A program made the translations under genes and the position numbers. Positions 1 to 64,000 of a stretch of DNA of 64,000 nucleotides are shown in pieces. Within the stretch, counting starts at the first letter, position 1. Each line of letters opens with the position of its first letter. Origin of the DNA: Massilia sp. H6 (lineage in GTDB: Bacteria; Pseudomonadota; Gammaproteobacteria; Burkholderiales; Burkholderiaceae_D); contig NZ_CP103371.1 of NCBI RefSeq assembly GCF_024802625.1, positions 1,984,001 to 2,048,000 of the forward strand, written 5' to 3'. The notes beneath the pieces are model-generated. The model was not told the DNA's origin and did no database searches. It worked only from the letters and a program-made list of their open reading frames with translations.

Positions 1-1
1 C

Positions 2-112
2 TACAACCGCGCTGCGCGCCTGCTGGAACAGATGGAGCAAAGCGGGGTGGTCTCGACGATGCAATCGAACGGCAACCGCGACATCCTGGTGCCGGCTGCC
101 GCCGCCGAATAA
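2..112 (+). CDS. ftsK: DNA translocase FtsK, C-terminal end (partial)
   Basis: Only the last 36 residues are inside the window; the gene enters from the left edge. The visible tail ([13 protein letters not shown], then [10 protein letters not shown]) matches the winged-helix gamma domain at the end of FtsK/SpoIIIE translocases, which reads KOPS polarity sequences and activates XerCD at dif. The motor domain is outside the window. It is followed 44 bases later by lolA, and ftsK-lolA-rarA is a common gene order in proteobacteria, which supports the call. Confidence 0.8.
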
Positions 113-156
113 TTTTGCTGCCCGTGTTGACACGCAATGCACATCAAGGAATGCAC

Positions 157-789
157 ATGACATTGACGACCTATCTCGGCGCCGTACTCATCGCCGCCAC
201 CTTGCCCCTGGCGGGCAGCGCGCAGGCCGGCGCGCTCGACCAGTTCAAGTCCTTCATCGCCGGCACCAAGGCCGCCAGGGGCGAATTCACCCAGCAGCAG
301 CTGACCAAGTCCAGGAACGGCAAGGCGGCCCCGGTCTCGAGCGGCAGCTTCGTGTTCGCCCGGCCCGGAAAATTCATCTGGACCTATCAGAAGCCCTACG
401 ACCAGCTGCTGCAGGCCGACGGCGAGCAGCTCTACATCTACGACAAGGACCTGAACCAGGTCACGGTGCGTAAGCTGGGCAATGCCCTGGGTTCGTCGCC
501 AGCCGCGATACTGTTCGGCAGCAACGACCTGGAGAAGAACTTCACCTTGTCCGAAGCGGGCGAACGTGACGGTGTCGAGTGGCTCACTGCCGTGCCGAAG
601 ACGAAAGACACGACCTTCGAGCAGATCGGCATTGGCCTCAAGGGCGGGGTGCCGGTGGCGATGGAGATGAAGGACCAGTTCGGGCAGGTGTCGGTGCTGA
701 AGTTCTCGAATTTCCAGCGTAATCCGGCGCTCGGGGCGCAGCAGTTCAAGTTCGACGTGCCCAAGGGGGCGGACGTCGTAAAGCAATAA
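157..789 (+). CDS. lolA: Outer-membrane lipoprotein carrier protein LolA
   Basis: Periplasmic chaperone that takes lipoproteins from the LolCDE transporter and hands them to LolB at the outer membrane. The 210-residue product begins with a Sec signal peptide (hydrophobic stretch then AQA before GALDQ) and has typical LolA features, including the [13 protein letters not shown] stretch around residues 68-80. I start at 157 because AAGGA at 146-150 is 6 bases upstream; an ATG at 151 touches that site and a TTG at 115 would put a polar extension before the signal peptide. Lies between ftsK and rarA, its usual neighbours. Confidence 0.93.
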
Positions 790-901
790 GCGTTGGCGCC
801 GCTCGGCGAACCCGGGTCATGGTCTGCGCCTATCGTTTACACTAGGGGCATGCATACCCACCAGTTCTTCACATCGCGCGCATGGCGCGCCCGAGCGCGC
901 C

Positions 902-2203
902 ATGGATGACCTGTTCAAGACCGAACCTTCGCCTCCCCTGGCCGAAGCCATGCGTCCGCGTACCATCGACGACGTCATCGGCCAGAGCCACCTGCTCGGC
1001 CCCGGCAAGCCCTTGCGCCTGGTGTTCAAGTCCGGCAAGCCGCATTCAATGATCCTGTGGGGGCCGCCGGGCGTGGGCAAGACCACGCTGGCGCGCCTCA
1101 CCGCCCATGCCTTCGAATGCGAATTCATTGCGCTGTCGGCAGTGCTCTCGGGCGTAAAGGATATCCGGGCGTCGGTCGAGCAGGCCGAACATTTCCTGCA
1201 GCAGGGCAAGCACACGATCCTGTTCATCGACGAGATTCACCGCTTCAACAAGTCGCAGCAGGATGCCTTGCTGCCCTTTGTCGAATCGGGCCTGGTGACC
1301 CTGATCGGCGCCACGACCGAGAACCCGTCGTTCGAGGTCAATTCGGCACTGCTGTCGCGCTCCCAGGTGTACGTGCTCAAGGCGCTGAGCGACGACGAGA
1401 TGCGCCTGCTGCTCGAACGCGCGCGCGCGCGCGTGCTGCAGCACCTGCGCTTCGACGAGGTCGCGATCGATACCCTGGTCGGTTATGCCGACGGCGACGC
1501 GCGCCGTTTCCTGAACCTGCTGGAGCAGACCAAGACCTCGGCCGAGACCTCGGGCATGACGCACATTAGCGCCGAATTCGTCGAGAATGCGCTGACGCTC
1601 AACGCGCGCCGTTTCGACAAGGGCGGCGATAATTTCTACGACCAGATCTCGGCGCTGCACAAGTCGGTGCGCGGCTCGCATCCGGATGCGGCGCTGTACT
1701 GGCTGTGCCGCATGCTCGACGGCGGCGCCGACGCCAAATACCTGTCGCGCCGCATCGTGCGCATGGCCTGGGAAGACATTGGCCTGGCCGATCCGCGCGC
1801 GCTGCAGGTGGCTAACGACGCGGCCACCACCTACGAGCGTCTCGGCTCGCCCGAAGGCGAACTGGCGCTGGGACAGGCGGTCGTGTACCTGGCGATCGCG
1901 GCCAAGAGCAACGCCGGCTACAAGGCCTTCAATGCGGCCATGGCCTTTATCAAGAAAGACAAGTCGCGCGAGGTGCCCGTACATCTGCGCAATGCGCCGA
2001 CCACGTTGATGAAAGAGCTGGGCTATGGTCACGCCTACCGCTATGCCCACGACGAGCCGCACGCCTATGCGGCGGGCGAGACCTACCTGCCGGATGGCAT
2101 GCCGGAACCGGGCTGGTACCAGCCGGTGCCGCGCGGGGTAGAGGCGAAGATCGCGGAGAAACTCGCTTTCTTGCGCAGCCTGGACGACGACGCGCCCGGC
2201 TAG
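902..2203 (+). CDS. rarA: Replication-associated recombination protein A (RarA/MgsA AAA+ ATPase)
   Basis: AAA+ ATPase of the clamp-loader clade acting at stalled replication forks. The 433-residue length is normal for the family. Walker A is GPPGVGKTT at about residues 54-62, Walker B is DEIHRF at about 110-115, followed by the sensor stretch [12 protein letters not shown] and the C-terminal tetramerisation region. No clear Shine-Dalgarno precedes the ATG; a TACACT at 838-843 could be the -10. The stop codon overlaps the stop of the convergent regulator gene through the 4-base palindrome CTAG at 2200-2203. Confidence 0.95.
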
Positions 2204-2556
2204 CGCGCCTTGGCAGCCTTGAGCATCAGGCCGGACAATTCGTCGAAATAGGCGAGGGCGGCCGGGGTCAGGTCGACCTGCTTGCGACGCGTGTCTTCGG
2301 TATCGCCCAGTACCAGCCAGCCTTTCTTGCGCATCGAGGTGATGCGCGCATGAATCGTGGCCGGTGCACCGAGCCCGTCCTGGCCCATCAGATCGCGCAC
2401 GCTCAGGCGCTGCTCGAGCTGGCGCGCCCGACCCACCACGGCCAGGATGCGTTCCTCGAGCGGGTCGAGCGGCGGCAGCGACGGCAGGGCACGCAGCGCA
2501 TCCATCAGATTCAGGAAGCGCAGGTAGATGTCGGCTGGGCGAGATGGCTTGCTCAT
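2200..2556 (-). CDS. MarR-like winged-helix transcriptional regulator
   Basis: A 118-residue protein with a predicted helix-turn-helix (SVRDLMGQDGLGAPATIHARI, shortened here as SVRDLMGQ to TIHARI) and a wing (DTRRKQVDLTPAA), matching the MarR superfamily pattern. It is convergent with rarA, with stops overlapping by four bases, and divergent from a membrane-protein gene. The 99-base intergenic region holds an inverted repeat (2606-2630) that is a plausible operator. The regulated gene and ligand are unknown; autoregulation and control of the membrane protein are inferences from the arrangement. Confidence 0.8.
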   Translation of the reverse strand: MSKPSRPADIYLRFLNLMDALRALPSLPPLDPLEERILAVVGRARQLEQRLSVRDLMGQDGLGAPATIHARITSMRKKGWLVLGDTEDTRRKQVDLTPAALAYFDELSGLMLKAAKAR

Positions 2557-2605
2557 GAAGCGGCGTGCCTATAGGAAAATTATATTGCTCGGTTAATAAG
2601 TGTAC

Positions 2606-2630
2606 CTGATATAATCTTTTGATATATCAG
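2606..2630. promoter_or_regulatory. Inverted repeat, candidate operator of the MarR-like regulator
   Basis: CTGATAT at 2606-2612 is perfectly mirrored by ATATCAG at 2624-2630, and the right arm lies within a 10-base palindrome TGATATATCA (2620-2629). It sits in an unusually AT-rich 99-base gap between two divergent genes, 26 bases upstream of the membrane protein and 50 bases upstream of the regulator. Binding by the regulator is an inference. Confidence 0.5.
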
Positions 2631-2655
2631 TTCACCCTATTTTACCCTGCGTCCC

Positions 2656-4540
<1,885 letters not shown>

Positions 4541-4548
4541 AATTGCTC

Positions 4549-4577
4549 TTCCGTTTTTGCAAGAGCCTCGCTATAAT
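4549..4577 (+). promoter_or_regulatory. Promoter of the first tRNA-Ser(CGA)
   Basis: A perfect TATAAT (4572-4577) with a weaker TTCCGT (4549-4554) 17 bases upstream. The second tRNA copy has the same arrangement (TTCCAC and TATAAT), which supports both. The start of transcription should fall near 4584. Confidence 0.7.
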
Positions 4578-4609
4578 GCGTGTCTTGCAGCGACCGCAAC
4601 ACCGATTCT

Positions 4610-4700
<91 letters not shown>

Positions 4701-4704
4701 TAGT

Positions 4705-4738
4705 AATAAAAAAGCTCCCGCATGGGAGCTTTTTTATT
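4705..4738 (+). terminator. Rho-independent terminator after tRNA-Ser copy 1
   Basis: Symmetric hairpin: AATAAAAAAGCTCCC, loop GCAT, then GGGAGCTTTTTTATT. The A-run before and T-run after make it able to work in both directions. It starts 5 bases after the CCA end. Confidence 0.9.
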
Positions 4739-4857
4739 ACGTACGCGGAAGGAGGGAGCCATCTGCATGGCTCCCGCGCAGGATTCGAAGCTTGGCGCGT
4801 ACTCGCGCCAAGGCGGCCTGCGGCACGTAGGCGAATCCCACCCTCTCCGCCAGTAGT

Positions 4858-4891
4858 AATAGAAAAGCTCCCGCATGGGAGCTTTTCTATT
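4858..4891 (+). terminator. Second terminator copy in repeat unit 2
   Basis: Same hairpin as at 4705-4738 but with paired changes on both sides (AATAGAAAAGC on the left, GCTTTTCTATT on the right). The changes keep the pairing, so the hairpin rather than the sequence appears to be under selection. Confidence 0.85.
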
Positions 4892-5137
4892 GCGTGCGCG
4901 GAAGGAGGGAGCCATCTGCATGGCTCCCGCGCAGGATTCGAAGCTTGGCGCGTATTGGCGCCAAGGCGGCCTGCGGCACGTAGGCGAATCCTACTCTCCC
5001 AACGCTCCGCTCGGAGCCTCGTTGCCTCTTTCGATAAGGTATGAAATATTCTTTCACCTTGCACATCCTAGTGAAATTTCCTTTCAAGCCAGATTAAGAG
5101 TCAGCACCAGAAAAATTTACGTGCTGTACTTTCTCTC

Positions 5138-5166
5138 TTCCACTCTCGTCGAACCTTCGCTATAAT
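5138..5166 (+). promoter_or_regulatory. Promoter of the second tRNA-Ser(CGA)
   Basis: TATAAT at 5161-5166 with TTCCAC at 5138-5143, spacing 17. The leader after the -10 shares AGCGACCGCAACACCG with copy 1, so promoter and leader were duplicated with the tRNA. Upstream sequence (about 5009-5137) is unique and holds no gene I can support. Confidence 0.7.
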
Positions 5167-5201
5167 GCGGCCTCGCTTACAGCGACCGCAACACCGTTTC
5201 A

Positions 5202-5292
<91 letters not shown>

Positions 5293-5296
5293 TAGT

Positions 5297-5330
5297 AATA
5301 AAAAAGCTCCCGCATGGGAGCTTTTTTATT
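5297..5330 (+). terminator. Rho-independent terminator after tRNA-Ser copy 2
   Basis: Hairpin identical to that at 4705-4738, with the same A-run and T-run, 5 bases after the CCA end. Confidence 0.9.
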
Positions 5331-5449
5331 ACGTACGCGGAAGGAGGGAGCCATCTGCATGGCTCCCGCGTAGGATTCGAAGCTTGGCGCGTACTCGCGC
5401 CAAGGCGGCCTGCGGCACGTAGGCGAATCCCACCCTCTCCGCCAGTAGT

Positions 5450-5483
5450 AATAAAAAAGCTCCCGCATGGGAGCTTTTTTATT
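5450..5483 (+). terminator. Second terminator copy in the second array
   Basis: Same GCTCCC-GCAT-GGGAGC hairpin with flanking A- and T-runs, 153 bases after the previous one. As the upstream terminator should already stop most transcripts, this may be a back-up or part of a processed tail RNA. Confidence 0.85.
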
Positions 5484-5548
5484 GCGTACGCGGAAGGAGG
5501 GAGCCATCTGCATGGCTCCAGCGTGGCGCGAATGCGCAGCGCTGCATT

Positions 5549-5587
5549 GCGCCCCAGTTGAACGCTAGCACGCTTCAACTGGTGCGC
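5549..5587. repeat. Long inverted repeat upstream of the usp genes
   Basis: Two 14-base arms (5549-5562 and 5574-5587), paired at 13 of 14 positions, with CCAGTTGAA and TTCAACTGG perfectly matched next to an 11-base loop. It lies between the tRNA arrays and the first usp gene, about 96 bases before its start. It could be an operator or an RNA hairpin; it lacks a T-run, so a standard terminator is unlikely. Confidence 0.6.
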
Positions 5588-5682
5588 GCCTGTCGTCGAA
5601 TGTCCGTGCTACGCTACCGTACGAGCATTGAACCTGCCTGACCACATTTGCCGGTGTTGCCGGCACACCAATGGAGGCTGAC

Positions 5683-6120
5683 ATGTACAAGCGCATATTG
5701 TTGCCGACCGATGGTTCGGAGCCTTCCCAGCGCGCCATCCTGGCCGGCGTCGACTTCGCCAAGGAGATCGGGGCCGAGGTGGTCGCCATGACGGCCATTC
5801 CCGAATTCCGCACCTTTACTACCGATGCCGAGATGCTGGAGCAGACCCGCGACCAGTACGAGGCTGCCAGCAAGGAGCGCGGTCAGCGCCTGCTCGACGA
5901 GGTCGCTTCCGCGGCCCGCGACGCCGGCGTTGTCTGCACCCGCGTGCTGGCCGTCTCGGACAACCCGTACGATGCCATCATCACCAGTGCGCGCGATCAC
6001 CAATGCGACCTGATCGTCATGGCCTCGCATGGCCATCGCGGACTCAAGGGGCTCTTGCTGGGCAGCGAAACCCAGAAGGTTCTGGTCCACAGCGCGATTC
6101 CCGTCATGGTGCACCGTTGA
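5683..6120 (+). CDS. Universal stress protein, single UspA domain
   Basis: A 145-residue cytoplasmic UspA-family protein. It has the N-terminal strand MYKRILLPTDGSE and the ATP-binding pattern G-x2-G followed by G-S (GHRGLKGLLLGSE near the C-terminus), so it is probably of the nucleotide-binding kind. GGAGG at 5673-5677 sits 5 bases before the ATG at 5683, which decides the start over the upstream ATG at 5671. The second usp gene follows after 24 bases, so the two likely form an operon. Usp proteins help survival under starvation or oxygen limitation in related bacteria. Confidence 0.9.
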   Translation: MYKRILLPTDGSEPSQRAILAGVDFAKEIGAEVVAMTAIPEFRTFTTDAEMLEQTRDQYEAASKERGQRLLDEVASAARDAGVVCTRVLAVSDNPYDAIITSARDHQCDLIVMASHGHRGLKGLLLGSETQKVLVHSAIPVMVHR

Positions 6121-6144
6121 GTGCGCCCCTTTGCGAGGACAACC

Positions 6145-6645
6145 ATGTATAAACGCATCCTGGTACCTACCGATGGCTCTGAGCTTTCCGAGCACGCCGT
6201 CACGGCCGCTATCGAATTCGCCCGTGCCTTTGGCAGCGAACTCATCGCACTGTCCGTGGCGGTGCCCGAGCCCGTGCTGCAGTCGCTCGACGGCGCCATG
6301 GTGCTCGATCCGGGCCAACATGTCGACGCGCTGCTCGAGCAGGCCTATGCTGCCGTCAGCGCGGTCGCCGCGCAGGCGCAAGCCGCTGGGCTGCAATGCA
6401 CGCCGCTCACCCGCTTCGCGCTCGATCCGGGCGAGGCGATCGTCGAAGCCGTGCGCGAGCAGGGCTGCGACCTGGTCGTCATGGGCTCGCACGGCAGGCG
6501 TGGACTGAGCCGTCTGCTGGCGGGCAGCGTCACCCAGGCAGTGCTGGCGTACGCTCCGGTGCCGGTCATGGTCTTGCGGCCGGCGCCGGCAGGCGACGCC
6601 GCGCATGCGCCGTCACGTCCTGACCAGGGCGCCAGCAAGGGTTGA
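6145..6645 (+). CDS. Universal stress protein, single UspA domain
   Basis: A 166-residue UspA-family protein, clearly a paralogue of the one just upstream (both start MYKRIL-PTDGSE). The ATP-binding pattern GSHGRRGLSRLLAGS is present. GAGGA at 6135-6139 supports the ATG at 6145 rather than a GTG at 6121. The C-terminus carries an extra Ala/Pro-rich tail after the last strand. Probably co-transcribed with the first usp gene. It is convergent with the Pat-type gene; the 129 bases between them hold nothing I can name. Confidence 0.9.
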   Translation: MYKRILVPTDGSELSEHAVTAAIEFARAFGSELIALSVAVPEPVLQSLDGAMVLDPGQHVDALLEQAYAAVSAVAAQAQAAGLQCTPLTRFALDPGEAIVEAVREQGCDLVVMGSHGRRGLSRLLAGSVTQAVLAYAPVPVMVLRPAPAGDAAHAPSRPDQGASKG

Positions 6646-6774
6646 AGTCGGCCGCTTCCATCCAGCGGCCCTTGGCAACTCCAGGGGCGGTAATGGTGTG
6701 TTTGATGGGCATGCCGCGTACCCTGACGGGATGCCAAAGAACGAACACTTGGCACTTGCTACCCGCGGCCAAGT

Positions 6775-9456
6775 TCAAGCGGCACTCTCGAGCCGGAGCC
6801 GCATTGCCACCATGCCGTCTGCGGCTGCAGTCAGGTCGAACCCGAGCGCGCGGGCCAGTGCCTGCATGCGGGTGTTCTGGGCCAGGGCCAGGCCCTCGAC
6901 GACGGCTACGCCGCGCGCGGCGCAGTAATCGAGCAGGCAATCCATCAGCAGTCGGCCCAGTCCGCGTCCCTTGAGGTCAGAGCGCACCGTAACGGCGAAC
7001 TCGGCACGTTCGCCGTCCGGATCGGTGACGGCGCGTGCCACGCCCAGCGTCTCGGCGCCGCCGCCGGGTAGCGGCCGGGTGGCGATGAAGGCCATTTCAC
7101 GCGCATAGTCGATCTGCGTGAAGCGCGCCAGCTGCTGCGGCGTCAGGGTGCGCATCTGGCCGAACATGCGCATGTGGACGTCTTCGGGTGTCAGGGCCTG
7201 GAAGAAGGCGACATGTGCCGCCGCGTCTTCGGGACGGATCGGGCGCAGCTTCAGCGGGCCGACGGCGCTGTGCATCTGGCGTTCGAGGTGATCGGGGTAG
7301 GGCAGGATCGCCAGCCGCGCGCTGCCCTCGCGTCCGGGCTCGACCTGTTGCAGCCGCATGCGGGCATCGAGCGCCACGACGCCGTCGGCATCGGCCAACA
7401 GCGGATTGATATCGAGTTCGACCAGCTCGGGCAGATCGGCCGCCAGCTGCCCGATACGAACCAGTACGTCGCATACAGCGTCCAGGTCGGCCGGGGGACG
7501 GCCGCGATAGCCGGCCAGCAAGCGCGCAACCCGCGTGCGGCTGACCAGGTCGGCCGCGAGCACCCGGTTCAGGGGCGGCAAGCCAATCGCCTGGTCGGCC
7601 GTGACCTCTACCGCGATGCCGCCATGACCGAACAGCACCACCGGTCCGAACACTGGGTCGGTACTGATACCGGCAATCAGTTCCAGTGCGTGCGGGCGGC
7701 GTGCCATGACCTGCACCGTGAACCCGTCCAGGCGCGCGGCCGGACACTGCTGCCGCAAGCGCGCCTGCATGGCGTCGAGCGCCGCCATCAGCGCGGCCTC
7801 GTCGGCCAGGTCGAGCGCAACGCCCCCGACATCGGTCTTGTGAACGATGTCCGGCGAGCGGATCTTGAGTGCTACCGGGTAGCCGAGGCGGCGCGCCGCC
7901 GCCAGCGCCGCGGCCGGGTCCGCGACCGCCTCGGTCGCCACCACGGGAATTCCGTAGGCCGCCAGCAAGGCCTTGGTAGCGTCTTCGCCGACGGCCTCGG
8001 CGCCCTGTGCCAGCAGGGTGGTGATGCGGGCGCGTGCGGCCGCGCGGTCGGGCGCGCCGAGTTCACCCGGCCCGGGCGCCTGCATCAACACGGCCTGGTT
8101 GCGCCGGTAATCGACCAGTTGCTGGAAGCCCTTGACGGCCTCTTCGGGAGTATCGAAGACCGGCAGGCCGGCGTCGATGCACAGGCGGCGTGCCTGCGCG
8201 ACGCTGGGCCCGCCCATCCAGCAGCACAGCACCGGGCGGGTGGTGGCGGCAGCCAGCGGCAGCAGAACGCGCGCGATGTCTTCACTGGGTACGATGGCGG
8301 TCGGCGCATGGATCAGCAGTACGGCGTCGAGCCCGGGCGCAGCCAGCAGCACCTCGAGTGCGTGGCGGTAGCGCTCGGCCGGGGCGTCGCCGATGATGTC
8401 AACCGGGTTGGCGCGCGACCACAGCGCCGGCAGGCCCTGGCCGAGCCGGTCGAGGGTGACGCCATCGAGCGTGGCCAGGACGCCGCCGGCATCATCGAGG
8501 GCGTCGGCGGCCATCACGCCCGGGCCCCCGCCATTGGTCAGGATCGCCAGGCGCGCGCCTGCGGGCGGCCGGGTCCGGGCCAGCATCGAGACCGCGTCGA
8601 ACAGCTCCGCGGTAGTGAACACCCGCAGCATGCCGGCGCGGCGCAGCGCCGCGTCGTAGACCAGGTCGGCGCCGGCCAGCGCGCCGGTATGGCTGAAGGC
8701 GGCGCGCGCCGCGCCGGCGCCGCGCCCGGCCTTGACCACCAGCGTGGGCTTGCCGCGTGCGGCGCCGCGCGCCGCGCTCATGAACTTGCGGGCCTGGCGC
8801 ACGCTTTCGGCGTATAGCAAGATGGCATCGGTGCCCTCGTCGGCGGCCAGGTAGTCGAGCAGGTCGCCGAAATCGACGTCGGTGCCGTCGCCCAGCGAGA
8901 CGAAGCACGAGAAACCGATGCGGCGCGCCGCTGCCCAGTCGAGCACGGCGGTGACTAGCGCCCCCGACTGCGCCACGAAGGCCAGCCGCCCCGGCAGCGC
9001 GGCGGCCGGGGCGAAGCTGGCATTGAGACCGATGCGCGGCACCAGCAAGCCGACGCAGTTCGGACCGAGTATGCGCAGCAGCCAGGGCCGGGCGGCATCG
9101 AGCATGGCCTGGCGCAGGCTGCGGCCGTCGCCCGCGCCGGCATCGAGGCCGGCGCTGATGACGATCGCCGCGCGGCAGCCGGCGGCGCCGAGGTCGCGCA
9201 CCAGACCCGGTACCGTGGGGGCGGGGGTGCAGATTACCGCCAACTCTGGCGCCGCGGGCAGCTCGCCGATGCCGGCATAGGCGAGACAGCCGGCCACCCG
9301 CGCATGGCGCCGGTTGACTGGCCACAGCGCGCCCTGGAAGCCGCCGCTGGCGATGTTGCGCCAGACAGTCGCGCCGACACTGCCCGGACGGTCCGAGGCG
9401 CCGATCACGGCCACCGACGCCGGTGCGAACAGATGGTTCAGGTTACGTATGGTCAT
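6775..9456 (-). CDS. Pat-type fusion: ADP-forming acyl-CoA synthetase domains plus GNAT acetyltransferase
   Basis: An 893-residue protein of the same layout as Salmonella Pat (YfiQ), which acetylates lysines of metabolic enzymes such as acetyl-CoA synthetase. Domains in order: CoA-binding Rossmann domain (VAVIGASDRPGSVG near the start), succinyl-CoA-ligase-like domain with the SHTGALAGAD motif, ATP-grasp domain (about residues 475-690), and a C-terminal GNAT domain (about 735-890, with VRSDLKGRGLGRLLM as the acetyl-CoA loop). I start at 9456 because AAGGGAG lies 8 bases upstream. It is divergent from the hemerythrin-like and phosphofructokinase genes across a gap holding an FNR-type palindrome, suggesting oxygen-responsive control of protein acetylation. 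Confidence 0.9.
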   Translation of the reverse strand: MTIRNLNHLFAPASVAVIGASDRPGSVGATVWRNIASGGFQGALWPVNRRHARVAGCLAYAGIGELPAAPELAVICTPAPTVPGLVRDLGAAGCRAAIVISAGLDAGAGDGRSLRQAMLDAARPWLLRILGPNCVGLLVPRIGLNASFAPAAALPGRLAFVAQSGALVTAVLDWAAARRIGFSCFVSLGDGTDVDFGDLLDYLAADEGTDAILLYAESVRQARKFMSAARGAARGKPTLVVKAGRGAGAARAAFSHTGALAGADLVYDAALRRAGMLRVFTTAELFDAVSMLARTRPPAGARLAILTNGGGPGVMAADALDDAGGVLATLDGVTLDRLGQGLPALWSRANPVDIIGDAPAERYRHALEVLLAAPGLDAVLLIHAPTAIVPSEDIARVLLPLAAATTRPVLCCWMGGPSVAQARRLCIDAGLPVFDTPEEAVKGFQQLVDYRRNQAVLMQAPGPGELGAPDRAAARARITTLLAQGAEAVGEDATKALLAAYGIPVVATEAVADPAAALAAARRLGYPVALKIRSPDIVHKTDVGGVALDLADEAALMAALDAMQARLRQQCPAARLDGFTVQVMARRPHALELIAGISTDPVFGPVVLFGHGGIAVEVTADQAIGLPPLNRVLAADLVSRTRVARLLAGYRGRPPADLDAVCDVLVRIGQLAADLPELVELDINPLLADADGVVALDARMRLQQVEPGREGSARLAILPYPDHLERQMHSAVGPLKLRPIRPEDAAAHVAFFQALTPEDVHMRMFGQMRTLTPQQLARFTQIDYAREMAFIATRPLPGGGAETLGVARAVTDPDGERAEFAVTVRSDLKGRGLGRLLMDCLLDYCAARGVAVVEGLALAQNTRMQALARALGFDLTAAADGMVAMRLRLESAA

Positions 9457-9548
9457 GCTGTCGGCTCCCTTGGGCGAAGCGCCCGCAATGTGTATGACCA
9501 TCGGCCACCATGGAGCGCGGCAGGACGTGGGCGCCGAACTTAATTGAC

Positions 9549-9562
9549 TTGACCTGCGTCAA
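9549..9562. promoter_or_regulatory. FNR/Anr-type box between pat and the hemerythrin-like gene
   Basis: TTGAC-CTGC-GTCAA is a perfect palindrome and a close variant of the FNR/Anr consensus TTGAT-N4-ATCAA. It lies in the 171-base divergent gap, 93 bases from the pat start and 66 bases from the hemerythrin-like start, so it could serve either or both. I cannot place the transcription start points. Confidence 0.6.
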
Positions 9563-9627
9563 ACACAAGTGCGATGAAGCGGGGAGACTGGACGGGCCTC
9601 GCTCATCGTCAAGACAGGATTGCTGGT

Positions 9628-10080
9628 ATGTTTTTTTCTTCACTAAAAGGGCAAGGTCCCCACAGCGCCGTCCGCGCAATGGCCCTGGTGCGCAAGCGCC
9701 TCTTGGTGCAGGTCGGCGCTGTCGCCGGCGAGCCGGACGAGCGTTTTCCGGCTGCCTTCATGCGTCTGGTAGCAGAGATCGAAGCGGCCTTGCGCAAGGA
9801 GGAAACGCTGATGGAAGCGGTGGGCTTTCCCAACTTGCGAGAGCAGCGCCGCGACAACGCCTTGCTGCTTGCGGGACTGCACCATGCGTTGGCACAGGTC
9901 GAGGGCGACCAGCCTGCCACGGGACGCGGCGCGCTGGCGGCGCTGCCCGACCTGCTGTCGCTGCACCGGTTCAGTGGCTTGGCGGTGCTGGCTGCGGCGC
10001 GCCACGGCGAGCGGGCGCGGCGCCGCGTTCGCGCGGCCGGTCCGGCACGTTCGAGCGGCGCGCGCGCACGCAGAGAGTGA
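9628..10080 (+). CDS. Hemerythrin-like protein that has lost its iron ligands
   Basis: A 150-residue protein whose middle follows bacteriohemerythrin helix by helix (KEETLMEAVGFPN corresponds to the usual EExLM---YP stretch), but the histidines expected around it are mostly absent: the HxxxH after the YP position reads REQRRDNALL, and the expected H before KEE is missing. One His remains (LLSLHRFSG), while the Asp of the usual H-x4-D pair is replaced. A di-iron oxygen site is therefore unlikely. The C-terminus is Arg/Ala-rich. AGGA at 9617-9620 supports the start. Six bases separate it from the phosphofructokinase gene, so they form an operon. Confidence 0.75.
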   Translation: MFFSSLKGQGPHSAVRAMALVRKRLLVQVGAVAGEPDERFPAAFMRLVAEIEAALRKEETLMEAVGFPNLREQRRDNALLLAGLHHALAQVEGDQPATGRGALAALPDLLSLHRFSGLAVLAAARHGERARRRVRAAGPARSSGARARRE

Positions 10081-10086
10081 GCTCCT

Positions 10087-11313
10087 ATGGATCTACCCGC
10101 TAGAAGCATTGCGCTCACCACTGGCGGCGGCGACGCTCCCGGTCTGAATGCCGTGATTCGCGCCGTGGTGCTGGCGGCCGGCCGGCTGGGCTGGGAATGC
10201 TACGGCATCCGCGACGGATTCAATGGCTTGCTGGCGCCGGAACAGTGCCTGGGCGAGCCGGTCGTGCCGCTCACGGCGCATGCGGTGCACGGCATCGCCC
10301 ATCTCGGCGGCACCATCCTGGGCAGTACCAACCGCGGCAACCCGTTGCGCTTTCCGGTACGCCAGGAAGACGGCAGCCTGGCGGAACAGGATCGCACCAC
10401 GGAACTGGTGGCACTGTGCCGCCGGTATGGCTTCGATGCGCTGGTTGCCATCGGCGGCGACGGATCGATGGAAATTGCCGATTGCCTGCAGCGCAGGGGC
10501 TTGCCGATGGTGGGCGTGCCCAAGACCATCGACAACGATCTCGACCATACCATCCAGACCTTCGGCTTCGACAGCGCGGTCGGCTTTGCAACCGAATGCA
10601 TCGACCGCCTGCACAGCACCGCCTGCAGCCAGCACCGCGTCATGGTGGTCGAAGTGATGGGCCGTTACGCAGGGTGGATCGCCCTGCATGCGGGCATGGC
10701 CGCGGGCGCGCATGCGATCCTGTTGCCTGAGATTGCCTTTGACATCGACACGGTGGCCGCAGCCATTGCCCGGCGCGATGCCAGTGGTCACCGCCATGCT
10801 ATCGTGGTGGTGGCCGAGGGCGCGCAGCCGGCAGGCGGAGCACGCAGCGTGCAGGCCGCGGCCGGTATCGGGCATGCCGAGCGCCTGGGCGGGATCGGTG
10901 CCTGGGTCGTGCAGCAGCTGGCCGAACGCAGCGCCAAGGATTGCCGCGCCGTGGTGCTGGGCCACCTGCTGCGCGGCGGCAGTCCATCGGCGTTCGACCG
11001 CATCGTCGCCGCGCGCTTCGGGGCCGCCGCCGTGCGCGCACTGGCGCGCGGCGAGTCCGGCATCATGGTGACCCTGGCCGAGCACGGTATCGGCACGGTG
11101 CCGCTGGCCCAGGTAGCCGGCCGCAGCAGGCGAGTGGCGCTCGACGGCGACACAGTGCGCACCGCGCTCGAGCTCGGGATCTGCCTCGGCCAGGACGAGG
11201 GCGCCATCGGTTCAGGCATGCCGGCACTTGCGCCCAAGCGTGGCATCACGGCGCAAGCACATACTGCCCCGGCGCCAGGCCCAGGCCAGGCAGGTTCTGC
11301 GGCGGCCGGGTAA
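10087..11313 (+). CDS. pfkA: 6-phosphofructokinase
   Basis: A 408-residue PFK family enzyme that phosphorylates fructose 6-phosphate. Motifs: GGGDAPGLNAVIR near the N-terminus, IGGDGSMEIAD (nucleotide site), PKTIDND (catalytic Asp), EVMGRYAGWIALHAG and LLRGGSPSAFDR (substrate site). The Gly after GGD favours ATP as phosphoryl donor, while Lys in PKTIDND is the residue found in pyrophosphate-type and group III enzymes; the donor is therefore uncertain. It follows the hemerythrin-like gene by six bases and overlaps the convergent PHA synthase by 68 bases, an unusually deep tail-to-tail overlap. The last 30 residues are low-complexity Ala/Pro/Gly. Confidence 0.9.
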   Translation: MDLPARSIALTTGGGDAPGLNAVIRAVVLAAGRLGWECYGIRDGFNGLLAPEQCLGEPVVPLTAHAVHGIAHLGGTILGSTNRGNPLRFPVRQEDGSLAEQDRTTELVALCRRYGFDALVAIGGDGSMEIADCLQRRGLPMVGVPKTIDNDLDHTIQTFGFDSAVGFATECIDRLHSTACSQHRVMVVEVMGRYAGWIALHAGMAAGAHAILLPEIAFDIDTVAAAIARRDASGHRHAIVVVAEGAQPAGGARSVQAAAGIGHAERLGGIGAWVVQQLAERSAKDCRAVVLGHLLRGGSPSAFDRIVAARFGAAAVRALARGESGIMVTLAEHGIGTVPLAQVAGRSRRVALDGDTVRTALELGICLGQDEGAIGSGMPALAPKRGITAQAHTAPAPGPGQAGSAAAG

Positions 11314-13024
11314 GCGGACCGGCGCGTGCCGCCAGCCACGCCTCCCACGCCGGCCACCAGCTGCCCGCATATTGCGGCGCCTCTTGCTGCCAGCGCTCCG
11401 GATCCATGTAGGGTGCGTCTGCGGCCGCGGTGGCAAGCTGGTAGCTGCGCCCTGCGTCGGCGGGCGGCGCCACGACTCCGGCATTGTGGCCGCCCGAGGT
11501 CAGCAGGAAGCTCACCTCGGTGTCGGTCAGCAGTCCGATCTTGTACACCGAACGCCACGGGGCGACATGGTCGGTGCGGGTGCCGACTGCAAATACCGGC
11601 ACCTCGATGTCGGCCAGCGCGACCGGCTTGCCGTCGACCTGGTAGCGGGCGCTGGCCAGATCGTTGTTCAGGAACAGGCGGCGCAGGTATTCCGAGTGCA
11701 TCCGGTAGGGCATGCGGGTGGCGTCGGCATTCCAGGACATCAGGTCGGTATGCCGTTCCGGTACGTCGAGCAGGTAGTGGCGCAGCCGCCGCGACCAGAT
11801 CAGGTCGTTGGAGCGCAGCAGCTGGAAAGCGCCAGCCATCTGGCGGGTGTCGAGATAGCCGCGGCTCCACATCGACGCCTCCAGGAAACTGACCTCGCTT
11901 TCGTCGATGAACAGCGACAGCTCGCCCGGTTCGGTGAAATCGACCTGGGCCGCCAGCAGGCTCAGGCTCGCGAGGCGGCGGTCATGGTCGCGCGCCATGG
12001 CGCTGGCCGCGATCGCCAGCAGGCTGCCGCCGAGGCAATAGCCGCATGCATTGATTTGCGAGGCGCCGGTGTCGCGCACGATGGCGTCGAGCGCGTCCAT
12101 GATGCCGAGCCTGCGGTAGTCGTCCAGGCCAAGGTCGCGGTCGTTTGCATCGGGATTCTTCCACGAGATGACGTAGACGGTGTGGCCGTGTTCGACCAGG
12201 TAACGCACCAGGGAATTGTGGGGCGACAGGTCGAGGATGTAATACTTCATGATCCAGGCGGGCACGATCAGCAGCGGCGCCGCATGCACCTCGGGCGTGA
12301 CCGGATCGTAGCGCAGCAGCTCGGCCAGGCGATTGCGGAGCACGACCTTGCCCGGGGTACAGGCCACATCGCGGCCGGGCTGGAAGCTCGAGCGCTCCGG
12401 TACGCCGCTGACAGCGCGCCAGGCATCGCTGAGTGCACGCCTGGCGCCCCCTACCAGGTTGATACCGCCGCGTTCGAAGGTCGTGCGCAGTACGACCGGG
12501 TTGGTGGCGACGAAATTCGACGGGGCCACGCAGTCGAGCAGCTGGCGCGCGACGAAGGTGGTCACATCGGCATGATGACGTGACATGCCGCGCACGCTAT
12601 GGGTGGCGCGGTGCCACCATTGTTGTTGCAGCAGGAAGCCCTGGTTGAGCACGTTATACGGCCACCGGTGCCAGTCGGGGTCGCTGAAGCGCTTGTCTTG
12701 TGCCAGGGGCTGTACCGGTTCGGCCGGGCTCGACACGGCGGCGCCGGCACAATACTGGAGCCAGCGCAGCGTTGCCGACGCCGCATGGATCGCCAGTTCG
12801 GCCTGTTTGTCGGGCGAAAGCAGCAGGTGGCTGCTCCAGTCGAACCAGGCCATCGCAAGCGCCGCTGGCGACAGGTTGCCGGTGAATTGGCCGAGCCAGG
12901 CATGCAGGGGCAGGTCGATCGCGGCATGGCCGATGTCGGATTCCGGGTAGTCGTGGTGCGTGCCCTGCCAGGCGCTGGCGTCGCGTTCGCGTATGACGGT
13001 GGAGGGAAAGCTGGGCTGCTTCAT
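11246..13024 (-). CDS. phaC: Class I poly(3-hydroxyalkanoate) synthase
   Basis: Polymerises hydroxyacyl-CoA to PHA storage granules. The 592-residue length fits class I enzymes. The lipase-like box GYCLGG holds the nucleophile Cys at residue 330 (the equivalent of Cys319 in Cupriavidus), with the Asp in GTRTDHVAPW and the His in SGGHNAG completing the triad. It follows a tandem-Usp gene by nine bases and so is likely co-transcribed with it from a promoter with an FNR-type box. No phaA or phaB is nearby, so this may be a second, condition-specific synthase; that is an inference. Confidence 0.92.
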   Translation of the reverse strand: MKQPSFPSTVIRERDASAWQGTHHDYPESDIGHAAIDLPLHAWLGQFTGNLSPAALAMAWFDWSSHLLLSPDKQAELAIHAASATLRWLQYCAGAAVSSPAEPVQPLAQDKRFSDPDWHRWPYNVLNQGFLLQQQWWHRATHSVRGMSRHHADVTTFVARQLLDCVAPSNFVATNPVVLRTTFERGGINLVGGARRALSDAWRAVSGVPERSSFQPGRDVACTPGKVVLRNRLAELLRYDPVTPEVHAAPLLIVPAWIMKYYILDLSPHNSLVRYLVEHGHTVYVISWKNPDANDRDLGLDDYRRLGIMDALDAIVRDTGASQINACGYCLGGSLLAIAASAMARDHDRRLASLSLLAAQVDFTEPGELSLFIDESEVSFLEASMWSRGYLDTRQMAGAFQLLRSNDLIWSRRLRHYLLDVPERHTDLMSWNADATRMPYRMHSEYLRRLFLNNDLASARYQVDGKPVALADIEVPVFAVGTRTDHVAPWRSVYKIGLLTDTEVSFLLTSGGHNAGVVAPPADAGRSYQLATAAADAPYMDPERWQQEAPQYAGSWWPAWEAWLAARAGPLTRPPQNLPGLGLAPGQYVLAP

Positions 13025-13033
13025 GGCTTGGCC

Positions 13034-13858
13034 TCAGTGCGCCAGCAGGACCGGCATCGCGGCGCGCTCGAGCAGCATCCGGGTGACGCCGCCGAGCAGG
13101 ATTTCGCGGTAACGGCTGTGGCCGAACGCACCGGCAACCAGCAGTCCGGCGCCACTGGTGCGGGCAATGTCGAGCAGCGCAACGCCAGTGGCGGCCTGCG
13201 TGCGCTCGAGGACCACCTCGACCCGGACCCCGTGACGCGCGAGATACAGGGCCATGTCGGCGCCGGGTTCGTCGCCGTGCAGGCCCGATTCGCGGTCGGG
13301 GTTGACCAGCGTGAGGTGCACCCTGCCTGCCTGTACCAGCAGGGGAAGCGCGGCCTGGATCGCCCGGATCGCCTGCGCGCTGCCGTCCCAGCCGACGACG
13401 ATGCGCTCGGACAGCGATGCGCCCGCATAGGTCGGCGGTACGACCAGCACCGGCCTGGGGCCATGTAGCGCCAGGTATTGCGGCAGTGCGCGCAGCGCGG
13501 CCGGCTCGCCGCTGTCCTGGCCCAGCACGGCCAGGTCGGCATAGCGCGACTGCAGCAGCAACGCGAAACGGTGATCTTCTTCGACCATGCGCTCTTCGAT
13601 GGATTGCACGCCGAGGCGGCGCGCGCGTTCCGAAAACTGCTGCAGGCTGGCGCGCGCCGCGCTGCGCAGGGCATCGAAATCTTCGCGCGGCGCCAGGCGC
13701 ATCGAGCCGGCCAGCATGACAAAGGCGGGCCAGGACAGGCCCGTCGCGGCGCTACCGACCAGATGCGCATCGTGCGCCTTGGCCAGCCAGGCGGCGGCCT
13801 GCAGGCGGGCATCCATCGCGGGGCTGTCGTCGACTTGCACGATGATGGTCTTGAACAT
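13034..13858 (-). CDS. Universal stress protein with two UspA domains
   Basis: A 274-residue protein with two Usp domains in tandem (first from MFKTIIVQVDD to about residue 145, second from IVVGWDGSAQA onward). The second domain carries AGAFGHSRYREILLGG, matching the family's nucleotide-binding region. AAAGGAT lies upstream of the ATG. It is nine bases ahead of phaC, and an FNR-like box sits about 118 bases upstream of its start. In Pseudomonas, similar tandem Usp proteins are under Anr control; that the same holds here is inferred. Confidence 0.9.
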   Translation of the reverse strand: MFKTIIVQVDDSPAMDARLQAAAWLAKAHDAHLVGSAATGLSWPAFVMLAGSMRLAPREDFDALRSAARASLQQFSERARRLGVQSIEERMVEEDHRFALLLQSRYADLAVLGQDSGEPAALRALPQYLALHGPRPVLVVPPTYAGASLSERIVVGWDGSAQAIRAIQAALPLLVQAGRVHLTLVNPDRESGLHGDEPGADMALYLARHGVRVEVVLERTQAATGVALLDIARTSGAGLLVAGAFGHSRYREILLGGVTRMLLERAAMPVLLAH

Positions 13859-13975
13859 GAAGATCCTTTCGTCTAGCCTTGCGGTCGATGGGCGGTTTGC
13901 ATAGCGAGCTACGGCGAGCGGCGGTATTGCCGACTTTACGCCGGGTGCCGGGCGATGTCAGCGGCGCGGATGATC

Positions 13976-13989
13976 CTGATCAAAATCAA
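13976..13989. promoter_or_regulatory. FNR/Anr-type box upstream of the usp-phaC operon
   Basis: CTGAT-CAAA-ATCAA on the plus strand, i.e. TTGAT-TTTG-ATCAG on the strand of the genes. It matches the FNR/Anr consensus at 9 of the 10 fixed positions. It lies in the 238-base gap between the slipin gene and the usp gene. The rest of that gap holds no gene I can support. Confidence 0.6.
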
Positions 13990-14096
13990 TGCAGATTTTT
14001 TTGTGCCAATGGCGCACAATCAAGCCAGGTCCCCCGTGATCGTGACAAGCATCCGGTCGCGTGCGGTGGCAGGGGCCGCACTGCACGCGAGTGCGG

Positions 14097-14867
14097 TCAG
14101 CCGGGGGTGCCGCGCGCGCGCGCCGCCACCACGTCGAGCAGTTCTATCGGCAGCGGAAACACGATGGTCGAAGACTTGTCGCCCGCGATCGCGCCGAGCG
14201 TCTGCATGTAGCGCAGCTGCATGGCGCCCGGCTGCTGGGCCAGCACGAAGGCGGCCTGTTGCAGTTTTTCGGAAGCCTGCAGTTCGCCTTCGGCGTGGAT
14301 CACTTTTGCCCGCCGCTCGCGCTCGGCCTCGGCCTGGCGGGCGATGGCGCGGACCATCGATTCGTCGAGGTCGACGTGCTTGATCTCGACATTGGCAACC
14401 TTGATGCCCCAGGCGTCGGTCTGGGCGTCGAGCACCTGCTGGATATCCAGGTTCAGGTTCTCGCGTTCGGCCAGCATCTGGTCGAGTTCGTGCTTGCCCA
14501 GCACGGAGCGCAGCGTGGTCTGGGCCAGCTGGCTGGTCGCCTCCATGAAATTGGCAACCTGGATAATGGCGCGTTCCGGGTCGACCACCCTGAAGTAGAG
14601 CACGGCATTGACCTTGACCGATACGTTGTCGCGCGAGATCACGTCTTGCGTCGGGACGTCGAGCACGATGGTGCGCAGGTCGACCCGCACCATCTGCTGC
14701 AGCAACGGAATGATGATCACCAGGCCCGGCCCCTTGACACCCCAGAAGCGACCCAGCTGGAACACGACGCCGCGTTCGTATTCGCGCAGCACCCGGATCG
14801 CCGAGACCAGCAAGGCCAGCAGCAGGAAGAACAGGCCGCCAAGGCCGATACCCATACCGGAAATCAT
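14097..14867 (-). CDS. Slipin (stomatin/prohibitin-like, SPFH domain)
   Basis: A 256-residue membrane-anchored SPFH protein. It has an N-terminal membrane hairpin ([20 protein letters not shown]), then the signature [14 protein letters not shown] and a long helical region rich in Ala/Glu ([16 protein letters not shown]) that drives oligomerisation. The ATG overlaps the nfeD stop codon (ATGA, 14864-14867), with GAAGGAGA upstream, so the two are translationally coupled. Slipins and NfeD are a conserved pair thought to organise membrane microdomains; the protease partner may cleave the slipin C-terminus. Confidence 0.93.
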
Positions 14868-16351
14868 GTTCGTTCTCCTTCTTGTTGAGCAAGGGGTACC
14901 ACTTTCAGGGTCAGGCCGGCGCGGCCGACGACCTGCACCGTTTGCGCCGGCTGCAGCGGCGCGACGCTGACGACCCGCCACAGTTCGCCTTCGACGCGGA
15001 CCCACCCTTCGCGGGTATTGGTCGCGGCCACAGTCTCGACCGCGCACAGCGAGCCGATCAGGCTGGCCGCGCCACTGGTCACCGGACGCCGCCGCGTTCG
15101 CAGGGCCAGGCGCACCGTAGCGAACAGGATCAGGGCGCTGCCCGCGGCGAGCGTGGCTACCAGGCCAGGCGGCACACCATAGCCGGGAAGTTCGGTGTCG
15201 ATCAGCATCAGGCCGCCTGCGACGAAGGCCACGATGCCGCCGAGCCCGAGCATGCCGAAACTGGGCAGGAAGGCCTCGCCGACCATGAACGCCAGTCCGA
15301 GCAGGATCAGGGCCAGTCCCGCGTAGTTGACCGGCAGCAGCTGCAGGGCGTACAGCCCCAGCAGCAGGCAGATCGCGCCGATCACGCCCGGCGCCACCGC
15401 CCCCGGGCTCATGAACTCGAATACCAGGCCGTAGATACCGATGGTCATCAGGAGCAGGGCGACTGCCGGATTGGTGATCGCCGCCAGCAGGTCGGTGCGC
15501 CAGTCGGGCAGGAATTCGACGGGCGCGGCGCCCCGCGTATCGAGGCGCCGCTCCTGGCCCAGCACCACGAGCGTGCGCCCGTCGAGCTGGGTCAGCAGGG
15601 CCGGCAGGTCGGCAGCGATATGGTCGATCACTTTTTGTTCCAGCGCTTCGTTGGCGCTCAGGCTGACCGACTCGCGTACTGCGCGCTCGGCCCAGTCGGC
15701 GTTGCGCCCGCGCAGTTGCGCCAGCCCGCGCAGGTAGGCGGCGGCATCGTTCAGGGTCTTTGCCTTCATGGCCGAGGGTGAGTCCGGCTTGCTGGCCTCG
15801 TCGGCCTGGGGCTTGCCCGGCGCGCCGCGCGGCGCCGGGTCGGAAGCGCCTGGCGGCTGCGACCCGATCCCGATCTCGACCGGCGTGGCGGCGCCGACAT
15901 TGGTGCCCGGGGCCATCGCCGCGATATGGCTTGCATACAGGATGAAGGTGCCGGCGCTGGCGGCGCGCGCCCCGCCCGGCGCTACCCATGCCGCGACCGG
16001 CACCGGCGAAGCCAGGATCGCCTTGACCACGGTGCGCATCGAGGTATCGAGTCCGCCGGGGGTGTCCATCTTGAGAACGAGCAGTTGCTGCCCCTGTTGC
16101 GATGAACGTTCGATGCCGCGCACCACGTGGTCGGCGTTGGCCGGGCCCAGCGCACCGTCGATGGACAGCACGCCGACCGGGGCGGCGCCAAGGGCGGCGC
16201 CTGGCAGCAGAAGGGCAAGGAACAGGGCAAGGAGCAGTGCAGGCAGCAGGGCAGCGGGCACCGGTGACGCGGCGAGTGCGCACTTCGCGCGCCTGCACGC
16301 GTCGCGGGGCAGCGCAATCGGTAGCTGGCGAAAATCATGCATGGCGGACAT
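14864..16351 (-). CDS. NfeD family membrane-bound serine protease
   Basis: A 495-residue, long-form NfeD: signal/membrane segment (about residues 30-57), a ClpP-fold protease domain ([12 protein letters not shown], then [13 protein letters not shown] and [17 protein letters not shown], which holds the candidate nucleophile Ser in ASAGT), four membrane spans (about 300-420) and a C-terminal OB-fold NfeD domain. An insert rich in Gly/Pro/Asp (about residues 165-195) interrupts the protease domain. Start uncertain: ATG at 16351 has GGGAA upstream, an in-frame TTG at 16360 and an ATG at 16342 are alternatives. Coupled to the slipin gene. Confidence 0.9.
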
Positions 16352-16448
16352 GATGAACAATTCCCTGGTCGCTTACATAATGAATGACACCTCGCTGTTC
16401 AGGAAGTTCATCATTCAGCCCTGGCGCCAGGGGGCCAGCAGGGGCCGG

Positions 16449-17786
16449 TCAGGCGCGTCCGGGTTCCAGCGCCATCTTGACCAGCAGCGCAATGGTCGCC
16501 GCCACGCCAGCTAAGGCCACCACGGCGAAAATGCCGTCGAACCCGAACTGGCGACGCGCCAGTTCGGCTACCAGGAAGGAACCGGCAATGCCGCCCAGGC
16601 GGCCGACTCCCATCATCCACGACACTCCGGTGGCGCGGCCCCGGGTCGGGTAGAACGAGGCCGCCAGCGACGGCAGCGAACACTGCGCCGTGTTCATCGC
16701 CACGCCCGCCACGAACACGACCCCCATCAGCAGGCCGAGCCCACCGGCGCTGTGGCCGATGGCGAAGATGCTGGCCGCGGTCAGTGCGAAGCCGGCCGCT
16801 GTTACGGCGTTGGCGTTATAGCGGTCCATCAGCCAGCCCGAAAACACAGCGCCGACGCCGCCCAGCGGAAACAGGGCCGCCACCAGGGTAGCGTCGCGCG
16901 GCGACAGGCCGGCGTCCTTGAACAGCAGCGGCATCCAGTTAATCAGCGAGTAAAAGATCACCAGGCCCATGAAATAGCTCAGCCACAGCATCAGGGTACC
17001 CACCAGGTAGGGCGGCGCCACGATCACGCCCAAGCCGCCGCTGGCATGCGTGGACGGCGCCTTTTCGGTCATCACGAAAGCGCTGGCCTGGGCGGCGCTG
17101 GGCGCGATGCGGCGCAGTGTGGCGCGAACCTTGTCCTGGCGACCGCCCCGGGCCAGCAGGAAGCGTACCGATTCGGGCAGCAGCAGCACCACCACGATCG
17201 AGACCAGCACCGGCGCCACGCCGCCGAGCAGCAAGACGCTGCGCCAGCCCCACTGCGGGATCATCCAGGCCGCCAGGAAGCCACCACAGGCCGCGCCCAG
17301 CGGAAAGCCGCAGAACATGGCGTTGGTCAGCATCGAGCGCTTGCGCTCCGGGCAATATTCGCTCATCAGGGTGACGGCGTTGGGCATGGCCGCGCCCAGG
17401 CCGATGCCGGTGACGAAGCGCAGCGTTGCCAGTTCGGTCAGGTCGGTGGCAAACGCAGACCAGGTGCAGGCCAGGCCGAACAGCAATACCGAGACCGCCA
17501 GCACAAGCTTGCGGCCGAAGCGGTCGGACAGCGGGCCGGCAAACAGCGCGCCCGAGGCCAGGCCGAACAGGGCGGCGCTGAGCACCGGCGCCAGGTCCTG
17601 GCGCGACACGCCCCATTGCGCAATCAGCGAAGGCGCAATGAAGCCGATCGCGGCCGTGTCGAAACCGTCCAGCAGCACGATCACGAAGCACAGGCCGAAG
17701 ATCAGCCACTGGAAGGGCGAGAAGCGGTGCTGGTTCAGGAAATCCTGGACATCGGTCGGCTCGGCGGAGCACAGCTGGTCTTGCAT
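16449..17786 (-). CDS. MFS transporter, aromatic acid:H+ symporter (AAHS) type
   Basis: A 445-residue, 12-span transporter. The DGFDTAAIGFIAPSL stretch in span 1 and GPLSDRFGRK between spans 2 and 3 are signatures of the AAHS subfamily (PcaK, BenK, MhpT), which imports 4-hydroxybenzoate and similar acids. GGAGA 7 bases before 17786 selects this ATG over one nine codons upstream. No aromatic-degradation genes are nearby, so the substrate cannot be told. Divergent from the ribbon-helix-helix gene over a 221-base gap. Confidence 0.9.
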   Translation of the reverse strand: MQDQLCSAEPTDVQDFLNQHRFSPFQWLIFGLCFVIVLLDGFDTAAIGFIAPSLIAQWGVSRQDLAPVLSAALFGLASGALFAGPLSDRFGRKLVLAVSVLLFGLACTWSAFATDLTELATLRFVTGIGLGAAMPNAVTLMSEYCPERKRSMLTNAMFCGFPLGAACGGFLAAWMIPQWGWRSVLLLGGVAPVLVSIVVVLLLPESVRFLLARGGRQDKVRATLRRIAPSAAQASAFVMTEKAPSTHASGGLGVIVAPPYLVGTLMLWLSYFMGLVIFYSLINWMPLLFKDAGLSPRDATLVAALFPLGGVGAVFSGWLMDRYNANAVTAAGFALTAASIFAIGHSAGGLGLLMGVVFVAGVAMNTAQCSLPSLAASFYPTRGRATGVSWMMGVGRLGGIAGSFLVAELARRQFGFDGIFAVVALAGVAATIALLVKMALEPGRA

Positions 17787-17965
17787 GTTGCAGTCTCCAT
17801 TGTGTTGTTGCAACTCCCCGGAGTCTGGCCGCCACGGTCCAGCTGTCGTGCGCGATGCGTGTCGACGTCAGACCGGCGTCAACGGCGCCAGCCGGGCAAA
17901 GGCGGTCATTGTACGCGTGCCCGGCAGTGGCCCGCGCGACAAATTTCACGACAAGCGGACTTGAA

Positions 17966-17994
17966 ATACTCCGTATATACTCCATCTGGAGTAT
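17966..17994. promoter_or_regulatory. Operator: ATACTCC half-sites upstream of the RHH regulator
   Basis: ATACTCC occurs at 17966-17972 and again at 17977-17983, 11 bases apart (one helical turn), and the second copy is mirrored by GGAGTAT at 17988-17994. Stacked half-sites at one-turn spacing are typical for ribbon-helix-helix repressors. It ends just before the AAGGAG ribosome site of the RHH gene, so autorepression is likely. Confidence 0.65.
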
Positions 17995-18007
17995 AAGGAG
18001 CCATAAA

Positions 18008-18424
18008 ATGAAACTCGCCACATCCCCGCAGCGCTTGCCCGACAGCGACAAGGTCACCGTCAACGTGGGCCTGGTCGACCTGGCCCAGGTGGACCTGTTG
18101 GTCAACGAAGGCTTTTATTCAAACCGTACCGACTTCGTGCGTACGGCCATCCGCAACCAGCTCCAGGTGCATGCCGAGTCGATCCGGCAAACCGTGCTGC
18201 GCAAGCGCTATGTGCTGGGACAGCACCGGTATTCGCGCAAGGAACTCGAAGCAGTCGTTGCCGCGCACCAGCGTCTTGACATCCATGTCCTGGGGCTGGC
18301 GGTGATCGAGGACGACGTCACACCGCAACTCGCCGACCAGGCGATTGCCTCGGTCCAGGTGCTGGGCGCATTCATTGCAGCGCCCGCCACCCGGCAGGTG
18401 CTGGCAGACCGCATACACAGCTAA
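18008..18424 (+). CDS. Ribbon-helix-helix (CopG-like) transcriptional regulator
   Basis: A 138-residue protein. Residues 16-55 form a CopG-type ribbon-helix-helix (KVTVNVGLVDLAQVDLLVNE, then YSNRTDFVRTAIRNQ). The C-terminal part has no family I know; it contains a mixed alpha/beta pattern around LDIHVLGLAVIEDDV. AAGGAG at 17996-18001 sets the start. The stop is 24 bases before the PHB depolymerase-family gene, so they are co-transcribed, and the regulator probably controls that gene through the ATACTCC operator. Confidence 0.88.
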   Translation: MKLATSPQRLPDSDKVTVNVGLVDLAQVDLLVNEGFYSNRTDFVRTAIRNQLQVHAESIRQTVLRKRYVLGQHRYSRKELEAVVAAHQRLDIHVLGLAVIEDDVTPQLADQAIASVQVLGAFIAAPATRQVLADRIHS

Positions 18425-18448
18425 TTGCTACACCATAAAGGAATTCTC

Positions 18449-19600
18449 ATGAAACAACTCGACCAGTTCGTCCAGCAGATGATGGAGTCAGCCAAGCTGG
18501 TCCAAGCGAATAACCCAGGCGGCGCCGTCGACGTGATCCAGCGCGCACTGGGCCAGGCCGGCCTGATGGCGCCCCAGACCGACGCCAAGCACGGCGTGGC
18601 TCCCGGCTTCGTCGACCTGAATCCGGCGCCGGCTTTCCAGCGCAGTGCCACGGCCGGCGCGGGCGCACGCCCGAGTACCCGCCGCAGTGCGCTGCCCAGG
18701 ACCGCCGAATTGTTCAAGGCGCGCCGCCCGCTGCCCGTCGAGGAGCGCGCGCCCGGCAGCTTTATCGATGGCAGCTTCGCCTGCAGCGCCGGGCAGCGCC
18801 GCTACAAGTTGTATATCCCGGCCAAGATTGCTGCAGGGCCGCGTCCGCTGGTTGTGATGCTGCATGGCTGCACCCAGGACGCGGGCGACTTCGCGGCCGG
18901 CACGGCCATGAATCTGGTGGCCGAAGAGCAGGGCTGCCTGGTACTGTATCCGGAGCAAGATCGCAGCGCCAACCATAACGGCTGCTGGAACTGGTTCGAC
19001 GCTGCCCAGCAGCAGCGCGGCCAGGGCGAGCCTGCCATTCTCGCCGGCATGACGCGCCAGGTCCTGGCCGAGCAGGGCGCCGATGCGAAGCAGGTATTCG
19101 TGGCCGGGCTGTCGGCCGGCGGGGCGATGGCGGCCATCCTGGGCGCCGAGTATCCCGACTTGTACGCGGCAGTGGGTGTGCATTCTGGACTGGCGGCCGG
19201 CAGCGGCAAGGACATGATCTCGGGCCTGCATGCCATGAAGAAGCCGGCCCGGGCCGCGGCGCTGGGCAAGCCGGTCCCGATCATCGTGTTCCATGGCGAT
19301 GCCGATCACGTGGTCAATGCCGGCAACGGCGACGCGGTGCTGCGCCAGTTCGCCGATGCCCATCCGGCATCCGGCACCGGCGCGCTGCAGAAGCATTCGC
19401 AGCGCGGCGAAGCCGGACGCGCCTACACCAGGACCAGCTGGCGCGATGCCGGTGGGCGCCGCCATGCGGAGCAGTGGGTGGTGCACGGGGCCGCGCATGC
19501 CTGGATGGGCGGCAAGGCATCGGGCTCGCACACCGACGCCAACGGTCCGTGCGCATCGACGGAAATGCTGGCTTTCTTCCTGGAGCAGGGCGGCAAGTAA
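18449..19600 (+). CDS. PHB depolymerase-family esterase
   Basis: A 383-residue alpha/beta hydrolase of the esterase-depolymerase group. The lipase box GLSAGG places the nucleophile at Ser222; the oxyanion region is VVMLHGCTQD, and the last His lies in HGAAHAWMGG. The first 100 residues are a helical, Ala/Arg-rich region. No Sec signal peptide is visible, so it is probably intracellular. It may degrade poly-3-hydroxybutyrate or act on related esters; its occurrence in a genome with phaC 5.4 kb away fits, but substrate is not proven by sequence. AAAGGA upstream supports the start. Confidence 0.88.
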   Translation: MKQLDQFVQQMMESAKLVQANNPGGAVDVIQRALGQAGLMAPQTDAKHGVAPGFVDLNPAPAFQRSATAGAGARPSTRRSALPRTAELFKARRPLPVEERAPGSFIDGSFACSAGQRRYKLYIPAKIAAGPRPLVVMLHGCTQDAGDFAAGTAMNLVAEEQGCLVLYPEQDRSANHNGCWNWFDAAQQQRGQGEPAILAGMTRQVLAEQGADAKQVFVAGLSAGGAMAAILGAEYPDLYAAVGVHSGLAAGSGKDMISGLHAMKKPARAAALGKPVPIIVFHGDADHVVNAGNGDAVLRQFADAHPASGTGALQKHSQRGEAGRAYTRTSWRDAGGRRHAEQWVVHGAAHAWMGGKASGSHTDANGPCASTEMLAFFLEQGGK

Positions 19601-19625
19601 GGCGCGCCGGAGGTAGCCGGCCTGG

Positions 19626-20561
19626 TCAGCGACGGATCGCGTGCAGCCACACCGCCGCGATCCGCTCCACGTCTTCGTAGCCGGCCTCGCCGAGCTGTCC
19701 ACCGAAGATATCCGGGTCGAGCTCGTCGTACTTCCAGTGGTCGCACAGGGCGTCCAGTTCTGGACGGATGGTTTCCAGGAAGTCGTCGACGGCGCCGGTA
19801 ATTGCCACGCCGGTGTAGAGCATCAGGCAGCCGCCCGGGCGCAGGCGCGCCAGGCTTTCCCTGACGATGCGCACCGACAGCGCCGCGCCGCGCATGCCGC
19901 CGCCGTGGCGGTAGGGCAGTTCGGACGGATCGAGGATATAGGGCGGGTTCGATACGACCAGGTCGAAATCGCCCTCCACGTCGTTGAACAAGTCGCTTCG
20001 GCACGCCGTGAGGTTGTGCAAGCCAGCGAGCTGCGTGTTGACCATGGTCAGCGCCAGCGCCCTGGTATTGATGTCGGTCGCTAACACGTCGGCATGCGGA
20101 AAGGCACTGGCGATCGCCAGCGCGCCGGCGCCGCTGCCGCTACAGAGGTCGATCGCGCGCACCGGGCCCGAGCCGAGCCAGGGGAAGGCGCGCTGCATGG
20201 TTCCCACGAAGCGGTAGGTATCGGGACCGAAAAACACTGCGTCGTCGTCGCTGGTTGGATAGGCCGAGTGAAAGACCAGCATCTCGCCCAGGGTGGATGC
20301 GCGCAGGGTCGAGCGCAGCAGGCTGCCGGCCGACACCAGGATACCGGCCTCGCGCATCAGCGCCAGCAGCTCGGGCGCGGCATCGCTTTCGGCAAACGGA
20401 CGGCTCCAGCCGAAGATTGCACGCAGGTCGGTGCCGTGCTCGTTGCCCGGACGGCGATTGATGCGGCGGTGCGTGGCAGGCGTGACCGTGATGAAGCGGT
20501 AATCGTGGCTGCGCAGGTAGCGGCCCAGGGCGGCCAGGGCATGGGCATGGGGAGTTGTCAT
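19626..20561 (-). CDS. Class I SAM-dependent methyltransferase (HemK-like NPPY motif)
   Basis: A 311-residue protein with a Rossmann methyltransferase fold in its second half: motif I AIDLCSGSGAGAL, the acidic end of strand 2 (DVLATDINTRA) and the catalytic VSNPPYI. NPPY is shared by glutamine-modifying (PrmB/PrmC) and adenine-modifying enzymes, so the substrate is a planar amide or amine. The N-terminal 130 residues are a separate recognition part. Start at 20561 chosen as the first Met before the well-formed region; upstream ribosome site is weak. Convergent with the depolymerase gene. Confidence 0.85.
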   Translation of the reverse strand: MTTPHAHALAALGRYLRSHDYRFITVTPATHRRINRRPGNEHGTDLRAIFGWSRPFAESDAAPELLALMREAGILVSAGSLLRSTLRASTLGEMLVFHSAYPTSDDDAVFFGPDTYRFVGTMQRAFPWLGSGPVRAIDLCSGSGAGALAIASAFPHADVLATDINTRALALTMVNTQLAGLHNLTACRSDLFNDVEGDFDLVVSNPPYILDPSELPYRHGGGMRGAALSVRIVRESLARLRPGGCLMLYTGVAITGAVDDFLETIRPELDALCDHWKYDELDPDIFGGQLGEAGYEDVERIAAVWLHAIRR

Positions 20562-20730
20562 GCCGTAAGGGTCGCATGCGATAGGCGTGGCTGACCGTGC
20601 GGCGTCTAACGTAGAGCCCTTAAATTGCTTTTTAGATATTTCCCCACTATGTGAGCATGCGAACATACCCCATCCGTCCGCTTGTCCATACTCGGACCAA
20701 CAGTCATTCCATACTTACCAGGACATCACC

Positions 20731-20916
20731 ATGGCCAACAGCAGCGGTATCGATACACAGATGGGCAGGATCGAGCGCGAAGTGGCGCGCGAGCGGCACG
20801 AGCGCGAACTGCAGGACGATGCCAAGGCGGGGCTGGCAACGCCCGACGATTTCCGTACCAAGGACGCCCGCGAGCGCGACGACACCAGCGCGCTCAAGCG
20901 CCATCCAGGGCGCTAG
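20731..20916 (+). CDS. Small charged protein of unknown function
   Basis: A 61-residue, highly charged protein (many Arg, Glu, Asp; one central helix RIEREVARERHERELQDD), with no hydrophobic segment. AGGA at 20720-20723 precedes the ATG. It stands 35 bases before ypfJ on the same strand, so may share its transcript. I know no family for it. Confidence 0.55.
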   Translation: MANSSGIDTQMGRIEREVARERHERELQDDAKAGLATPDDFRTKDARERDDTSALKRHPGR

Positions 20917-20951
20917 GCCGTGGTTCACCAGCAGCTCCGGGGAGACCGGCA

Positions 20952-21803
20952 ATGAAGTGGGAAGGCGAACGACAGAGCGAGAACGTCGAAGACCGCCGCG
21001 GTGGCGGTGGCGGCCGCTTCGGTGGCCTGGGGGGTAAATCGATCGGCATCGGCACCCTGGTGATCGCGCTCATCGGCAGTGCCTTCTTCGGCATCGATCC
21101 GAGTGTCTTCTTGGGCGGTGAAGGCAGCGCGGTGCCGGCGCAGCAGGCGCCGCAAGGCCAGCCGGCCAACGATCCACAGATTAACTTCGTGCGCAGCACG
21201 CTAGGCTCGACCGAAGACGCCTGGGCCAAGCTGTTCGCGGCGCAGGATGCGCAGTACCAGCCGGCGCGGCTGGTGCTGTTCGAAGGCGCGACCGACACCG
21301 CCTGCGGCCAGGGGCGCAGCGCTACCGGACCATTCTATTGCCCGGCGGACCAGCAGGTGTATATCGACCTGTCGTTCTTCCGCCTGATGGAGCAGCGCTT
21401 CAAGGTCGAAGGCGAATTCGCCCAGGCCTATGTGATTGCCCACGAAGTCGGCCACCACGTGCAGACCCTGCTCGGCATCTCCAACCAGGTGCGCAACGCC
21501 CAGCGCAACGCCTCCGAGACCGAAGCCAACAAGCTCTCGGTACGGCTGGAACTGCAGGCCGATTGCTTTGCCGGCCTGTGGGCCAACCAGCGCCGGCAGA
21601 TCATCGAGCCGGGCGACGTCGAGGCGGCACTGGCCGCGGCCAGCGCCATCGGCGACGATGCGCTGCAGCGCCAGGCGCAGGGACAGGTGGTGCCGGACTC
21701 GTTCACCCACGGCAGCTCGGCGCAGCGCGTGCGCTGGTTCACCCGCGGCCTCGAAAGCGGCAAGGTCGAGCAGTGCAACACCTTCGACGCCCGCCAGCTG
21801 TAA
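20952..21803 (+). CDS. ypfJ: YpfJ-family neutral zinc metallopeptidase
   Basis: A 283-residue membrane-anchored zinc protease. It starts with a charged, Gly-rich cytoplasmic tail, then one membrane span (IGTLVIALIGSAFFGI), then the catalytic domain with the zinc motif HEVGHH and the downstream ELQADCFAG that supplies the third ligand. These match the zinc_peptidase YpfJ family; its substrate is unknown. GGGGAG upstream supports the start. A GC-rich hairpin at 21830-21856 ends the transcript. Confidence 0.92.
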   Translation: MKWEGERQSENVEDRRGGGGGRFGGLGGKSIGIGTLVIALIGSAFFGIDPSVFLGGEGSAVPAQQAPQGQPANDPQINFVRSTLGSTEDAWAKLFAAQDAQYQPARLVLFEGATDTACGQGRSATGPFYCPADQQVYIDLSFFRLMEQRFKVEGEFAQAYVIAHEVGHHVQTLLGISNQVRNAQRNASETEANKLSVRLELQADCFAGLWANQRRQIIEPGDVEAALAAASAIGDDALQRQAQGQVVPDSFTHGSSAQRVRWFTRGLESGKVEQCNTFDARQL

Positions 21804-21829
21804 ATCGTTCGCTGTAGGACTATTCCCCG

Positions 21830-21856
21830 ACGGGCGCCACTGGCGCCCGTTTGTTC
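21830..21856 (+). terminator. Terminator hairpin after ypfJ
   Basis: ACGGGCGCC, loop ACT, GGCGCCCGT: a 9-base-pair perfect stem followed by TTGTTC. The T-run is short, so termination may be partial. Confidence 0.65.
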
Positions 21857-21980
21857 GAGAAAAGCCGTGTTCGTTTCCAGGCGCGTATCGCCATCCTTGG
21901 CGTTTTGACATAAGGTTTTTCACAGGCCTGCCCAGCCGGCAGGCGCGTTCGACCACCGTGAACCTTTCCGAGGAGGAGTT

Positions 21981-23165
21981 ATGCTGGCAATGAACTACCG
22001 CGGGCCCTACCGTGTCCGCGCCGAACACAAGCCCGATCCGGTCATCGAGCATCCGGGCGACGCCATCATTCGCGTCACCCGCTCGTGCATCTGCGGATCG
22101 GACCTGCACCTGTACCATGGCCTGGTGCCCGATACCCGTGTCGGCCATACCTTCGGCCACGAGTTCATCGGCGTGGTAGAAGAAGTCGGCTCCGGTGTCC
22201 ACAAGCTCCAGGTCGGCGACAAGGTACTGGTGCCGTTCAATGTATTTTGCGGGTCCTGCTTCTTCTGCGACCGTGAGCTGTACGGCAATTGTGACAACAT
22301 GAATGCGCAGTCGAGTGCAGTGGGCTCGATTTATGGCTACTCGCACACTGCCGGCGGTTACGACGGCGGCCAGGCCGAGCTGGTGCGGGTGCCGATGGCC
22401 GATGTCGGCCCGATGATCATCCCGCACGACATCCATGACGACGACGCGGTGCTGCTGACCGACGCTGTTCCGACCGGCTACCAGGCGGCCGAAATGGGCG
22501 ACATCGAAGAAGGCGACACCGTGGTCGTGTTCGGCGCCGGTCCGGTCGGTATCTTCGCTGCCAAGTCGGCCTGGCTGATGGGCGCGGGCCGCGTGATCGT
22601 GGTCGACCACGTCGACTACCGCCTTGAATTCGTCAAGCGTTACGCCCAGTGCGAGATCGTCAATTTCAAGGAAGTGCGCGACATGGCCGAGCATATCAAG
22701 AAGATGACCGACTGGATGGGCGCCGACGTCTGCATCGATGCGGTCGGCTGCGAAGCTTCGGGCAATGCCATGCAGACGCTCACCGGCCGCTACCTGATGG
22801 CGCAGGCGGGTTCGGCTACCGCGCTGCACTGGTGCATCAACTCGGTGCGCAAGGGCGGCAATGTGTCGATCGTTGGCGTGTATGGCCCGACCTTCAACGC
22901 GGTCCCGATCGGCAATGCGCTGAACAAGGGCCTGACCCTGCGCATGAACCAGGCCAGCGTGCGGCGCCATCTGCCGCGCCTGATCGAGCACATCCGCGCA
23001 GGCAGGCTTAATCCAAAAGAGATCATCACCCATCGGGTTCCACTGGAAGACGTATCGGATGCGTATCACATTTTCTCGGGGAAGCTCGACGAGTGCATCA
23101 AGACCGTCCTGATTCCGCCCAATACCAACCAGGTGCGCCAGGTTACGGCCAGCACCATGCATTAA
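21981..23165 (+). CDS. Zinc-dependent alcohol dehydrogenase, FdhA-like
   Basis: A 394-residue medium-chain dehydrogenase, close to the glutathione-independent formaldehyde dehydrogenase subgroup. Catalytic zinc ligands lie in RSCICGSDLH and GHEFIG; the structural zinc loop FCGSCFFCDRELYGNC has its four Cys; the NAD(P) site is VFGAGPVGIFA. AGGAGGAG immediately upstream gives a strong ribosome site. It is in an operon with an unknown membrane protein 9 bases downstream. Substrate could be formaldehyde or another aldehyde/alcohol; sequence does not decide. Confidence 0.9.
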   Translation: MLAMNYRGPYRVRAEHKPDPVIEHPGDAIIRVTRSCICGSDLHLYHGLVPDTRVGHTFGHEFIGVVEEVGSGVHKLQVGDKVLVPFNVFCGSCFFCDRELYGNCDNMNAQSSAVGSIYGYSHTAGGYDGGQAELVRVPMADVGPMIIPHDIHDDDAVLLTDAVPTGYQAAEMGDIEEGDTVVVFGAGPVGIFAAKSAWLMGAGRVIVVDHVDYRLEFVKRYAQCEIVNFKEVRDMAEHIKKMTDWMGADVCIDAVGCEASGNAMQTLTGRYLMAQAGSATALHWCINSVRKGGNVSIVGVYGPTFNAVPIGNALNKGLTLRMNQASVRRHLPRLIEHIRAGRLNPKEIITHRVPLEDVSDAYHIFSGKLDECIKTVLIPPNTNQVRQVTASTMH

Positions 23166-23174
23166 GGAGCGACC

Positions 23175-23840
23175 ATGGAATCACGCGAAATTGTTCAACA
23201 AAAAGGCGGCCATGCGCATACTGGGCAGCACCCGGGTCCGGGCCGCGCGGCACCGCACCGCCCGACGCGCGACGAGCTGCAGCACATCCAGGGCTGGGGC
23301 GCCGACCTCGATCGCAAGGACCGTCCCGGCGTGCCAATGGAGCGCACGCCGCCGCGCTTCATCCACCAGCCCGAGGGCGATCCGCTGCAACAGCAGGAGA
23401 AGATCGAAGTGCTGGTGTCGAGCGAGCGTCCGGGCATCACCCAGGTGTTCGGCACCGTGCAGCCCCCGGCGGGCTTGTCGGGCATGCTGCGGCGCCTGGC
23501 CTTCAGGGCCAGCGAGAACGACTTGCGCCACTGGCTTCTGCTACTGCTGGCCGACCGCGTGAATGTGGTCGAAGGCATCGCCGATGACCTGGCCCGCGGC
23601 CATATTCCGAACGTGCTGGGGGAAATGGGCATCAAGGCCGAGCTCAAGCACAACCCTGCCGGGCTGGCGAAGAAGGCGGCGATCGTCGCGGCCGTGGTAG
23701 GTACGGCGTACTATTTGATGGAGCGCCGCGGCCGTCCCGACCGTGACCGCCATGCCGAGCACCGGCTTTCCTTCGATCCGCGTCACGGCCCGCCAGAATC
23801 CGGCGGCGCCGACCCGGGTCGGCGCAATCGTTGCGCTTGA
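23175..23840 (+). CDS. Unknown protein with one membrane segment, paired with the FdhA-like gene
   Basis: A 221-residue protein. The first 70 residues are polar and Pro/His-rich, the middle (about 75-160) is a mixed helical region (GMLRRLAFRASENDLRHWLL), followed by a likely membrane span (KAAIVAAVVGTAYYLMERR) and a charged tail. AAGGAG precedes the ATG. The close spacing to the dehydrogenase suggests a linked role, perhaps membrane docking, but I recognise no family. Confidence 0.7.
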   Translation: MESREIVQQKGGHAHTGQHPGPGRAAPHRPTRDELQHIQGWGADLDRKDRPGVPMERTPPRFIHQPEGDPLQQQEKIEVLVSSERPGITQVFGTVQPPAGLSGMLRRLAFRASENDLRHWLLLLLADRVNVVEGIADDLARGHIPNVLGEMGIKAELKHNPAGLAKKAAIVAAVVGTAYYLMERRGRPDRDRHAEHRLSFDPRHGPPESGGADPGRRNRCA

Positions 23841-23921
23841 GCAAACCTGCTTTAGCGAGCTCGTCCACACTGTCCGATGCACGGCCCATCTTGGCGCCGT
23901 GCGTCCACGGAAGGAGACGAT

Positions 23922-25715
23922 ATGAGCCCGCATACAAGCTTACCGGCCGCGCTGCTTGGCGCCGCCTTGCTGTTGGCGCAGGCGCCGCTGGCGGCGGCGC
24001 CCACAATGAGCCAACCCACCACGCTCAGCGCCAAGACCACGGCCTCGGTGCTGGGGCAGCTGGCGGCGCAGCGCGGGGCCAAGGGGCTCGACCCTGACCA
24101 CCATTACCGACTCAGCGCCCAGCATCCCGGTGCCAACGGCACCCAGGTGCTGCGCGCCGCGCACACCTACAAGGGCTTGCGCGTATTCGGCTCCGATTCG
24201 GTGGTGGTGCTCGACCAGGCGGCAAAGGTCCTGTCCGAATCGGCGTCCGAGCGCCGCCTGCACCTGGGCAAGGGCGACGCGAACCGGCTGGGCGCGCTGA
24301 CGGCCAGCTTCAGCGTGCAGCCGCAGATATCGACCAGGGCCGCGATCGCGGCCGCACTGGCTACGCTGGCGCCGGCAGGCGTGCACGTGGTGCCGCCGCG
24401 CGCCGAGCTGCTGATCTATCCCGTCATGCGCATGCAGCGCGTGGTGGGCGCCGCTGCCAAGGAAGAAGCCGAGCTCAATGCGCTCGACGTGCACGATACG
24501 GTGGAGCGCTATGAGCTGGCCTACCTGGTCAGCACGCGCATGCGCGTCAAGGAGCAGCCGGTCTATGCCGATACTGTGATCAGCGCGCGCGACGGCGCCG
24601 TGCTCGACCAGTGGAACATGCTGCAGACCGTGACCGGGGTCGGCAAGAGCCAGTACAACGGCGAGGTGCCCTTGAGCACCACGCTGGTCAAGGGCATGTA
24701 CCAGATGCTCGACCCCGAGCGCGGCAAGGGCGGCACCTTCGGCGCCATGGCCATCACCAATGCCAACAACAGCACCAGCGCCGGCAAGGTGTACAGCAAT
24801 GCCACCAATACATGGGGCGACGGCCAGCAGTTCGTGGAAGGTGGCAGTACTACCGGACCCAATGGCCAGACGGCGGCGGTCAATGCGATGTGGGGGCTCA
24901 TGAATACCTACGATGCGCACAAGAACGCGCTGGGCTGGCTCTCGCTGGACGGACGCGACACCGCTACCTATATCGCGGCCCACGTCAAGCGCGGCTATGA
25001 CAACGCCTATTACAGCGATACCTGCCGCTGCATGTTCATTGGCGATGGCACTTATTTCACCAGCCTGGGCTCGATCGACGTGATCGGCCACGAGATGGGG
25101 CATGGCATTACCGCGGCCACCTCGAATCTCATTTATTCGGGTGAATCGGGCGGACTCAACGAATCGTCGTCGGACATCACCGGCGAAGTCGTCGAAGCGT
25201 ACGCGCGCGCCGGCGGCAAGGGCGAGCGCTTCCCGCAAGACGGCAACGACTGGCAACTGGGTACGGAGATCAGCCGCAATGCGACGCCGCTGCGCTGGAT
25301 GTATCGTCCGAGCAAGGACGGCCGCAGCCTTGACGCCTGGAGCAGTTCGCTGCGCAGGCTGGACGTGCACTACAGCAGCGGCCCGAACAACCGCATGTTC
25401 TATTTCCTGGCACGCGGCTCGGGTGCCGACAGTAGCGGCGACTATTTCAGCAAATACCTGGTCAAGCAGCCTGCCGCCATGACCGGGATCGGTCTTGATG
25501 CGGCATTTCGCATCTGGTTCCATGCGAATACGACCAAGTTCACCAGTTCCACCAATTACGCCGCTGCGCGCGCCAAGATGATCGAAGCGGCCGAGGAGTT
25601 GTACGGCAAGGACAGCCGCGCATCGATTGCCGTGCAGCGCGCCTATGCCGCCATCAATGTCGGCCCGGATGTGGAAGAGCCGGCGATGGCGCCGGCTCGG
25701 TCACTGCTGCAATAG
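23922..25715 (+). CDS. Secreted M4 (thermolysin-family) metalloprotease
   Basis: A 597-residue prepropeptidase: signal peptide (ALLGAALLLAQAPLAAA), FTP/PepSY-type propeptide (about residues 30-240) and an M4 catalytic domain. Zinc ligands and base are His390-Glu391-x2-His394 (HEMGH), with the third ligand Glu414 in GGLNESSSD, exactly 20 residues on as in thermolysin; His483 in VHYSSGPNN matches the transition-state His. AAGGAGA precedes the ATG at 23922. Ends seven bases from the convergent M23 peptidase gene. Likely an extracellular scavenging protease. Confidence 0.93.
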   Translation: MSPHTSLPAALLGAALLLAQAPLAAAPTMSQPTTLSAKTTASVLGQLAAQRGAKGLDPDHHYRLSAQHPGANGTQVLRAAHTYKGLRVFGSDSVVVLDQAAKVLSESASERRLHLGKGDANRLGALTASFSVQPQISTRAAIAAALATLAPAGVHVVPPRAELLIYPVMRMQRVVGAAAKEEAELNALDVHDTVERYELAYLVSTRMRVKEQPVYADTVISARDGAVLDQWNMLQTVTGVGKSQYNGEVPLSTTLVKGMYQMLDPERGKGGTFGAMAITNANNSTSAGKVYSNATNTWGDGQQFVEGGSTTGPNGQTAAVNAMWGLMNTYDAHKNALGWLSLDGRDTATYIAAHVKRGYDNAYYSDTCRCMFIGDGTYFTSLGSIDVIGHEMGHGITAATSNLIYSGESGGLNESSSDITGEVVEAYARAGGKGERFPQDGNDWQLGTEISRNATPLRWMYRPSKDGRSLDAWSSSLRRLDVHYSSGPNNRMFYFLARGSGADSSGDYFSKYLVKQPAAMTGIGLDAAFRIWFHANTTKFTSSTNYAAARAKMIEAAEELYGKDSRASIAVQRAYAAINVGPDVEEPAMAPARSLLQ

Positions 25716-25722
25716 GACTGTC

Positions 25723-26427
25723 TCAATCCGTCATCAGCGGATACGGATTGAGCGGCGTGCCTTTCCACCATTGCTTCTCGGGGGTCAGTGCGATCACCGA
25801 GAAGTGCAGGTGGGGCGCGTTCGGGTCGGAATTGCCGGTCACGCCGACATACCCGATCAGGTCGCCACGCTTGAGTTCCATTCCTTCCTTGACGCCGTCG
25901 GCGTAACGATCCAGGTGCGCGTAATAGTAAGCGTAGCGGCCGCTCGGGTCGAACTGGTACAGGGTGGTGCCGCCCGGCCGACTCTCGAACAGCTTGACGA
26001 CCTTGCCGTCGGCCGCGGCCAGCACCGGGGTGCCTTTCGGCGCCATGATGTCGAGCGCTTCGTGATGGCGCTGGCTACCGCGCGGCTGGTCGAAGGTGTC
26101 GCTCAGGCTGGCCAGCTTGATGCCCTGGACCGGCACCAGCAGCCTGGCGGGCGCTGCCACCGCGTCGGCCGGCGCCTGAACCGTTGTGCTCGACTGCACG
26201 CTCGACGGGCGTAGCGGCAGGTCGGACTCGGCCAGGTCGGTCTGCACCACCGTGCCCTGCACCGCGCTGTCGGCCGGGGCGGCAGGCGCGGCGCCAATCG
26301 GCGCGGGCGCCGGTGCCGGGGCGCTGGCCACCACCGGCGCCGGATCGTCCGGCACTTCGCGCAACCACAGGAACAGGCCGCTGGCGCCGACCAGCACGCC
26401 GAGCAGGAAAGTCATCAGCCATTTCAT
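25723..26427 (-). CDS. M23 family (LytM-type) peptidase, membrane-anchored
   Basis: A 234-residue protein with one N-terminal membrane anchor (LMTFLLGVLVGASGLFLWL), a Pro/Ala-rich linker (about 28-95) and an M23 domain. Zinc ligands His and Asp lie in HHEALDIMAP, and the HLHF motif is near the C-terminus, so the active site looks complete. Expected to cut peptidoglycan peptides in the periplasm. GGAGA sits upstream. It follows the L,D-transpeptidase gene by 40 bases on the same strand, so the two likely form a cell-wall operon. Confidence 0.9.
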   Translation of the reverse strand: MKWLMTFLLGVLVGASGLFLWLREVPDDPAPVVASAPAPAPAPIGAAPAAPADSAVQGTVVQTDLAESDLPLRPSSVQSSTTVQAPADAVAAPARLLVPVQGIKLASLSDTFDQPRGSQRHHEALDIMAPKGTPVLAAADGKVVKLFESRPGGTTLYQFDPSGRYAYYYAHLDRYADGVKEGMELKRGDLIGYVGVTGNSDPNAPHLHFSVIALTPEKQWWKGTPLNPYPLMTD

Positions 26428-26467
26428 GCGTGTTCTCCATTGAGCTCGTTAAATATGAATGGAGCGA

Positions 26468-27487
26468 TCACTCCTGCAGCACCACTTCGAGGCCGGCCGC
26501 CACCGCGCTGGCCACTTCCGCCGCGCTCCAGTTGGTCAGGCGGATACAGCCGTGCGATTCGGTCTTGCCGACATTACCCGGGACCGGGGTGCCGTGGATG
26601 CCATAGTGCGGCTTGGACAGGTCGATCCAGACCACGCCAACCGGGTTGTTCGGGCCCGGAGCGATCTTGGCTTTCTTGTCGCCCGGTTCGGCGTCCCAGA
26701 ACAGCTTCGGGTTGTAGTAATAAGTCGGGTTGGCATGTACGCCCTCGATCTTCCAGGTGCCGACCGGGAGCGGGTCGTTGGCGCTGCCAGTCGAGACAGG
26801 GTACTGGGCCAGCAGCGCGCCCGAGGCATCGAACAGTTGCAAAATGCGTGCGCTGCCCTTGACCACGACCTTGGACGCCTTTGCCAGAGGCGTCTTGCCG
26901 GATACGTTCGGTACCACGATCTGCTCGCCGGCTCGGCTCAGATCCTTGCCAGGGTTCAGGCGCTCGAGCATGGACGGCTTGGCGTGGAATTTCTCGCCTA
27001 ATCCTTCGAGCATGGTTTCGTAGCCGAGTTCCTTGAGCTTGGCCTTGTCCATCATTTCCGATGGAATCTTCTCGAACGGGCCGGCCAGGTCGGACTCGGC
27101 CAGGGTATAGCTGGCCAGTGTCGGGGCATTGTCGGCGTTCAATGCGTTCCAGGTCGCAGCGTCGAGCTTGCCGGTGACCGGCAGCTTGCGCGCGGCCTGG
27201 AAGCCGCTCAGCGCCTGGCGCGTGTTGGAACCATAGGCGCCGTCGATCTCGCCCGGCGAAAAGCGTGCACGGTCAAGCAGCACCTGGGCGCGCAGATAGC
27301 GCTCGAACTCGGCCTGCTTGGTGCTGGCCGGCGTGGCTGCCTGTGGCGTGGCCTGTAGCGTACCTGCCGGGTTTGCCGGGTTGGCCGGGCTTGCCGGTTG
27401 CGCCGGCGCTGCCTGCTGGGCCTGGGCGAAGGGGAGGGCGGCCATCAGGGTGGCGAATAGGAGAGGGCGGATCTGGGAGTTTTTCAT
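26468..27487 (-). CDS. L,D-transpeptidase with peptidoglycan-binding domain (YkuD family)
   Basis: A 339-residue periplasmic enzyme: signal peptide (ending FAQAQ), a Pro/Ala/Asn-rich spacer, a PG_binding_1 domain (about residues 65-130) and a YkuD domain whose active-site Cys lies in SHGCIRL, preceded by HGTPVPG. It makes 3-3 cross-links or attaches proteins to peptidoglycan. AGGAAA is 5 bases before the ATG at 27487, choosing it over an in-frame ATG 33 bases upstream. Same strand and likely same transcript as the M23 peptidase. Confidence 0.93.
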
Positions 27488-27600
27488 TTGATTTCCTGCA
27501 ATGCTTGCTTTTGGAAACATCAGAGTAGTGTGGCCCCAGAGGCAGGTCTGTGCGTCACCGTACTCAACCCGGAGAGGCCAGCGCCGCTACAATCGCGGAC

Positions 27601-27897
27601 ATGACCCGCCATACCATCACGCTCCACCCTGCCGCTATCGTGTTCAGCGCCGAAGACGGCAGCAACCTGCTCGAGGCGGCGGAAGCGGCCGGCATCGACT
27701 TGCCCAGTTCCTGCCGCAACGGCAGCTGCCGTACCTGCATCTGCCGCCTGCGCAGCGGGCAGGTGCGGCATACCATCGAGTGGCCCGGCCTGTCCTACGA
27801 CGAAAAGCGCGAAGGCTATATCTTGCCATGCGTGGCGATCGCGTTGGGCGACCTTGAACTCGAGGCGCCGCTGGCCCGACGCGCAATGCTCGCCTAG
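27601..27897 (+). CDS. Plant-type [2Fe-2S] ferredoxin
   Basis: A 98-residue electron carrier. Cluster ligands are Cys38, Cys43, Cys46 and Cys77 (C-x4-C-x2-C then 30 residues to C), with an extra Cys48. No Shine-Dalgarno is present; a TACAAT at 27588-27593 ends seven bases before the ATG, so the mRNA may start at or next to the start codon (leaderless). A GTG at 27550 in frame would extend it by 17 residues without a ribosome site. The stop lies inside a 12-base tandem repeat. The partner enzyme is not evident nearby. Confidence 0.9.
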   Translation: MTRHTITLHPAAIVFSAEDGSNLLEAAEAAGIDLPSSCRNGSCRTCICRLRSGQVRHTIEWPGLSYDEKREGYILPCVAIALGDLELEAPLARRAMLA

Positions 27898-27986
27898 CGC
27901 GCCGCCTGGCGCGTCGCCTGGCGCGTCGCCTGGCGCGCCGCCTGGCGCGCCGCCTAGCGCGTTGTTTAGTGCGCCGTGTGGCGAGC
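27891..27986. repeat. 12-bp tandem repeat across two convergent gene ends
   Basis: Eight units of 12 bases. Units 1-6 are CGCCTRGCGCGY with only one or two changes; units 7 and 8 (27963-27986) are decayed but in phase. The array starts in the last codons of the ferredoxin gene and runs into the last codons of the convergent esterase, whose stop codon lies in unit 7. Slipped-strand expansion looks to have shaped both 3' ends. The unit contains the self-complementary GGCGCGYC-like core, so transcripts could fold. Confidence 0.85.
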
Positions 27987-28901
27987 CTTGCCGGCGGGCT
28001 GCCCCAGTGCGCGTTCGATCACTTCCAGCACCAGCGGCCAGGCCGGCGAGCTTGCCGCCACTTCGTCGTAATGGCTGGCGCCCGGCAAGATCAGCACCTC
28101 GGCGGTATCGCCCAGCTTGCGCGCCCTGGCGGCGTAGTCGTGCGCCACGCGCGGCGGCGAGATCGTGTCGAGTTCGCCGGTGACCAGGTAGGTATGGCTG
28201 CCGTTGGGCATCAGCTCGGCGGCGTTCGTATCGGCGAAGACGTCCGGACGCCCCGGGCCCGGCACACCAGCGAGCTCGGCGGTGTCGCGCCCGCAACTGG
28301 CCTTGATCAGCGCCGCCTCGCCGCGCAGGTCGGCCAGGCCGCCAAGGCTGACGATGGCGCGTACCGGCAGCGTGTTCGGGCGATACAGTGGGCTGTTTCG
28401 TGGAATCTGCGCGCGCCCGGCGATCCACTGCACCAGTTGCCCGCCGGCCGAATGGCCGACCGCCACCAGGCGCCCGGTGTCGAGCCGGTGCTGCGCGGCC
28501 TTGTCTGCGAGCAGTTCGAGCGCGGCATGCATGTCCTGGTAGGTGCCCGGATAGCCACCCCCGGCTTCGTCGCTGCGGCGGTATTCCACATTCCAGACGG
28601 CGATGCCGCGCGCCGCCAGCGCACCGGCCATGTTGCGCAGCTGGGTGATGCCGCCGAACTTGCTGGTCCAGCAGCCGCCATGGACCAGGACCGCCACCGG
28701 GAATGGCGCCGATTGCGGCGCGTCGCCGGGTGGCATGAACAGTTCGGCATATTGCGACGGCGCGGCGCCGTAGGCATAGCTTGCGCTTGGTGCGGGTCCG
28801 GTCAGGGCGAGGTAGTCGTCGAGTTTCATTGGGGCGGCAGCGCCGGCGCTGAGCACGGTGCCGGCGAGGGCGGTGGCCAGCAGGAATCGGTGCAGTTTCA
28901 T
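27966..28901 (-). CDS. Secreted alpha/beta-hydrolase (esterase/acetylhydrolase-like)
   Basis: A 311-residue protein with a signal peptide (LLATALAGTVLSAGAAA) and an alpha/beta-hydrolase core: oxyanion motif VLVHGGCW, nucleophile elbow GHSAGG and a C-terminal His in LPGASHYDEV. It resembles the BD-FAE/kynurenine-formamidase-like group of carboxylesterases. The start at 28901 is chosen for the signal peptide; the ribosome site is weak. Stop codon within the 12-bp repeat array. Substrate unknown. Confidence 0.88.
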   Translation of the reverse strand: MKLHRFLLATALAGTVLSAGAAAPMKLDDYLALTGPAPSASYAYGAAPSQYAELFMPPGDAPQSAPFPVAVLVHGGCWTSKFGGITQLRNMAGALAARGIAVWNVEYRRSDEAGGGYPGTYQDMHAALELLADKAAQHRLDTGRLVAVGHSAGGQLVQWIAGRAQIPRNSPLYRPNTLPVRAIVSLGGLADLRGEAALIKASCGRDTAELAGVPGPGRPDVFADTNAAELMPNGSHTYLVTGELDTISPPRVAHDYAARARKLGDTAEVLILPGASHYDEVAASSPAWPLVLEVIERALGQPAGKARHTAH

Positions 28902-29099
28902 GGTCGGCTGAGAAATGGAAGAGTAGCCACTATAGCCGAGGCAAAGAGTAGTGCCGAGGAAATTTGCCGCGCACGGTTGAAGTCCCGGCGTGGGCATCCA
29001 TGCTAGGCTGTACTCACCCCTTATCGGGTTGCAGCAACGAGGATTGACGATGACACAATCCGTAAGAGCCCTTTGAGCGTTCCCGCGTAGAGACTGACC

Positions 29100-29291
29100 A
29101 TGACCATGCTCGATCCATCCAGGCAGTGCGAATCGAACCGCGTGTACTGTCACAGTACGCCCGACCCCGATGCCCCCAATGGCACGCCGCCCCCCGACCC
29201 GCGTCCGCCGGTGCCGGACGATGTTCCCGATCCGGTCAACGCGCCGGTGTACGAGCCGGGCTTTCCCGAGCGGCCGATCAAGGCAGCCTGA
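29100..29291 (+). CDS. Small proline-rich protein, unknown function
   Basis: A 63-residue peptide very rich in Pro and Asp (PPPDPRPPVPDDVPDPVN), with two Cys near the start (CESNRVYC). An ATG six bases downstream is an alternative start. No strong ribosome site. The regular proline pattern suggests an extended, unstructured chain. Could be spurious, but its composition is unlike the antisense shadows around it. Confidence 0.45.
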   Translation: MTMLDPSRQCESNRVYCHSTPDPDAPNGTPPPDPRPPVPDDVPDPVNAPVYEPGFPERPIKAA

Positions 29292-29363
29292 ATCCGGCGC
29301 GGCCACTTGCGCGGCCGTGCAGCCGAATCGGCATTGCCTCCCGCCGACCGGCGCCAACAGGTA

Positions 29364-29558
29364 TCAGCCAGAACGCTGCTGGCCGGGCGCAGGCGACTGT
29401 TCTTGATGGCCGTTGGACGCGGGCAGGGGCGGAATCTGGCGGATCATTTCCTCGGTTTCCGCTTGGCCAGGAGATTTTTCGCCGCTGCCGATATCGGCTT
29501 CGTCGTACAGGGGGCGGCCGGTTGCGGCCGGGTCGACCCTGTGAGTCGGTTCTTTCAT
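29364..29558 (-). CDS. Small hydrophilic protein, unknown function
   Basis: A 64-residue protein (MKEPTHRVDPAATGRPLYDE at the start), charged and Pro/Gln-rich, with no membrane segment. GGAG is correctly placed 6 bases before the ATG at 29558, which is the main support. Convergent with the proline-rich small gene. No family recognised. Confidence 0.5.
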   Translation of the reverse strand: MKEPTHRVDPAATGRPLYDEADIGSGEKSPGQAETEEMIRQIPPLPASNGHQEQSPAPGQQRSG

Positions 29559-29728
29559 GATGGGCTCCAGAGGGTTGTCGTTGTCGCATGATCGTAACAG
29601 GCCGCCCCGGCACCTGGCGCGCGCCAACCAGGTCAGTGCGAATCCCGGGCCAGGCCGGTGGCGCTGCACGCGACGCGGCTAGGCTTGCCCTCCATCGGCG
29701 CGGCGGTTACCATGGCGCGCCAAGATCG

Positions 29729-30118
29729 ATGAAAGCTGGAATGAAGAACGAACAACTAACGACAGACGAATACGACGCTCTCGAGCTGGTGCGCCGCGGC
29801 GTCAGCCGCGACTCGCCGGGCGCCTGCGTGTCACGCAATGCCAAGCGTCTGTCGGGGCTGAAAATGATGGAAACCACCCGCGATGGGCGCATCGCACTGA
29901 CCGAGAAAGGTCAGACCGTGCTGTTCCTGCGCCGTTGTGTGCGGGCGCTGACCGCGCTGGCAAGCGATCCGGCTGCCGCCGTCGATAACGACGTGGCGCG
30001 CTTCCTGAGCGCCAAGTCGCACATTGCGCCGCTCGAAGGCGGCGGCTACTCGCTCACCGAGCGCGGCCGCGAATCGCTGGCCGATATCCAGCAGCAGCAA
30101 GAGCTGCAGCGGCGCTGA
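29729..30118 (+). CDS. Hypothetical protein, possible duplicated winged-helix wing motif
   Basis: A 129-residue protein (125 if the ATG at 29741 is used). It contains two similar stretches, IALTEKGQTVLFL and YSLTERGRESLADI, each like the strand-turn-helix that follows the recognition helix in winged-helix proteins. DNA binding is therefore possible but unproven. Otherwise no family known. The end is Gln-rich. Confidence 0.65.
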   Translation: MKAGMKNEQLTTDEYDALELVRRGVSRDSPGACVSRNAKRLSGLKMMETTRDGRIALTEKGQTVLFLRRCVRALTALASDPAAAVDNDVARFLSAKSHIAPLEGGGYSLTERGRESLADIQQQQELQRR

Positions 30119-30185
30119 CCATACTGCGCGTGCGCGTGCGCGCCGTACCGGCCGCTTACGACGACACGCGCGCAGCGCTGCGCAT

Positions 30186-30404
30186 TTAATTCAAACGGCG
30201 CCGGTTCGGGTAGACCAGCACCCGCACTGCGATTTCGGCTGGCACATTCATCGTTGCCAGGAATTCCGCCGCACGCTGCAGTCCCAGGGTGGGAATCGAG
30301 GCGATGGCCTGGTTGACCAGGTCGCGCGTGCGGTTGTCGGTACGTTGGCGGCGCGGCGCCGTCGCTGGCGCACTGGCCAGTTCACCCGTGTCATTCATCA
30401 TCAT
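30186..30404 (-). CDS. Small hypothetical protein
   Basis: A 72-residue protein beginning with three Met codons (30404, 30401, 30398), so the exact start is open. Residues 30-70 form a likely helical domain (RDLVNQAIASIPTLGLQRAAEFLATMN) [shortened: RDLVNQAIASI to AAEFLATMN] ending in a basic tail PNRRRLN. No ribosome site stands out. Function unknown. Confidence 0.55.
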   Translation of the reverse strand: MMMNDTGELASAPATAPRRQRTDNRTRDLVNQAIASIPTLGLQRAAEFLATMNVPAEIAVRVLVYPNRRRLN

Positions 30405-30508
30405 ATATATCCGTAGGTCCAAGATTGCCAAAGAGACACGGGTATTCTACGGCCAACAATGTTGTGCTGGCTACAGCTAAATCGCAATTCGTCGAATGAG
30501 GCGAGATT

Positions 30509-33364
30509 TCATGCCATGGCACAGGCCGTCTCGGCCTGCGCTTCGGCTTTCGCCGCCGGCGGCGGAAGGCAACGGCCCTCGCGCAATAGTCCTTCGAATT
30601 CGCTGGCTGCCAGCGGCTTGCTGAAGAAATAGCCCTGCATTTCGTCGCAACCATGGCGGCGCAGATAGTCCAGTTGGGCGGCGGTCTCGACGCCTTCCGC
30701 GATCACCGCCAGTTTCAGGTTGTGCGCCAGCCCGATGATCGAGGTGACGATGGCCGCGTCGTTGGCATCATGCGTGATGTCGGCCACGAAACTGCGGTCG
30801 ATCTTGAGCACGTCGATCGGGAACCGCGACAGGTAGGACAGGCTCGAAAACCCGGTGCCGAAGTCGTCGATCGACAGGTTGACGCCCAGTGACTTCATGC
30901 GGTGCAACAGCTCCACCGCCGGCGTGACGTCGCTCATGAAGAGGCTTTCGGTCAATTCGATCTCGAGGCATTCGGGCTCCAGCGCAGTGTCGGTCAGTAC
31001 CGCCTGCAGGCTTTGCAGCAGGTCGGGAGCGCTGAATTGGCGGGCCGACAGGTTGACCGCGACCCGCAGCTTGCCCAGTCCGGCGTCCTGCCAGGCCTTG
31101 TTCTGGGCGCAGGCGGTGCGCATCACCCAGGCCCCGATCGGCACGATCAGGCCGGTTTCTTCGGCGATACCAATGAAGCGCACCGGAGACACCATGCCCA
31201 TCTCCGGATGCTGCCAGCGGATCAGCGCTTCCATGCCGACGATCTTGCCGCTCTTGAGATCCACCTGCGGCTGGTAGTGCAGCACGAATTCGTTGCGGTC
31301 GAGCGCATTGCGCAGCGCGCTTTCGATGCGCACGCGTTCCATCGATTCCTCGTTCATCATTGGCGCGTAGAACTGGAAATTGTTGCGTCCCAGTTTCTTG
31401 GCGCTATACATCGCGATGTCGGCGTGTTCGATCAGGCTGTCGGCCGGGGTGCCTTCGCTGGGATACGCCGCGACCCCGATCGAGCAGGTGACGAAGAACT
31501 CCTTGGAGCCGAGCATGACTGGCTGGGCCACCGAATCCATCACGCGCTGCACCAGCTCGCGCGACAGGGGCGCGTCGTGCTGCTCCGACAGGATCACCAC
31601 GAACTCGTCGCCCGACAGGCGCGCCACGGTATCGGTGTCGCGCAGCGACGAGCTCAAGCGTGCCGCCACGGTCATCAACAGCACGTCGCCCGCCTTGTGC
31701 CCCATCGAATCGTTGACGAATTTAAAGCGGTCGAGGTCGATCAGCATGACCCACATCGGCAGTCCGCTGCGGTCGGCATAGGCGATCGCCTGGCCGAGCC
31801 GGTCCTGCAGCAGCGAACGGTTCGGCAGGCCGGTCAGCACGTCGTGCTGGGCCACGTGGTGCACGCGCTGTTCGGTCAGCTTGCGTTCGGTGATGTCGCT
31901 GCCCGTGCCGCGGTAGCCCAGCAGGGCGCCGCCATCGTCGAACACTGGCTGGCCGTTGACGCAGAACCAGCGCGTATTGCCGTGTGCGTCGACGACCTGG
32001 TATTCGAAGTTGGCGAACGGTTCGTGGGCGCGGACCTGGGTCACATGGGCCTGCCCCCCTTCGCTCTCGAGCAGGTCGGGCACGTATTCCCAGCGGGTCT
32101 TGCCGAGCAGGCTTTCCACCGCCACGCCGGCCTTTTCGGTAAAGCCCCCGGTGACCATCGTGAAGCGCAGCTCGCGGTCCTGTTCCCAATACCAGTCGGA
32201 CGACATCGATACCAGCTGGCGGAAGCGCTGTTCGCTCTGCTGGAGCGCGCGCTCGGCGCGCGCGCGGGCGGCCATATCTTCGACCAGGCGGCGGTTAGTG
32301 CGGCGCAAGTCGGTGGTGCGCTGGCGCACCAGCCGCTGGACCTTGCGCGCCCGGCGGCCCGAGGCCTGGACGAATGCCGTGCCCAGCAGCGTGGTCAGGA
32401 TGCCGCCCAGCAGCAGGGCGGTCGAGGCCAGGTGGTCCGGCAAGAAAGGTCGCGGCGCGGCCGCCACTTCGATGCGCCAGGGCTTGCCGGCGATGCGCAG
32501 CACCTCGCTACTGTGGCCGGTATAGCTGGGAGAGAACAAGCCCGACAGCCAGGTCTCGGTCTGGCTGCGGGTAGCGCCGGTGGACCACAGCAGTGTGTCC
32601 TGGTTGGCTTGCTCGCCCGCATACACCGACACGAAGATGTCGCGCGAATCGAGCAGGCCGGCGCCCGCCAGCGAGGCGCGCACCAGTTCGGGGCCACGGA
32701 TGACGACCGCGGTGTCGCCCGCCAGTACGCCCTGGCGGTCGAGCACCGGCATGATCAGTTCGAAGGCCGGCTGCCGGGTGCTGTCCTGCGCCAGCTGGAA
32801 CAGGCCGGTCGCCGCGGCACGCCTCTCGCCGTGGGCAAGCGCGAGCGCGCTCATCACCTGCATGTTCTCGGTAATGTTCAGGCCGAAGGCGCGTTCGTTG
32901 CCGGCGATCGGCTCGATATAGTCGACGATGTGGTAGCGCGCACGCAGCGGCGCCGGCACCAGGCCGGCGGACGTCAGTTCGGTGAATATCGTGCCCGGCC
33001 GGACGCGCTGCAATTCGGCCTCGACAGCGGCGCGCGCCTCGCCCGGCACCGCGCGGTGAAAATTGAACGCCTGGATGTAGCGGTGACGTTCGAGTAGTGC
33101 CGCCGTGAAGTCGCGGAAGGCTTCGCGGCTGACTGGTTCGCCACGCGCGAACAGCTGGTTGGTGACGGTTAACACTTCGACTGCCTGGCTGATACCCTGG
33201 CTGACCGCCGCGACGCGCTCGTCGGCGCGCTGCGCGAAGGCGAGCGCCATGTTGTCGTATTCGAGGTTGCTGACGCCCACGAACAGGGCCCCGGACGCGG
33301 CCAGGCCGCCCCCTAGCGTAAGGGCCGCTGCGAGGGTGAGCGACAAGGGCAGGCGACGCGGCAT
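30509..33364 (-). CDS. CHASE-PAS-GGDEF-EAL c-di-GMP signalling protein
   Basis: A 951-residue inner-membrane protein. Order: membrane span, periplasmic CHASE domain (about 45-280), second span (about 312-332), PAS domain (about 375-495), GGDEF domain and EAL domain (about 690-930). The GGDEF motif reads SGDEF, so cyclase activity may be weak or lost, while the EAL part keeps EALIRW and the DDFGTGFSS loop, so it probably hydrolyses c-di-GMP. CHASE domains sense small extracellular ligands. Start uncertain; ATG 33364 directly precedes the first span, and an ATG at 33478 would add 38 residues. Confidence 0.9.
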   Translation of the reverse strand: MPRRLPLSLTLAAALTLGGGLAASGALFVGVSNLEYDNMALAFAQRADERVAAVSQGISQAVEVLTVTNQLFARGEPVSREAFRDFTAALLERHRYIQAFNFHRAVPGEARAAVEAELQRVRPGTIFTELTSAGLVPAPLRARYHIVDYIEPIAGNERAFGLNITENMQVMSALALAHGERRAAATGLFQLAQDSTRQPAFELIMPVLDRQGVLAGDTAVVIRGPELVRASLAGAGLLDSRDIFVSVYAGEQANQDTLLWSTGATRSQTETWLSGLFSPSYTGHSSEVLRIAGKPWRIEVAAAPRPFLPDHLASTALLLGGILTTLLGTAFVQASGRRARKVQRLVRQRTTDLRRTNRRLVEDMAARARAERALQQSEQRFRQLVSMSSDWYWEQDRELRFTMVTGGFTEKAGVAVESLLGKTRWEYVPDLLESEGGQAHVTQVRAHEPFANFEYQVVDAHGNTRWFCVNGQPVFDDGGALLGYRGTGSDITERKLTEQRVHHVAQHDVLTGLPNRSLLQDRLGQAIAYADRSGLPMWVMLIDLDRFKFVNDSMGHKAGDVLLMTVAARLSSSLRDTDTVARLSGDEFVVILSEQHDAPLSRELVQRVMDSVAQPVMLGSKEFFVTCSIGVAAYPSEGTPADSLIEHADIAMYSAKKLGRNNFQFYAPMMNEESMERVRIESALRNALDRNEFVLHYQPQVDLKSGKIVGMEALIRWQHPEMGMVSPVRFIGIAEETGLIVPIGAWVMRTACAQNKAWQDAGLGKLRVAVNLSARQFSAPDLLQSLQAVLTDTALEPECLEIELTESLFMSDVTPAVELLHRMKSLGVNLSIDDFGTGFSSLSYLSRFPIDVLKIDRSFVADITHDANDAAIVTSIIGLAHNLKLAVIAEGVETAAQLDYLRRHGCDEMQGYFFSKPLAASEFEGLLREGRCLPPPAAKAEAQAETACAMA

Positions 33365-33487
33365 GGAATGATCTGGATCGAGAGCGATAAGATGGAGAGC
33401 GCTGGAAGGCTTGCCAATAGGAATCAAGACATGAAGTGTGTCACAAGCCGCAGGTGTTCGGCAAACAAAATGTTGCATGCATACAGG

Positions 33488-34300
33488 TCAGGGGTGGGGG
33501 CGGCGGCGCGAGCGGCCACGCCGGGCCAGCCAGGCCACCACGGTGCGCGCCAGCAGGCGGTTGAGCAGGGCCGCCCCGAGGCCGCGGTTGCCGAGGGTGT
33601 CGCGCAGCAAGCGCAGGGCATGCCCGGGGGCGCCGGCGGCGTGCGCCGGGCGCTGCGCAAACAGGATCTGGTTGTTACCGGCGATGCCAGAGAGCCAACA
33701 GACATGGCCGCCGAAGATCTGCTGCAGGCGTTGCAGGGCAGATACATAGTCAGGCGCGTAAGAAAAAATATTTGCCACCAGTACGCCGCCGGGACGCAAG
33801 GCGCGGCGGCAGTCGGTATAAAAGCTGGCGCTCGACAGTGCCGGTGGCAGGCCGCTTGCATCGAAGCCATCTACCAGTAGCACGTCGGCGCTGCCAGCCT
33901 GCTGCGCCAGCCAGGCGGCGGCGTCGCAGTGCAGCACGCGCAGGCGGGCATCGTCAGGCGGCACCTGAAACAGGGCGCGCAGCGCGATCACGTCGGCGCG
34001 CACTTCGAGCACGGTGATGCGCGCCCGCGGAAAATGGCGGTAACAAAACTTGGCCAAAGAGCCGCCGCCCAGCCCGACCATGACGATATGCTGCGGGCGC
34101 GGAACCAGTAGAGCAAAGCACATCATGGCGCGCGGATAAGCCAGCACCAGTGCGTTCGGCTGCGACAAGCGCATCTCGCTCTGGATGTCGCCGGGGGTAA
34201 ATGCGAGGGTGCGGCGGTCGCCCTCGGTACTGACAATCGGCGCAGGGTCAGGTGGACCTTCGCAGCAAGGGTCAGGACGAGGGTCGCGCGGATCTGCCAT
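33488..34300 (-). CDS. Spermidine-synthase-like methyltransferase-fold protein
   Basis: A 270-residue protein with the SpeE-like core: IVMVGLGGGSLAKFCYRHFP (motif I with the typical GGGSL), the acidic residue in ITVLEVRADVIAL, and VLLVDGFDASG. It lacks the full spermidine synthase active-site pattern I would expect (no GGGDG, replaced by GGGSL), as in the many 'fused' or orphan SpeE-like proteins of unknown substrate. Start placed at 34300; an upstream extension of 43 residues is open. Divergent from a small unknown gene. C-terminal 15 residues are Arg-rich. Confidence 0.8.
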   Translation of the reverse strand: MADPRDPRPDPCCEGPPDPAPIVSTEGDRRTLAFTPGDIQSEMRLSQPNALVLAYPRAMMCFALLVPRPQHIVMVGLGGGSLAKFCYRHFPRARITVLEVRADVIALRALFQVPPDDARLRVLHCDAAAWLAQQAGSADVLLVDGFDASGLPPALSSASFYTDCRRALRPGGVLVANIFSYAPDYVSALQRLQQIFGGHVCWLSGIAGNNQILFAQRPAHAAGAPGHALRLLRDTLGNRGLGAALLNRLLARTVVAWLARRGRSRRRPHP

Positions 34301-34427
34301 GGGGGCGAGTGTACGGGATGATTGGCGTGCCGGGAATGCAGGGCGCAGGCGTGGCGGCCCTTTGCGTAGCTTGTTGTGAGGCATCTCTTTCTGATAAGCT
34401 GACCATTCGAACAACCGGAAGCCCCCC

Positions 34428-34703
34428 ATGTTCCTCGATCATCCCTCGATTACCGCCACCAACGCCTTGACCGAGCCAGACCGGATTGAGCGCCTGCAGC
34501 GCGTATACGGCTACGCGATGGCGCTGGCCGATAGTGCAGGCAACGGCGGCTTCGTCGACAAGCTGACCCAGGTCCACGACCACAAGGGCACGCTGATCGT
34601 GTTCTGGAACGCGCCGCCTGACCCGGAGGAGCGAGACTATTTTGCCCGCGCCTGGGCCAGCAGGGTAGGCGACGGCACCCAGCGCGTCGAACATGAATTT
34701 TGA
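34428..34703 (+). CDS. Hypothetical protein, 91 residues
   Basis: A 91-residue soluble protein with helical N-terminus (ERLQRVYGYAMALAD) and a beta-strand-rich middle (GTLIVFWNAPPDPEERD). No membrane segment, no known motif. It stands 72 bases ahead of a diguanylate-cyclase-like gene on the same strand. The gap between them carries a tandem repeat. Confidence 0.7.
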   Translation: MFLDHPSITATNALTEPDRIERLQRVYGYAMALADSAGNGGFVDKLTQVHDHKGTLIVFWNAPPDPEERDYFARAWASRVGDGTQRVEHEF

Positions 34704-34734
34704 GCCGCTGCCTGGCCGATTCCCCGAGCCGCCC

Positions 34735-34767
34735 CTGAATTGACCCTGAACTGACGCTGAACTGACC
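34735..34767. repeat. Three 11-bp tandem repeats before the GGDEF-like gene
   Basis: CTGAATTGACC, CTGAACTGACG and CTGAACTGACC follow each other without gaps, just 8 bases before the ATG at 34776. The placement over the ribosome-binding region could affect expression if copy number varies. Confidence 0.75.
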
Positions 34768-34775
34768 CCTGGAAC

Positions 34776-35948
34776 ATGACGAATCTTGACGCGACCACGA
34801 TGGTCATGGTGCTGGCCCTGGGCAACCTGGCCCTGTGCGCCGTACTGACCTTCTACGACGATGGCCCGGTGCGCCCGCCGGCGCTGGCCGCGTGGGCCTT
34901 GTCCAAGCAGGTGCAGGCCGGCGCCTGGACCCTGCTGGCGCTGGGCAGCTTCGGCGTGGTGCCCGAGGCGCTGGCACTGCCGGGAGGCTACGCCTTGCTG
35001 TTCGCCGGGGTCGCGCTGGAGGCCGGTGCGGCCTGGGAAAGCCATGGCCGCGAAGGATGGCGGCGGCCGCTGGCACTGGTCCTTGCGCTGGGAATCACCG
35101 CCTTTTTCGTCTGCTACCTGATCGATGAGCAAGGCCTGCGCAGCGTTGCCGCGTCGCTTCTGCTTGGCGCTTTCTACCTGCTCGGCGCCGTGGCGCTGGC
35201 CTCGGGATGGCGCGAGGCCAGTTTGCTGCAACGCTTCCTGGCGCTGCTCACTGCCGCGCTGGCGCTGGTGGTAGCTTTGCGCGGCCTGTCGGTGCTGGTG
35301 TTGCCGGGTGGCTGGCGCTGGCTGTCCAGCGAACTGCTGCGCCAGCTGTCCAGCGCCGCGCTCTACCTCTTGATGCTGATCAACGGCTTTGGCATGCTGC
35401 TGTTGGGCCGCGAGCGCGCCGGCCGTGAATTGGCGCGCCTCGAGCTGGTGGACCCGCTGACCAATGTGCCGAACCGGCGTGGCTTCTTCAATGCGCTGGG
35501 GCCCTGGATGGCGCTGGCGCGCCGCCCGGGACTGCCAACCGCGCTGGTGGTACTCGATCTCGACGGCTTCAAACGCGTCAACGACAGCTACGGCCACCCG
35601 GCCGGCGATGCGGTGCTACGCAACGTGGTCGAACTATGCAAGCGGCAGCTGCGCGATTCCGACCTGGTCGGGCGCCTGGTCGGGGTCGAATTCGCGATCC
35701 TGCTGCCGCGCACCAACCTGGACGAAGCGACGCTTGTGGCCGAGCGCATTCGCGCCGCCATCGCCAGTACGCCGGTCAAGAGCGAACGTGCCTTGATTGC
35801 CATGACGGGCAGCTTTGGCGTCACCATCCTGCGCCCCGAAGACAGTACCGTCACCCTGTTCCAGCGCGCCGACGATGCCCTGCGAGCGGCCAAGGCCGCT
35901 GGCCGCAACCGGGTCAGCCAGGCAGGCCACACGCCGGCCGAAGTCTGA
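34776..35948 (+). CDS. Membrane GGDEF-family protein with a ruined catalytic motif
   Basis: A 390-residue protein: about six membrane spans (residues 5-215) and a C-terminal GGDEF domain starting at LVDPLTNVPNRRGFF. The signature GGDEF is VGVEF, so the metal-binding and catalytic Asp is Val and the first Gly is Val; cyclase activity is very unlikely. The rest of the domain (VLDLDGFKRVNDSYGHPAGD) is well kept, suggesting a role as GTP or partner sensor rather than decay. No strong ribosome site. Confidence 0.85.
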   Translation: MTNLDATTMVMVLALGNLALCAVLTFYDDGPVRPPALAAWALSKQVQAGAWTLLALGSFGVVPEALALPGGYALLFAGVALEAGAAWESHGREGWRRPLALVLALGITAFFVCYLIDEQGLRSVAASLLLGAFYLLGAVALASGWREASLLQRFLALLTAALALVVALRGLSVLVLPGGWRWLSSELLRQLSSAALYLLMLINGFGMLLLGRERAGRELARLELVDPLTNVPNRRGFFNALGPWMALARRPGLPTALVVLDLDGFKRVNDSYGHPAGDAVLRNVVELCKRQLRDSDLVGRLVGVEFAILLPRTNLDEATLVAERIRAAIASTPVKSERALIAMTGSFGVTILRPEDSTVTLFQRADDALRAAKAAGRNRVSQAGHTPAEV

Positions 35949-36067
35949 AGCGCGCGCCGGGCGGCCGGATATGCGCTGCGGCGGCGCGTCGTGGAACCCG
36001 CGCCGGTTCCTGCAGTGGGGCGTCAAATCGACTATATTGTTTAGCTTGTTGAACGATGGAGTCGGTC

Positions 36068-36550
36068 ATGCCCAGGAAGTCGGTCGCCGTAACGGTGGCA
36101 CCCAAGCGCAGCGCGCGCAAGAAAGCCGAACCGGAGAAGCCCGCGAAAGCGGCGCAAGCCCCGGCCCGGCCGGCTAAAGCCGCCACCCGGGCGCGCCCGG
36201 CGGCCAAGGCGAGCGCCCGATCCGGCGTGAAAAACGCGGTGAAAGCGGCGGCCAAATCCCTGTCGACAATGGCGCCACGGCAGCGGGCGCGCAAGGCCCC
36301 GGCCCCGGCTGTCCCGGTTGCGGCGGCACGTCCGGTGCTGGTGCGGGACAGCTTCACCATGCCGGAGGGAGAATATGCAGTGTTAGCGGAAGTGAAAAGC
36401 GCCTGCCTGCGCGCCGGCATCGAGGTCAAGAAGAGCGAATTGCTGCGCGTGGGCGTGGCGCTGCTGGGCCAGGTCGATATCGCCACGCTCAAGGCGGTGC
36501 TGGCGGCACTGCCCCAGCTCAAAACAGGGCGCCCGCCAACGCAAGGCTGA
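36068..36550 (+). CDS. Histone-H1-like tail fused to a small helical (RHH-like) domain
   Basis: A 160-residue basic protein. Residues 1-100 are almost only Lys, Ala, Pro and Arg, in PAKA/KAAK-type runs as in bacterial H1-like proteins. The last 60 residues form a compact domain (VRDSFTMPEGEYAVLAEVK and KKSELLRVGVALL) whose strand-helix-helix order recalls ribbon-helix-helix proteins. GGAG lies 6 bases before the ATG at 36068. Likely binds DNA and may pack the nucleoid; convergent with a small HTH gene. Confidence 0.75.
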   Translation: MPRKSVAVTVAPKRSARKKAEPEKPAKAAQAPARPAKAATRARPAAKASARSGVKNAVKAAAKSLSTMAPRQRARKAPAPAVPVAAARPVLVRDSFTMPEGEYAVLAEVKSACLRAGIEVKKSELLRVGVALLGQVDIATLKAVLAALPQLKTGRPPTQG

Positions 36551-36564
36551 TCGGTTCGGCAAGC

Positions 36565-36852
36565 TCAGTGAATCGATGCGCTGGTCAGCTCTTTCAGTTC
36601 GCGGATCGGGATATTCGACTTTTCGTGCATGCGCAACAGGATCGTGGCGCCTACATTGAGCTTGCGATGCCGGATCTTGCTGATGATGGGCGGCTGCACC
36701 TCGAGCACACGGCATAGTTCCGCGTCGTTCTTCAACTGCATGCGCTCGATCAGGGTGTCGAGCAGCTTGTTGGGCACGAAGCTCGAGGGCTCCATTGCAC
36801 GCGCCCTTTCCATTGCGGCAAGCATTTCCTGTTTTTTCTGTCGTACGCTCAT
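36565..36852 (-). CDS. Small helix-turn-helix protein
   Basis: A 95-residue protein with an XRE-like HTH core (NDAELCRVLEVQPPIISKIRH: 'AELCRVLEVQ' first helix, 'PPIISKIRH' recognition helix). GGAGAAG is well placed before the ATG. Stands convergent with the H1-like gene 15 bases away. Target unknown. The 177-base stretch upstream is relatively AT-rich and holds no gene I can support. Confidence 0.75.
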   Translation of the reverse strand: MSVRQKKQEMLAAMERARAMEPSSFVPNKLLDTLIERMQLKNDAELCRVLEVQPPIISKIRHRKLNVGATILLRMHEKSNIPIRELKELTSASIH

Positions 36853-37029
36853 GTTGCTTCTCCGAATTTAAACCAGATGGATTCGGGACAGATCGACTGT
36901 TCTGGAAAAAAACCTGCCTGTTATCACAACTTATTCGATGGCGGCTCGTTGTGATATTACTACGATTGCGTCACGCACGATTCACCCGTGACACGTAATA
37001 CGGCGAATCTGAGTCTTTCTTCGTGGAAC

Positions 37030-37674
37030 TTACGCTAATTTCAATCCGGAATGACTCAATAACAGCACCTTGTCGGCCATTGCGGCGGCGGCATGCGAGT
37101 GGGTCACCATGATGGCGCCGGCACCGCTGGCACGGGTTTCCTGGCGCAACAGGCCGAGGATGACGGCGGCGGTGTCCGGATCGAGGTTGCCGGTCGGTTC
37201 GTCGGCCAGCAGCAGCGCCGGCCGGTGTACCAGGGCGCGCGCGATCGCTACCCGCTGCAGCTCGCCACCGGAGAGCTGGCGCGGGAAGTCGTCGCCGCGG
37301 CCCTGCAGTCCGACTGCCGCCAGCATGTCGTCGGCGCGGCCAGCCGGTTCGTGGTTCAGCAGCAAGGGCAGCGCCACGTTCTGGCGCAGCGTCAGGTGCG
37401 GCAGCACATGGAAGGCCTGAAAAATGAAGCCCATGCGGGTGCGGCGCAGGCGCGTGGCAGCCGCGTCATCGAGCGCCGACATCGGTATGCCGTCGACGAT
37501 CACCTGGCCGCTGTCAGGGGCATCCAGGCCCGCGATGAGGTTCAGCAGCGTTGACTTGCCGACCCCCGACTCGCCCATGATGGCGACGAACTCGCCGCCT
37601 TGAAAGGCATGCGAGAGCCTGGACAGCACCGCGCGGCCGCCATAGGATTTGTTCAGGTTATCGAGGACGAGCAT
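37030..37674 (-). CDS. ABC transporter ATPase of the LolD/MacB type, no permease in sight
   Basis: A 214-residue ATPase. Walker A GESGVGKST, Q-loop FIFQAFHVLP, signature LSGGELQRVAIARAL, Walker B LLLADEPTGNLD, H-loop VTHSH. The short length and these sequences place it with LolD/MacB/FtsE-like ATPases that work with FtsX-type permeases, not with import permeases. No such permease is present. It lies 60 bases downstream of the second PhnE-like gene on the same strand, so may belong to that transcript. Confidence 0.88.
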   Translation of the reverse strand: MLVLDNLNKSYGGRAVLSRLSHAFQGGEFVAIMGESGVGKSTLLNLIAGLDAPDSGQVIVDGIPMSALDDAAATRLRRTRMGFIFQAFHVLPHLTLRQNVALPLLLNHEPAGRADDMLAAVGLQGRGDDFPRQLSGGELQRVAIARALVHRPALLLADEPTGNLDPDTAAVILGLLRQETRASGAGAIMVTHSHAAAAMADKVLLLSHSGLKLA

Positions 37675-37734
37675 GGCGTAAGCGAACGAGTCAATGGTTG
37701 GACATGGGCGACGCGGCGGCAGCCTGGCACCCGG

Positions 37735-38538
37735 TTAACGTGTGAGAGCGCGGCGCAACGCGTAGCTGGCCGCGTCGACCATCGCCACCAGCACCAGCAT
37801 CGCGAGCACGACCGTGGCCGCGCTTTCCATCTGGAACAGCGACAGGTGGTACTTGAGCATCTGGCCCAGGCCGCCCGCCCCGACCACACCCAGCACCGCT
37901 GCCGCGCGGATATTATTCTCCCAGCGGTACAGCGCATACGAGAGCATTTGCGGCAGCGCCTGCGGCAGCGTCGCGTAAAGAAAGGCCGCCAGCGGCGCGG
38001 CGCCGTTGCTGCGCAGCGTGTGTTCCGGCAGCGGCGCGACGTTTTCCAGGGCGTCGGCGAACAGGCGTCCCAGCACCCCGGTCGTGTGCACGGCCAAGGC
38101 CAGGGTGCCGGCGAACGGCCCGAGTCCGGCCGCGACCAGCAGCAGCGAAGCCCAGACCAGCTCCGGGATCGAGCGCAGCACGTTGAGCAGGGCGCGCACG
38201 GTGGCGCGCAGGCTCCCGCCCATGCGACCCGAGGCGGGCAGGGCCAGCGCCAGGCCGCCCGCCGCCGCCAGCAGGGTGCCGATCGCCGACATGGCCAGGG
38301 TCTCCCACAGCGCGCCGGCCGTCTTTTTCAGGAAAGCCGGCGCGGTGTCGGGCGGCGCGAAGCCGGCCAGGAATTCGCTGACTGATGCCAGCGCTTCGGG
38401 CGCGAAGAAAGCGGCCCATTGCAGCGGCAAGGTCGCGAAGCTGGCCACGACCAGCGCCACCAGCCCAGCCAGCAGCAAGGCCGTGCCGGGCGAGCGCGCA
38501 GGCGCAGGCGGCAGCGTGTCGGGTGGCTGCGGTGTCAT
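37735..38538 (-). CDS. PhnE-type ABC permease 2 (candidate selenium oxyanion importer)
   Basis: A 267-residue permease with about six spans and the BPD permease loop (GAGGLGQMLKYHLSLF). It belongs to the PhnE family. Its ATG overlaps the stop of the upstream permease gene (ATGA, 38535-38538), so the two are translated together. The two permeases, one ATPase and one binding protein form a complete importer. Phosphonate (Phn) degradation genes are absent, whereas selenium genes are near, so selenate/selenite or a related oxyanion is the better guess. Confidence 0.82.
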   Translation of the reverse strand: MTPQPPDTLPPAPARSPGTALLLAGLVALVVASFATLPLQWAAFFAPEALASVSEFLAGFAPPDTAPAFLKKTAGALWETLAMSAIGTLLAAAGGLALALPASGRMGGSLRATVRALLNVLRSIPELVWASLLLVAAGLGPFAGTLALAVHTTGVLGRLFADALENVAPLPEHTLRSNGAAPLAAFLYATLPQALPQMLSYALYRWENNIRAAAVLGVVGAGGLGQMLKYHLSLFQMESAATVVLAMLVLVAMVDAASYALRRALTR

Positions 38539-39383
38539 CCGAGCCTCCGGCGTAGCAGTTTCGAGACCAGGTCGGCCAGCGCCACCAGCAGCACGAACAT
38601 GATCAGCATGGTGGCGACTTCGCCGCCGGCCATCATTTTGGTCGATTCATCCATGCGCTGGCCTAGGCCGCCGGCGCCCACGAAGCCCATCACCGCGGAG
38701 CCGCGGATTGCGCATTCCCAGCGATACACGGTATACGACACCAGTTCGGCCGACGATTCCGGCAAGGCGCCGTAGAGCAGCGCGGGCAGGCGCCCGGCGC
38801 CGTTCGCGAGCAAGGCCTCGGTCGCCTGGGCATCGCTCGATTCAAGGATTTCGGCGTATACCTTGGCCAGCATGCCGCAATAGGTCAGCGCAATGGCGAG
38901 CACGCCGGCGGTCGGCCCGAGGCCGACGATGCGCACGAATAGCAGCGCCCATACCAGCTCCGGCACACTGCGCAGCAGCACCAGTACCCAGCGCAGCAGC
39001 TGGCGCAGCAGTTTGGCGCCCAGACGCATGCGGCCGGTGCCCAGGCGCGATACCGACAGCCGCTCGGTAACCGCCAGCGTGGCCGGGATAGCGCCCAGCA
39101 GCGCCAGACTCAGGCCGGCAGTGGCGATCGCCACGGTCTGCCAGGTCTCGCGCAGCACCATCGCCAGGAATTCGGCGCCCAGGGCAGGGCGCAGGAAATC
39201 GCGCAGGAACATGCCTGCCGCCGCCAGGCTGAGCGGGTCGAACAAAGTCCAGGGCTTGAATTCGCTCGCCACCAGCATCGGCCACAGCAGGGCCAGGCAG
39301 ACAATGGTGGCCATGACGCGGCCGCGCCAGGCCGGGTCTGGATGGCGGTGGCTGGCCGTGGCGGCGCTCGGTGCCGCTCGCAT
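38535..39383 (-). CDS. PhnE-type ABC permease 1
   Basis: A 282-residue permease, paralogous to the neighbour (shared FVGAGGLGQRM loop and six to seven spans). Start set at 39383, whose A is the last base of the phnC-like stop (TGATG); an in-frame extension further upstream would lie inside the ATPase gene and is Arg-rich shadow. Two distinct permeases instead of one homodimer is also known in some phosphonate/phosphite systems. Confidence 0.82.
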   Translation of the reverse strand: MRAAPSAATASHRHPDPAWRGRVMATIVCLALLWPMLVASEFKPWTLFDPLSLAAAGMFLRDFLRPALGAEFLAMVLRETWQTVAIATAGLSLALLGAIPATLAVTERLSVSRLGTGRMRLGAKLLRQLLRWVLVLLRSVPELVWALLFVRIVGLGPTAGVLAIALTYCGMLAKVYAEILESSDAQATEALLANGAGRLPALLYGALPESSAELVSYTVYRWECAIRGSAVMGFVGAGGLGQRMDESTKMMAGGEVATMLIMFVLLVALADLVSKLLRRRLG

Positions 39384-40201
39384 CAGAAACAGGCGCCGAT
39401 CGCGATCCGCTCCGGTGCTTCGTGCGCATGCACGGGGGCCGGCTGGACGTGCTCGTTGTCGTAGAGCGCGGCGATCATGGCATCGGTCACGCGCTCGCGC
39501 GGCGCATCGAACACGATGCGGCCCGCGCGCAGTCCGACCAGGCGCGGAAAGTGGGCGCGCGCCAGTTCGACCTGGTGCAGGCTGCACACCAGCGTGGCCT
39601 TGCGTTCGCGCGCTTCCTGCTGCAGTGCCGCCAGTGTATGCAGCGACAGGGCGGGGTCGAGCGCGGAAATCGGTTCGTCGACCAGAAAAGCTTCGGCACT
39701 CGAGAGCATCAGGCGCGCCAGGGCGCAGCGCTGGCGTTCGCCGCCCGAGAGGCGGTCGACGCGCGCATACAGCTTGTCGCCCAGGCCAAAACGCGCCAGG
39801 GCGGCGTGCGCTGCAGCCGGATCAGAGGGGCGCACCAGCGAGGCCAAGGCGCGCCAGAAGCCCATGTGCGGCAGGCGCGCCGCCAGCACGGCGGTGACCA
39901 CGCGCTGGCGCGGCGGCAACGGCGGCGTTTGGGGAGCCAGGAACAGGCGCGCGCGCAGGCGATGGCGCGCCGCCTGCGATAGCGCCCACGGGTCTTGCCC
40001 GAACACGGAAAAGCGTCCTTCGGCGGGGCGCTGGGCACAGGCAAGGGTGGCGAGCAGGGTGGTCTTGCCGGCGCCGGAGGGGCCGACCAGCGCCAGCTGC
40101 TCGCCGGGTTCGATGACCAGGTCGAGCGCATGCAGGGCGGGGGCCGCACCGGGCCCCGCCACCAGGTGGCGCACCGTGAGTTGCTCGAGCCGGAAACTCA
40201 T
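39383..40201 (-). CDS. PhnC-type ABC import ATPase
   Basis: A 272-residue ATPase: Walker A GPSGAGKTT, signature LSGGERQRCALARL, Walker B AFLVDEPISALDP, H-loop CSLHQVE. The sequence around ALDPALS and LVCSLHQVELA is typical of PhnC. Overlaps the next permease start by one base. Energises the PhnE-like pair. Confidence 0.85.
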   Translation of the reverse strand: MSFRLEQLTVRHLVAGPGAAPALHALDLVIEPGEQLALVGPSGAGKTTLLATLACAQRPAEGRFSVFGQDPWALSQAARHRLRARLFLAPQTPPLPPRQRVVTAVLAARLPHMGFWRALASLVRPSDPAAAHAALARFGLGDKLYARVDRLSGGERQRCALARLMLSSAEAFLVDEPISALDPALSLHTLAALQQEARERKATLVCSLHQVELARAHFPRLVGLRAGRIVFDAPRERVTDAMIAALYDNEHVQPAPVHAHEAPERIAIGACF

Positions 40202-40221
40202 GGCAAGGCTGGCCGGTGCGC

Positions 40222-41109
40222 TTACTTCAGCAGGCCGGCATTGCGCGCCGCAGCTTCGATGTCGGCGTAGTTCGACGCCTTGGTCGGGATGAACTTCGTC
40301 GCGCGTTGCAGTTCCAGGATCTGCTTGCCTTCAGGCGTGGCCGGGTCCAGTGCCAGGAAGGCGTCGCTGATCTTCTTCTTCAGGGCGGGGTTCATGCTGC
40401 TGTGGACCGACCAGTTGTAGTCGAAATAGCCCGGGGTGGTGTAGAACACGCGCACTGCCTTCGGATCGACCTTGTTGGCTTCGACCAGCTTGTCCCACAC
40501 CGACATATTCAGCGCGCCGGCATCGACCTTGCCGCCAGCTACTGCGGCGGCCGTGGCGTCATGCGCGCCCGAGTAGGCGATACGCTTGAGGTCAGTGTCC
40601 GGGTTGACCTTGGCTGCCAGCAAATAAGAGCGCGGCATCAGGTGGCCCGAGGTCGACGATTCCGAACCGAACGACAGGGTCTTGCCTTTCAGGTCTTCGA
40701 GTTTGGTGATGGCCGGATTGGTAGTGATGAACACCGAGCGGAACTTTTCGTCTTCGACACGCTGCACCAGCGGCGTCACCATGCCTTTGCTGCGCACGTT
40801 CGCTTGCACGAAGGTGAAGCCGCCGAACCAGACCATGTCGATCTTGCGGTTGACCAGGCCTTCGACCGAGGCGGCATAGTCGGTTACCGGGGTGAACTCG
40901 ACCTTCAGGCCGGTGGCCCGGGACAGGTAGTCGCCCAGCGGCTTGAATTTTCGCTGCAGCTCGGTTGGCGCTTCGTCGGGGATGGCCGACACGCGCAGGA
41001 CACCGGGAGTGTTCTGGGCATGGGCGGCGCCGGCGGCGACCATCAGGCCGGCCGTGGCGGTGGCTGCGAACAGGGTTTTCAGGACACGCAATGGCGAGAA
41101 CGATGTCAT
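40222..41109 (-). CDS. PhnD-like periplasmic binding protein (candidate selenate ABC transporter component)
   Basis: A 295-residue binding protein with a signal peptide ending AAHAQ. It has the PhnD/PtxB family pattern (VSAIPDEAPTELQRKFKPL, TDYAASVEGLVNRKIDMVW, GSESSTSGHLMPRSYL). Proteins of this type next to selD/egtB-like genes are often named putative selenate-binding. The ligand cannot be read from sequence. First gene of the importer operon, divergent from egtD over a 213-base gap, so both could answer to one signal. Confidence 0.85.
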   Translation of the reverse strand: MTSFSPLRVLKTLFAATATAGLMVAAGAAHAQNTPGVLRVSAIPDEAPTELQRKFKPLGDYLSRATGLKVEFTPVTDYAASVEGLVNRKIDMVWFGGFTFVQANVRSKGMVTPLVQRVEDEKFRSVFITTNPAITKLEDLKGKTLSFGSESSTSGHLMPRSYLLAAKVNPDTDLKRIAYSGAHDATAAAVAGGKVDAGALNMSVWDKLVEANKVDPKAVRVFYTTPGYFDYNWSVHSSMNPALKKKISDAFLALDPATPEGKQILELQRATKFIPTKASNYADIEAAARNAGLLK

Positions 41110-41212
41110 ATCGGGCTTTCGTGAGTGTAAATACTGGAAATGGGATGAACCGTAGGCATCACGCCGGGATCACGTTCGCGTGTCAGGCGAATGCAGCAAA
41201 AGACTGGATTCC

Positions 41213-41223
41213 GCTATGATAGC
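41213..41223. promoter_or_regulatory. Possible promoter element in the egtD / importer gap
   Basis: GCTATGATAGC is an 11-base palindrome around TATGAT, which may be the -10 for egtD (about 108 bases upstream of its start). No good -35 is seen. The remaining gap shows no further clear repeats. Confidence 0.3.
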
Positions 41224-41322
41224 TAAAACGGCAACTCCGACCCGGTAATAGAATCTGCAACTGAATCGGCAAGCACATCGGCAACCCTTTGCCACGACGC
41301 ATGGTGCGAAGTGGCGGCACGA

Positions 41323-42318
41323 ATGATAACGCTTATGTACACCTCCTGCACACAAGACCCGCCGCGCGCCGCCAATGCCCACGTCGCAAACGAGCTGCAT
41401 GCCGGGCTCGAGGCGCGCGACGCCTGGATTTCGCCCAAGTTTCTGTACGACGCGCTCGGCTCCAAGCTGTTCGAAGCCATCTGCGAATTGCCCGAGTACT
41501 ACCCGACCCGCACCGAGGCTGCGATCTTTGCGCGCCATGGCGCCGAGATCGCGCACGCGGCCGGGTCAGGCACCACCCTGATCGACCTTGGCGCCGGCAA
41601 CTGCGCCAAGGCCGCTTCGTTGTTCCCGCTGCTCGCGCCGGCCCAGTACGTGGCGGTCGACATCTCCGCCGAATTCCTGAACGACGCGCTGGGCCGGCTG
41701 CGCCAGCGCTTCCCGCAGATCGCCATGGAAGGGTTAGGCATGGATTTCTCGACGCGCTTTGAACTGCCGCCCTCGGTTGCGGCCGGGCGGCGCCTGTTTT
41801 TCTACCCCGGCTCTTCGCTCGGCAATTTCACGCCCGACGAAGCGCAAGGCTTCCTGCGCCGCCTGCGCGGGCAGTGCGGCGACGATGGCGCAGTGCTGAT
41901 CGGCATCGACCTGGTCAAGGACAAGGCCACGCTCGACGCCGCCTATGACGACGCGCTTGGCGTCACCGCCGCCTTCAATTTAAATGCCTTGCGGCATGTA
42001 AACAAGCTAATTGGGGCCGACTTCGATATCCGTGCCTGGCGCCACCATGGGTTCTATAACGAGGCGCGCGGACGTGTCGAAATGCACCTCGAAGCGACCC
42101 GGCCCCAGCATGTGCACTGGCATGGGGGCAGCCGTCGCTTCGAGGCAGGCGACTGTATCCACACCGAGAACAGCTATAAATACCAGCAGGCCGACATGAT
42201 CGCGCTGTTGGAGCGTTCCGGATTTGAAGCCACCCGCGTGTGGACCGACCCGCAGCGCTGGTTTGCCGTTGTGCATGCCCAGGCGCGGGCAAAAGCGCAA
42301 GTCAAGGTGATCCATTGA
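41323..42318 (+). CDS. egtD: L-histidine N-alpha-methyltransferase EgtD
   Basis: Trimethylates histidine to hercynine, the shared precursor of ergothioneine and selenoneine. The 331-residue protein has the EgtD fold: SAM motif LIDLGAGNCAKA, FYPGSSLGNF with the family Asn, and the substrate-site Glu and Ser in IHTENSYKY (matching Glu282 and Ser284 of the mycobacterial enzyme). Start uncertain: GTG 41311, ATG 41323 and ATG 41335 are all in frame without a strong ribosome site. The stop overlaps the next gene's ATG by one base (TGATG), so the pair is coupled. Confidence 0.92.
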   Translation: MITLMYTSCTQDPPRAANAHVANELHAGLEARDAWISPKFLYDALGSKLFEAICELPEYYPTRTEAAIFARHGAEIAHAAGSGTTLIDLGAGNCAKAASLFPLLAPAQYVAVDISAEFLNDALGRLRQRFPQIAMEGLGMDFSTRFELPPSVAAGRRLFFYPGSSLGNFTPDEAQGFLRRLRGQCGDDGAVLIGIDLVKDKATLDAAYDDALGVTAAFNLNALRHVNKLIGADFDIRAWRHHGFYNEARGRVEMHLEATRPQHVHWHGGSRRFEAGDCIHTENSYKYQQADMIALLERSGFEATRVWTDPQRWFAVVHAQARAKAQVKVIH

Positions 42319-43592
42319 TGGGTAACGGGCAGCGCGAAGATATCCAGCACGCCTTCGGGCGGGTGCGCGAAGGCTCGCTCGCAATCGCGGCGCCACTCTC
42401 GGGCGAAGACTGCTGCGCGCAATCGATGCCGGACACCAGTCCGGTGAAATGGCATCTGGCACACACTACCTGGTTCTTTGAAACCTTTGTCCTCGAGCCG
42501 CACGAAGCCGGCTTCGCGCCCTTCCATCCTGCGTTCAGGGTGCTGTTCAATTCGTATTACAACGGCATCGGCGCCAAACATCCGCGCCCGCAGCGCGGCC
42601 TGCTCACCCGGCCTTCGCTGCACGAGGTACTGGACTACCGCGCCGACGTCGACCGTCGTGTCGTACAGTTGGCGGCACGCAGTACCGACCCGGCCATCGT
42701 CGCGCTGATCGAACTTGGCCTGCAGCACGAGCAGCAGCACCAGGAATTGATGCTGACCGACCTCAAGCACCTGCTGGCCCAGAACCCGATGTTCCCGGCT
42801 TATTCTGCGCAAGACATGGAGCAAGACATGGCGCAGGATCTGCACCAGGATCTGCGCAAGGACCCGGACGCTGCCTTGGCGCCGGGGGCGCCAGCGTGGA
42901 TCGAGTTCGATGGCGGCCTGGCCGAGATCGGTTTCAACGGCCGCGGTTTTTGTTTCGATCACGAACTGCCGCGTCACAGCACCTATATCGCGCCCTTCGA
43001 ACTGGCCTCGCGCCTGGTCACCAATGGCGAGTACCGCGCCTTTATCGACGCCGGTGGCTACCGCGATCCCGCACTCTGGCTGGCCGAAGGTTGGGACCGC
43101 GTGGCCACCGGCGAGCTCTTGCATCCGCTCTACTGGCTGGTCGACGAAGCCGGAAACTGGAGCGAATTTACGCTGCATGGGGTGCAAGCGCTCAATCCCG
43201 ACCTGCCGGTTACCCACCTGTCACTGTTCGAAGCTGATGCTTATGCACGCTGGTGCGGTGTACGTCTGCCGACTGAGTCCGAATGGGAATTCGCGGCACG
43301 CCAGGCCGCCCTTGCCGAGGGCGCGCTGCATCCGGCGGCTGCCAACGGCGATGGCTTGCAGCAGATGTTCGGCGCCTGCTGGCAATGGACCAGCAGCAGC
43401 TATGCGCCGTATCCGGGCTATGCCCCTGCACCCGGCGTCATCGGCGAGTACAACGGCAAATTCATGGTCAACCAATATGTGCTGCGCGGCTCGTCCTGTG
43501 CCACGCCCGATGGGCATGCGCGTGCCAGTTACCGCAATTTTTTCCCGGCAGGCGCCCGTTGGCAGTTTTCCGGGATTAGGTTGGCTCGATGA
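42318..43592 (+). CDS. senA: EgtB-type sulfoxide/selenoxide synthase, likely selenoneine synthase SenA
   Basis: A 424-residue non-haem iron enzyme. N-terminal DinB-like domain with the iron motif HEQQHQE (about residues 142-148), an upstream His in KWHLAHTTWFF, and a C-terminal formylglycine-synthase fold ending in RASYRNFFPAGARW. EgtB joins hercynine to gamma-Glu-Cys or Cys; SenA joins it to a selenosugar. The fold does not separate them by eye, but linked senB- and selD-type genes and the absence of egtC/egtE/egtA favour SenA. A repeat-like acidic insert (QDMEQDMAQDLHQDLRKD) lies between the domains. AAGGTGA supports the start. Confidence 0.85.
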   Translation: MGNGQREDIQHAFGRVREGSLAIAAPLSGEDCCAQSMPDTSPVKWHLAHTTWFFETFVLEPHEAGFAPFHPAFRVLFNSYYNGIGAKHPRPQRGLLTRPSLHEVLDYRADVDRRVVQLAARSTDPAIVALIELGLQHEQQHQELMLTDLKHLLAQNPMFPAYSAQDMEQDMAQDLHQDLRKDPDAALAPGAPAWIEFDGGLAEIGFNGRGFCFDHELPRHSTYIAPFELASRLVTNGEYRAFIDAGGYRDPALWLAEGWDRVATGELLHPLYWLVDEAGNWSEFTLHGVQALNPDLPVTHLSLFEADAYARWCGVRLPTESEWEFAARQAALAEGALHPAAANGDGLQQMFGACWQWTSSSYAPYPGYAPAPGVIGEYNGKFMVNQYVLRGSSCATPDGHARASYRNFFPAGARWQFSGIRLAR

Positions 43593-43602
43593 GCTTGGCT
43601 AG

Positions 43603-44547
43603 ATGGTAGGCTCGATAAAGCGCCGCAGTTGGCGCGAACGCCTGATGGACCAGCGCGCCAATGTGTACGTGCTGGCCCATCCGCTGGCGTTCACCTTGCA
43701 GGTGCTGCGCGGTTTTCGTGCCAACCAGGGCCTGCTGCTGGCCGGCGCCGTGGCCTATTATGCGCTGCTGTCGATCGTGCCCTTCCTGATGCTCGTGGTG
43801 GTGGCGCTGTCGCACTTCATCCACCAGGGCGAGCTGCTCGAGACGCTGCACCGTTACCTCAAGCTCCTGATGCCGGGACAGTCTGAATCGATTGTCGCCG
43901 AGGTCGCGAATTTCCTCGATAACCGCGACCTGATTACCTGGCTGCTGGGCGGCACCATGCTGTTCTTTAGCTCGTTCGCGTTCACGGTGCTGGAAAACGC
44001 GATGAGCGTGATCTTCAAGCACCGGGTCGAGATTTCGCGCCGCCATTTTCTGGTGTCGGCAGTGCTTCCTTACTGCTATATCCTGGCGCTTGGGGTTGGG
44101 GTCATGATCATCACCCTGGTAGCAGGGACCCTGGAAGTGCTGGGCGAGGAAAGCGTCTGGCTGTTCGGTTACGAATGGTCGCTCAATGGTGTCTCGGGCG
44201 TGCTGCTTTACTTGCTCGGACTGCTCGGCGAGATCCTGGTGTTGACCTCGATCTACCTGGTCATGCCGGTAGGACGGCTGTCGGTCTGGCATGCCCTGAT
44301 CGGCGGCGTGACCGCGACCTTGCTGTGGGAAATGGCGCGTCACATCCTGGTCTGGTATTTCTCCACCTTATCCCAGGTAAACGTCGTATACGGTTCGATG
44401 ACGACCGCGATCGTGGTCATGTTCAGTCTGGAGATCGGGGCAACCCTGCTGCTGCTCGGTGCCCAGGTGATCGCCGAATACGAGCGGGTGGGGCAGGGGC
44501 AGGCCAACGAGCCGCCCGAGCCCTTGACCACGCTTCCCCAGGCTTGA
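43603..44547 (+). CDS. YihY/BrkB family inner-membrane protein
   Basis: A 314-residue protein with about six spans, in the UPF0761/BrkB family (AYYALLSIVPFLML, GLLGEILVLTSIYLVMP, YGSMTTAIVVMF). These were once misnamed RNase BN. Function is unknown; some members help survival in serum or stress. It starts ten bases after senA on the same strand, hence probably in the same transcript. Whether it has a role in selenoneine handling or is a passenger is open. Confidence 0.9.
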   Translation: MVGSIKRRSWRERLMDQRANVYVLAHPLAFTLQVLRGFRANQGLLLAGAVAYYALLSIVPFLMLVVVALSHFIHQGELLETLHRYLKLLMPGQSESIVAEVANFLDNRDLITWLLGGTMLFFSSFAFTVLENAMSVIFKHRVEISRRHFLVSAVLPYCYILALGVGVMIITLVAGTLEVLGEESVWLFGYEWSLNGVSGVLLYLLGLLGEILVLTSIYLVMPVGRLSVWHALIGGVTATLLWEMARHILVWYFSTLSQVNVVYGSMTTAIVVMFSLEIGATLLLLGAQVIAEYERVGQGQANEPPEPLTTLPQA

Positions 44548-44674
44548 AGATCTCGATCGCTACCGGTTGCGCTTCATCAATTTAAGGCAGTAACGGCAGT
44601 GGCACAGTAGGCGCTTGCGCTCGCAGATTGGGCAAGCTCAAGCGGGCGCCAGATCAACCTAGCCGGGAGATGTC

Positions 44675-44875
44675 ATGAGCCAAACCGTCGCCTTCGTCCT
44701 GCCCTTGCCGGTCGCGATTGCGCTCGCTGCGCTGCTGCTGGTGCTGGTCGGACTAAGCGCGCTTGCGGTGTCACTGCACCAGTCGGCCCCGGTGCGTGTT
44801 CCGGAGCAGGGGCGTCAAGGCCAGGGCCAGGGCCAGGACCCGGACCCCGAGCGCGACCCGCGCGCGCTTAGCTGA
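44675..44875 (+). CDS. Small single-span membrane protein
   Basis: A 66-residue protein: one membrane span (VAIALAALLLVLVGLSALAV) and a Gln/Gly/Asp-rich tail (QGRQGQGQGQDPDPERDP). GGGAGA lies 4 bases before the ATG. Its stop codon overlaps the end of the convergent selD gene by eight bases. No family recognised. Too short for most gene finders, but the ribosome site and span support it. Confidence 0.6.
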   Translation: MSQTVAFVLPLPVAIALAALLLVLVGLSALAVSLHQSAPVRVPEQGRQGQGQGQDPDPERDPRALS

Positions 44876-45923
44876 CGCTCACGCGCGCCTGGCCCGCATC
44901 CATGCGGCCAATGATTGCGGCATCGCCAAAACCTTCGCGCGTGAACAGCGCCAACACGTCGTCGCTACTGGCCGGGTCGCAGGCGACCAGCAGGCCGCCC
45001 GAGGTCTGCGGATCGGTCAGCAGCGCCTGCTGCGCCGGCGTGATGCCAGCGCTCAGGGTAACGTCCTTGCCGTAGGCGTCCCAGTTGCGGCTGGAAGCGC
45101 CGGTGACGAAGCCGTCCTGTGCCAGGTGCAGTACGTTCGGCAGCAGCGGCACCTTGTCCATGTCGAGGCGGGCCGCAAGCTTGGCGCCGCGCGCCAGTTC
45201 CAGCAGGTGGCCGAGCAGGCCAAAGCCGGTGACGTCGGTCAGCGCATGCACACCCGGCATCTCGGCCAGCGCCTTGCCCGGTTTGTTCAATTTGGTGGTA
45301 TTGGCGATCATCGCGGCATAGCCATCGGGGCCGAGTGCATCTTTCTTGAGCGCGGCCGATAGCACACCCACGCCAAGCGGTTTGCCGAGGATGAGCACGT
45401 CTCCGGGGCGTGCGCCGGCATTACTCTTGACCTTGGACGGGTGCACCAGGCCCAGCACTACCAGGCCGTAGATCGGTTCCACCGAATCAATGGTGTGGCC
45501 GCCCGCGATCGGGATACCGGCTTCGGCGCAGATCGATTCGCCGCCGCGGATGATCTCGCCGATGGTTTCGAGGGGAAGCTTGTTGACTGGCATGCCAACC
45601 AGCGCCAGTGCCATGATCGGCGTGCCGCCCATGGCATAGACGTCCGAGATCGCATTGGTTGCCGCGATGCGGCCGAAGTCGAAGGCGTCGTCCACGATCG
45701 GCATGAAGAAGTCGGTAGTAGCGATCAGTGCCTGCTCGTCGTTGAGCTTGTAGACGGCCGCGTCGTCGGCGGTCTCGATGCCCACCATCAGCTCTTTTGG
45801 TATCGGAAACCCTTTTGATTTCCCCAGGATTTCGGCCAGCACGCCTGGCGCGATCTTGCAGCCGCAACCGCCGCCATGCGAGAACGAAGTAAGTTTGATG
45901 GGTTGGTCAGGCGTCGTGCTCAT
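44868..45923 (-). CDS. selD: Selenide, water dikinase (SelD; SenC in selenoneine clusters)
   Basis: Makes selenophosphate from selenide and ATP. The 351-residue protein has the catalytic loop GGGCGCK (Cys rather than selenocysteine), the ATP site DDAAVY and DFFMPIVDD, and GGHTIDS. Start codon is not preceded by a Shine-Dalgarno; the bases just upstream (CCTCCC) are anti-SD-like. It follows the glycosyltransferase gene by 49 bases on the same strand. SelD also feeds selenocysteine or selenouridine synthesis; no selA, selB, selU or ybbB is in the window. Confidence 0.95.
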   Translation of the reverse strand: MSTTPDQPIKLTSFSHGGGCGCKIAPGVLAEILGKSKGFPIPKELMVGIETADDAAVYKLNDEQALIATTDFFMPIVDDAFDFGRIAATNAISDVYAMGGTPIMALALVGMPVNKLPLETIGEIIRGGESICAEAGIPIAGGHTIDSVEPIYGLVVLGLVHPSKVKSNAGARPGDVLILGKPLGVGVLSAALKKDALGPDGYAAMIANTTKLNKPGKALAEMPGVHALTDVTGFGLLGHLLELARGAKLAARLDMDKVPLLPNVLHLAQDGFVTGASSRNWDAYGKDVTLSAGITPAQQALLTDPQTSGGLLVACDPASSDDVLALFTREGFGDAAIIGRMDAGQARVSVS

Positions 45924-45972
45924 AGGGAGGTCCAGTCGTTGATAGGGGGGGCGCCGGGCGCAAAATGACAGC

Positions 45973-46959
45973 TCATGTCAAGAGATTATCCACCAGTTCG
46001 CGCAACGCCGCTTGTTCGGTCGCCGGAGCGAACAGGGCGGCTCGGGCCGCGCACTGGCGCCGCAGCAGGGCGTCGAAGCCCGCGTCGCCAATGCAGCGAT
46101 CGATCATGCGCGCCAGCGCGGCCGCGTCACCGGCCGCGAAATAGCCGGCGTAGTCTGCGCCGAGCATGCCGCGATTGCCGCTGATGTCCGAGGCCAGTAC
46201 CGGCACGCCGCTGGTGACTGCCTCGATGATGACGTTGGCGCCGCCTTCCATGGCCGAGCTGATCGCCATCGCATGACAGCGCTTGAGGCGCTGGCGCGTG
46301 GCCGCGTGCGGCAGGGGCCCGAGCCAGCGGTAGCGCGGGTTGTCCGCTTGCGCGGCAATGGCGGCTTCGCCCAGCGCAGGCTCGAGCGCCGCGCCGATGT
46401 GGATCAGGCGCGCGGCAGGATGCTGGACCAGGCCGGCGGCGCGGATAAACGCCAGCGGGTCTTTTTCCGGGCGCAAGTGGCCGACCATGCAGATGTCGGC
46501 GAAGCGGGCCGTGCCCCTGCGCCGGTAAGGCTGCAATGACGGCGCCGACTGGTAGATGACCCGCGCCTTGGCGTGGAAACGGGGCGGCAGCAGCGCCAGT
46601 CCGGCGGGCTGCAGCAGCACTAGTGCCCCCGCCAGTTCCAGCGAAGCGGCCGCCTCGGGAGCGCTTGCGATGTCGCGGTACAGGTCGGTCCCGGTCAACA
46701 CCAGCACGCTCGGCCTGTCGGGATGGGCGGCGCTGAACGCGGCCAGCGACGCGGCCGAGCGACGCGCGTGCAGCGCGATCATCAGGTCGGGGTGTTCGTT
46801 GCCGACCAGTTCCTCGCTGGCCGGCCAGTGGCCGGCAATGCGCACGTCGTAGCCGCCAGCAGCCGCGCGCAGGAAACGCGCCCAGCGGCTGGCGGTCTGC
46901 CAGTTGCCATTGTTGTCCCGCGCACCGGCGGGGCTGACGATCAGGATTCGCTTGCGCAC
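45973..46959 (-). CDS. senB: Selenosugar synthase SenB-like glycosyltransferase
   Basis: A 328-residue GT-B glycosyltransferase. The N-terminal KRILIVSPAG and then DNNGNWQTASRWARFLR are, to my knowledge, characteristic of the SenB family, which joins selenophosphate to UDP-GlcNAc/UDP-sugar. The donor-site EGGANVIIEA and VPVLASDISGNRG are typical GT-B. GTG start at 46959 assumed, because the upstream in-frame part (56 residues) is Arg/Pro-rich shadow. Forms an operon with selD; a terminator at 47083-47110 isolates it from the helicase. The link is family-plus-context evidence, not proof of activity. Confidence 0.85.
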   Translation of the reverse strand: MRKRILIVSPAGARDNNGNWQTASRWARFLRAAAGGYDVRIAGHWPASEELVGNEHPDLMIALHARRSAASLAAFSAAHPDRPSVLVLTGTDLYRDIASAPEAAASLELAGALVLLQPAGLALLPPRFHAKARVIYQSAPSLQPYRRRGTARFADICMVGHLRPEKDPLAFIRAAGLVQHPAARLIHIGAALEPALGEAAIAAQADNPRYRWLGPLPHAATRQRLKRCHAMAISSAMEGGANVIIEAVTSGVPVLASDISGNRGMLGADYAGYFAAGDAAALARMIDRCIGDAGFDALLRRQCAARAALFAPATEQAALRELVDNLLT

Positions 46960-47082
46960 TGTCGGGTCTCGGGGGAAAGGAGCGCGATTATACGCCCTGG
47001 GCCGCGCCGGCGCCCTGACCTGCGCGCCATGCCGCACCGCGAGGGTGAGGCCGGCGAAGCCAGGGGGGCGATACGCCGGACG

Positions 47083-47110
47083 AAAAAAAAGGCTGCCGAG
47101 GCAGCCTTTC
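47083..47110 (-). terminator. Rho-independent terminator after the DEAD-box helicase
   Basis: AAAGGCTGC pairs with GCAGCCTTT around a CGAG loop; on the minus strand it is followed by a run of eight T. It lies 38 bases after the helicase stop and upstream of senB, so helicase and senB-selD are separate transcripts. Confidence 0.85.
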
Positions 47111-47147
47111 TTGCCAGGAGGACGCATGCGCCTCCCGCTGTCGACGA

Positions 47148-48701
47148 TTAATATTCGCCGAAGGTACGGCGTACGCCGTCAGCCGAACGCGGATGCGCCG
47201 ATGGCTTGGCGAAACCGCTGTCGCGGCGTGGCGCGCCTTCGGTGCGGGTGCCACGGTAGCCGCCTTCGCGCGGCGCGCCGGCTGCTGGTGCACGGCCGGC
47301 TTCGCGCGCTGCGCCGAAACCTTCACGTGGGCCACGGTCGGCGTAACGGCTGTCGGCCGGACGCGCGGCGCGGTCGGCGTAGCCACCCTCGCGCGGTGCA
47401 CCTGGCTTGGCGAAGCTGCGCTGGCCCGGCTTGGCGGCGCTGCGGCCGTCGCCTGGCTTCCAGCCTGGACGCGGGCCACTACGGGCCGGTGCCGAACGCT
47501 TCGGCTCGAAGCCTTCCACGACATCGACCGGGATCAGCTGCTTGGTGAAGCGTTCGATGCGCTTGACGTTCATGCCTTCTGCATGGTTCACCAGCGAGAT
47601 CGCCAGGCCATTGCGGCCGGCACGGCCGGTACGGCCGATACGGTGCACATAGTCTTCAGGGAACTTCGGCAGGTCGTAATTCACCACGTGGGTGATGGTC
47701 GGGACGTCGATGCCGCGGGCGGCAACATCGGTCGCGACCAGCACGCGCACCTGGCCGCGGCGCATGCTGTCCAGGGTGCGGTTGCGCGCGCCCTGGTGCA
47801 TGTCGCCGTGCAGCGCGGCGGCTGCGAAGCCGGCGATGTTCAGGCGGTCGGCGATGGTGTCGGCGTCGCGCTTGGTGGCGGTGAACACGACAGCCTGGTC
47901 GACCGATTCGTCGCGCAGCAGGTGGTCGAGCAGGCGGTTCTTGTGCGACAAGTCATCGACGAAGTGCACGCGCTGGGTGATGTTCTCGTGGCGATTGGCC
48001 GCGCTCATGATCTGGATCGTCTGCGGATCCTTGGTGATGCGACGCGCCATGTTGCCAACGACGCCATCCAGGGTTGCCGAGAACAGCATCGTCTGGCGGC
48101 TCGACGGGGTCGCGGCGACAATCTTTTCGATGTCGTCGATGAAACCCATGTCCAGCATGCGGTCGGCTTCGTCGAGCACCAGGATTTCCAGTTGCGAGAA
48201 GTCGATCTTGCCCGACTCCATGTGGTCGATCAGGCGGCCTGGAGTGGCCACCAGGATTTCAGGATTCTTGGCCAGCAGTTGCATCTGCTTTGGGTAAGGC
48301 ATGCCGCCCAGGATCGAGACGGCGCGGATGCGGCGCATTTCGACCGTGTATTGCTCGGTGGCGCTGGTTACTTGCAGTGCCAGTTCACGGGTCGGGGTCA
48401 GGACCAGCATTTTTGGCTGGGCTGCGGTAAAGCGGACTTTTTCGCCGCGGGCACGGGCCGACTGCGCGCTTTGCGCCGAAGTGCGGCTGGCGTCACCCTG
48501 GTCGGCATTGGCCAGCTTGTTCAGGGCCGGCAGCATGAAAGCCGCGGTCTTGCCCGAACCGGTCTGCGACGAGACCAGCAGGTCGCGTCCGGCGATGGCG
48601 GCAGGGATCGCCTGCTCCTGCACTGGAGTCGGTTGGGTGTAGCCGGCGGTGGCCACTGCATTGACGAGGGACGCGTGTAAACCTAGTGCTTCAAAACTCA
48701 T
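47148..48701 (-). CDS. DEAD-box ATP-dependent RNA helicase
   Basis: A 517-residue RhlE/DbpA-type helicase. Motifs: Q-motif region PTPVQEQAIP, I SQTGSGKT, Ia PTRELALQ, II VLDEADRML, III SAT, VI HRIGRTGRAGR. The last 130 residues are low-complexity, rich in Arg/Gly/Ala/Pro with repeated PREGGY and RYAD-type units, as expected for an RNA-binding tail. GAAAG upstream of the ATG; a long leader (see next entry) is typical of cold-induced helicases. Acts in ribosome assembly or RNA decay; exact subtype unclear. Confidence 0.93.
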   Translation of the reverse strand: MSFEALGLHASLVNAVATAGYTQPTPVQEQAIPAAIAGRDLLVSSQTGSGKTAAFMLPALNKLANADQGDASRTSAQSAQSARARGEKVRFTAAQPKMLVLTPTRELALQVTSATEQYTVEMRRIRAVSILGGMPYPKQMQLLAKNPEILVATPGRLIDHMESGKIDFSQLEILVLDEADRMLDMGFIDDIEKIVAATPSSRQTMLFSATLDGVVGNMARRITKDPQTIQIMSAANRHENITQRVHFVDDLSHKNRLLDHLLRDESVDQAVVFTATKRDADTIADRLNIAGFAAAALHGDMHQGARNRTLDSMRRGQVRVLVATDVAARGIDVPTITHVVNYDLPKFPEDYVHRIGRTGRAGRNGLAISLVNHAEGMNVKRIERFTKQLIPVDVVEGFEPKRSAPARSGPRPGWKPGDGRSAAKPGQRSFAKPGAPREGGYADRAARPADSRYADRGPREGFGAAREAGRAPAAGAPREGGYRGTRTEGAPRRDSGFAKPSAHPRSADGVRRTFGEY

Positions 48702-49072
48702 GTGGATTTTACTTTCGAATTAAATCATGATCGCGCGTGTCAAATGACGAGCGCAAAATAGCAACGCGAACCAACACTACGAAATGACTCAGAATTGAAA
48801 GAAATTTCGGCACAAAAGCTTTGCGCCGGGACGGTGTCTTGGTGCTGACACACAGGGCGGGAGGGCTTTATGGGGGGCGACCGAATTGTCGCCAAGGGTT
48901 GCGATGCTGCTTGTTGTATTACTGCGCGCCGCTTTGACTACTGATGCATCCGGTGTGTTTGGAAGCTCTATTGCAGCGCACAAACGATACTATACAACAG
49001 TTTGGAAAAGTCTGCACGGCCCCATCATGGGGGGGCTGCCCTGGGCCGGCATGGAGCCGGCCCAGGTGGAGA
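48702..49072. other. 371-base gap: helicase leader and mltD tail
   Basis: On the minus strand this holds the mltD 3' end hairpin (49041-49065) and the upstream region of the helicase. The 200 bases before the helicase are more AT-rich than the genes, with TTGACA on the minus strand about 40 bases before the start. No ORF with a ribosome site and sensible composition is seen. Confidence 0.5.
49041..49065 (-). terminator. Strong hairpin just after mltD
   Basis: A perfect 10-base-pair stem, CTGGGCCGGC and GCCGGCCCAG, around a five-base loop, 8 bases after the mltD stop. The bases that follow on the minus strand are C-rich rather than T-rich, so it probably protects the mRNA end or works with Rho rather than being a classical terminator. 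Confidence 0.55.
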
Positions 49073-50416
49073 TCAGCGCTGCTTGCGCTTGGACGAGGCG
49101 TTGCGGGCAATGCGGCTCTTGGACGTACGTGCGGCTGCCTTGGCCTTGTAGCGCGTGCCGCTGGACGCCTTGACGCGCTTGCCGCCGCTGCGCTCGGCTT
49201 CGAAGGCGACCACGGCGTTGTCGATGATGTTCTCGGCGATATTGCCGGCGTCGGATGCCGACACTTTCGGTACCAGGATTGTCGAGCCCGCCTTGAGGGT
49301 GGATTTAGCCGGGATGTTATTGGCCTGGCGAATGACTTCCGGCGTGGTGTCGAATTTCGACGCCAGCGACGCAATCGATACGCGCGCCCCGGTGATCTTG
49401 TGGGTGGTCCAGGTCGAGAGGTTACGGCCCCATTGCGCCAGGTTCAGGTGGAATTTTTCCGCGTTTTCCTTGGGCAGCAGGATCTTGGTCTTCTCGCCGC
49501 CGGTGATCACCGGCTTCTTGAACTGCGGATTCAGTGCCCTGAACTCGTCAAGCGTCATTTCCGCCAACTGGGCAGCCACGGCCACGTCGATGTCGCTGGT
49601 CTTGTCGATCGCGGTGAAATAAGGCTGGTTGTCGATGGCGGGCAGGGCAATGTTGTACTGCGCGGGATTGGCGACGATGTTCTTGACCGCCTGCAGCTTG
49701 GGTACGTAGTTACGGGTTTCAGCCGGCATCAGGTCGGCCAGGCTTTCGAAATCGCTACCCTTGCCGAGCGCCTGGTTTTTCTTGATGGCGCGCTGGACGT
49801 TGCCTTCACCCCAGTTATAGGCAGCCAGGGCCAGCTGCCAGTCGCCGAACATCGTGTACAGGCGTTGCAGGTAGGTCAAGGCGGCGTCGGTCGAGGCCAG
49901 CACGCCACGGCGCTCATCCTTGAACATGTTCTGCTTGAGGTCGTAATCCCTGCCAGTGCCCGGCACGAACTGCCACAATCCAGCCGCACTGGCGGTGGAC
50001 AGGGCTTGCGGATTAAAGGCGGACTCGATCACCGGCAGCAGTGCCAGTTCGGTCGGCATTCCGCGTTTTTCGAGTTCCTGCACTACGTGGTAGAGATAGA
50101 GCGAGGCGCGGCCCGAGATGCGCCTGAGGCTCTCTGGATGGGCGCTGTAGTCACGGGTATGGCGAGCGACCAAGTTGTTGTCGAGATCGGGAATCGCGTA
50201 GCCACTGCGGATGCGGCCCCAGACGTCGGTTTCGCGGTATTCGTCGGTCTTGTTCAGGGCGGGAATTGGCGCCAGGGCGGAGCGCAGATTCGAGGTCGGC
50301 ACGGACACGGCGGCCGCACTGGCAGAAGCTGGCGCATTTTCCATCGCGTAAGCCGTCGGGGCGGCCAACAGGGCCAGCGTAGCAGTCACCAGGGTCGTAC
50401 GGATCATATCGTTCAT
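49073..50416 (-). CDS. mltD: Membrane-bound lytic murein transglycosylase D-like, LysM protein
   Basis: A 447-residue periplasmic protein: signal peptide (TLVTATLALLAAPTAYA), SLT domain with the catalytic Glu in LPVIESAFNPQA and the AAGLWQF and AYNWGEGNVQRA motifs, then a C-terminal LysM repeat (about 350-400, KITGARVSIASLASKF and IRQANN). The last 40 residues are very basic (KAKAAARTSKSRIARNASSK). It cleaves peptidoglycan glycan strands. Start at 50416 assumed; GGAAAG is close upstream; an ATG nine bases in is an alternative. Confidence 0.9.
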   Translation of the reverse strand: MNDMIRTTLVTATLALLAAPTAYAMENAPASASAAAVSVPTSNLRSALAPIPALNKTDEYRETDVWGRIRSGYAIPDLDNNLVARHTRDYSAHPESLRRISGRASLYLYHVVQELEKRGMPTELALLPVIESAFNPQALSTASAAGLWQFVPGTGRDYDLKQNMFKDERRGVLASTDAALTYLQRLYTMFGDWQLALAAYNWGEGNVQRAIKKNQALGKGSDFESLADLMPAETRNYVPKLQAVKNIVANPAQYNIALPAIDNQPYFTAIDKTSDIDVAVAAQLAEMTLDEFRALNPQFKKPVITGGEKTKILLPKENAEKFHLNLAQWGRNLSTWTTHKITGARVSIASLASKFDTTPEVIRQANNIPAKSTLKAGSTILVPKVSASDAGNIAENIIDNAVVAFEAERSGGKRVKASSGTRYKAKAAARTSKSRIARNASSKRKQR

Positions 50417-50767
50417 CGCTTTCCAGTGTTGCGTCCAGGAACGAACGGACAAGGTAAGGGGGCAGTGTACGTAGGCATGCTCTTACGCGTCAAGAAGTAA
50501 GTCCAGCCCGTTACAAATTATTTTCTCAAGATCATTAACGATCGTTGTCATCATGAAAACGAAAGAAGAAGGCGAGTTGGCAGCTGATCGCGGCGTTAGC
50601 TGCCGAGTGCGGGAGCGCCTTGCTTCAGCGATGCAGCAGGCTGCAGCAAAGTAGGGCTTAGCTCTCCAGCACAGCCTAGGCTTGCCGGGCTGCCGATCTA
50701 TGAGGGCACGCAAAGAGTGCGTACAATCCGGATTCTCGCACCCGCGTTCAAGAATGAGTCGTTACCC
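50417..50767. other. 351-base gap between divergent mltD and DUF1415 genes
   Basis: Holds a 10-base palindrome AACGATCGTT (50537-50546) in an AT-rich stretch and a TACAAT (50722-50727), the likely -10 for DUF1415. Overlapping short ORFs of 33 residues (+) and 76 residues (-) are present but neither has a ribosome site or family resemblance. Confidence 0.5.
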
Positions 50768-51343
50768 ATGAGTACTACCAAACCAAACCTCCACGCCGAT
50801 GACGAGGCGATCCTTGCCGCTACCCGCGGCTGGCTGGAGCGGGCTGTCATCGGCCTGAATCTCTGCCCGTTTGCGAAGGCCGTCTATATAAAGGAGCAGG
50901 TGCGCCTGGTCGTGTCGTCGGCGCGCACGCCCGAAGCCCTGCTCGAGCAACTGATGGACGAATTGCAGCACCTGTCGGATACCCCGGCGGCCGACACCGA
51001 TACCACGCTGCTGATCCACCCATTCGTGCTGAACGACTTCGAAGACTACAACGAGTTCCTGGATGTCGCCGACGCGGCGGTCGAGGACATGCACCTGGAT
51101 GGTGAATTGCAGGTGGCCAGCTTCCACCCGGATTACCAGTTCGCCGACAGCGATCCGAACGACATCGCCAACTACACCAACCGCGCACCTTATCCGATCC
51201 TGCATCTGCTGCGCGAAGACAGTATCGACCGCGCGGTCGAGGCTTTCCCGGAAGCTGCAGAAATTTTCGAGAAGAACATCGAAACAATGGAAAAGCTCGG
51301 CCATGACGGATGGGATAAGCTCGATGTCGGCCCGGCCCCTTGA
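50768..51343 (+). CDS. DUF1415 family protein
   Basis: A 191-residue soluble protein. The N-terminal stretch RAVIGLNLCPFAKAVYI and the later LQVASFHPDYQFADSDPNDI are hallmarks of DUF1415, a family of unknown function common in gammaproteobacteria and betaproteobacteria. The LNLCPFA Cys is conserved, so a redox or metal role has been suggested only by appearance. Its 3' end overlaps the DUF1289 gene by 20 bases. Confidence 0.88.
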   Translation: MSTTKPNLHADDEAILAATRGWLERAVIGLNLCPFAKAVYIKEQVRLVVSSARTPEALLEQLMDELQHLSDTPAADTDTTLLIHPFVLNDFEDYNEFLDVADAAVEDMHLDGELQVASFHPDYQFADSDPNDIANYTNRAPYPILHLLREDSIDRAVEAFPEAAEIFEKNIETMEKLGHDGWDKLDVGPAP

Positions 51344-51542
51344 TCCCGGTCAGCCGGGAAAAACACCGGAGCGCGCCGACACGCCCTGCGTGGCAGTGTG
51401 TTCGACCACCTTTGACGATGTCTGCCGCGGCTGCGGGCGTACCGTGGCCGAGGTGGCGCACTGGGTGTCGATGAGCGTAGAAGACAAGGAAAGGGTATGG
51501 GTGCGGATCCTGGCCGAGGGCTATCCGCGCAGGAATACCTGA
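51324..51542 (+). CDS. DUF1289 family small Cys-rich protein
   Basis: A 72-residue protein with the four-Cys pattern of DUF1289: CVAVC, then CRGCGRT, followed by EVAHWVSMS. The cysteines probably bind a metal such as zinc or an iron-sulfur cluster. Starts inside the end of the DUF1415 gene (20-base overlap in another frame), so the two are co-translated. Function unknown. Confidence 0.82.
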   Translation: MSARPLDPGQPGKTPERADTPCVAVCSTTFDDVCRGCGRTVAEVAHWVSMSVEDKERVWVRILAEGYPRRNT

Positions 51543-51648
51543 TCGACGGGTAGTCGCGGCCGGCGCCGGCAATTGCGTGACGCGTGGCAATGAAGCATGC
51601 ATAATCATGCAACACCATTGCCTTAAATAAACGGTTAGCACCTTGCGA

Positions 51649-54600
51649 ATGCGCAAGGGCCAAGCCGACACCTTGATGTCCATGCCACGACTGACTTTCA
51701 GCAGATTGACTTCCCGGCTGCGCAAGCTCTACAGCCGCTCGCTGTATGGCGCACTGCTGGTGGTCGTATTCGGCAGCCTGGCGGTGCCGGCCCTGGTCGG
51801 CGGCGTCTTCCTGATCGGCGTGCAGGAACGCGAAGCGGCGGTGCGTAGCCTGGACGGCGCGCTGCAGCGCAATGCCGACATCCTGGCACTGGGCATGCAG
51901 GAATCGTTATGGGACATGAACCTGGAGGCGGGACAGTCGCTGGTCGATTCCGTCATGCGCGATCCGGCTGTGACCCATATCGAGGTGCGCGGCGCGGCGG
52001 GCGAGGAAGTCATCCATCGCCGAGCACGGCTGCCCGCGGGCGCACGGGCCTACCGCGCCGAGCGTGACATCGTGGTGCGGGGTCAGAAGATCGGGGCCTT
52101 GGCGATCGAGATGGGCGACTACCTGAGCCAGCAAGAGTTGCGGGCCAAGCAGCGCAACTACGTGCTGGTGCTGGCGATCCAGCTCGGCATCTCGCTGCTG
52201 CTGATCGCGCTGCTGCTCAAGCGCCGCCTGCGCTCGCCGCTGCGCGTGCTCACCGGCTTTTCGGACCGCCTGGCGCGCGGCGACTTCGACACCCCGCTGG
52301 TGCCGAGCGCCGACGATGAACTGGGGCGGCTGGGTAGCCAGATGGAGCGCATGCGCATGGCAATTGGCGAACTGTTCGCCGACATCGGCCGGCGCGAGGA
52401 GCAGTTCCGCTCCATCGTGACGCAAGTGCCAGGTGCCGTGTTCCGGGCCCGCCCGGGCGGGGCGATCGACTTCATCAGCGACGCCATCGAGGACATCAGC
52501 GGCTACCCGGCAGAGCGTTTCATGCGCGCCACGACCGACGACTGGGCCGATATCATCCATCCCGAAGACCGTCGCATGCAGCGCCACCTGGCCAAGCAGG
52601 CGCTCGAGGCTGGCGCTTCCTACGAAGTCGAGTACCGGATCATCGACGCCGTCGGCATCGAGCGCTGGGTACTGGAGAGCGGGCAGCCGCAGGGCGTCTG
52701 GGGCGGCGAGGATTTGCGGGTCGACGGCATCATCTACGACATCAGCGCGCGCAAGTACGACCAGATGCGCATCGAGGCGCTGCTTACCGAGCAGGGCGCG
52801 ATCCTGGACAACGTCATGTTCGGCGTGCTGTTCGTGCGCGAGCGCCGCATTGTCTCGGCCAACCGGCGCGCCGAAGAGCTGTTCGGCTACCGCGATGGCG
52901 CGATGGTCGGCGGCTCCACCGCAATCCTGTTCCCCGGCCGCGCCGAGTTCGAACAGCGCTGGATCGACAGCTGCCGCGAACGCGCCGGCAGTCCCGACAG
53001 CGGCGAAGAAATCCTGTTCCGGCGCGCCGACGGCAGCATTTCGTGGCTGTTGGCCAGTGGCAGCGCGCTCGATCCGGCCCATCCCAACGACGGCAGTATC
53101 TGGGTCTTCGCCGATATCACCGAGCGCAAGCTCGCCGAAGAAAAGCTGCGCCTGGCCGCGACCGTGCTCGAACACATCGCCGACGGCGTCATGGTACTCG
53201 ACGTCTCGGGCCGCATCATCGCCACCAATCCGGCCTTTACCCAGATCACCGGTTATACCGAACACGAAGCGCTGGGCCAGCAATCGAGCCTGACGCGGCG
53301 CGGCCAGTGTCCGCATCATGACGATGGTTTCTACCAGCAGCTATGGAGCGAGCTGGCCGACACCGGTTTCTGGCGCGGCGAAATCTGGGACAACCGCAAG
53401 AACGGCGAGCTCTATCTCTCGTCGCTGACGGTGTCGGCGGTGCGCGGCGCCGATGGCGGCGCCAGCGACGACGCCAGCGTCACCCATTACGTCTGCGTAT
53501 TCGGCGACATCACCAAGGTCAAGGAGTCGCAGGACAAGCTCGACCACCTGGCCCATCACGACCCGCTCACCGCGCTGCCGAACCGCTTGCTGTTCCACGA
53601 CCGGCTGCGGCACGCGATGATCCGCGCCGCGCGCGCCGAGCAGCAGTTGGCGGTGCTGTTCATCGACCTGGACCGCTTCAAGAATGTCAACGACACGCTC
53701 GGCCATCATGTCGGCGACGAGCTGCTCAAGCAGGTGGCCGGCGCGCTTGCCAGCTGCCTGCGCGAAGGCGATACGCTGGCACGCCTGGGAGGCGATGAGT
53801 TCATCGTGCTGCTGGAAGACGTCAAGGGCGCCGAAGGGGGCATCTACGGCGCCGGGCATGTGGCCGGCAAGCTGATGACGCTGTTCGAGCAGCCGTTCAC
53901 CGTGTCGGGTTACGAGCTGTTCATCACCGCCAGCGTTGGCATCAGCCTGTTCCCGCAAGACGCGCCAGACCTGAACATGCTGGTGCGCAATGCCGACGTC
54001 GCGATGTACCAGGCCAAGGCGCGCGGGCGCAATGGCTACCAGTTCTATGCGCCATCGATGAGCGGCGAGGGCGTCGAGCGCCTGCGCATGGAATCGATGC
54101 TGCGCCGCTCGATCGAGAAGCACGAGATCTTCCTGCATTACCAGCCACAGGTCGACATCGCCAGCGGCGAGCTGATCGGTGTCGAGGCGCTGGTGCGCTG
54201 GAACAATCCGGAGCTGGGGCTGGTAGAGCCGACGCGCTTCATCCCGGTGGCCGAGGACACCGGCTTCATTGGCCAGCTGGGACAGTGGGTGCTGGCGCAA
54301 GCCTGCCGCCAAATGGTGTGCTGGGAGTCCGATGGGCTGCTGGTGCCCAAAATGGCGGTCAACCTGTCGGTGCGCCAGTTCGACCGCGGCAGCATCGCCC
54401 CGACCGTGGCCGGGGTGCTGCGCGAGACTGGCCTGGCGGCGGCGCGGCTGCAGCTGGAAGTGACCGAATCGGTCATCATGAACACCGGCGACGCACTCGA
54501 ATACATCAACGACTTGCGCGCGATCGGCGTCGGGCTGGCGATTGACGATTTCGGCACCGGCTACTCGTCTCTGGCCTACCTCAAGCAGCTGCCGGTGCAG

Positions 54601-54927
54601 ACCCTGAAGATCGACCGCAGCTTCATCAAGGACATCTCGGCCGCCGCCGGAGGCGATGCCAATGCCGAAGCGATTGCGGTGGCAATCGTCCAACTCGGCA
54701 AGAGCCTGAACCTGTCGGTGATCGCCGAAGGCGTGGAAACCGAAGAACAGGCCGCATTCTTGCTTGGTCATGGCTGCAGCCACGCGCAGGGATATCTCTA
54801 CGGACAGCCAGTGCTGCCGTCCACGCTACTGGCGCATTGGCACCAGCAACCAGACATAGAACGCAATGACGCATACCAGGCCACAGCAACCGAAGCACGC
54901 GAACCGACCAACCCAGGCAGCGCCTGA
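51649..54927 (+). CDS. Membrane PAS-GGDEF-EAL c-di-GMP protein
   Basis: About 1092 residues. Two N-terminal membrane spans (about 37-60 and 173-192) flank a 110-residue periplasmic sensor; then HAMP (about 195-245), three PAS domains (about 255-380, 385-505, 510-640), GGDEF and EAL. The catalytic RLGGDEFIVLL is intact, and the EAL part has VEALVRWNN and DDFGTGYSSLAYL, so it may be bifunctional. Start unsure: ATG 51649, 51676 or 51682, or TTG 51643; no strong ribosome site. Its 3' end overlaps the molybdenum enzyme gene by 62 bases. Confidence 0.9.
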   Translation: MRKGQADTLMSMPRLTFSRLTSRLRKLYSRSLYGALLVVVFGSLAVPALVGGVFLIGVQEREAAVRSLDGALQRNADILALGMQESLWDMNLEAGQSLVDSVMRDPAVTHIEVRGAAGEEVIHRRARLPAGARAYRAERDIVVRGQKIGALAIEMGDYLSQQELRAKQRNYVLVLAIQLGISLLLIALLLKRRLRSPLRVLTGFSDRLARGDFDTPLVPSADDELGRLGSQMERMRMAIGELFADIGRREEQFRSIVTQVPGAVFRARPGGAIDFISDAIEDISGYPAERFMRATTDDWADIIHPEDRRMQRHLAKQALEAGASYEVEYRIIDAVGIERWVLESGQPQGVWGGEDLRVDGIIYDISARKYDQMRIEALLTEQGAILDNVMFGVLFVRERRIVSANRRAEELFGYRDGAMVGGSTAILFPGRAEFEQRWIDSCRERAGSPDSGEEILFRRADGSISWLLASGSALDPAHPNDGSIWVFADITERKLAEEKLRLAATVLEHIADGVMVLDVSGRIIATNPAFTQITGYTEHEALGQQSSLTRRGQCPHHDDGFYQQLWSELADTGFWRGEIWDNRKNGELYLSSLTVSAVRGADGGASDDASVTHYVCVFGDITKVKESQDKLDHLAHHDPLTALPNRLLFHDRLRHAMIRAARAEQQLAVLFIDLDRFKNVNDTLGHHVGDELLKQVAGALASCLREGDTLARLGGDEFIVLLEDVKGAEGGIYGAGHVAGKLMTLFEQPFTVSGYELFITASVGISLFPQDAPDLNMLVRNADVAMYQAKARGRNGYQFYAPSMSGEGVERLRMESMLRRSIEKHEIFLHYQPQVDIASGELIGVEALVRWNNPELGLVEPTRFIPVAEDTGFIGQLGQWVLAQACRQMVCWESDGLLVPKMAVNLSVRQFDRGSIAPTVAGVLRETGLAAARLQLEVTESVIMNTGDALEYINDLRAIGVGLAIDDFGTGYSSLAYLKQLPVQTLKIDRSFIKDISAAAGGDANAEAIAVAIVQLGKSLNLSVIAEGVETEEQAAFLLGHGCSHAQGYLYGQPVLPSTLLAHWHQQPDIERNDAYQATATEAREPTNPGSA

Positions 54928-57190
54928 GCGCAAGCCCGGGCGCCGGCGCTTTCTTGCCAGCGGCCTGCTCGCCGGTGGCGCCTTGCTGGTCGGCTGGGGC
55001 TATCAGCCACCGCGCCAGCGCCTGCATGCGGCGCAAGCGCTGGCCACTGAAGGCGGCGCGGTAGGCCTGAACGGCTGGGTTGCGATTGCGCCGGACGGCA
55101 TTGTCTCGGTGGTGGTGCCGCGCAGCGAAATGGGGCAGGGCGTGCACACCGCGCTGCCGATGCTGGTGGCCGAGGAACTCGACGTGCCGCTGGCCTCGGT
55201 ACGCATCCTCCAGGCCCCGATCGACAAGATCTACGCCAACGTCACGCTCTTGCGCGATGCCTTGCCCTTCCACCCCGATGACAACGGCCGCACGCACCAG
55301 GGCGCGCAGTGGCTGGCGGCCAAGCTCGGGCGCGAACTGGGCATCATGTTCACTGGCGGCTCGACCAGCGTCAAGGATGCCTGGATGCCGATGCGCGAAG
55401 CCGGCGCCGTGGCGCGCGCACTGCTGGTGAAGGCCGCGGCGCAGCGCTGGCGCGTGCCGCCGGCGCAATGCCGTACCGAAGACGGGTTCGTGATCCACCA
55501 GGGTGGCGCGCGCCTGGGGTATGGCGCGCTGGCGCTGGAGGCTGCTGGCCTCGATGCCGGGATCGCAGCATCCGACGTGCGCCTGAAGCAGGCGGGCCAG
55601 TTTCGCCTGATCGGCAAGCCGGTCGCGCGCCTGGACAGCCGCACCAGGACCGATGGCAGCGCGCTGTTCGGCATCGATGCGCGCGTGCCCGGCATGGTCT
55701 ACGCGGCGGTAAAGATGTCGCCGGTGGTCGGCGGCACGGTCGCGGCCTTTGACGCCGCCGCGGTGGCGTCGATGCCGGGCGTGCTGCACGTGGTGCCGGT
55801 TCCCGGCACGCCGGGCGAGCGCACCGGCGCCGGCGCCGGCGTGGCGGTGGTCGCCGCCGGCTGGTGGCAGGCGCACCAGGCCGCGGCGGCATTGCCGGTA
55901 ACCTGGAACGACGGCGCCCTGGCGCAGTTGTCGAGCGACGAGGTAGGGCGCGAAATGGCGCGGGCGCTCGAGCACGACAGCGGCTACGTCTATCATGAGG
56001 CCGGCACCCAGGACGTGCGCGGCATCGCGCGCACCGTCAGCGCTGAATACCGCGCGCCCTACCTGGCCCATGCGGCCATGGAGCCGATCAACTGTACCGC
56101 CCAGGTCGAGGGTGGAAAAGTTCGCCTTTGGGCTTCGACCCAGGTGCCGAGCGTGGCGGTCGACGTGGCGGCGCGCGTGGCCGGCGTGGCGCGCGCAGAC
56201 GTAAGCATCGAGGTCATGCTGCTCGGTGGCGGTTTCGGGCGCCGGCTGGAAGCCGACATGGTGGCGCAGGCGGTGACGGTGGCGCTGGCCAGCGGCGGCA
56301 AGCCGGTCCAGCTGATCTGGAGCCGCGAAGACGACACCACCCACGATGTTTACCGTCCCGCCGCGCTGGCGCGCATGCGCGCCCACCTCGACGCCGCAGG
56401 CAATATCCTTGCCTGGGACAGCAAATTGGCCAGTGGCGCCATCGGCCACCAGTATTTTTCGCGCAATCTCGGCCTGCCCGGCGTGGGCCCGGACAAGACC
56501 ACCGCCGAAGGCGCCTACGACATGCAGTACGCGATCGCCAACCAGCGCATCGCCCACGTGGCCGTCGACAGCCCGCTGCCGATCGGCTACTGGCGCTCGG
56601 TCGGGCATTCGCACAACGCCTTCTTCAAGGAGGGCTTCATCGATGAGCTGGCGCATGCGGCCGGGCGCGACAGCGTCGCGTTCCGGCGCGCCCTGCTGGG
56701 AGCGCACCCGCGCGCGCTGGCGGTGCTCGATGCGGCGGTGGCGCGCGCCGGCCAGCCGGCAGCCGGGCGCGCCCATGGCGTGGCGCTGCACCGTTCGTTC
56801 GGCAGTACCGTGGCCCAGGTGGCCGAGGTGTCGGTAAAAGGCGGCCAGATCCGCGTGCACCGGGTCGTGTGCGCGATCGACTGCGGCATCGCGGTCAACC
56901 CGAACATCGTCGCGCAGCAGATGGAGTCGGGCGTTTTGTTCGGCTTGTCGGCAGCGCTGTACGGCGAGATCACGCTCAAGGACGGGCGGGTGCAGCAGTC
57001 GAATTTCGGCGACTACCCGGTGCTGCGCATGCACGAGGCGCCGCAGGTCGAGACCATCATCATGCCAAGCGCCGCCCACCCGGAAGGGGTAGGCGAGCCG
57101 GGCACGCCGCCGGTTGCGCCGGCAGTGGCTGCTGCCGTGTTCAAGCTGACCGGCCAGCGCCTGCGCAGTCTGCCGTTGCGGCTGGCATAG
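54866..57190 (+). CDS. Molybdenum hydroxylase large subunit (IorB/xanthine-dehydrogenase family), Tat-exported
   Basis: A 774-residue protein resembling isoquinoline 1-oxidoreductase beta subunit and aldehyde oxidase-type enzymes. A Tat motif RRRFLASG is followed by a hydrophobic stretch (about residues 27-45). Cofactor-site motifs: GQGVHT, GGGFGRR, MEPINCTA, HEGVGEPGTPP (given here as PEGVGEPGTPP) and EVSVKGGQ. These enzymes need a [2Fe-2S] small subunit (IorA); none is encoded next to it. The gene starts inside the GGDEF-EAL gene (62-base overlap), unusual for an enzyme of this kind. Confidence 0.85.
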   Translation: MTHTRPQQPKHANRPTQAAPERKPGRRRFLASGLLAGGALLVGWGYQPPRQRLHAAQALATEGGAVGLNGWVAIAPDGIVSVVVPRSEMGQGVHTALPMLVAEELDVPLASVRILQAPIDKIYANVTLLRDALPFHPDDNGRTHQGAQWLAAKLGRELGIMFTGGSTSVKDAWMPMREAGAVARALLVKAAAQRWRVPPAQCRTEDGFVIHQGGARLGYGALALEAAGLDAGIAASDVRLKQAGQFRLIGKPVARLDSRTRTDGSALFGIDARVPGMVYAAVKMSPVVGGTVAAFDAAAVASMPGVLHVVPVPGTPGERTGAGAGVAVVAAGWWQAHQAAAALPVTWNDGALAQLSSDEVGREMARALEHDSGYVYHEAGTQDVRGIARTVSAEYRAPYLAHAAMEPINCTAQVEGGKVRLWASTQVPSVAVDVAARVAGVARADVSIEVMLLGGGFGRRLEADMVAQAVTVALASGGKPVQLIWSREDDTTHDVYRPAALARMRAHLDAAGNILAWDSKLASGAIGHQYFSRNLGLPGVGPDKTTAEGAYDMQYAIANQRIAHVAVDSPLPIGYWRSVGHSHNAFFKEGFIDELAHAAGRDSVAFRRALLGAHPRALAVLDAAVARAGQPAAGRAHGVALHRSFGSTVAQVAEVSVKGGQIRVHRVVCAIDCGIAVNPNIVAQQMESGVLFGLSAALYGEITLKDGRVQQSNFGDYPVLRMHEAPQVETIIMPSAAHPEGVGEPGTPPVAPAVAAAVFKLTGQRLRSLPLRLA

Positions 57191-57225
57191 GAGCCGTCGA
57201 GCGCAACTCCGGGCGCTTGACCGGC

Positions 57226-57651
57226 CTAGGTTAGGCCGCCGAGCAATGCGCGCAGGTTACAGTCGCGCTGCCAGGCGCGCCGTTCTTCGCTCGAGCCGGC
57301 CCAGCGCGCCATTTCTTCGGGCGTCTGGCCAGCCTGCACCTGGACCAGCCGGTCGGCCACGATGGCGTCCGGCAGCATGGTGCCGAAAAAGCCCACCGTG
57401 TCGCCGCGCTGTACCAGCAGGGTGGGGAAGTTGTCGACATCGAGGTCGCCCACGACATCGGCCTGGTCTTCGATATCGATCCAGATAAAGGTCTTGTCCG
57501 GGTGGCGCGTGGCGAGCAGCTCGAACGTGGCGCGATAAGATGCGCAGGTGCCGCACCAGGCGGCGCACAGGCAGGCGACCGTCAGCGTGTCGTCGCCGAT
57601 GGCGGCGGCGATGGCCGCGCGGTTGGCGGAATCCAGTGTCAGGCTTTGCAT
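57226..57651 (-). CDS. Thioredoxin-like protein
   Basis: A 141-residue thioredoxin-fold protein with the active site AAWCGTC near residue 32 and the cis-Pro in VDNFPTLLV. No signal peptide, so cytoplasmic. CGTC differs from the CGPC of standard thioredoxin. Convergent with the molybdenum enzyme gene and divergent from tsaB. Partner unknown. Confidence 0.85.
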   Translation of the reverse strand: MQSLTLDSANRAAIAAAIGDDTLTVACLCAAWCGTCASYRATFELLATRHPDKTFIWIDIEDQADVVGDLDVDNFPTLLVQRGDTVGFFGTMLPDAIVADRLVQVQAGQTPEEMARWAGSSEERRAWQRDCNLRALLGGLT

Positions 57652-57742
57652 GAGCCGGATTCTACTCCGTGTTGCCCCTGTCTTGGGTTTTGCGCAGGCT
57701 GCCGCCATGGCCGACGGGCCCTTGAGCGGGTAAAATGCCGGC

Positions 57743-58453
57743 ATGCCCAACATCCTCGCCATCGAAACCTCGTCCGAGCTCGCGTCCTGTGCACTGCTGG
57801 CCGGGGATCGCGTTATCGCTCGCGCCACCTCTGGCGTGCGCACCCATTCGCAATCGATCCTGCCGATGGTGCAGGAACTGCTGCGCGAAGCCGGCATCGC
57901 GCTGGCCGACTGCGATGCGGTCGCCTTTGGCGCCGGTCCCGGCTCGTTCACCGGGGTGCGCACCGCCTGCGGCGTGGCCCAGGGCCTGGCCTTTGGCGCT
58001 GGCCTGCCAGTGGTGCCGATGGTGACCCTGGCGGCGATGGCCGAAGCCTGCCGCGCCCGCACCGGTGCCGACGAGGTGCTGGCGGTGCTGGACGCGCGCA
58101 TGAACGAAGTGTATTGGGCCCAGTACCGCCACGATGGCAACGGCTGGATCACGGTCAGCGCGCCAGCCCTGTGCGCGCCAGAGGCAGTCCAGCCGGTGCC
58201 GTGCGCGCGCCTGGCGGCCTGCGGCAATGGCTTCGCGGTGTATCCCGACGCCTTTGCCGGCAAGGCCTTTGCCCAGGGAGCGCTGGACGACATTCTGCCG
58301 CATGCGCGCGAGATGGCGCTGCTGGCGCTGCCGGCCCTGGCGGCAGGTTCGGGCTTGCCGGCTGCCCAGGCCCAGCCGCTCTACCTGCGTAACAAGGTCG
58401 CCTATACCAGCGCCGAGCGCCAGATAATCAATGCGGCGAAGGCTGGAACATGA
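57743..58453 (+). CDS. tsaB: tRNA threonylcarbamoyladenosine biosynthesis protein TsaB
   Basis: A 236-residue paralogue of TsaD that scaffolds the TsaBDE complex making t6A at position 37 of ANN-reading tRNAs. The ASKHA start NILAIETSSELASCALL and GPGSFTGVRTA are typical. No Shine-Dalgarno; TAAAAT at 57731-57736 ends six bases before the ATG, so the transcript may be leaderless. Overlaps rimI by four bases (ATGA). Confidence 0.93.
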   Translation: MPNILAIETSSELASCALLAGDRVIARATSGVRTHSQSILPMVQELLREAGIALADCDAVAFGAGPGSFTGVRTACGVAQGLAFGAGLPVVPMVTLAAMAEACRARTGADEVLAVLDARMNEVYWAQYRHDGNGWITVSAPALCAPEAVQPVPCARLAACGNGFAVYPDAFAGKAFAQGALDDILPHAREMALLALPALAAGSGLPAAQAQPLYLRNKVAYTSAERQIINAAKAGT

Positions 58454-58941
58454 CAGCCACGGATCATGGCGGCCCGCTGGTGTTCGCGCCGATGACCGCG
58501 GCAGACATCGACGCGGTGCATGCGCTCGAGTGCAGCGTGTTCCCGTATCCGTGGAGCCGGACCAATTTCACCGATTCGCTGGCCAGTGGCTACGATGCCT
58601 GGACCGTCCGCGACCCCGGTGGTGCGTTGGCTGGCTACTACCTGTTGATGTATGCGCTCGACGAAGCGCACCTGCTCGATGTAGCGGTGGCCGGCGGCCG
58701 CCAGCATCAGGGACTGGGACGCCAGCTGCTCGACCGTATCGGCGCGCGCGCGCGGCAGCAGGGCATGCACTCTATCCTGCTCGAAGTGCGCCCGTCGAAC
58801 ACGCGCGCGCTTGAGGTATACCAGCGCTATGGCTATCGTGAAATCGGCCGCCGCAAGGGCTATTATCCAGCCCATGCAGGGCTGCGCGAGGATGCCATCG
58901 TGATGCGCCTGGAACTGTCCGGGGACCAGCAATGCAGATGA
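58450..58941 (+). CDS. rimI: Ribosomal protein S18-alanine N-acetyltransferase RimI
   Basis: A 163-residue GNAT acetyltransferase that modifies the N-terminus of S18. Acetyl-CoA loop HQGLGRQLLDRI, plus LLEVRPSNTRALEVYQRYGY, typical of RimI. tsaB-rimI overlap is a very common pair. Its 3' end overlaps the next gene by ten bases. Confidence 0.93.
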   Translation: MTATDHGGPLVFAPMTAADIDAVHALECSVFPYPWSRTNFTDSLASGYDAWTVRDPGGALAGYYLLMYALDEAHLLDVAVAGGRQHQGLGRQLLDRIGARARQQGMHSILLEVRPSNTRALEVYQRYGYREIGRRKGYYPAHAGLREDAIVMRLELSGDQQCR

Positions 58942-59783
58942 GCGGGCGCGACGCGGCCTTCCTGGCCGAAATGGGCATCGGCCCTCTGTGGAGCGTGCGC
59001 GCTGCGCCTGCTGCGCCGGCGGACGATGCCGCGGCATCGGCGGTATCGGCGGCATCGGCGGCGCCGCCGGCCGCGCTGGCGCCGCCGCCGATGCCGCGCC
59101 AGGTCGCCGAACCGGTCGCCCAGCGGGCCTGGTCGGCGCCGCTGCAAGAGCCAGTGCCGGCGCCGCAGCAGGTCGACGTTTCCACGCTCGACTGGGCCGG
59201 CCTGCGGCAGGCGGTAGCCAGTTGCCGGCATTGCAGCGCCTGCAGCGAAGGCCGCAAGCCGGTGCTGGGCAGCGGCTCCGAGAGGGCGCGCTGGCTGGTC
59301 GCGGCAGGAACCGCCAGTGCGCTCGATGAACAGGCCGGGCATGCGCTCAGCGGCGACGCCGGCAAGCTGCTTGACAACATGCTGCTTGCCGCCGGCCTGA
59401 CACGCGCAACCGATGCCTATGTCACCAGCCTGGTCAAATGCCGGCCTGCCAACCGCAATGGCGGCGACCGCGCGCCGACCCTCGACGAGGTTGCGGCCTG
59501 CCGTCCCTTCCTGGAGCGCGAACGCGCACTGTGCGGCGCCGGCATCGTGCTCACCCTCGGTCAGGTGGCGGCCAATGGCCTGCTTGGCAAATCGCTGCAA
59601 GCACCACTGGCTGAGTCGCGCGGCGCCGTCCACCGCCTGGGCGCGGTGCCGCTGGTGGCGACGCTGCATCCGGGCGAACTGCTGCAGCGCGGCGCCGACA
59701 AGGCGCTGGCCTGGGCCGACCTGTGCCGGGCAAAAGCCGCCGACGCTGGTGGCAGCGACGGTGCCGATGGCAGCGCCGGCTGA
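58932..59783 (+). CDS. Family-4-like uracil-DNA glycosylase, degenerate active site
   Basis: A 283-residue protein whose second half matches the UDG family 4/5 fold. Iron-sulfur Cys candidates: CRHCSAC, KCRPANRN and ACRPFLERE; motif II-like THPGELL. But the catalytic motif (usually GEAPGxxED) reads AAGTASALDEQ, so excision of uracil is doubtful. The first 90 residues are Ala/Pro-rich and unstructured. Follows rimI by overlap, preceding a DUF1853 gene by overlap, so it is part of a tight operon. Confidence 0.8.
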   Translation: MQMSGRDAAFLAEMGIGPLWSVRAAPAAPADDAAASAVSAASAAPPAALAPPPMPRQVAEPVAQRAWSAPLQEPVPAPQQVDVSTLDWAGLRQAVASCRHCSACSEGRKPVLGSGSERARWLVAAGTASALDEQAGHALSGDAGKLLDNMLLAAGLTRATDAYVTSLVKCRPANRNGGDRAPTLDEVAACRPFLERERALCGAGIVLTLGQVAANGLLGKSLQAPLAESRGAVHRLGAVPLVATLHPGELLQRGADKALAWADLCRAKAADAGGSDGADGSAG

Positions 59784-60738
59784 GACTTACCAGCAAGGAT
59801 TTCACCGTCGCTGGGGCCACCTGCGGCGCGCCCGGGTGCGCGCCCTGGCCTGGTTGCTCGATGCGCCTGGCTTGCTCGACCCGGACCACCCGCAGTGGGC
59901 CGGCCGGGTCGCCAGTACGGGTCCGGTTACCCTTGATGTGGCCGCCTGGTTGGCGCGCCTCGACCACGATCCGGCCGCGCTCGACGCCGCGCTCGGTCCG
60001 CGCGTCTACACCCGACTCGGCCTGTATGCCGAGAAGCTGATGGCTTTTTACTATGAACAGCAGGGTCGATTGGTCGCGCATGGCTTGCAGGTACGCGCCA
60101 ATCGCAACGATACCATCGGCGAATTCGACTTCTTGCTGGAACACGGGCCGGACGCGCTCGAGCACATCGAGTTCGCCACCAAGTTCTACCTGCTGGACGC
60201 GCCAGGCGGTTCTGCTCACCCCGAAGAGCGGCAACTAACTGCCCTGGTTGGCCCGAACCTGGCCGATAGCCTGGGCGCGAAGATGCGCAAGGTGTTCGAA
60301 CGCCAGCTTGGCCTGGGCCAGCATCCCGCCGCCAGGGAGCTGCTGCCGCGCCCGGTGGGACTGGCGCGGGCGCTGGTGAAGGGCTGGCTATTCTATCCGT
60401 CCGGCAGCTGGCCGCAGATGAGCGGCATCGCCGCCAGTCATTGCCGCGGCTTCTGGTGCGCGCTCGACGAGGTCGAGGCGCTGGCCGGGGCGGCCTTCGT
60501 AGTGCTGCCGAAATTGCAATGGCTGGCGCCGCTACGCGCCAGTTCGGCCGAGCCGGTGCGCAATGGCGCGCAGCTACGCGCACAGCTGCAGGCGCAGTTC
60601 GAGACCAATCCTGCGCCGGTTCTGGTGGCCGTGGTGCGCCAGTTGCCTGGCGCGGTCGAGGAAATCGAGCGCGGGTTCATCGTGCCGAACGACTGGCGCG
60701 CACGCGCGGCAGTTAGCCGCGCGTTGCAGCAGACCTGA
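59767..60738 (+). CDS. DUF1853 family protein
   Basis: A 323-residue protein with DUF1853 features (LGLYAEKLMAFYYEQ, NDTIGEFDFLLEH, HIEFATKFYLL), which resemble a PD-(D/E)xK-type nuclease core (EFDFLL then EFATKFY), though that is only a family-level suggestion. Start at 59767, overlapping the previous gene by 17 bases; a GTG six bases upstream is also possible. Function unknown. Confidence 0.85.
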   Translation: MAAPAETYQQGFHRRWGHLRRARVRALAWLLDAPGLLDPDHPQWAGRVASTGPVTLDVAAWLARLDHDPAALDAALGPRVYTRLGLYAEKLMAFYYEQQGRLVAHGLQVRANRNDTIGEFDFLLEHGPDALEHIEFATKFYLLDAPGGSAHPEERQLTALVGPNLADSLGAKMRKVFERQLGLGQHPAARELLPRPVGLARALVKGWLFYPSGSWPQMSGIAASHCRGFWCALDEVEALAGAAFVVLPKLQWLAPLRASSAEPVRNGAQLRAQLQAQFETNPAPVLVAVVRQLPGAVEEIERGFIVPNDWRARAAVSRALQQT

Positions 60739-60745
60739 GTCGAAC

Positions 60746-60770
60746 GCCTGGGCGCGAGACCCGCCCAGGC
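60746..60770. terminator. Hairpin between DUF1853 and lplT ends
   Basis: GCCTGGGCG and CGCCCAGGC, nine pairs, seven-base loop, between two convergent stops. No T-run on either side, so a weak bidirectional terminator at most. Confidence 0.5.
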
Positions 60771-60777
60771 TCCAGGA

Positions 60778-62040
60778 TCAATGCTTGTGCTCGCCGATCA
60801 GCGCGAGCGAATCGTGCTCGCGCTGGTTCGCCGCATGCTTGCGTCCGATGAAATACATGATGCCGGCCACCGACAGCCCGAACATGATGACGATGATGTC
60901 GAGGTCGAGGTTCAGCGTGATCATCACTGCGTACAAGGCCAGCATGGTCAGGATCGACAGGTTTTCATTGAAGTTCTGGACTGCGATCGAGTGGCCGGCG
61001 CTCATCAGGACGTGGCCGCGGTGCTGGAGCAGGGCGTTCATCGGCACCACGAAGAAACCGGACAGGAAGCCGATCAGGATCAACAGCGGATAGGCATAGG
61101 TAACCGAAGTCACGAACACCATGCTGCATACGACCAGGCCCATGATGATCCCGAGCGGGATCACGGTAAGCGATTTGCGCAGCGGAATCATGCGCGCGGC
61201 CATGATCGCGCCCAGCGCCACGCCGATCGCCACCACGCCAATCAGATTGGTCGCCTTGTCGAGCGGCATGTGCAGCGAGCGCTCGGCCCATTTCAGCACG
61301 ATGAATTGCAAGGTCGCGCCGGCACCCCAGAACAGCGTGGTCACCGCCAGCGAGATCTGGCCGAGCTTGTCGCGCCACAGCGTGGCCGAGCAGTTGGCGA
61401 AATCGGCGATCAGCTTGGCCGGGTTGCGCTCCTGGTGCTCGTAGCGCGCACCGGTGTCGGGAATGCGCAGGTTGAACAAGGTGGCGAGGATGTAGATGAC
61501 CACCACGACCGCCATCGCCGCCTCGGCGCCGGTATCGATTCCGGTGTCGAAGCCTGGCATATCGAAGCCCAGGAGCCAGGCGCTACCGTGCGTGCTGACC
61601 AGGGTGCCGCCCAGTACGGTGCCGAAGATGATCGACATCACGGTCAAGCCTTCGATCCAGCCATTGGCGGGAACGAGCTTCTCGGGCGGCAGCAGTTCGG
61701 TCAGGATGCCGTACTTGGCGGGGGAGTAAACGGCGGCGCCGAACCCGACCACGGCGTACGACAGCAGCGGGTGCACCGAGACGAACATCAGGCCGCAGCC
61801 GAACACCTTGATCAGGTTGGCAATGAACATCACGCGGCCCTTGGGCAGCGAGTCGGCGAAGGCGCCCACGAAGGCGGCCAGCAGCACGTAGAAGAGCACG
61901 AATGAGAGCTTCAGCAGCGGAGTCAGCGAAGCCGGGGCATTCATCGACGTCAGCAGACTGATCGCAACAAACAGGAGCGCATTGTCTGCCAGCGACGAGA
62001 AAAACTGCGCCGCCATGATGGTATAAAACCCACGGTTCAT
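60778..62040 (-). CDS. lplT: Lysophospholipid transporter LplT
   Basis: A 420-residue, 12-span MFS protein. It flips lysophospholipids across the inner membrane for re-acylation. Typical sequences: NRGFYTIMAAQFFSSLADNA (20 residues), LLKLSFVLFYVLLAAFVGA, and AAVYSPAKYGILTELLPP. The start at 62040 is the family's N-terminus; an upstream in-frame extension is not plausible. The usual partner aas (acyltransferase) is absent. Divergent from alr. Confidence 0.9.
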   Translation of the reverse strand: MNRGFYTIMAAQFFSSLADNALLFVAISLLTSMNAPASLTPLLKLSFVLFYVLLAAFVGAFADSLPKGRVMFIANLIKVFGCGLMFVSVHPLLSYAVVGFGAAVYSPAKYGILTELLPPEKLVPANGWIEGLTVMSIIFGTVLGGTLVSTHGSAWLLGFDMPGFDTGIDTGAEAAMAVVVVIYILATLFNLRIPDTGARYEHQERNPAKLIADFANCSATLWRDKLGQISLAVTTLFWGAGATLQFIVLKWAERSLHMPLDKATNLIGVVAIGVALGAIMAARMIPLRKSLTVIPLGIIMGLVVCSMVFVTSVTYAYPLLILIGFLSGFFVVPMNALLQHRGHVLMSAGHSIAVQNFNENLSILTMLALYAVMITLNLDLDIIVIMFGLSVAGIMYFIGRKHAANQREHDSLALIGEHKH

Positions 62041-62209
62041 TCTAAAAGAGTAAAAGCTGGTCCGAGTTGCTTTATACCATGAATGATCTGCGCTCCAAAA
62101 GAAAACCGGCCCTGCTAGTGGCGTCTGGTCCGGCACGTCCCGGCACGCTCCGGTAAAATAGCTGTTTTCCCAACCCTTGATCATCGGTGCACCCACACCG
62201 GTATTGACG

Positions 62210-63316
62210 ATGCCACGCCCGCTCTTCGCCACCATTCATCTCGACTCGATGCAACATAACCTGGCGCAAGCCCGCAGTTGCGCGCCGTACGCCAGGATCT
62301 GGGCGGTGGTCAAGGCCAACGCCTACGGACATGGCCTGGAGCGCGCCATGCGCGGCTTTGCCACTGCCGATGGCCTGGCCCTGATCGAAGTCGACTACGC
62401 GGTGCGCCTGCGCGAGAGCGGCTGGATCAAGCCGTTGCTGCTGCTGGAAGGGTTCTTCGACGCATCCGACGTGCCGCTGCTGGCCGAGCACAATATTAAT
62501 ACCGCGGTCCATTGCATCGAGCAGGTCAAGATGCTCGAGTACACCCAGTTGTACCGCCCGATCGACGTGCACCTGAAGATGAATACCGGAATGAACCGCC
62601 TGGGCTTCCAGCCGGGCGAGTATGCGGCGGCCTATGCGCGCCTGCGCGCCATTCCGGGTATTCGCAACATCACCCACATGACCCATTTCGCCAATGCCGA
62701 CGAACTGGAGCACCCGCGCCTGACCATCGCCGACCAGGTGCGCCGCTTCCAGCACGGCGCCGACGGACTGCCGGGCGAACGCAGCCTGTCCAATTCCGGC
62801 GGCGTGCTGCATCAGTCCGACCTGGGCGATTCCTTGTCGAACGACTGGGTGCGGCCTGGCATCATGCTCTATGGCGGCACCCCGGGCGGGCGTAGCGCCC
62901 AGGACTTCGGCCTGCTGCCGACCATGACCCTGCGCTCGGAGATCATTGGCATGCAGGAGATAGTCGCTGGCGACACGGTCGGCTACGGCAGCCGTTTCGA
63001 GGCCAGCGGACCGATGACGGTGGGCGTGGTCGCCTGCGGTTACGCCGATGGCTACCCGCGCCACGCCCCCCATGGCACTCCGGTGGTGGTCGACGGCGTA
63101 CGCACCACGTTGGTGGGACGGGTCTCGATGGACATGATGACGGTTGACCTCACGCCGGTACGCAATGCGCGGGTCGGCAGCAAGGTGACGCTGTGGGGCG
63201 ATGGCCTGCCAATCGACGAGGTAGCCCAAAGCGCCGGCACCATCGGCTATGAACTGATGTGCGCCCTCGCCGGACGGGTGCGGGTGCAAGAAGGGCCGAT
63301 GGGTTCCGATGGCTAA
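62210..63316 (+). CDS. alr: Alanine racemase
   Basis: Makes D-alanine for peptidoglycan. The 368-residue enzyme has the PLP Lys35 in VVKANAYGHG, the catalytic Tyr in VGYGSRF and the domain fold of Alr. Start at 62210 is the first Met of the conserved N-terminus; the ribosome site is weak. TAAAAT at 62154-62159 is a likely -10. Overlaps radA by eight bases. Confidence 0.95.
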   Translation: MPRPLFATIHLDSMQHNLAQARSCAPYARIWAVVKANAYGHGLERAMRGFATADGLALIEVDYAVRLRESGWIKPLLLLEGFFDASDVPLLAEHNINTAVHCIEQVKMLEYTQLYRPIDVHLKMNTGMNRLGFQPGEYAAAYARLRAIPGIRNITHMTHFANADELEHPRLTIADQVRRFQHGADGLPGERSLSNSGGVLHQSDLGDSLSNDWVRPGIMLYGGTPGGRSAQDFGLLPTMTLRSEIIGMQEIVAGDTVGYGSRFEASGPMTVGVVACGYADGYPRHAPHGTPVVVDGVRTTLVGRVSMDMMTVDLTPVRNARVGSKVTLWGDGLPIDEVAQSAGTIGYELMCALAGRVRVQEGPMGSDG

Positions 63317-64000
63317 GTCGCGCACCGCCTTTGTCTGCAGCGAATGCGGCGCCAGCACCAGTCGCTGGGCCGGCCAGTGCCCGGACTGCAAGGCCTGGAA
63401 TACCCTGGTCGAGAGCGTGCTGGAGGCGCCCGGCGTGAACCGCATGTCGCAGACCCAGCACAAGAGCCTGGCCCAGACCGCGCCCGTGCTGTCGCTGAAG
63501 GATATCGACGCGCTCGACGTGCCGCGTTTCGGTACCGGCATCGAAGAATTCGACCGCGTGCTGGGCGGCGGCCTGGTGGCCGGCGGCGTGGTGCTGATCG
63601 GCGGCGACCCGGGCATCGGCAAGTCGACCTTGCTGCTGCAGGCGCTGGCCAACCTGGCCGCCACCCGCAATACCTTGTATGTCAGCGGCGAAGAATCGGG
63701 CTCCCAGATCGCGCTGCGGGCGCGCCGGCTGGCGGTCGATTCGTCCGATCTGAACTTCCAGGCCGAGATTCAGCTGGAAAAAATCCTGGGTACCCTGGCC
63801 GACCTCAAGCCCGAGGTGGCGGTGATCGACTCGATCCAGACCCTGTATTCGGACGCGCTCACTTCGGCGCCCGGGTCGGTGGCCCAGGTGCGCGAATGCG
63901 CGGCCCAGCTCACCCGCATGGCCAAGCAGACCGGTGTGACCATCATCCTGGTCGGCCACGTGACGAAAGAGGGCGCGCTGGCCGGTCCGCGGGTGCTCGA
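63309..64000 (+). CDS. radA: DNA repair protein RadA (partial, 3' end beyond window)
   Basis: The first 230 codons are in the window. A C4 zinc finger (CSECG and CPDCK, residues 10-27) is followed by the RecA-like core: Walker A GGDPGIGKST and the RadA motif region beginning ILVGHVTKEG. RadA promotes branch migration in recombinational repair. Starts inside the end of alr (8-base overlap), so the two are co-translated. Confidence 0.95.
   Translation, partial: MAKSRTAFVCSECGASTSRWAGQCPDCKAWNTLVESVLEAPGVNRMSQTQHKSLAQTAPVLSLKDIDALDVPRFGTGIEEFDRVLGGGLVAGGVVLIGGDPGIGKSTLLLQALANLAATRNTLYVSGEESGSQIALRARRLAVDSSDLNFQAEIQLEKILGTLADLKPEVAVIDSIQTLYSDALTSAPGSVAQVRECAAQLTRMAKQTGVTIILVGHVTKEGALAGPRVL

Follow-up and report, generated by a model that had tools for sequence, protein, structure and literature searches.

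Predicted genes for ergothioneine and a selenium sugar lie beside a probable selenium importer in Massilia sp. H6, with senA encoded elsewhere in the genome

In a stretch of 64,000 nucleotides from Massilia sp. H6 (GCF_024802625.1, contig NZ_CP103371.1, positions 1,984,001 to 2,048,000; hereafter the window) a predicted ergothioneine operon, egtD-egtB-yihY, faces a putative SelD-SenB selenosugar operon and lies next to a PhnD-type importer (Table 1). Genes for ergothioneine, a selenium sugar and, probably, selenium import would then stand side by side. We read the whole as a two-branch antioxidant and selenium block consisting of an EgtD/EgtB branch, a SelD/SenB branch, the importer and a distant SenA, and give this reading a probability of about 0.75. 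The gene identities (from family models), the copy numbers, the position of senA and the recurrence of the layout were observed directly.

What the enzymes act on and make, what the importer carries, and the shared use of hercynine are inferred. EgtD would form hercynine, which EgtB would carry toward ergothioneine, while SelD would supply selenophosphate, to be combined by SenB with a UDP-sugar to give a selenosugar. The divergent PhnD-C-E-E system would supply SelD with an imported selenium oxyanion, selenite being the likeliest, and selenoneine would be made here only if the unlinked senA uses the selenosugar together with the shared hercynine.

Table 1. Features of the locus, with positions in the window.
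Feature	Position	Strand	Evidence or remark
PhnE-type permease 2 of importer	37735..38538	-	TIGR01097 244 bits, cut-off 216.7
PhnE-type permease 1	38535..39383	-	TIGR01097 188 bits, below cut-off 216.7; Pfam BPD_transp_1 above cut-off
PhnC-type ATPase	39383..40201	-	Top NCBIfam match TIGR02315 180 bits, below cut-off 266; Pfam ABC_tran above cut-off
PhnD-like periplasmic binding protein, 'putative selenate ABC' family	40222..41109	-	TIGR04553 401 bits, cut-off 250
Near-palindromic -10-like element GCTATGATAGC	41213..41223	none	Between divergent phnD and egtD
25-nt leader hairpin	41291..41315	+	Ends 7 nt 5' of egtD ATG
egtD, histidine N-alpha-methyltransferase (to hercynine)	41323..42318	+	TIGR03438 383 bits, cut-off 291
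egtB, ergothioneine sulfoxide synthase family (originally 'senA')	42318..43592	+	TIGR03440 544 bits
YihY/BrkB membrane protein	43603..44547	+	TIGR00765 79.7 bits, cut-off 73.15; Pfam PF03631 114.6, cut-off 33.7
66-aa membrane-type ORF, doubtful	44675..44875	+	Conservation weak
selD, selenide water dikinase (selenophosphate)	44868..45923	-	NF002098 540 bits, cut-off 299
senB, Se-glycosyltransferase (selenosugar synthase), with DNNGNWQTASRW	45973..46959	-	TIGR04348 402 bits, cut-off 300

Gene positions and strands were as given in the original prediction, and family models and Pfam confirmed the presence of its PhnD/C/E/E importer, egtD, selD and glycosyltransferase. The EgtB-type gene overlaps egtD, as it had described, the overlap being ATGA; selD and senB lie on the same (-) strand, convergent with egtD-egtB-yihY, and an alternative start for egtD would be the GTG at 41311. 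It is likely that yihY belongs to the egtDB transcript, and the gene lies 3' of egtB in most of the genus loci compared. The layout, YihY included, had been put forward as the novelty of the locus, but it is not peculiar to this genome and recurs in those loci. The two membrane proteins that had been added to the locus fared differently, YihY/BrkB being retained over its model cut-offs and the small one reduced to the weakly conserved ORF in Table 1. At Rfam gathering scores the window contained two tRNAs and nothing else.

The gene overlapping egtD had been called senA, with all chemical steps of selenoneine synthesis placed within about 9.5 kb. Its product scored 543.9 bits with the EgtB model TIGR03440 (cut-off 360) and 379.2 bits with the SenA model NF041186, below the cut-off of 420, and it carries the EgtB letter at 53/53 columns discriminating SenA from EgtB and SenA-state residues at 0/53, these columns having been picked from the same alignment as the one tested. 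The best solved relatives are EgtB entries (PDB 8qf6, 6qki and 6o6l; 434 bits over residues 8-424 of the 425 of the window protein) with the label 'Cabther', which we take to be Chloracidobacterium thermophilum. NSYY and HEQQHQEL stretches are common to the window protein and these entries; unlike them, it adjoins a selenium locus, and its substrate is putative. Conserved residues H49, H137 and H141, presumably the three His iron ligands, align with H50/H139/H143 of SenA. That this gene is SenA and the whole pathway is present in 9.5 kb would fit its position beside egtD and close to senB-selD, as well as the homology of SenA and EgtB with three aligned histidines in common, but scores, solved relatives and discriminating columns rule it out as SenA and a separate gene elsewhere in the genome passes as one, so that we consider this reading hardly tenable. 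In the profile comparison of SenA with EgtB, proposed at the outset as a refuting test, the protein groups with ergothioneine EgtB. The gene encodes EgtB by family, putatively converting hercynine and a thiol into hercynyl sulfoxide, and the statement that all steps lie within about 9.5 kb is therefore wrong. Taking EgtB for SenA is an easy misreading, here corrected.

The gene for the true SenA (G000:C1:79173-80345) lies outside the locus, at a distance of about 1.95 Mb, and is not adjacent to senB. Its product scored 508.8-509.2 bits with NF041186 (cut-off 420), and its closest solved relatives are the SenA structures 8ryz and 8k5i (318 bits). Single matches in the genome were obtained for each of selD, egtD and the importer binding protein, and one match over cut-off for senB. 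MnmH, the other SelD client, also had one match (355.8 bits, cut-off 219.75), and SelA had none at E 1e-60. The genome holds a full gene set for selenoneine. A decayed senA in the gap that separates senB (or selD) from the helicase was considered and rejected, since seven SenA queries found no remnant at E 0.05 in 32 loci and the window. No mobile element was seen beside unlinked senA genes in neighbourhoods read by eye with a crude codon-composition gene caller.

The SelD and EgtD identities were borne out by family models (SelD, 436 bits with TIGR00476, cut-off 125), and the glycosyltransferase belongs with SenB at 402.3 bits. In the parts of PMC10891094 drawn on here, Variovorax SenB has a catalytic Lys, K158, together with N20/T23 and with E231 in an EGGAHV motif, and its V157 contacts the sugar. 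The window SenB contains NNGNWQT, RPEK and EGGANV stretches, and the corresponding residues (K in RPEKDP, N and T in NNGNWQT, E in EGGANV) are present when matched by motif, as distinct from structural alignment. By the same matching V157 is replaced by E and EGGAHV by EGGANV (H to N), so the sugar preference of the window SenB may differ from that of Variovorax SenB. On plasmids, SenB matches at E 1e-5 were found in 3 of 72,556 PLSDB records.

The distribution of these genes was surveyed in 62 genomes of the genus and a wider set of 199. In 21/62 genus genomes senB occurs without the importer, and senA adjoins senB in all 21. Both senB and the importer are present in 26/62; SenA was found in 15 of these, clearly elsewhere in 14 and in seven to nine neighbourhoods, and was not found in the other 11, ten of which have senB intact. 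In the outgroup genera represented by G063, G072 and G112 the importer, egtD-egtB, selD-senB and senA form one block. Outside the genus, nine genomes have SenB but no SenA that passes its cut-off. In G065 a match to the SenA model (408.5 bits) stands about 1 kb from senB, and G193 has, within the same block, a homologue of SenA at 35%, so that both may bear a SenA below cut-off; G135, at 229 bits, is under the SenB cut-off; G132, G146, G168 and G179 have a variant GN--TA-RW stretch and no adjacent selD; and in G161 and G186 senB adjoins selD. SenA over cut-off without SenB (E 1e-60) was seen in 8/199 genomes. The notable point is that senA has been lost and scattered: it and senB, which have been described as a single cluster, separate repeatedly within one genus. 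The Variovorax paradoxus senABC cluster, as set out in PMC9814287 and PMC10891094, has the same SenB-SelD (SenC) adjacency, and a hercynine acceptor and a true SenA in the genome are common to both systems, but that cluster includes senA, which is distant here, and the egtD-egtB operon and importer are attached only in the present locus. No paper on Massilia and selenoneine was found in the literature search.

SenB without SenA could be a remnant that is being lost, with the module functionless in such strains, which we think unlikely. Loss of senB in 10 importer-bearing genus genomes and its fragmentation in G038 and G035 are consistent with this, as is the finding that, where senB is intact, SenA is present in 9/9 near-closed genomes (1-3 contigs) versus 25/35 drafts (Fisher p 0.09). 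Against it, SenB dN/dS in the SenA-less clade G010/G019/G061 (0.21-0.29) falls inside the 0.16-0.35 obtained for pairs in which both have SenA, so that in this clade senB is under ordinary purifying selection, and 10/10 SenA-less genomes with a whole senB frame retain the RxEK and EGGANV stretches. EgtB is the only full-length SenA-model match in SenA-less genomes and might perform SenA's reaction there; this is very improbable, given 0/53 SenA-state residues in EgtB of the ten with intact senB. A search of 732 unassigned ORFs from 27 loci gave no convincing replacement gene common to SenA-less and absent from SenA-bearing loci, the seven ORF rows that passed the filter being read as spurious frames or low-complexity ORFs. 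We suggest, tentatively and as a possibility that may well prove wrong, that selenite is turned into selenosugar by a self-contained module of importer, SelD and SenB, with a dedicated selenite importer of phosphite-type pocket, SenA and selenoneine being an optional, relocatable add-on; the useful selenium metabolite in SenA-less strains would then be the selenosugar or a further product. The strains with intact senB in which SenA was not found would offer a natural test of whether selenosugars have a role in their own right.

The importer was retained as a candidate selenium carrier on the 401-bit match of its binding protein to TIGR04553, 'putative selenate ABC transporter substrate-binding protein' (cut-off 250), and on its recurrent linkage to selD. 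Where both were placed, it lies at most 30 kb from selD in 56/70 genomes, on a different contig in 12 and far apart on one contig in two. SenB is absent in 19 of the 56. Nine of the SenB-less genomes are from outside the genus; the start-to-start distance between the binding protein and selD is about 1 kb in eight of them (6.2 kb in G100), and mnmH stands beside selD in seven. Phosphite, methylphosphonate and phosphate are the ligands of the solved proteins most closely related to the binding protein. Its pocket residues (D45, Y78, F123, S152, T153, S154, H183, N201, D230 and Y231), mapped by hand on the alignment, are identical to all ten of the Pm_PhnD phosphite pocket (D13, Y46, F90, S126-T127-S128, H158, N176, D205 and Y206; Bisson 2017, sections of PMC5700983), and the pocket by itself therefore fits phosphite too.

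Carriage of phosphite or phosphate, with nearness to selD due to chance, would agree with these ten binding and capping residues and with PhnD1 and PtxB as nearest folds. We nevertheless judge it rather improbable, since the selD linkage recurs across several genera, whether SenB is present or absent. The window protein has the fold of the PhnD1/PtxB phosphite-binding proteins, as covered in those sections of PMC5700983, and the pocket of Pm_PhnD, Tyr cap included; unlike PhnD1/PtxB, importer genes of its type stand with selD, senB or mnmH and fall in TIGR04553. For the candidate selenium importer the family name is provisional, and the phosphite-type pocket hints at selenite rather than selenate as the substrate. 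TIGR04553 was not found by name in the literature search on the importer; the wording 'putative selenate ABC transporter' occurs in PMC13077682. Passages in two reviews (PMC9312934, PMC13188914) state that a specific, high-affinity system for selenium transport has yet to be identified in any prokaryote, a question that this importer makes testable.

The intergenic region from which phnD and egtD diverge contains two elements. In an alignment of 39 intergenic regions nine of the 11 letters of GCTATGATAGC are conserved at 85% or more. The leader hairpin before egtD was found by motif search in 38/57 loci, with 31 distinct sequences, and its outer stem covaries.

Scanning of ten window genes with NCBIfam and Pfam models bore out the gene coordinates of the original prediction, with selD and senB convergent with the plus-strand egtD, EgtB-family and YihY genes. 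The closest among 31 loci found by contig search were those of Massilia and Telluria. By family models the gene identities are solid. The central claim, that every chemical step of selenoneine synthesis is encoded at this locus, is wrong in one gene: the one called senA is egtB. The locus is a known kind of pathway in dispersed form.

Features of the window
Feature	Position	Strand	Source
Two tRNA-Ser (cga) genes	4610-4699 and 5202-5291		
LolD/FtsE-type ATPase gene	37030-37674		
Two PhnE-type permeases, PhnC-type ATPase, PhnD-like binding protein	37735-41109	-	NCBIfam, Pfam
Near-palindromic GCTATGATAGC	41213-41223		
25-nt hairpin	41291-41315		
egtD, overlapping EgtB-family gene, then YihY/BrkB	41323-44547	+	NCBIfam, Pfam
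selD	44868-45923	-	NCBIfam, Pfam
senB	45973-46959	-	NCBIfam, Pfam

Against the EgtB model (cut-off 360) the EgtB-type protein scored 543.9 bits; its 379.2 bits with the SenA model fell short of that model's cut-off of 420. Its top PDB matches were the EgtB entries 8qf6, 6qki and 6o6l (434 bits), as against 103 and 100 bits for the solved SenA entries. An alignment of 38 SenA and 57 EgtB proteins gave 53 columns separating both families, and the window protein carried the EgtB letter at 53/53, a descriptive count and no independent test as the columns were picked from the same alignment. A SenA-model search of the genome holding the window (G000) found three places: C1:79173-80345 on the contig bearing the locus (508.8 bits), the window EgtB (378.7 bits) and a partial match (62 bits). 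The first is a true SenA, its protein aligning with solved SenA at 318 bits, and on this 4.25 Mb contig its distance to the locus is 1.95 Mb, or 2.30 Mb in the opposite direction should the contig be circular. In this genome selD, egtD and the TIGR04553 protein each had a single match, and one SenB passed its cut-off. MnmH was present and SelA had no match at E 1e-60, and therefore SelD would serve tRNA selenouridine as well as SenB.

Of 62 genus genomes, 47 gave a SenB match (E 1e-60; G025, G035 and G038 partial, under cut-off), 37 a SenA over cut-off and 36 the importer protein. By coordinates, senA adjoins senB in all 21 SenB genomes without importer; the 26 with importer have SenA in 15 and lack it in 11, senB being intact in ten of the latter and broken in G038. 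In ten importer-bearing genomes senB is also gone. In a tblastn comparison of 81 fetched loci, the order importer, egtD-egtB, selD-senB, senA, helicase was complete in outgroup genera (G063, G072, G112), with yihY 3' of egtB in G072 and G112. Searched in 32 fetched loci and the window, the gap between senB (or selD) and the helicase showed no senA remnant. The senB gene is in pieces in G035 (L084/L085, two contigs) and G038 (L086), and the N-terminal part of G038 EgtB is missing; such damage points to decay at the locus or to a break in the assembly. In G006, senB adjoins senA and runs off the contig end. SenA over cut-off without SenB at E 1e-60 was seen in 8 of 199 genomes (G066, G108 and six more).

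We fetched the senA loci of the 15 importer genomes with SenA (G000, G005, G007, G008, G014, G021, G023, G025, G027, G035, G037, G042, G044, G050, G053). In G050 senA opens one contig and senB closes another, so linkage could go either way; in the other 14, senA lies away from senB. Neighbour lists judged by eye gave seven to nine distinct neighbourhoods, the range hinging on G050 and on merging G000 with G008, both near priA. In a SenA tree of 38 rows with unsettled bootstrap, 12 of the 15 formed one clade (90/98, not starred) among linked genus SenA, and G005, G021 and G035 a second, closer to outgroups. A quick five-gene tree (57 genomes, each having three or more of the five) needed 12 changes for SenA presence, 4 for SenB (broken senB scored present) and 3 for the importer; the history of senA therefore includes more gains, moves or losses than that of senB or the importer. 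The label "SenB without SenA" took 9 changes against a shuffled mean of 10.2, with 86 of 500 shuffles as low, a scatter about that of chance.

Among 14 genomes searched, the 11 SenA-less ones had no full-length SenA-model match besides EgtB, and at the 53 columns EgtB of the ten with intact senB carried no SenA-state residue, that of the decaying G038 one. SenB dN/dS was 0.205, 0.286 and 0.278 within the SenA-less clade G010/G019/G061 and 0.243 for the SenA-less pair G047/G003, as compared with 0.156 to 0.352 where both genomes have SenA and 0.194 to 0.364 for mixed pairs; constraint was weaker on SenB than on SelD in every pair compared. However, all ten genomes are drafts, whereas SenA is present in all nine genomes that are near-closed (1-3 contigs) and keep senB intact, which weakens the reading of SenB without SenA (Fisher p 0.09 for draft versus near-closed; 44 genomes, G025, G035 and G038 dropped).

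Between the divergent phnD and egtD, GCTATGATAGC reads as a -10 box in either direction and is a possible two-way promoter; across an alignment of 39 intergenic regions, 9 of its 11 letters reach at least 85%. The hairpin ends 7 nt 5' of the egtD ATG. A motif search recovered it from 38 of 57 loci, as 31 distinct sequences, with five kinds of standard pair at pair 5-21; pairing fell from 86% to 26-50% when partners were slid. It may control egtD translation or act as an operator.

The LolD/FtsE-type ATPase gene keeps its place next to egtD even in importer-less genomes and so is probably no part of the importer system. In another family, L137 (G193) carries SenA-like, SelD, PhnD, PhnC, PhnE, PhnE and EgtD genes opposite SenB in a block of ~7.5 kb, near the all-in-one layout pictured for the present locus. 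The SenB-family proteins encoded at L144, L145, L147 and L148 have a variant stretch, GN--TA-RW; neither selD nor SenA adjoins them, and by eye a MotB-like ORF is close by in three of these four. The two tRNA-Ser genes of the window are spaced 592 bases apart and have equal scores.
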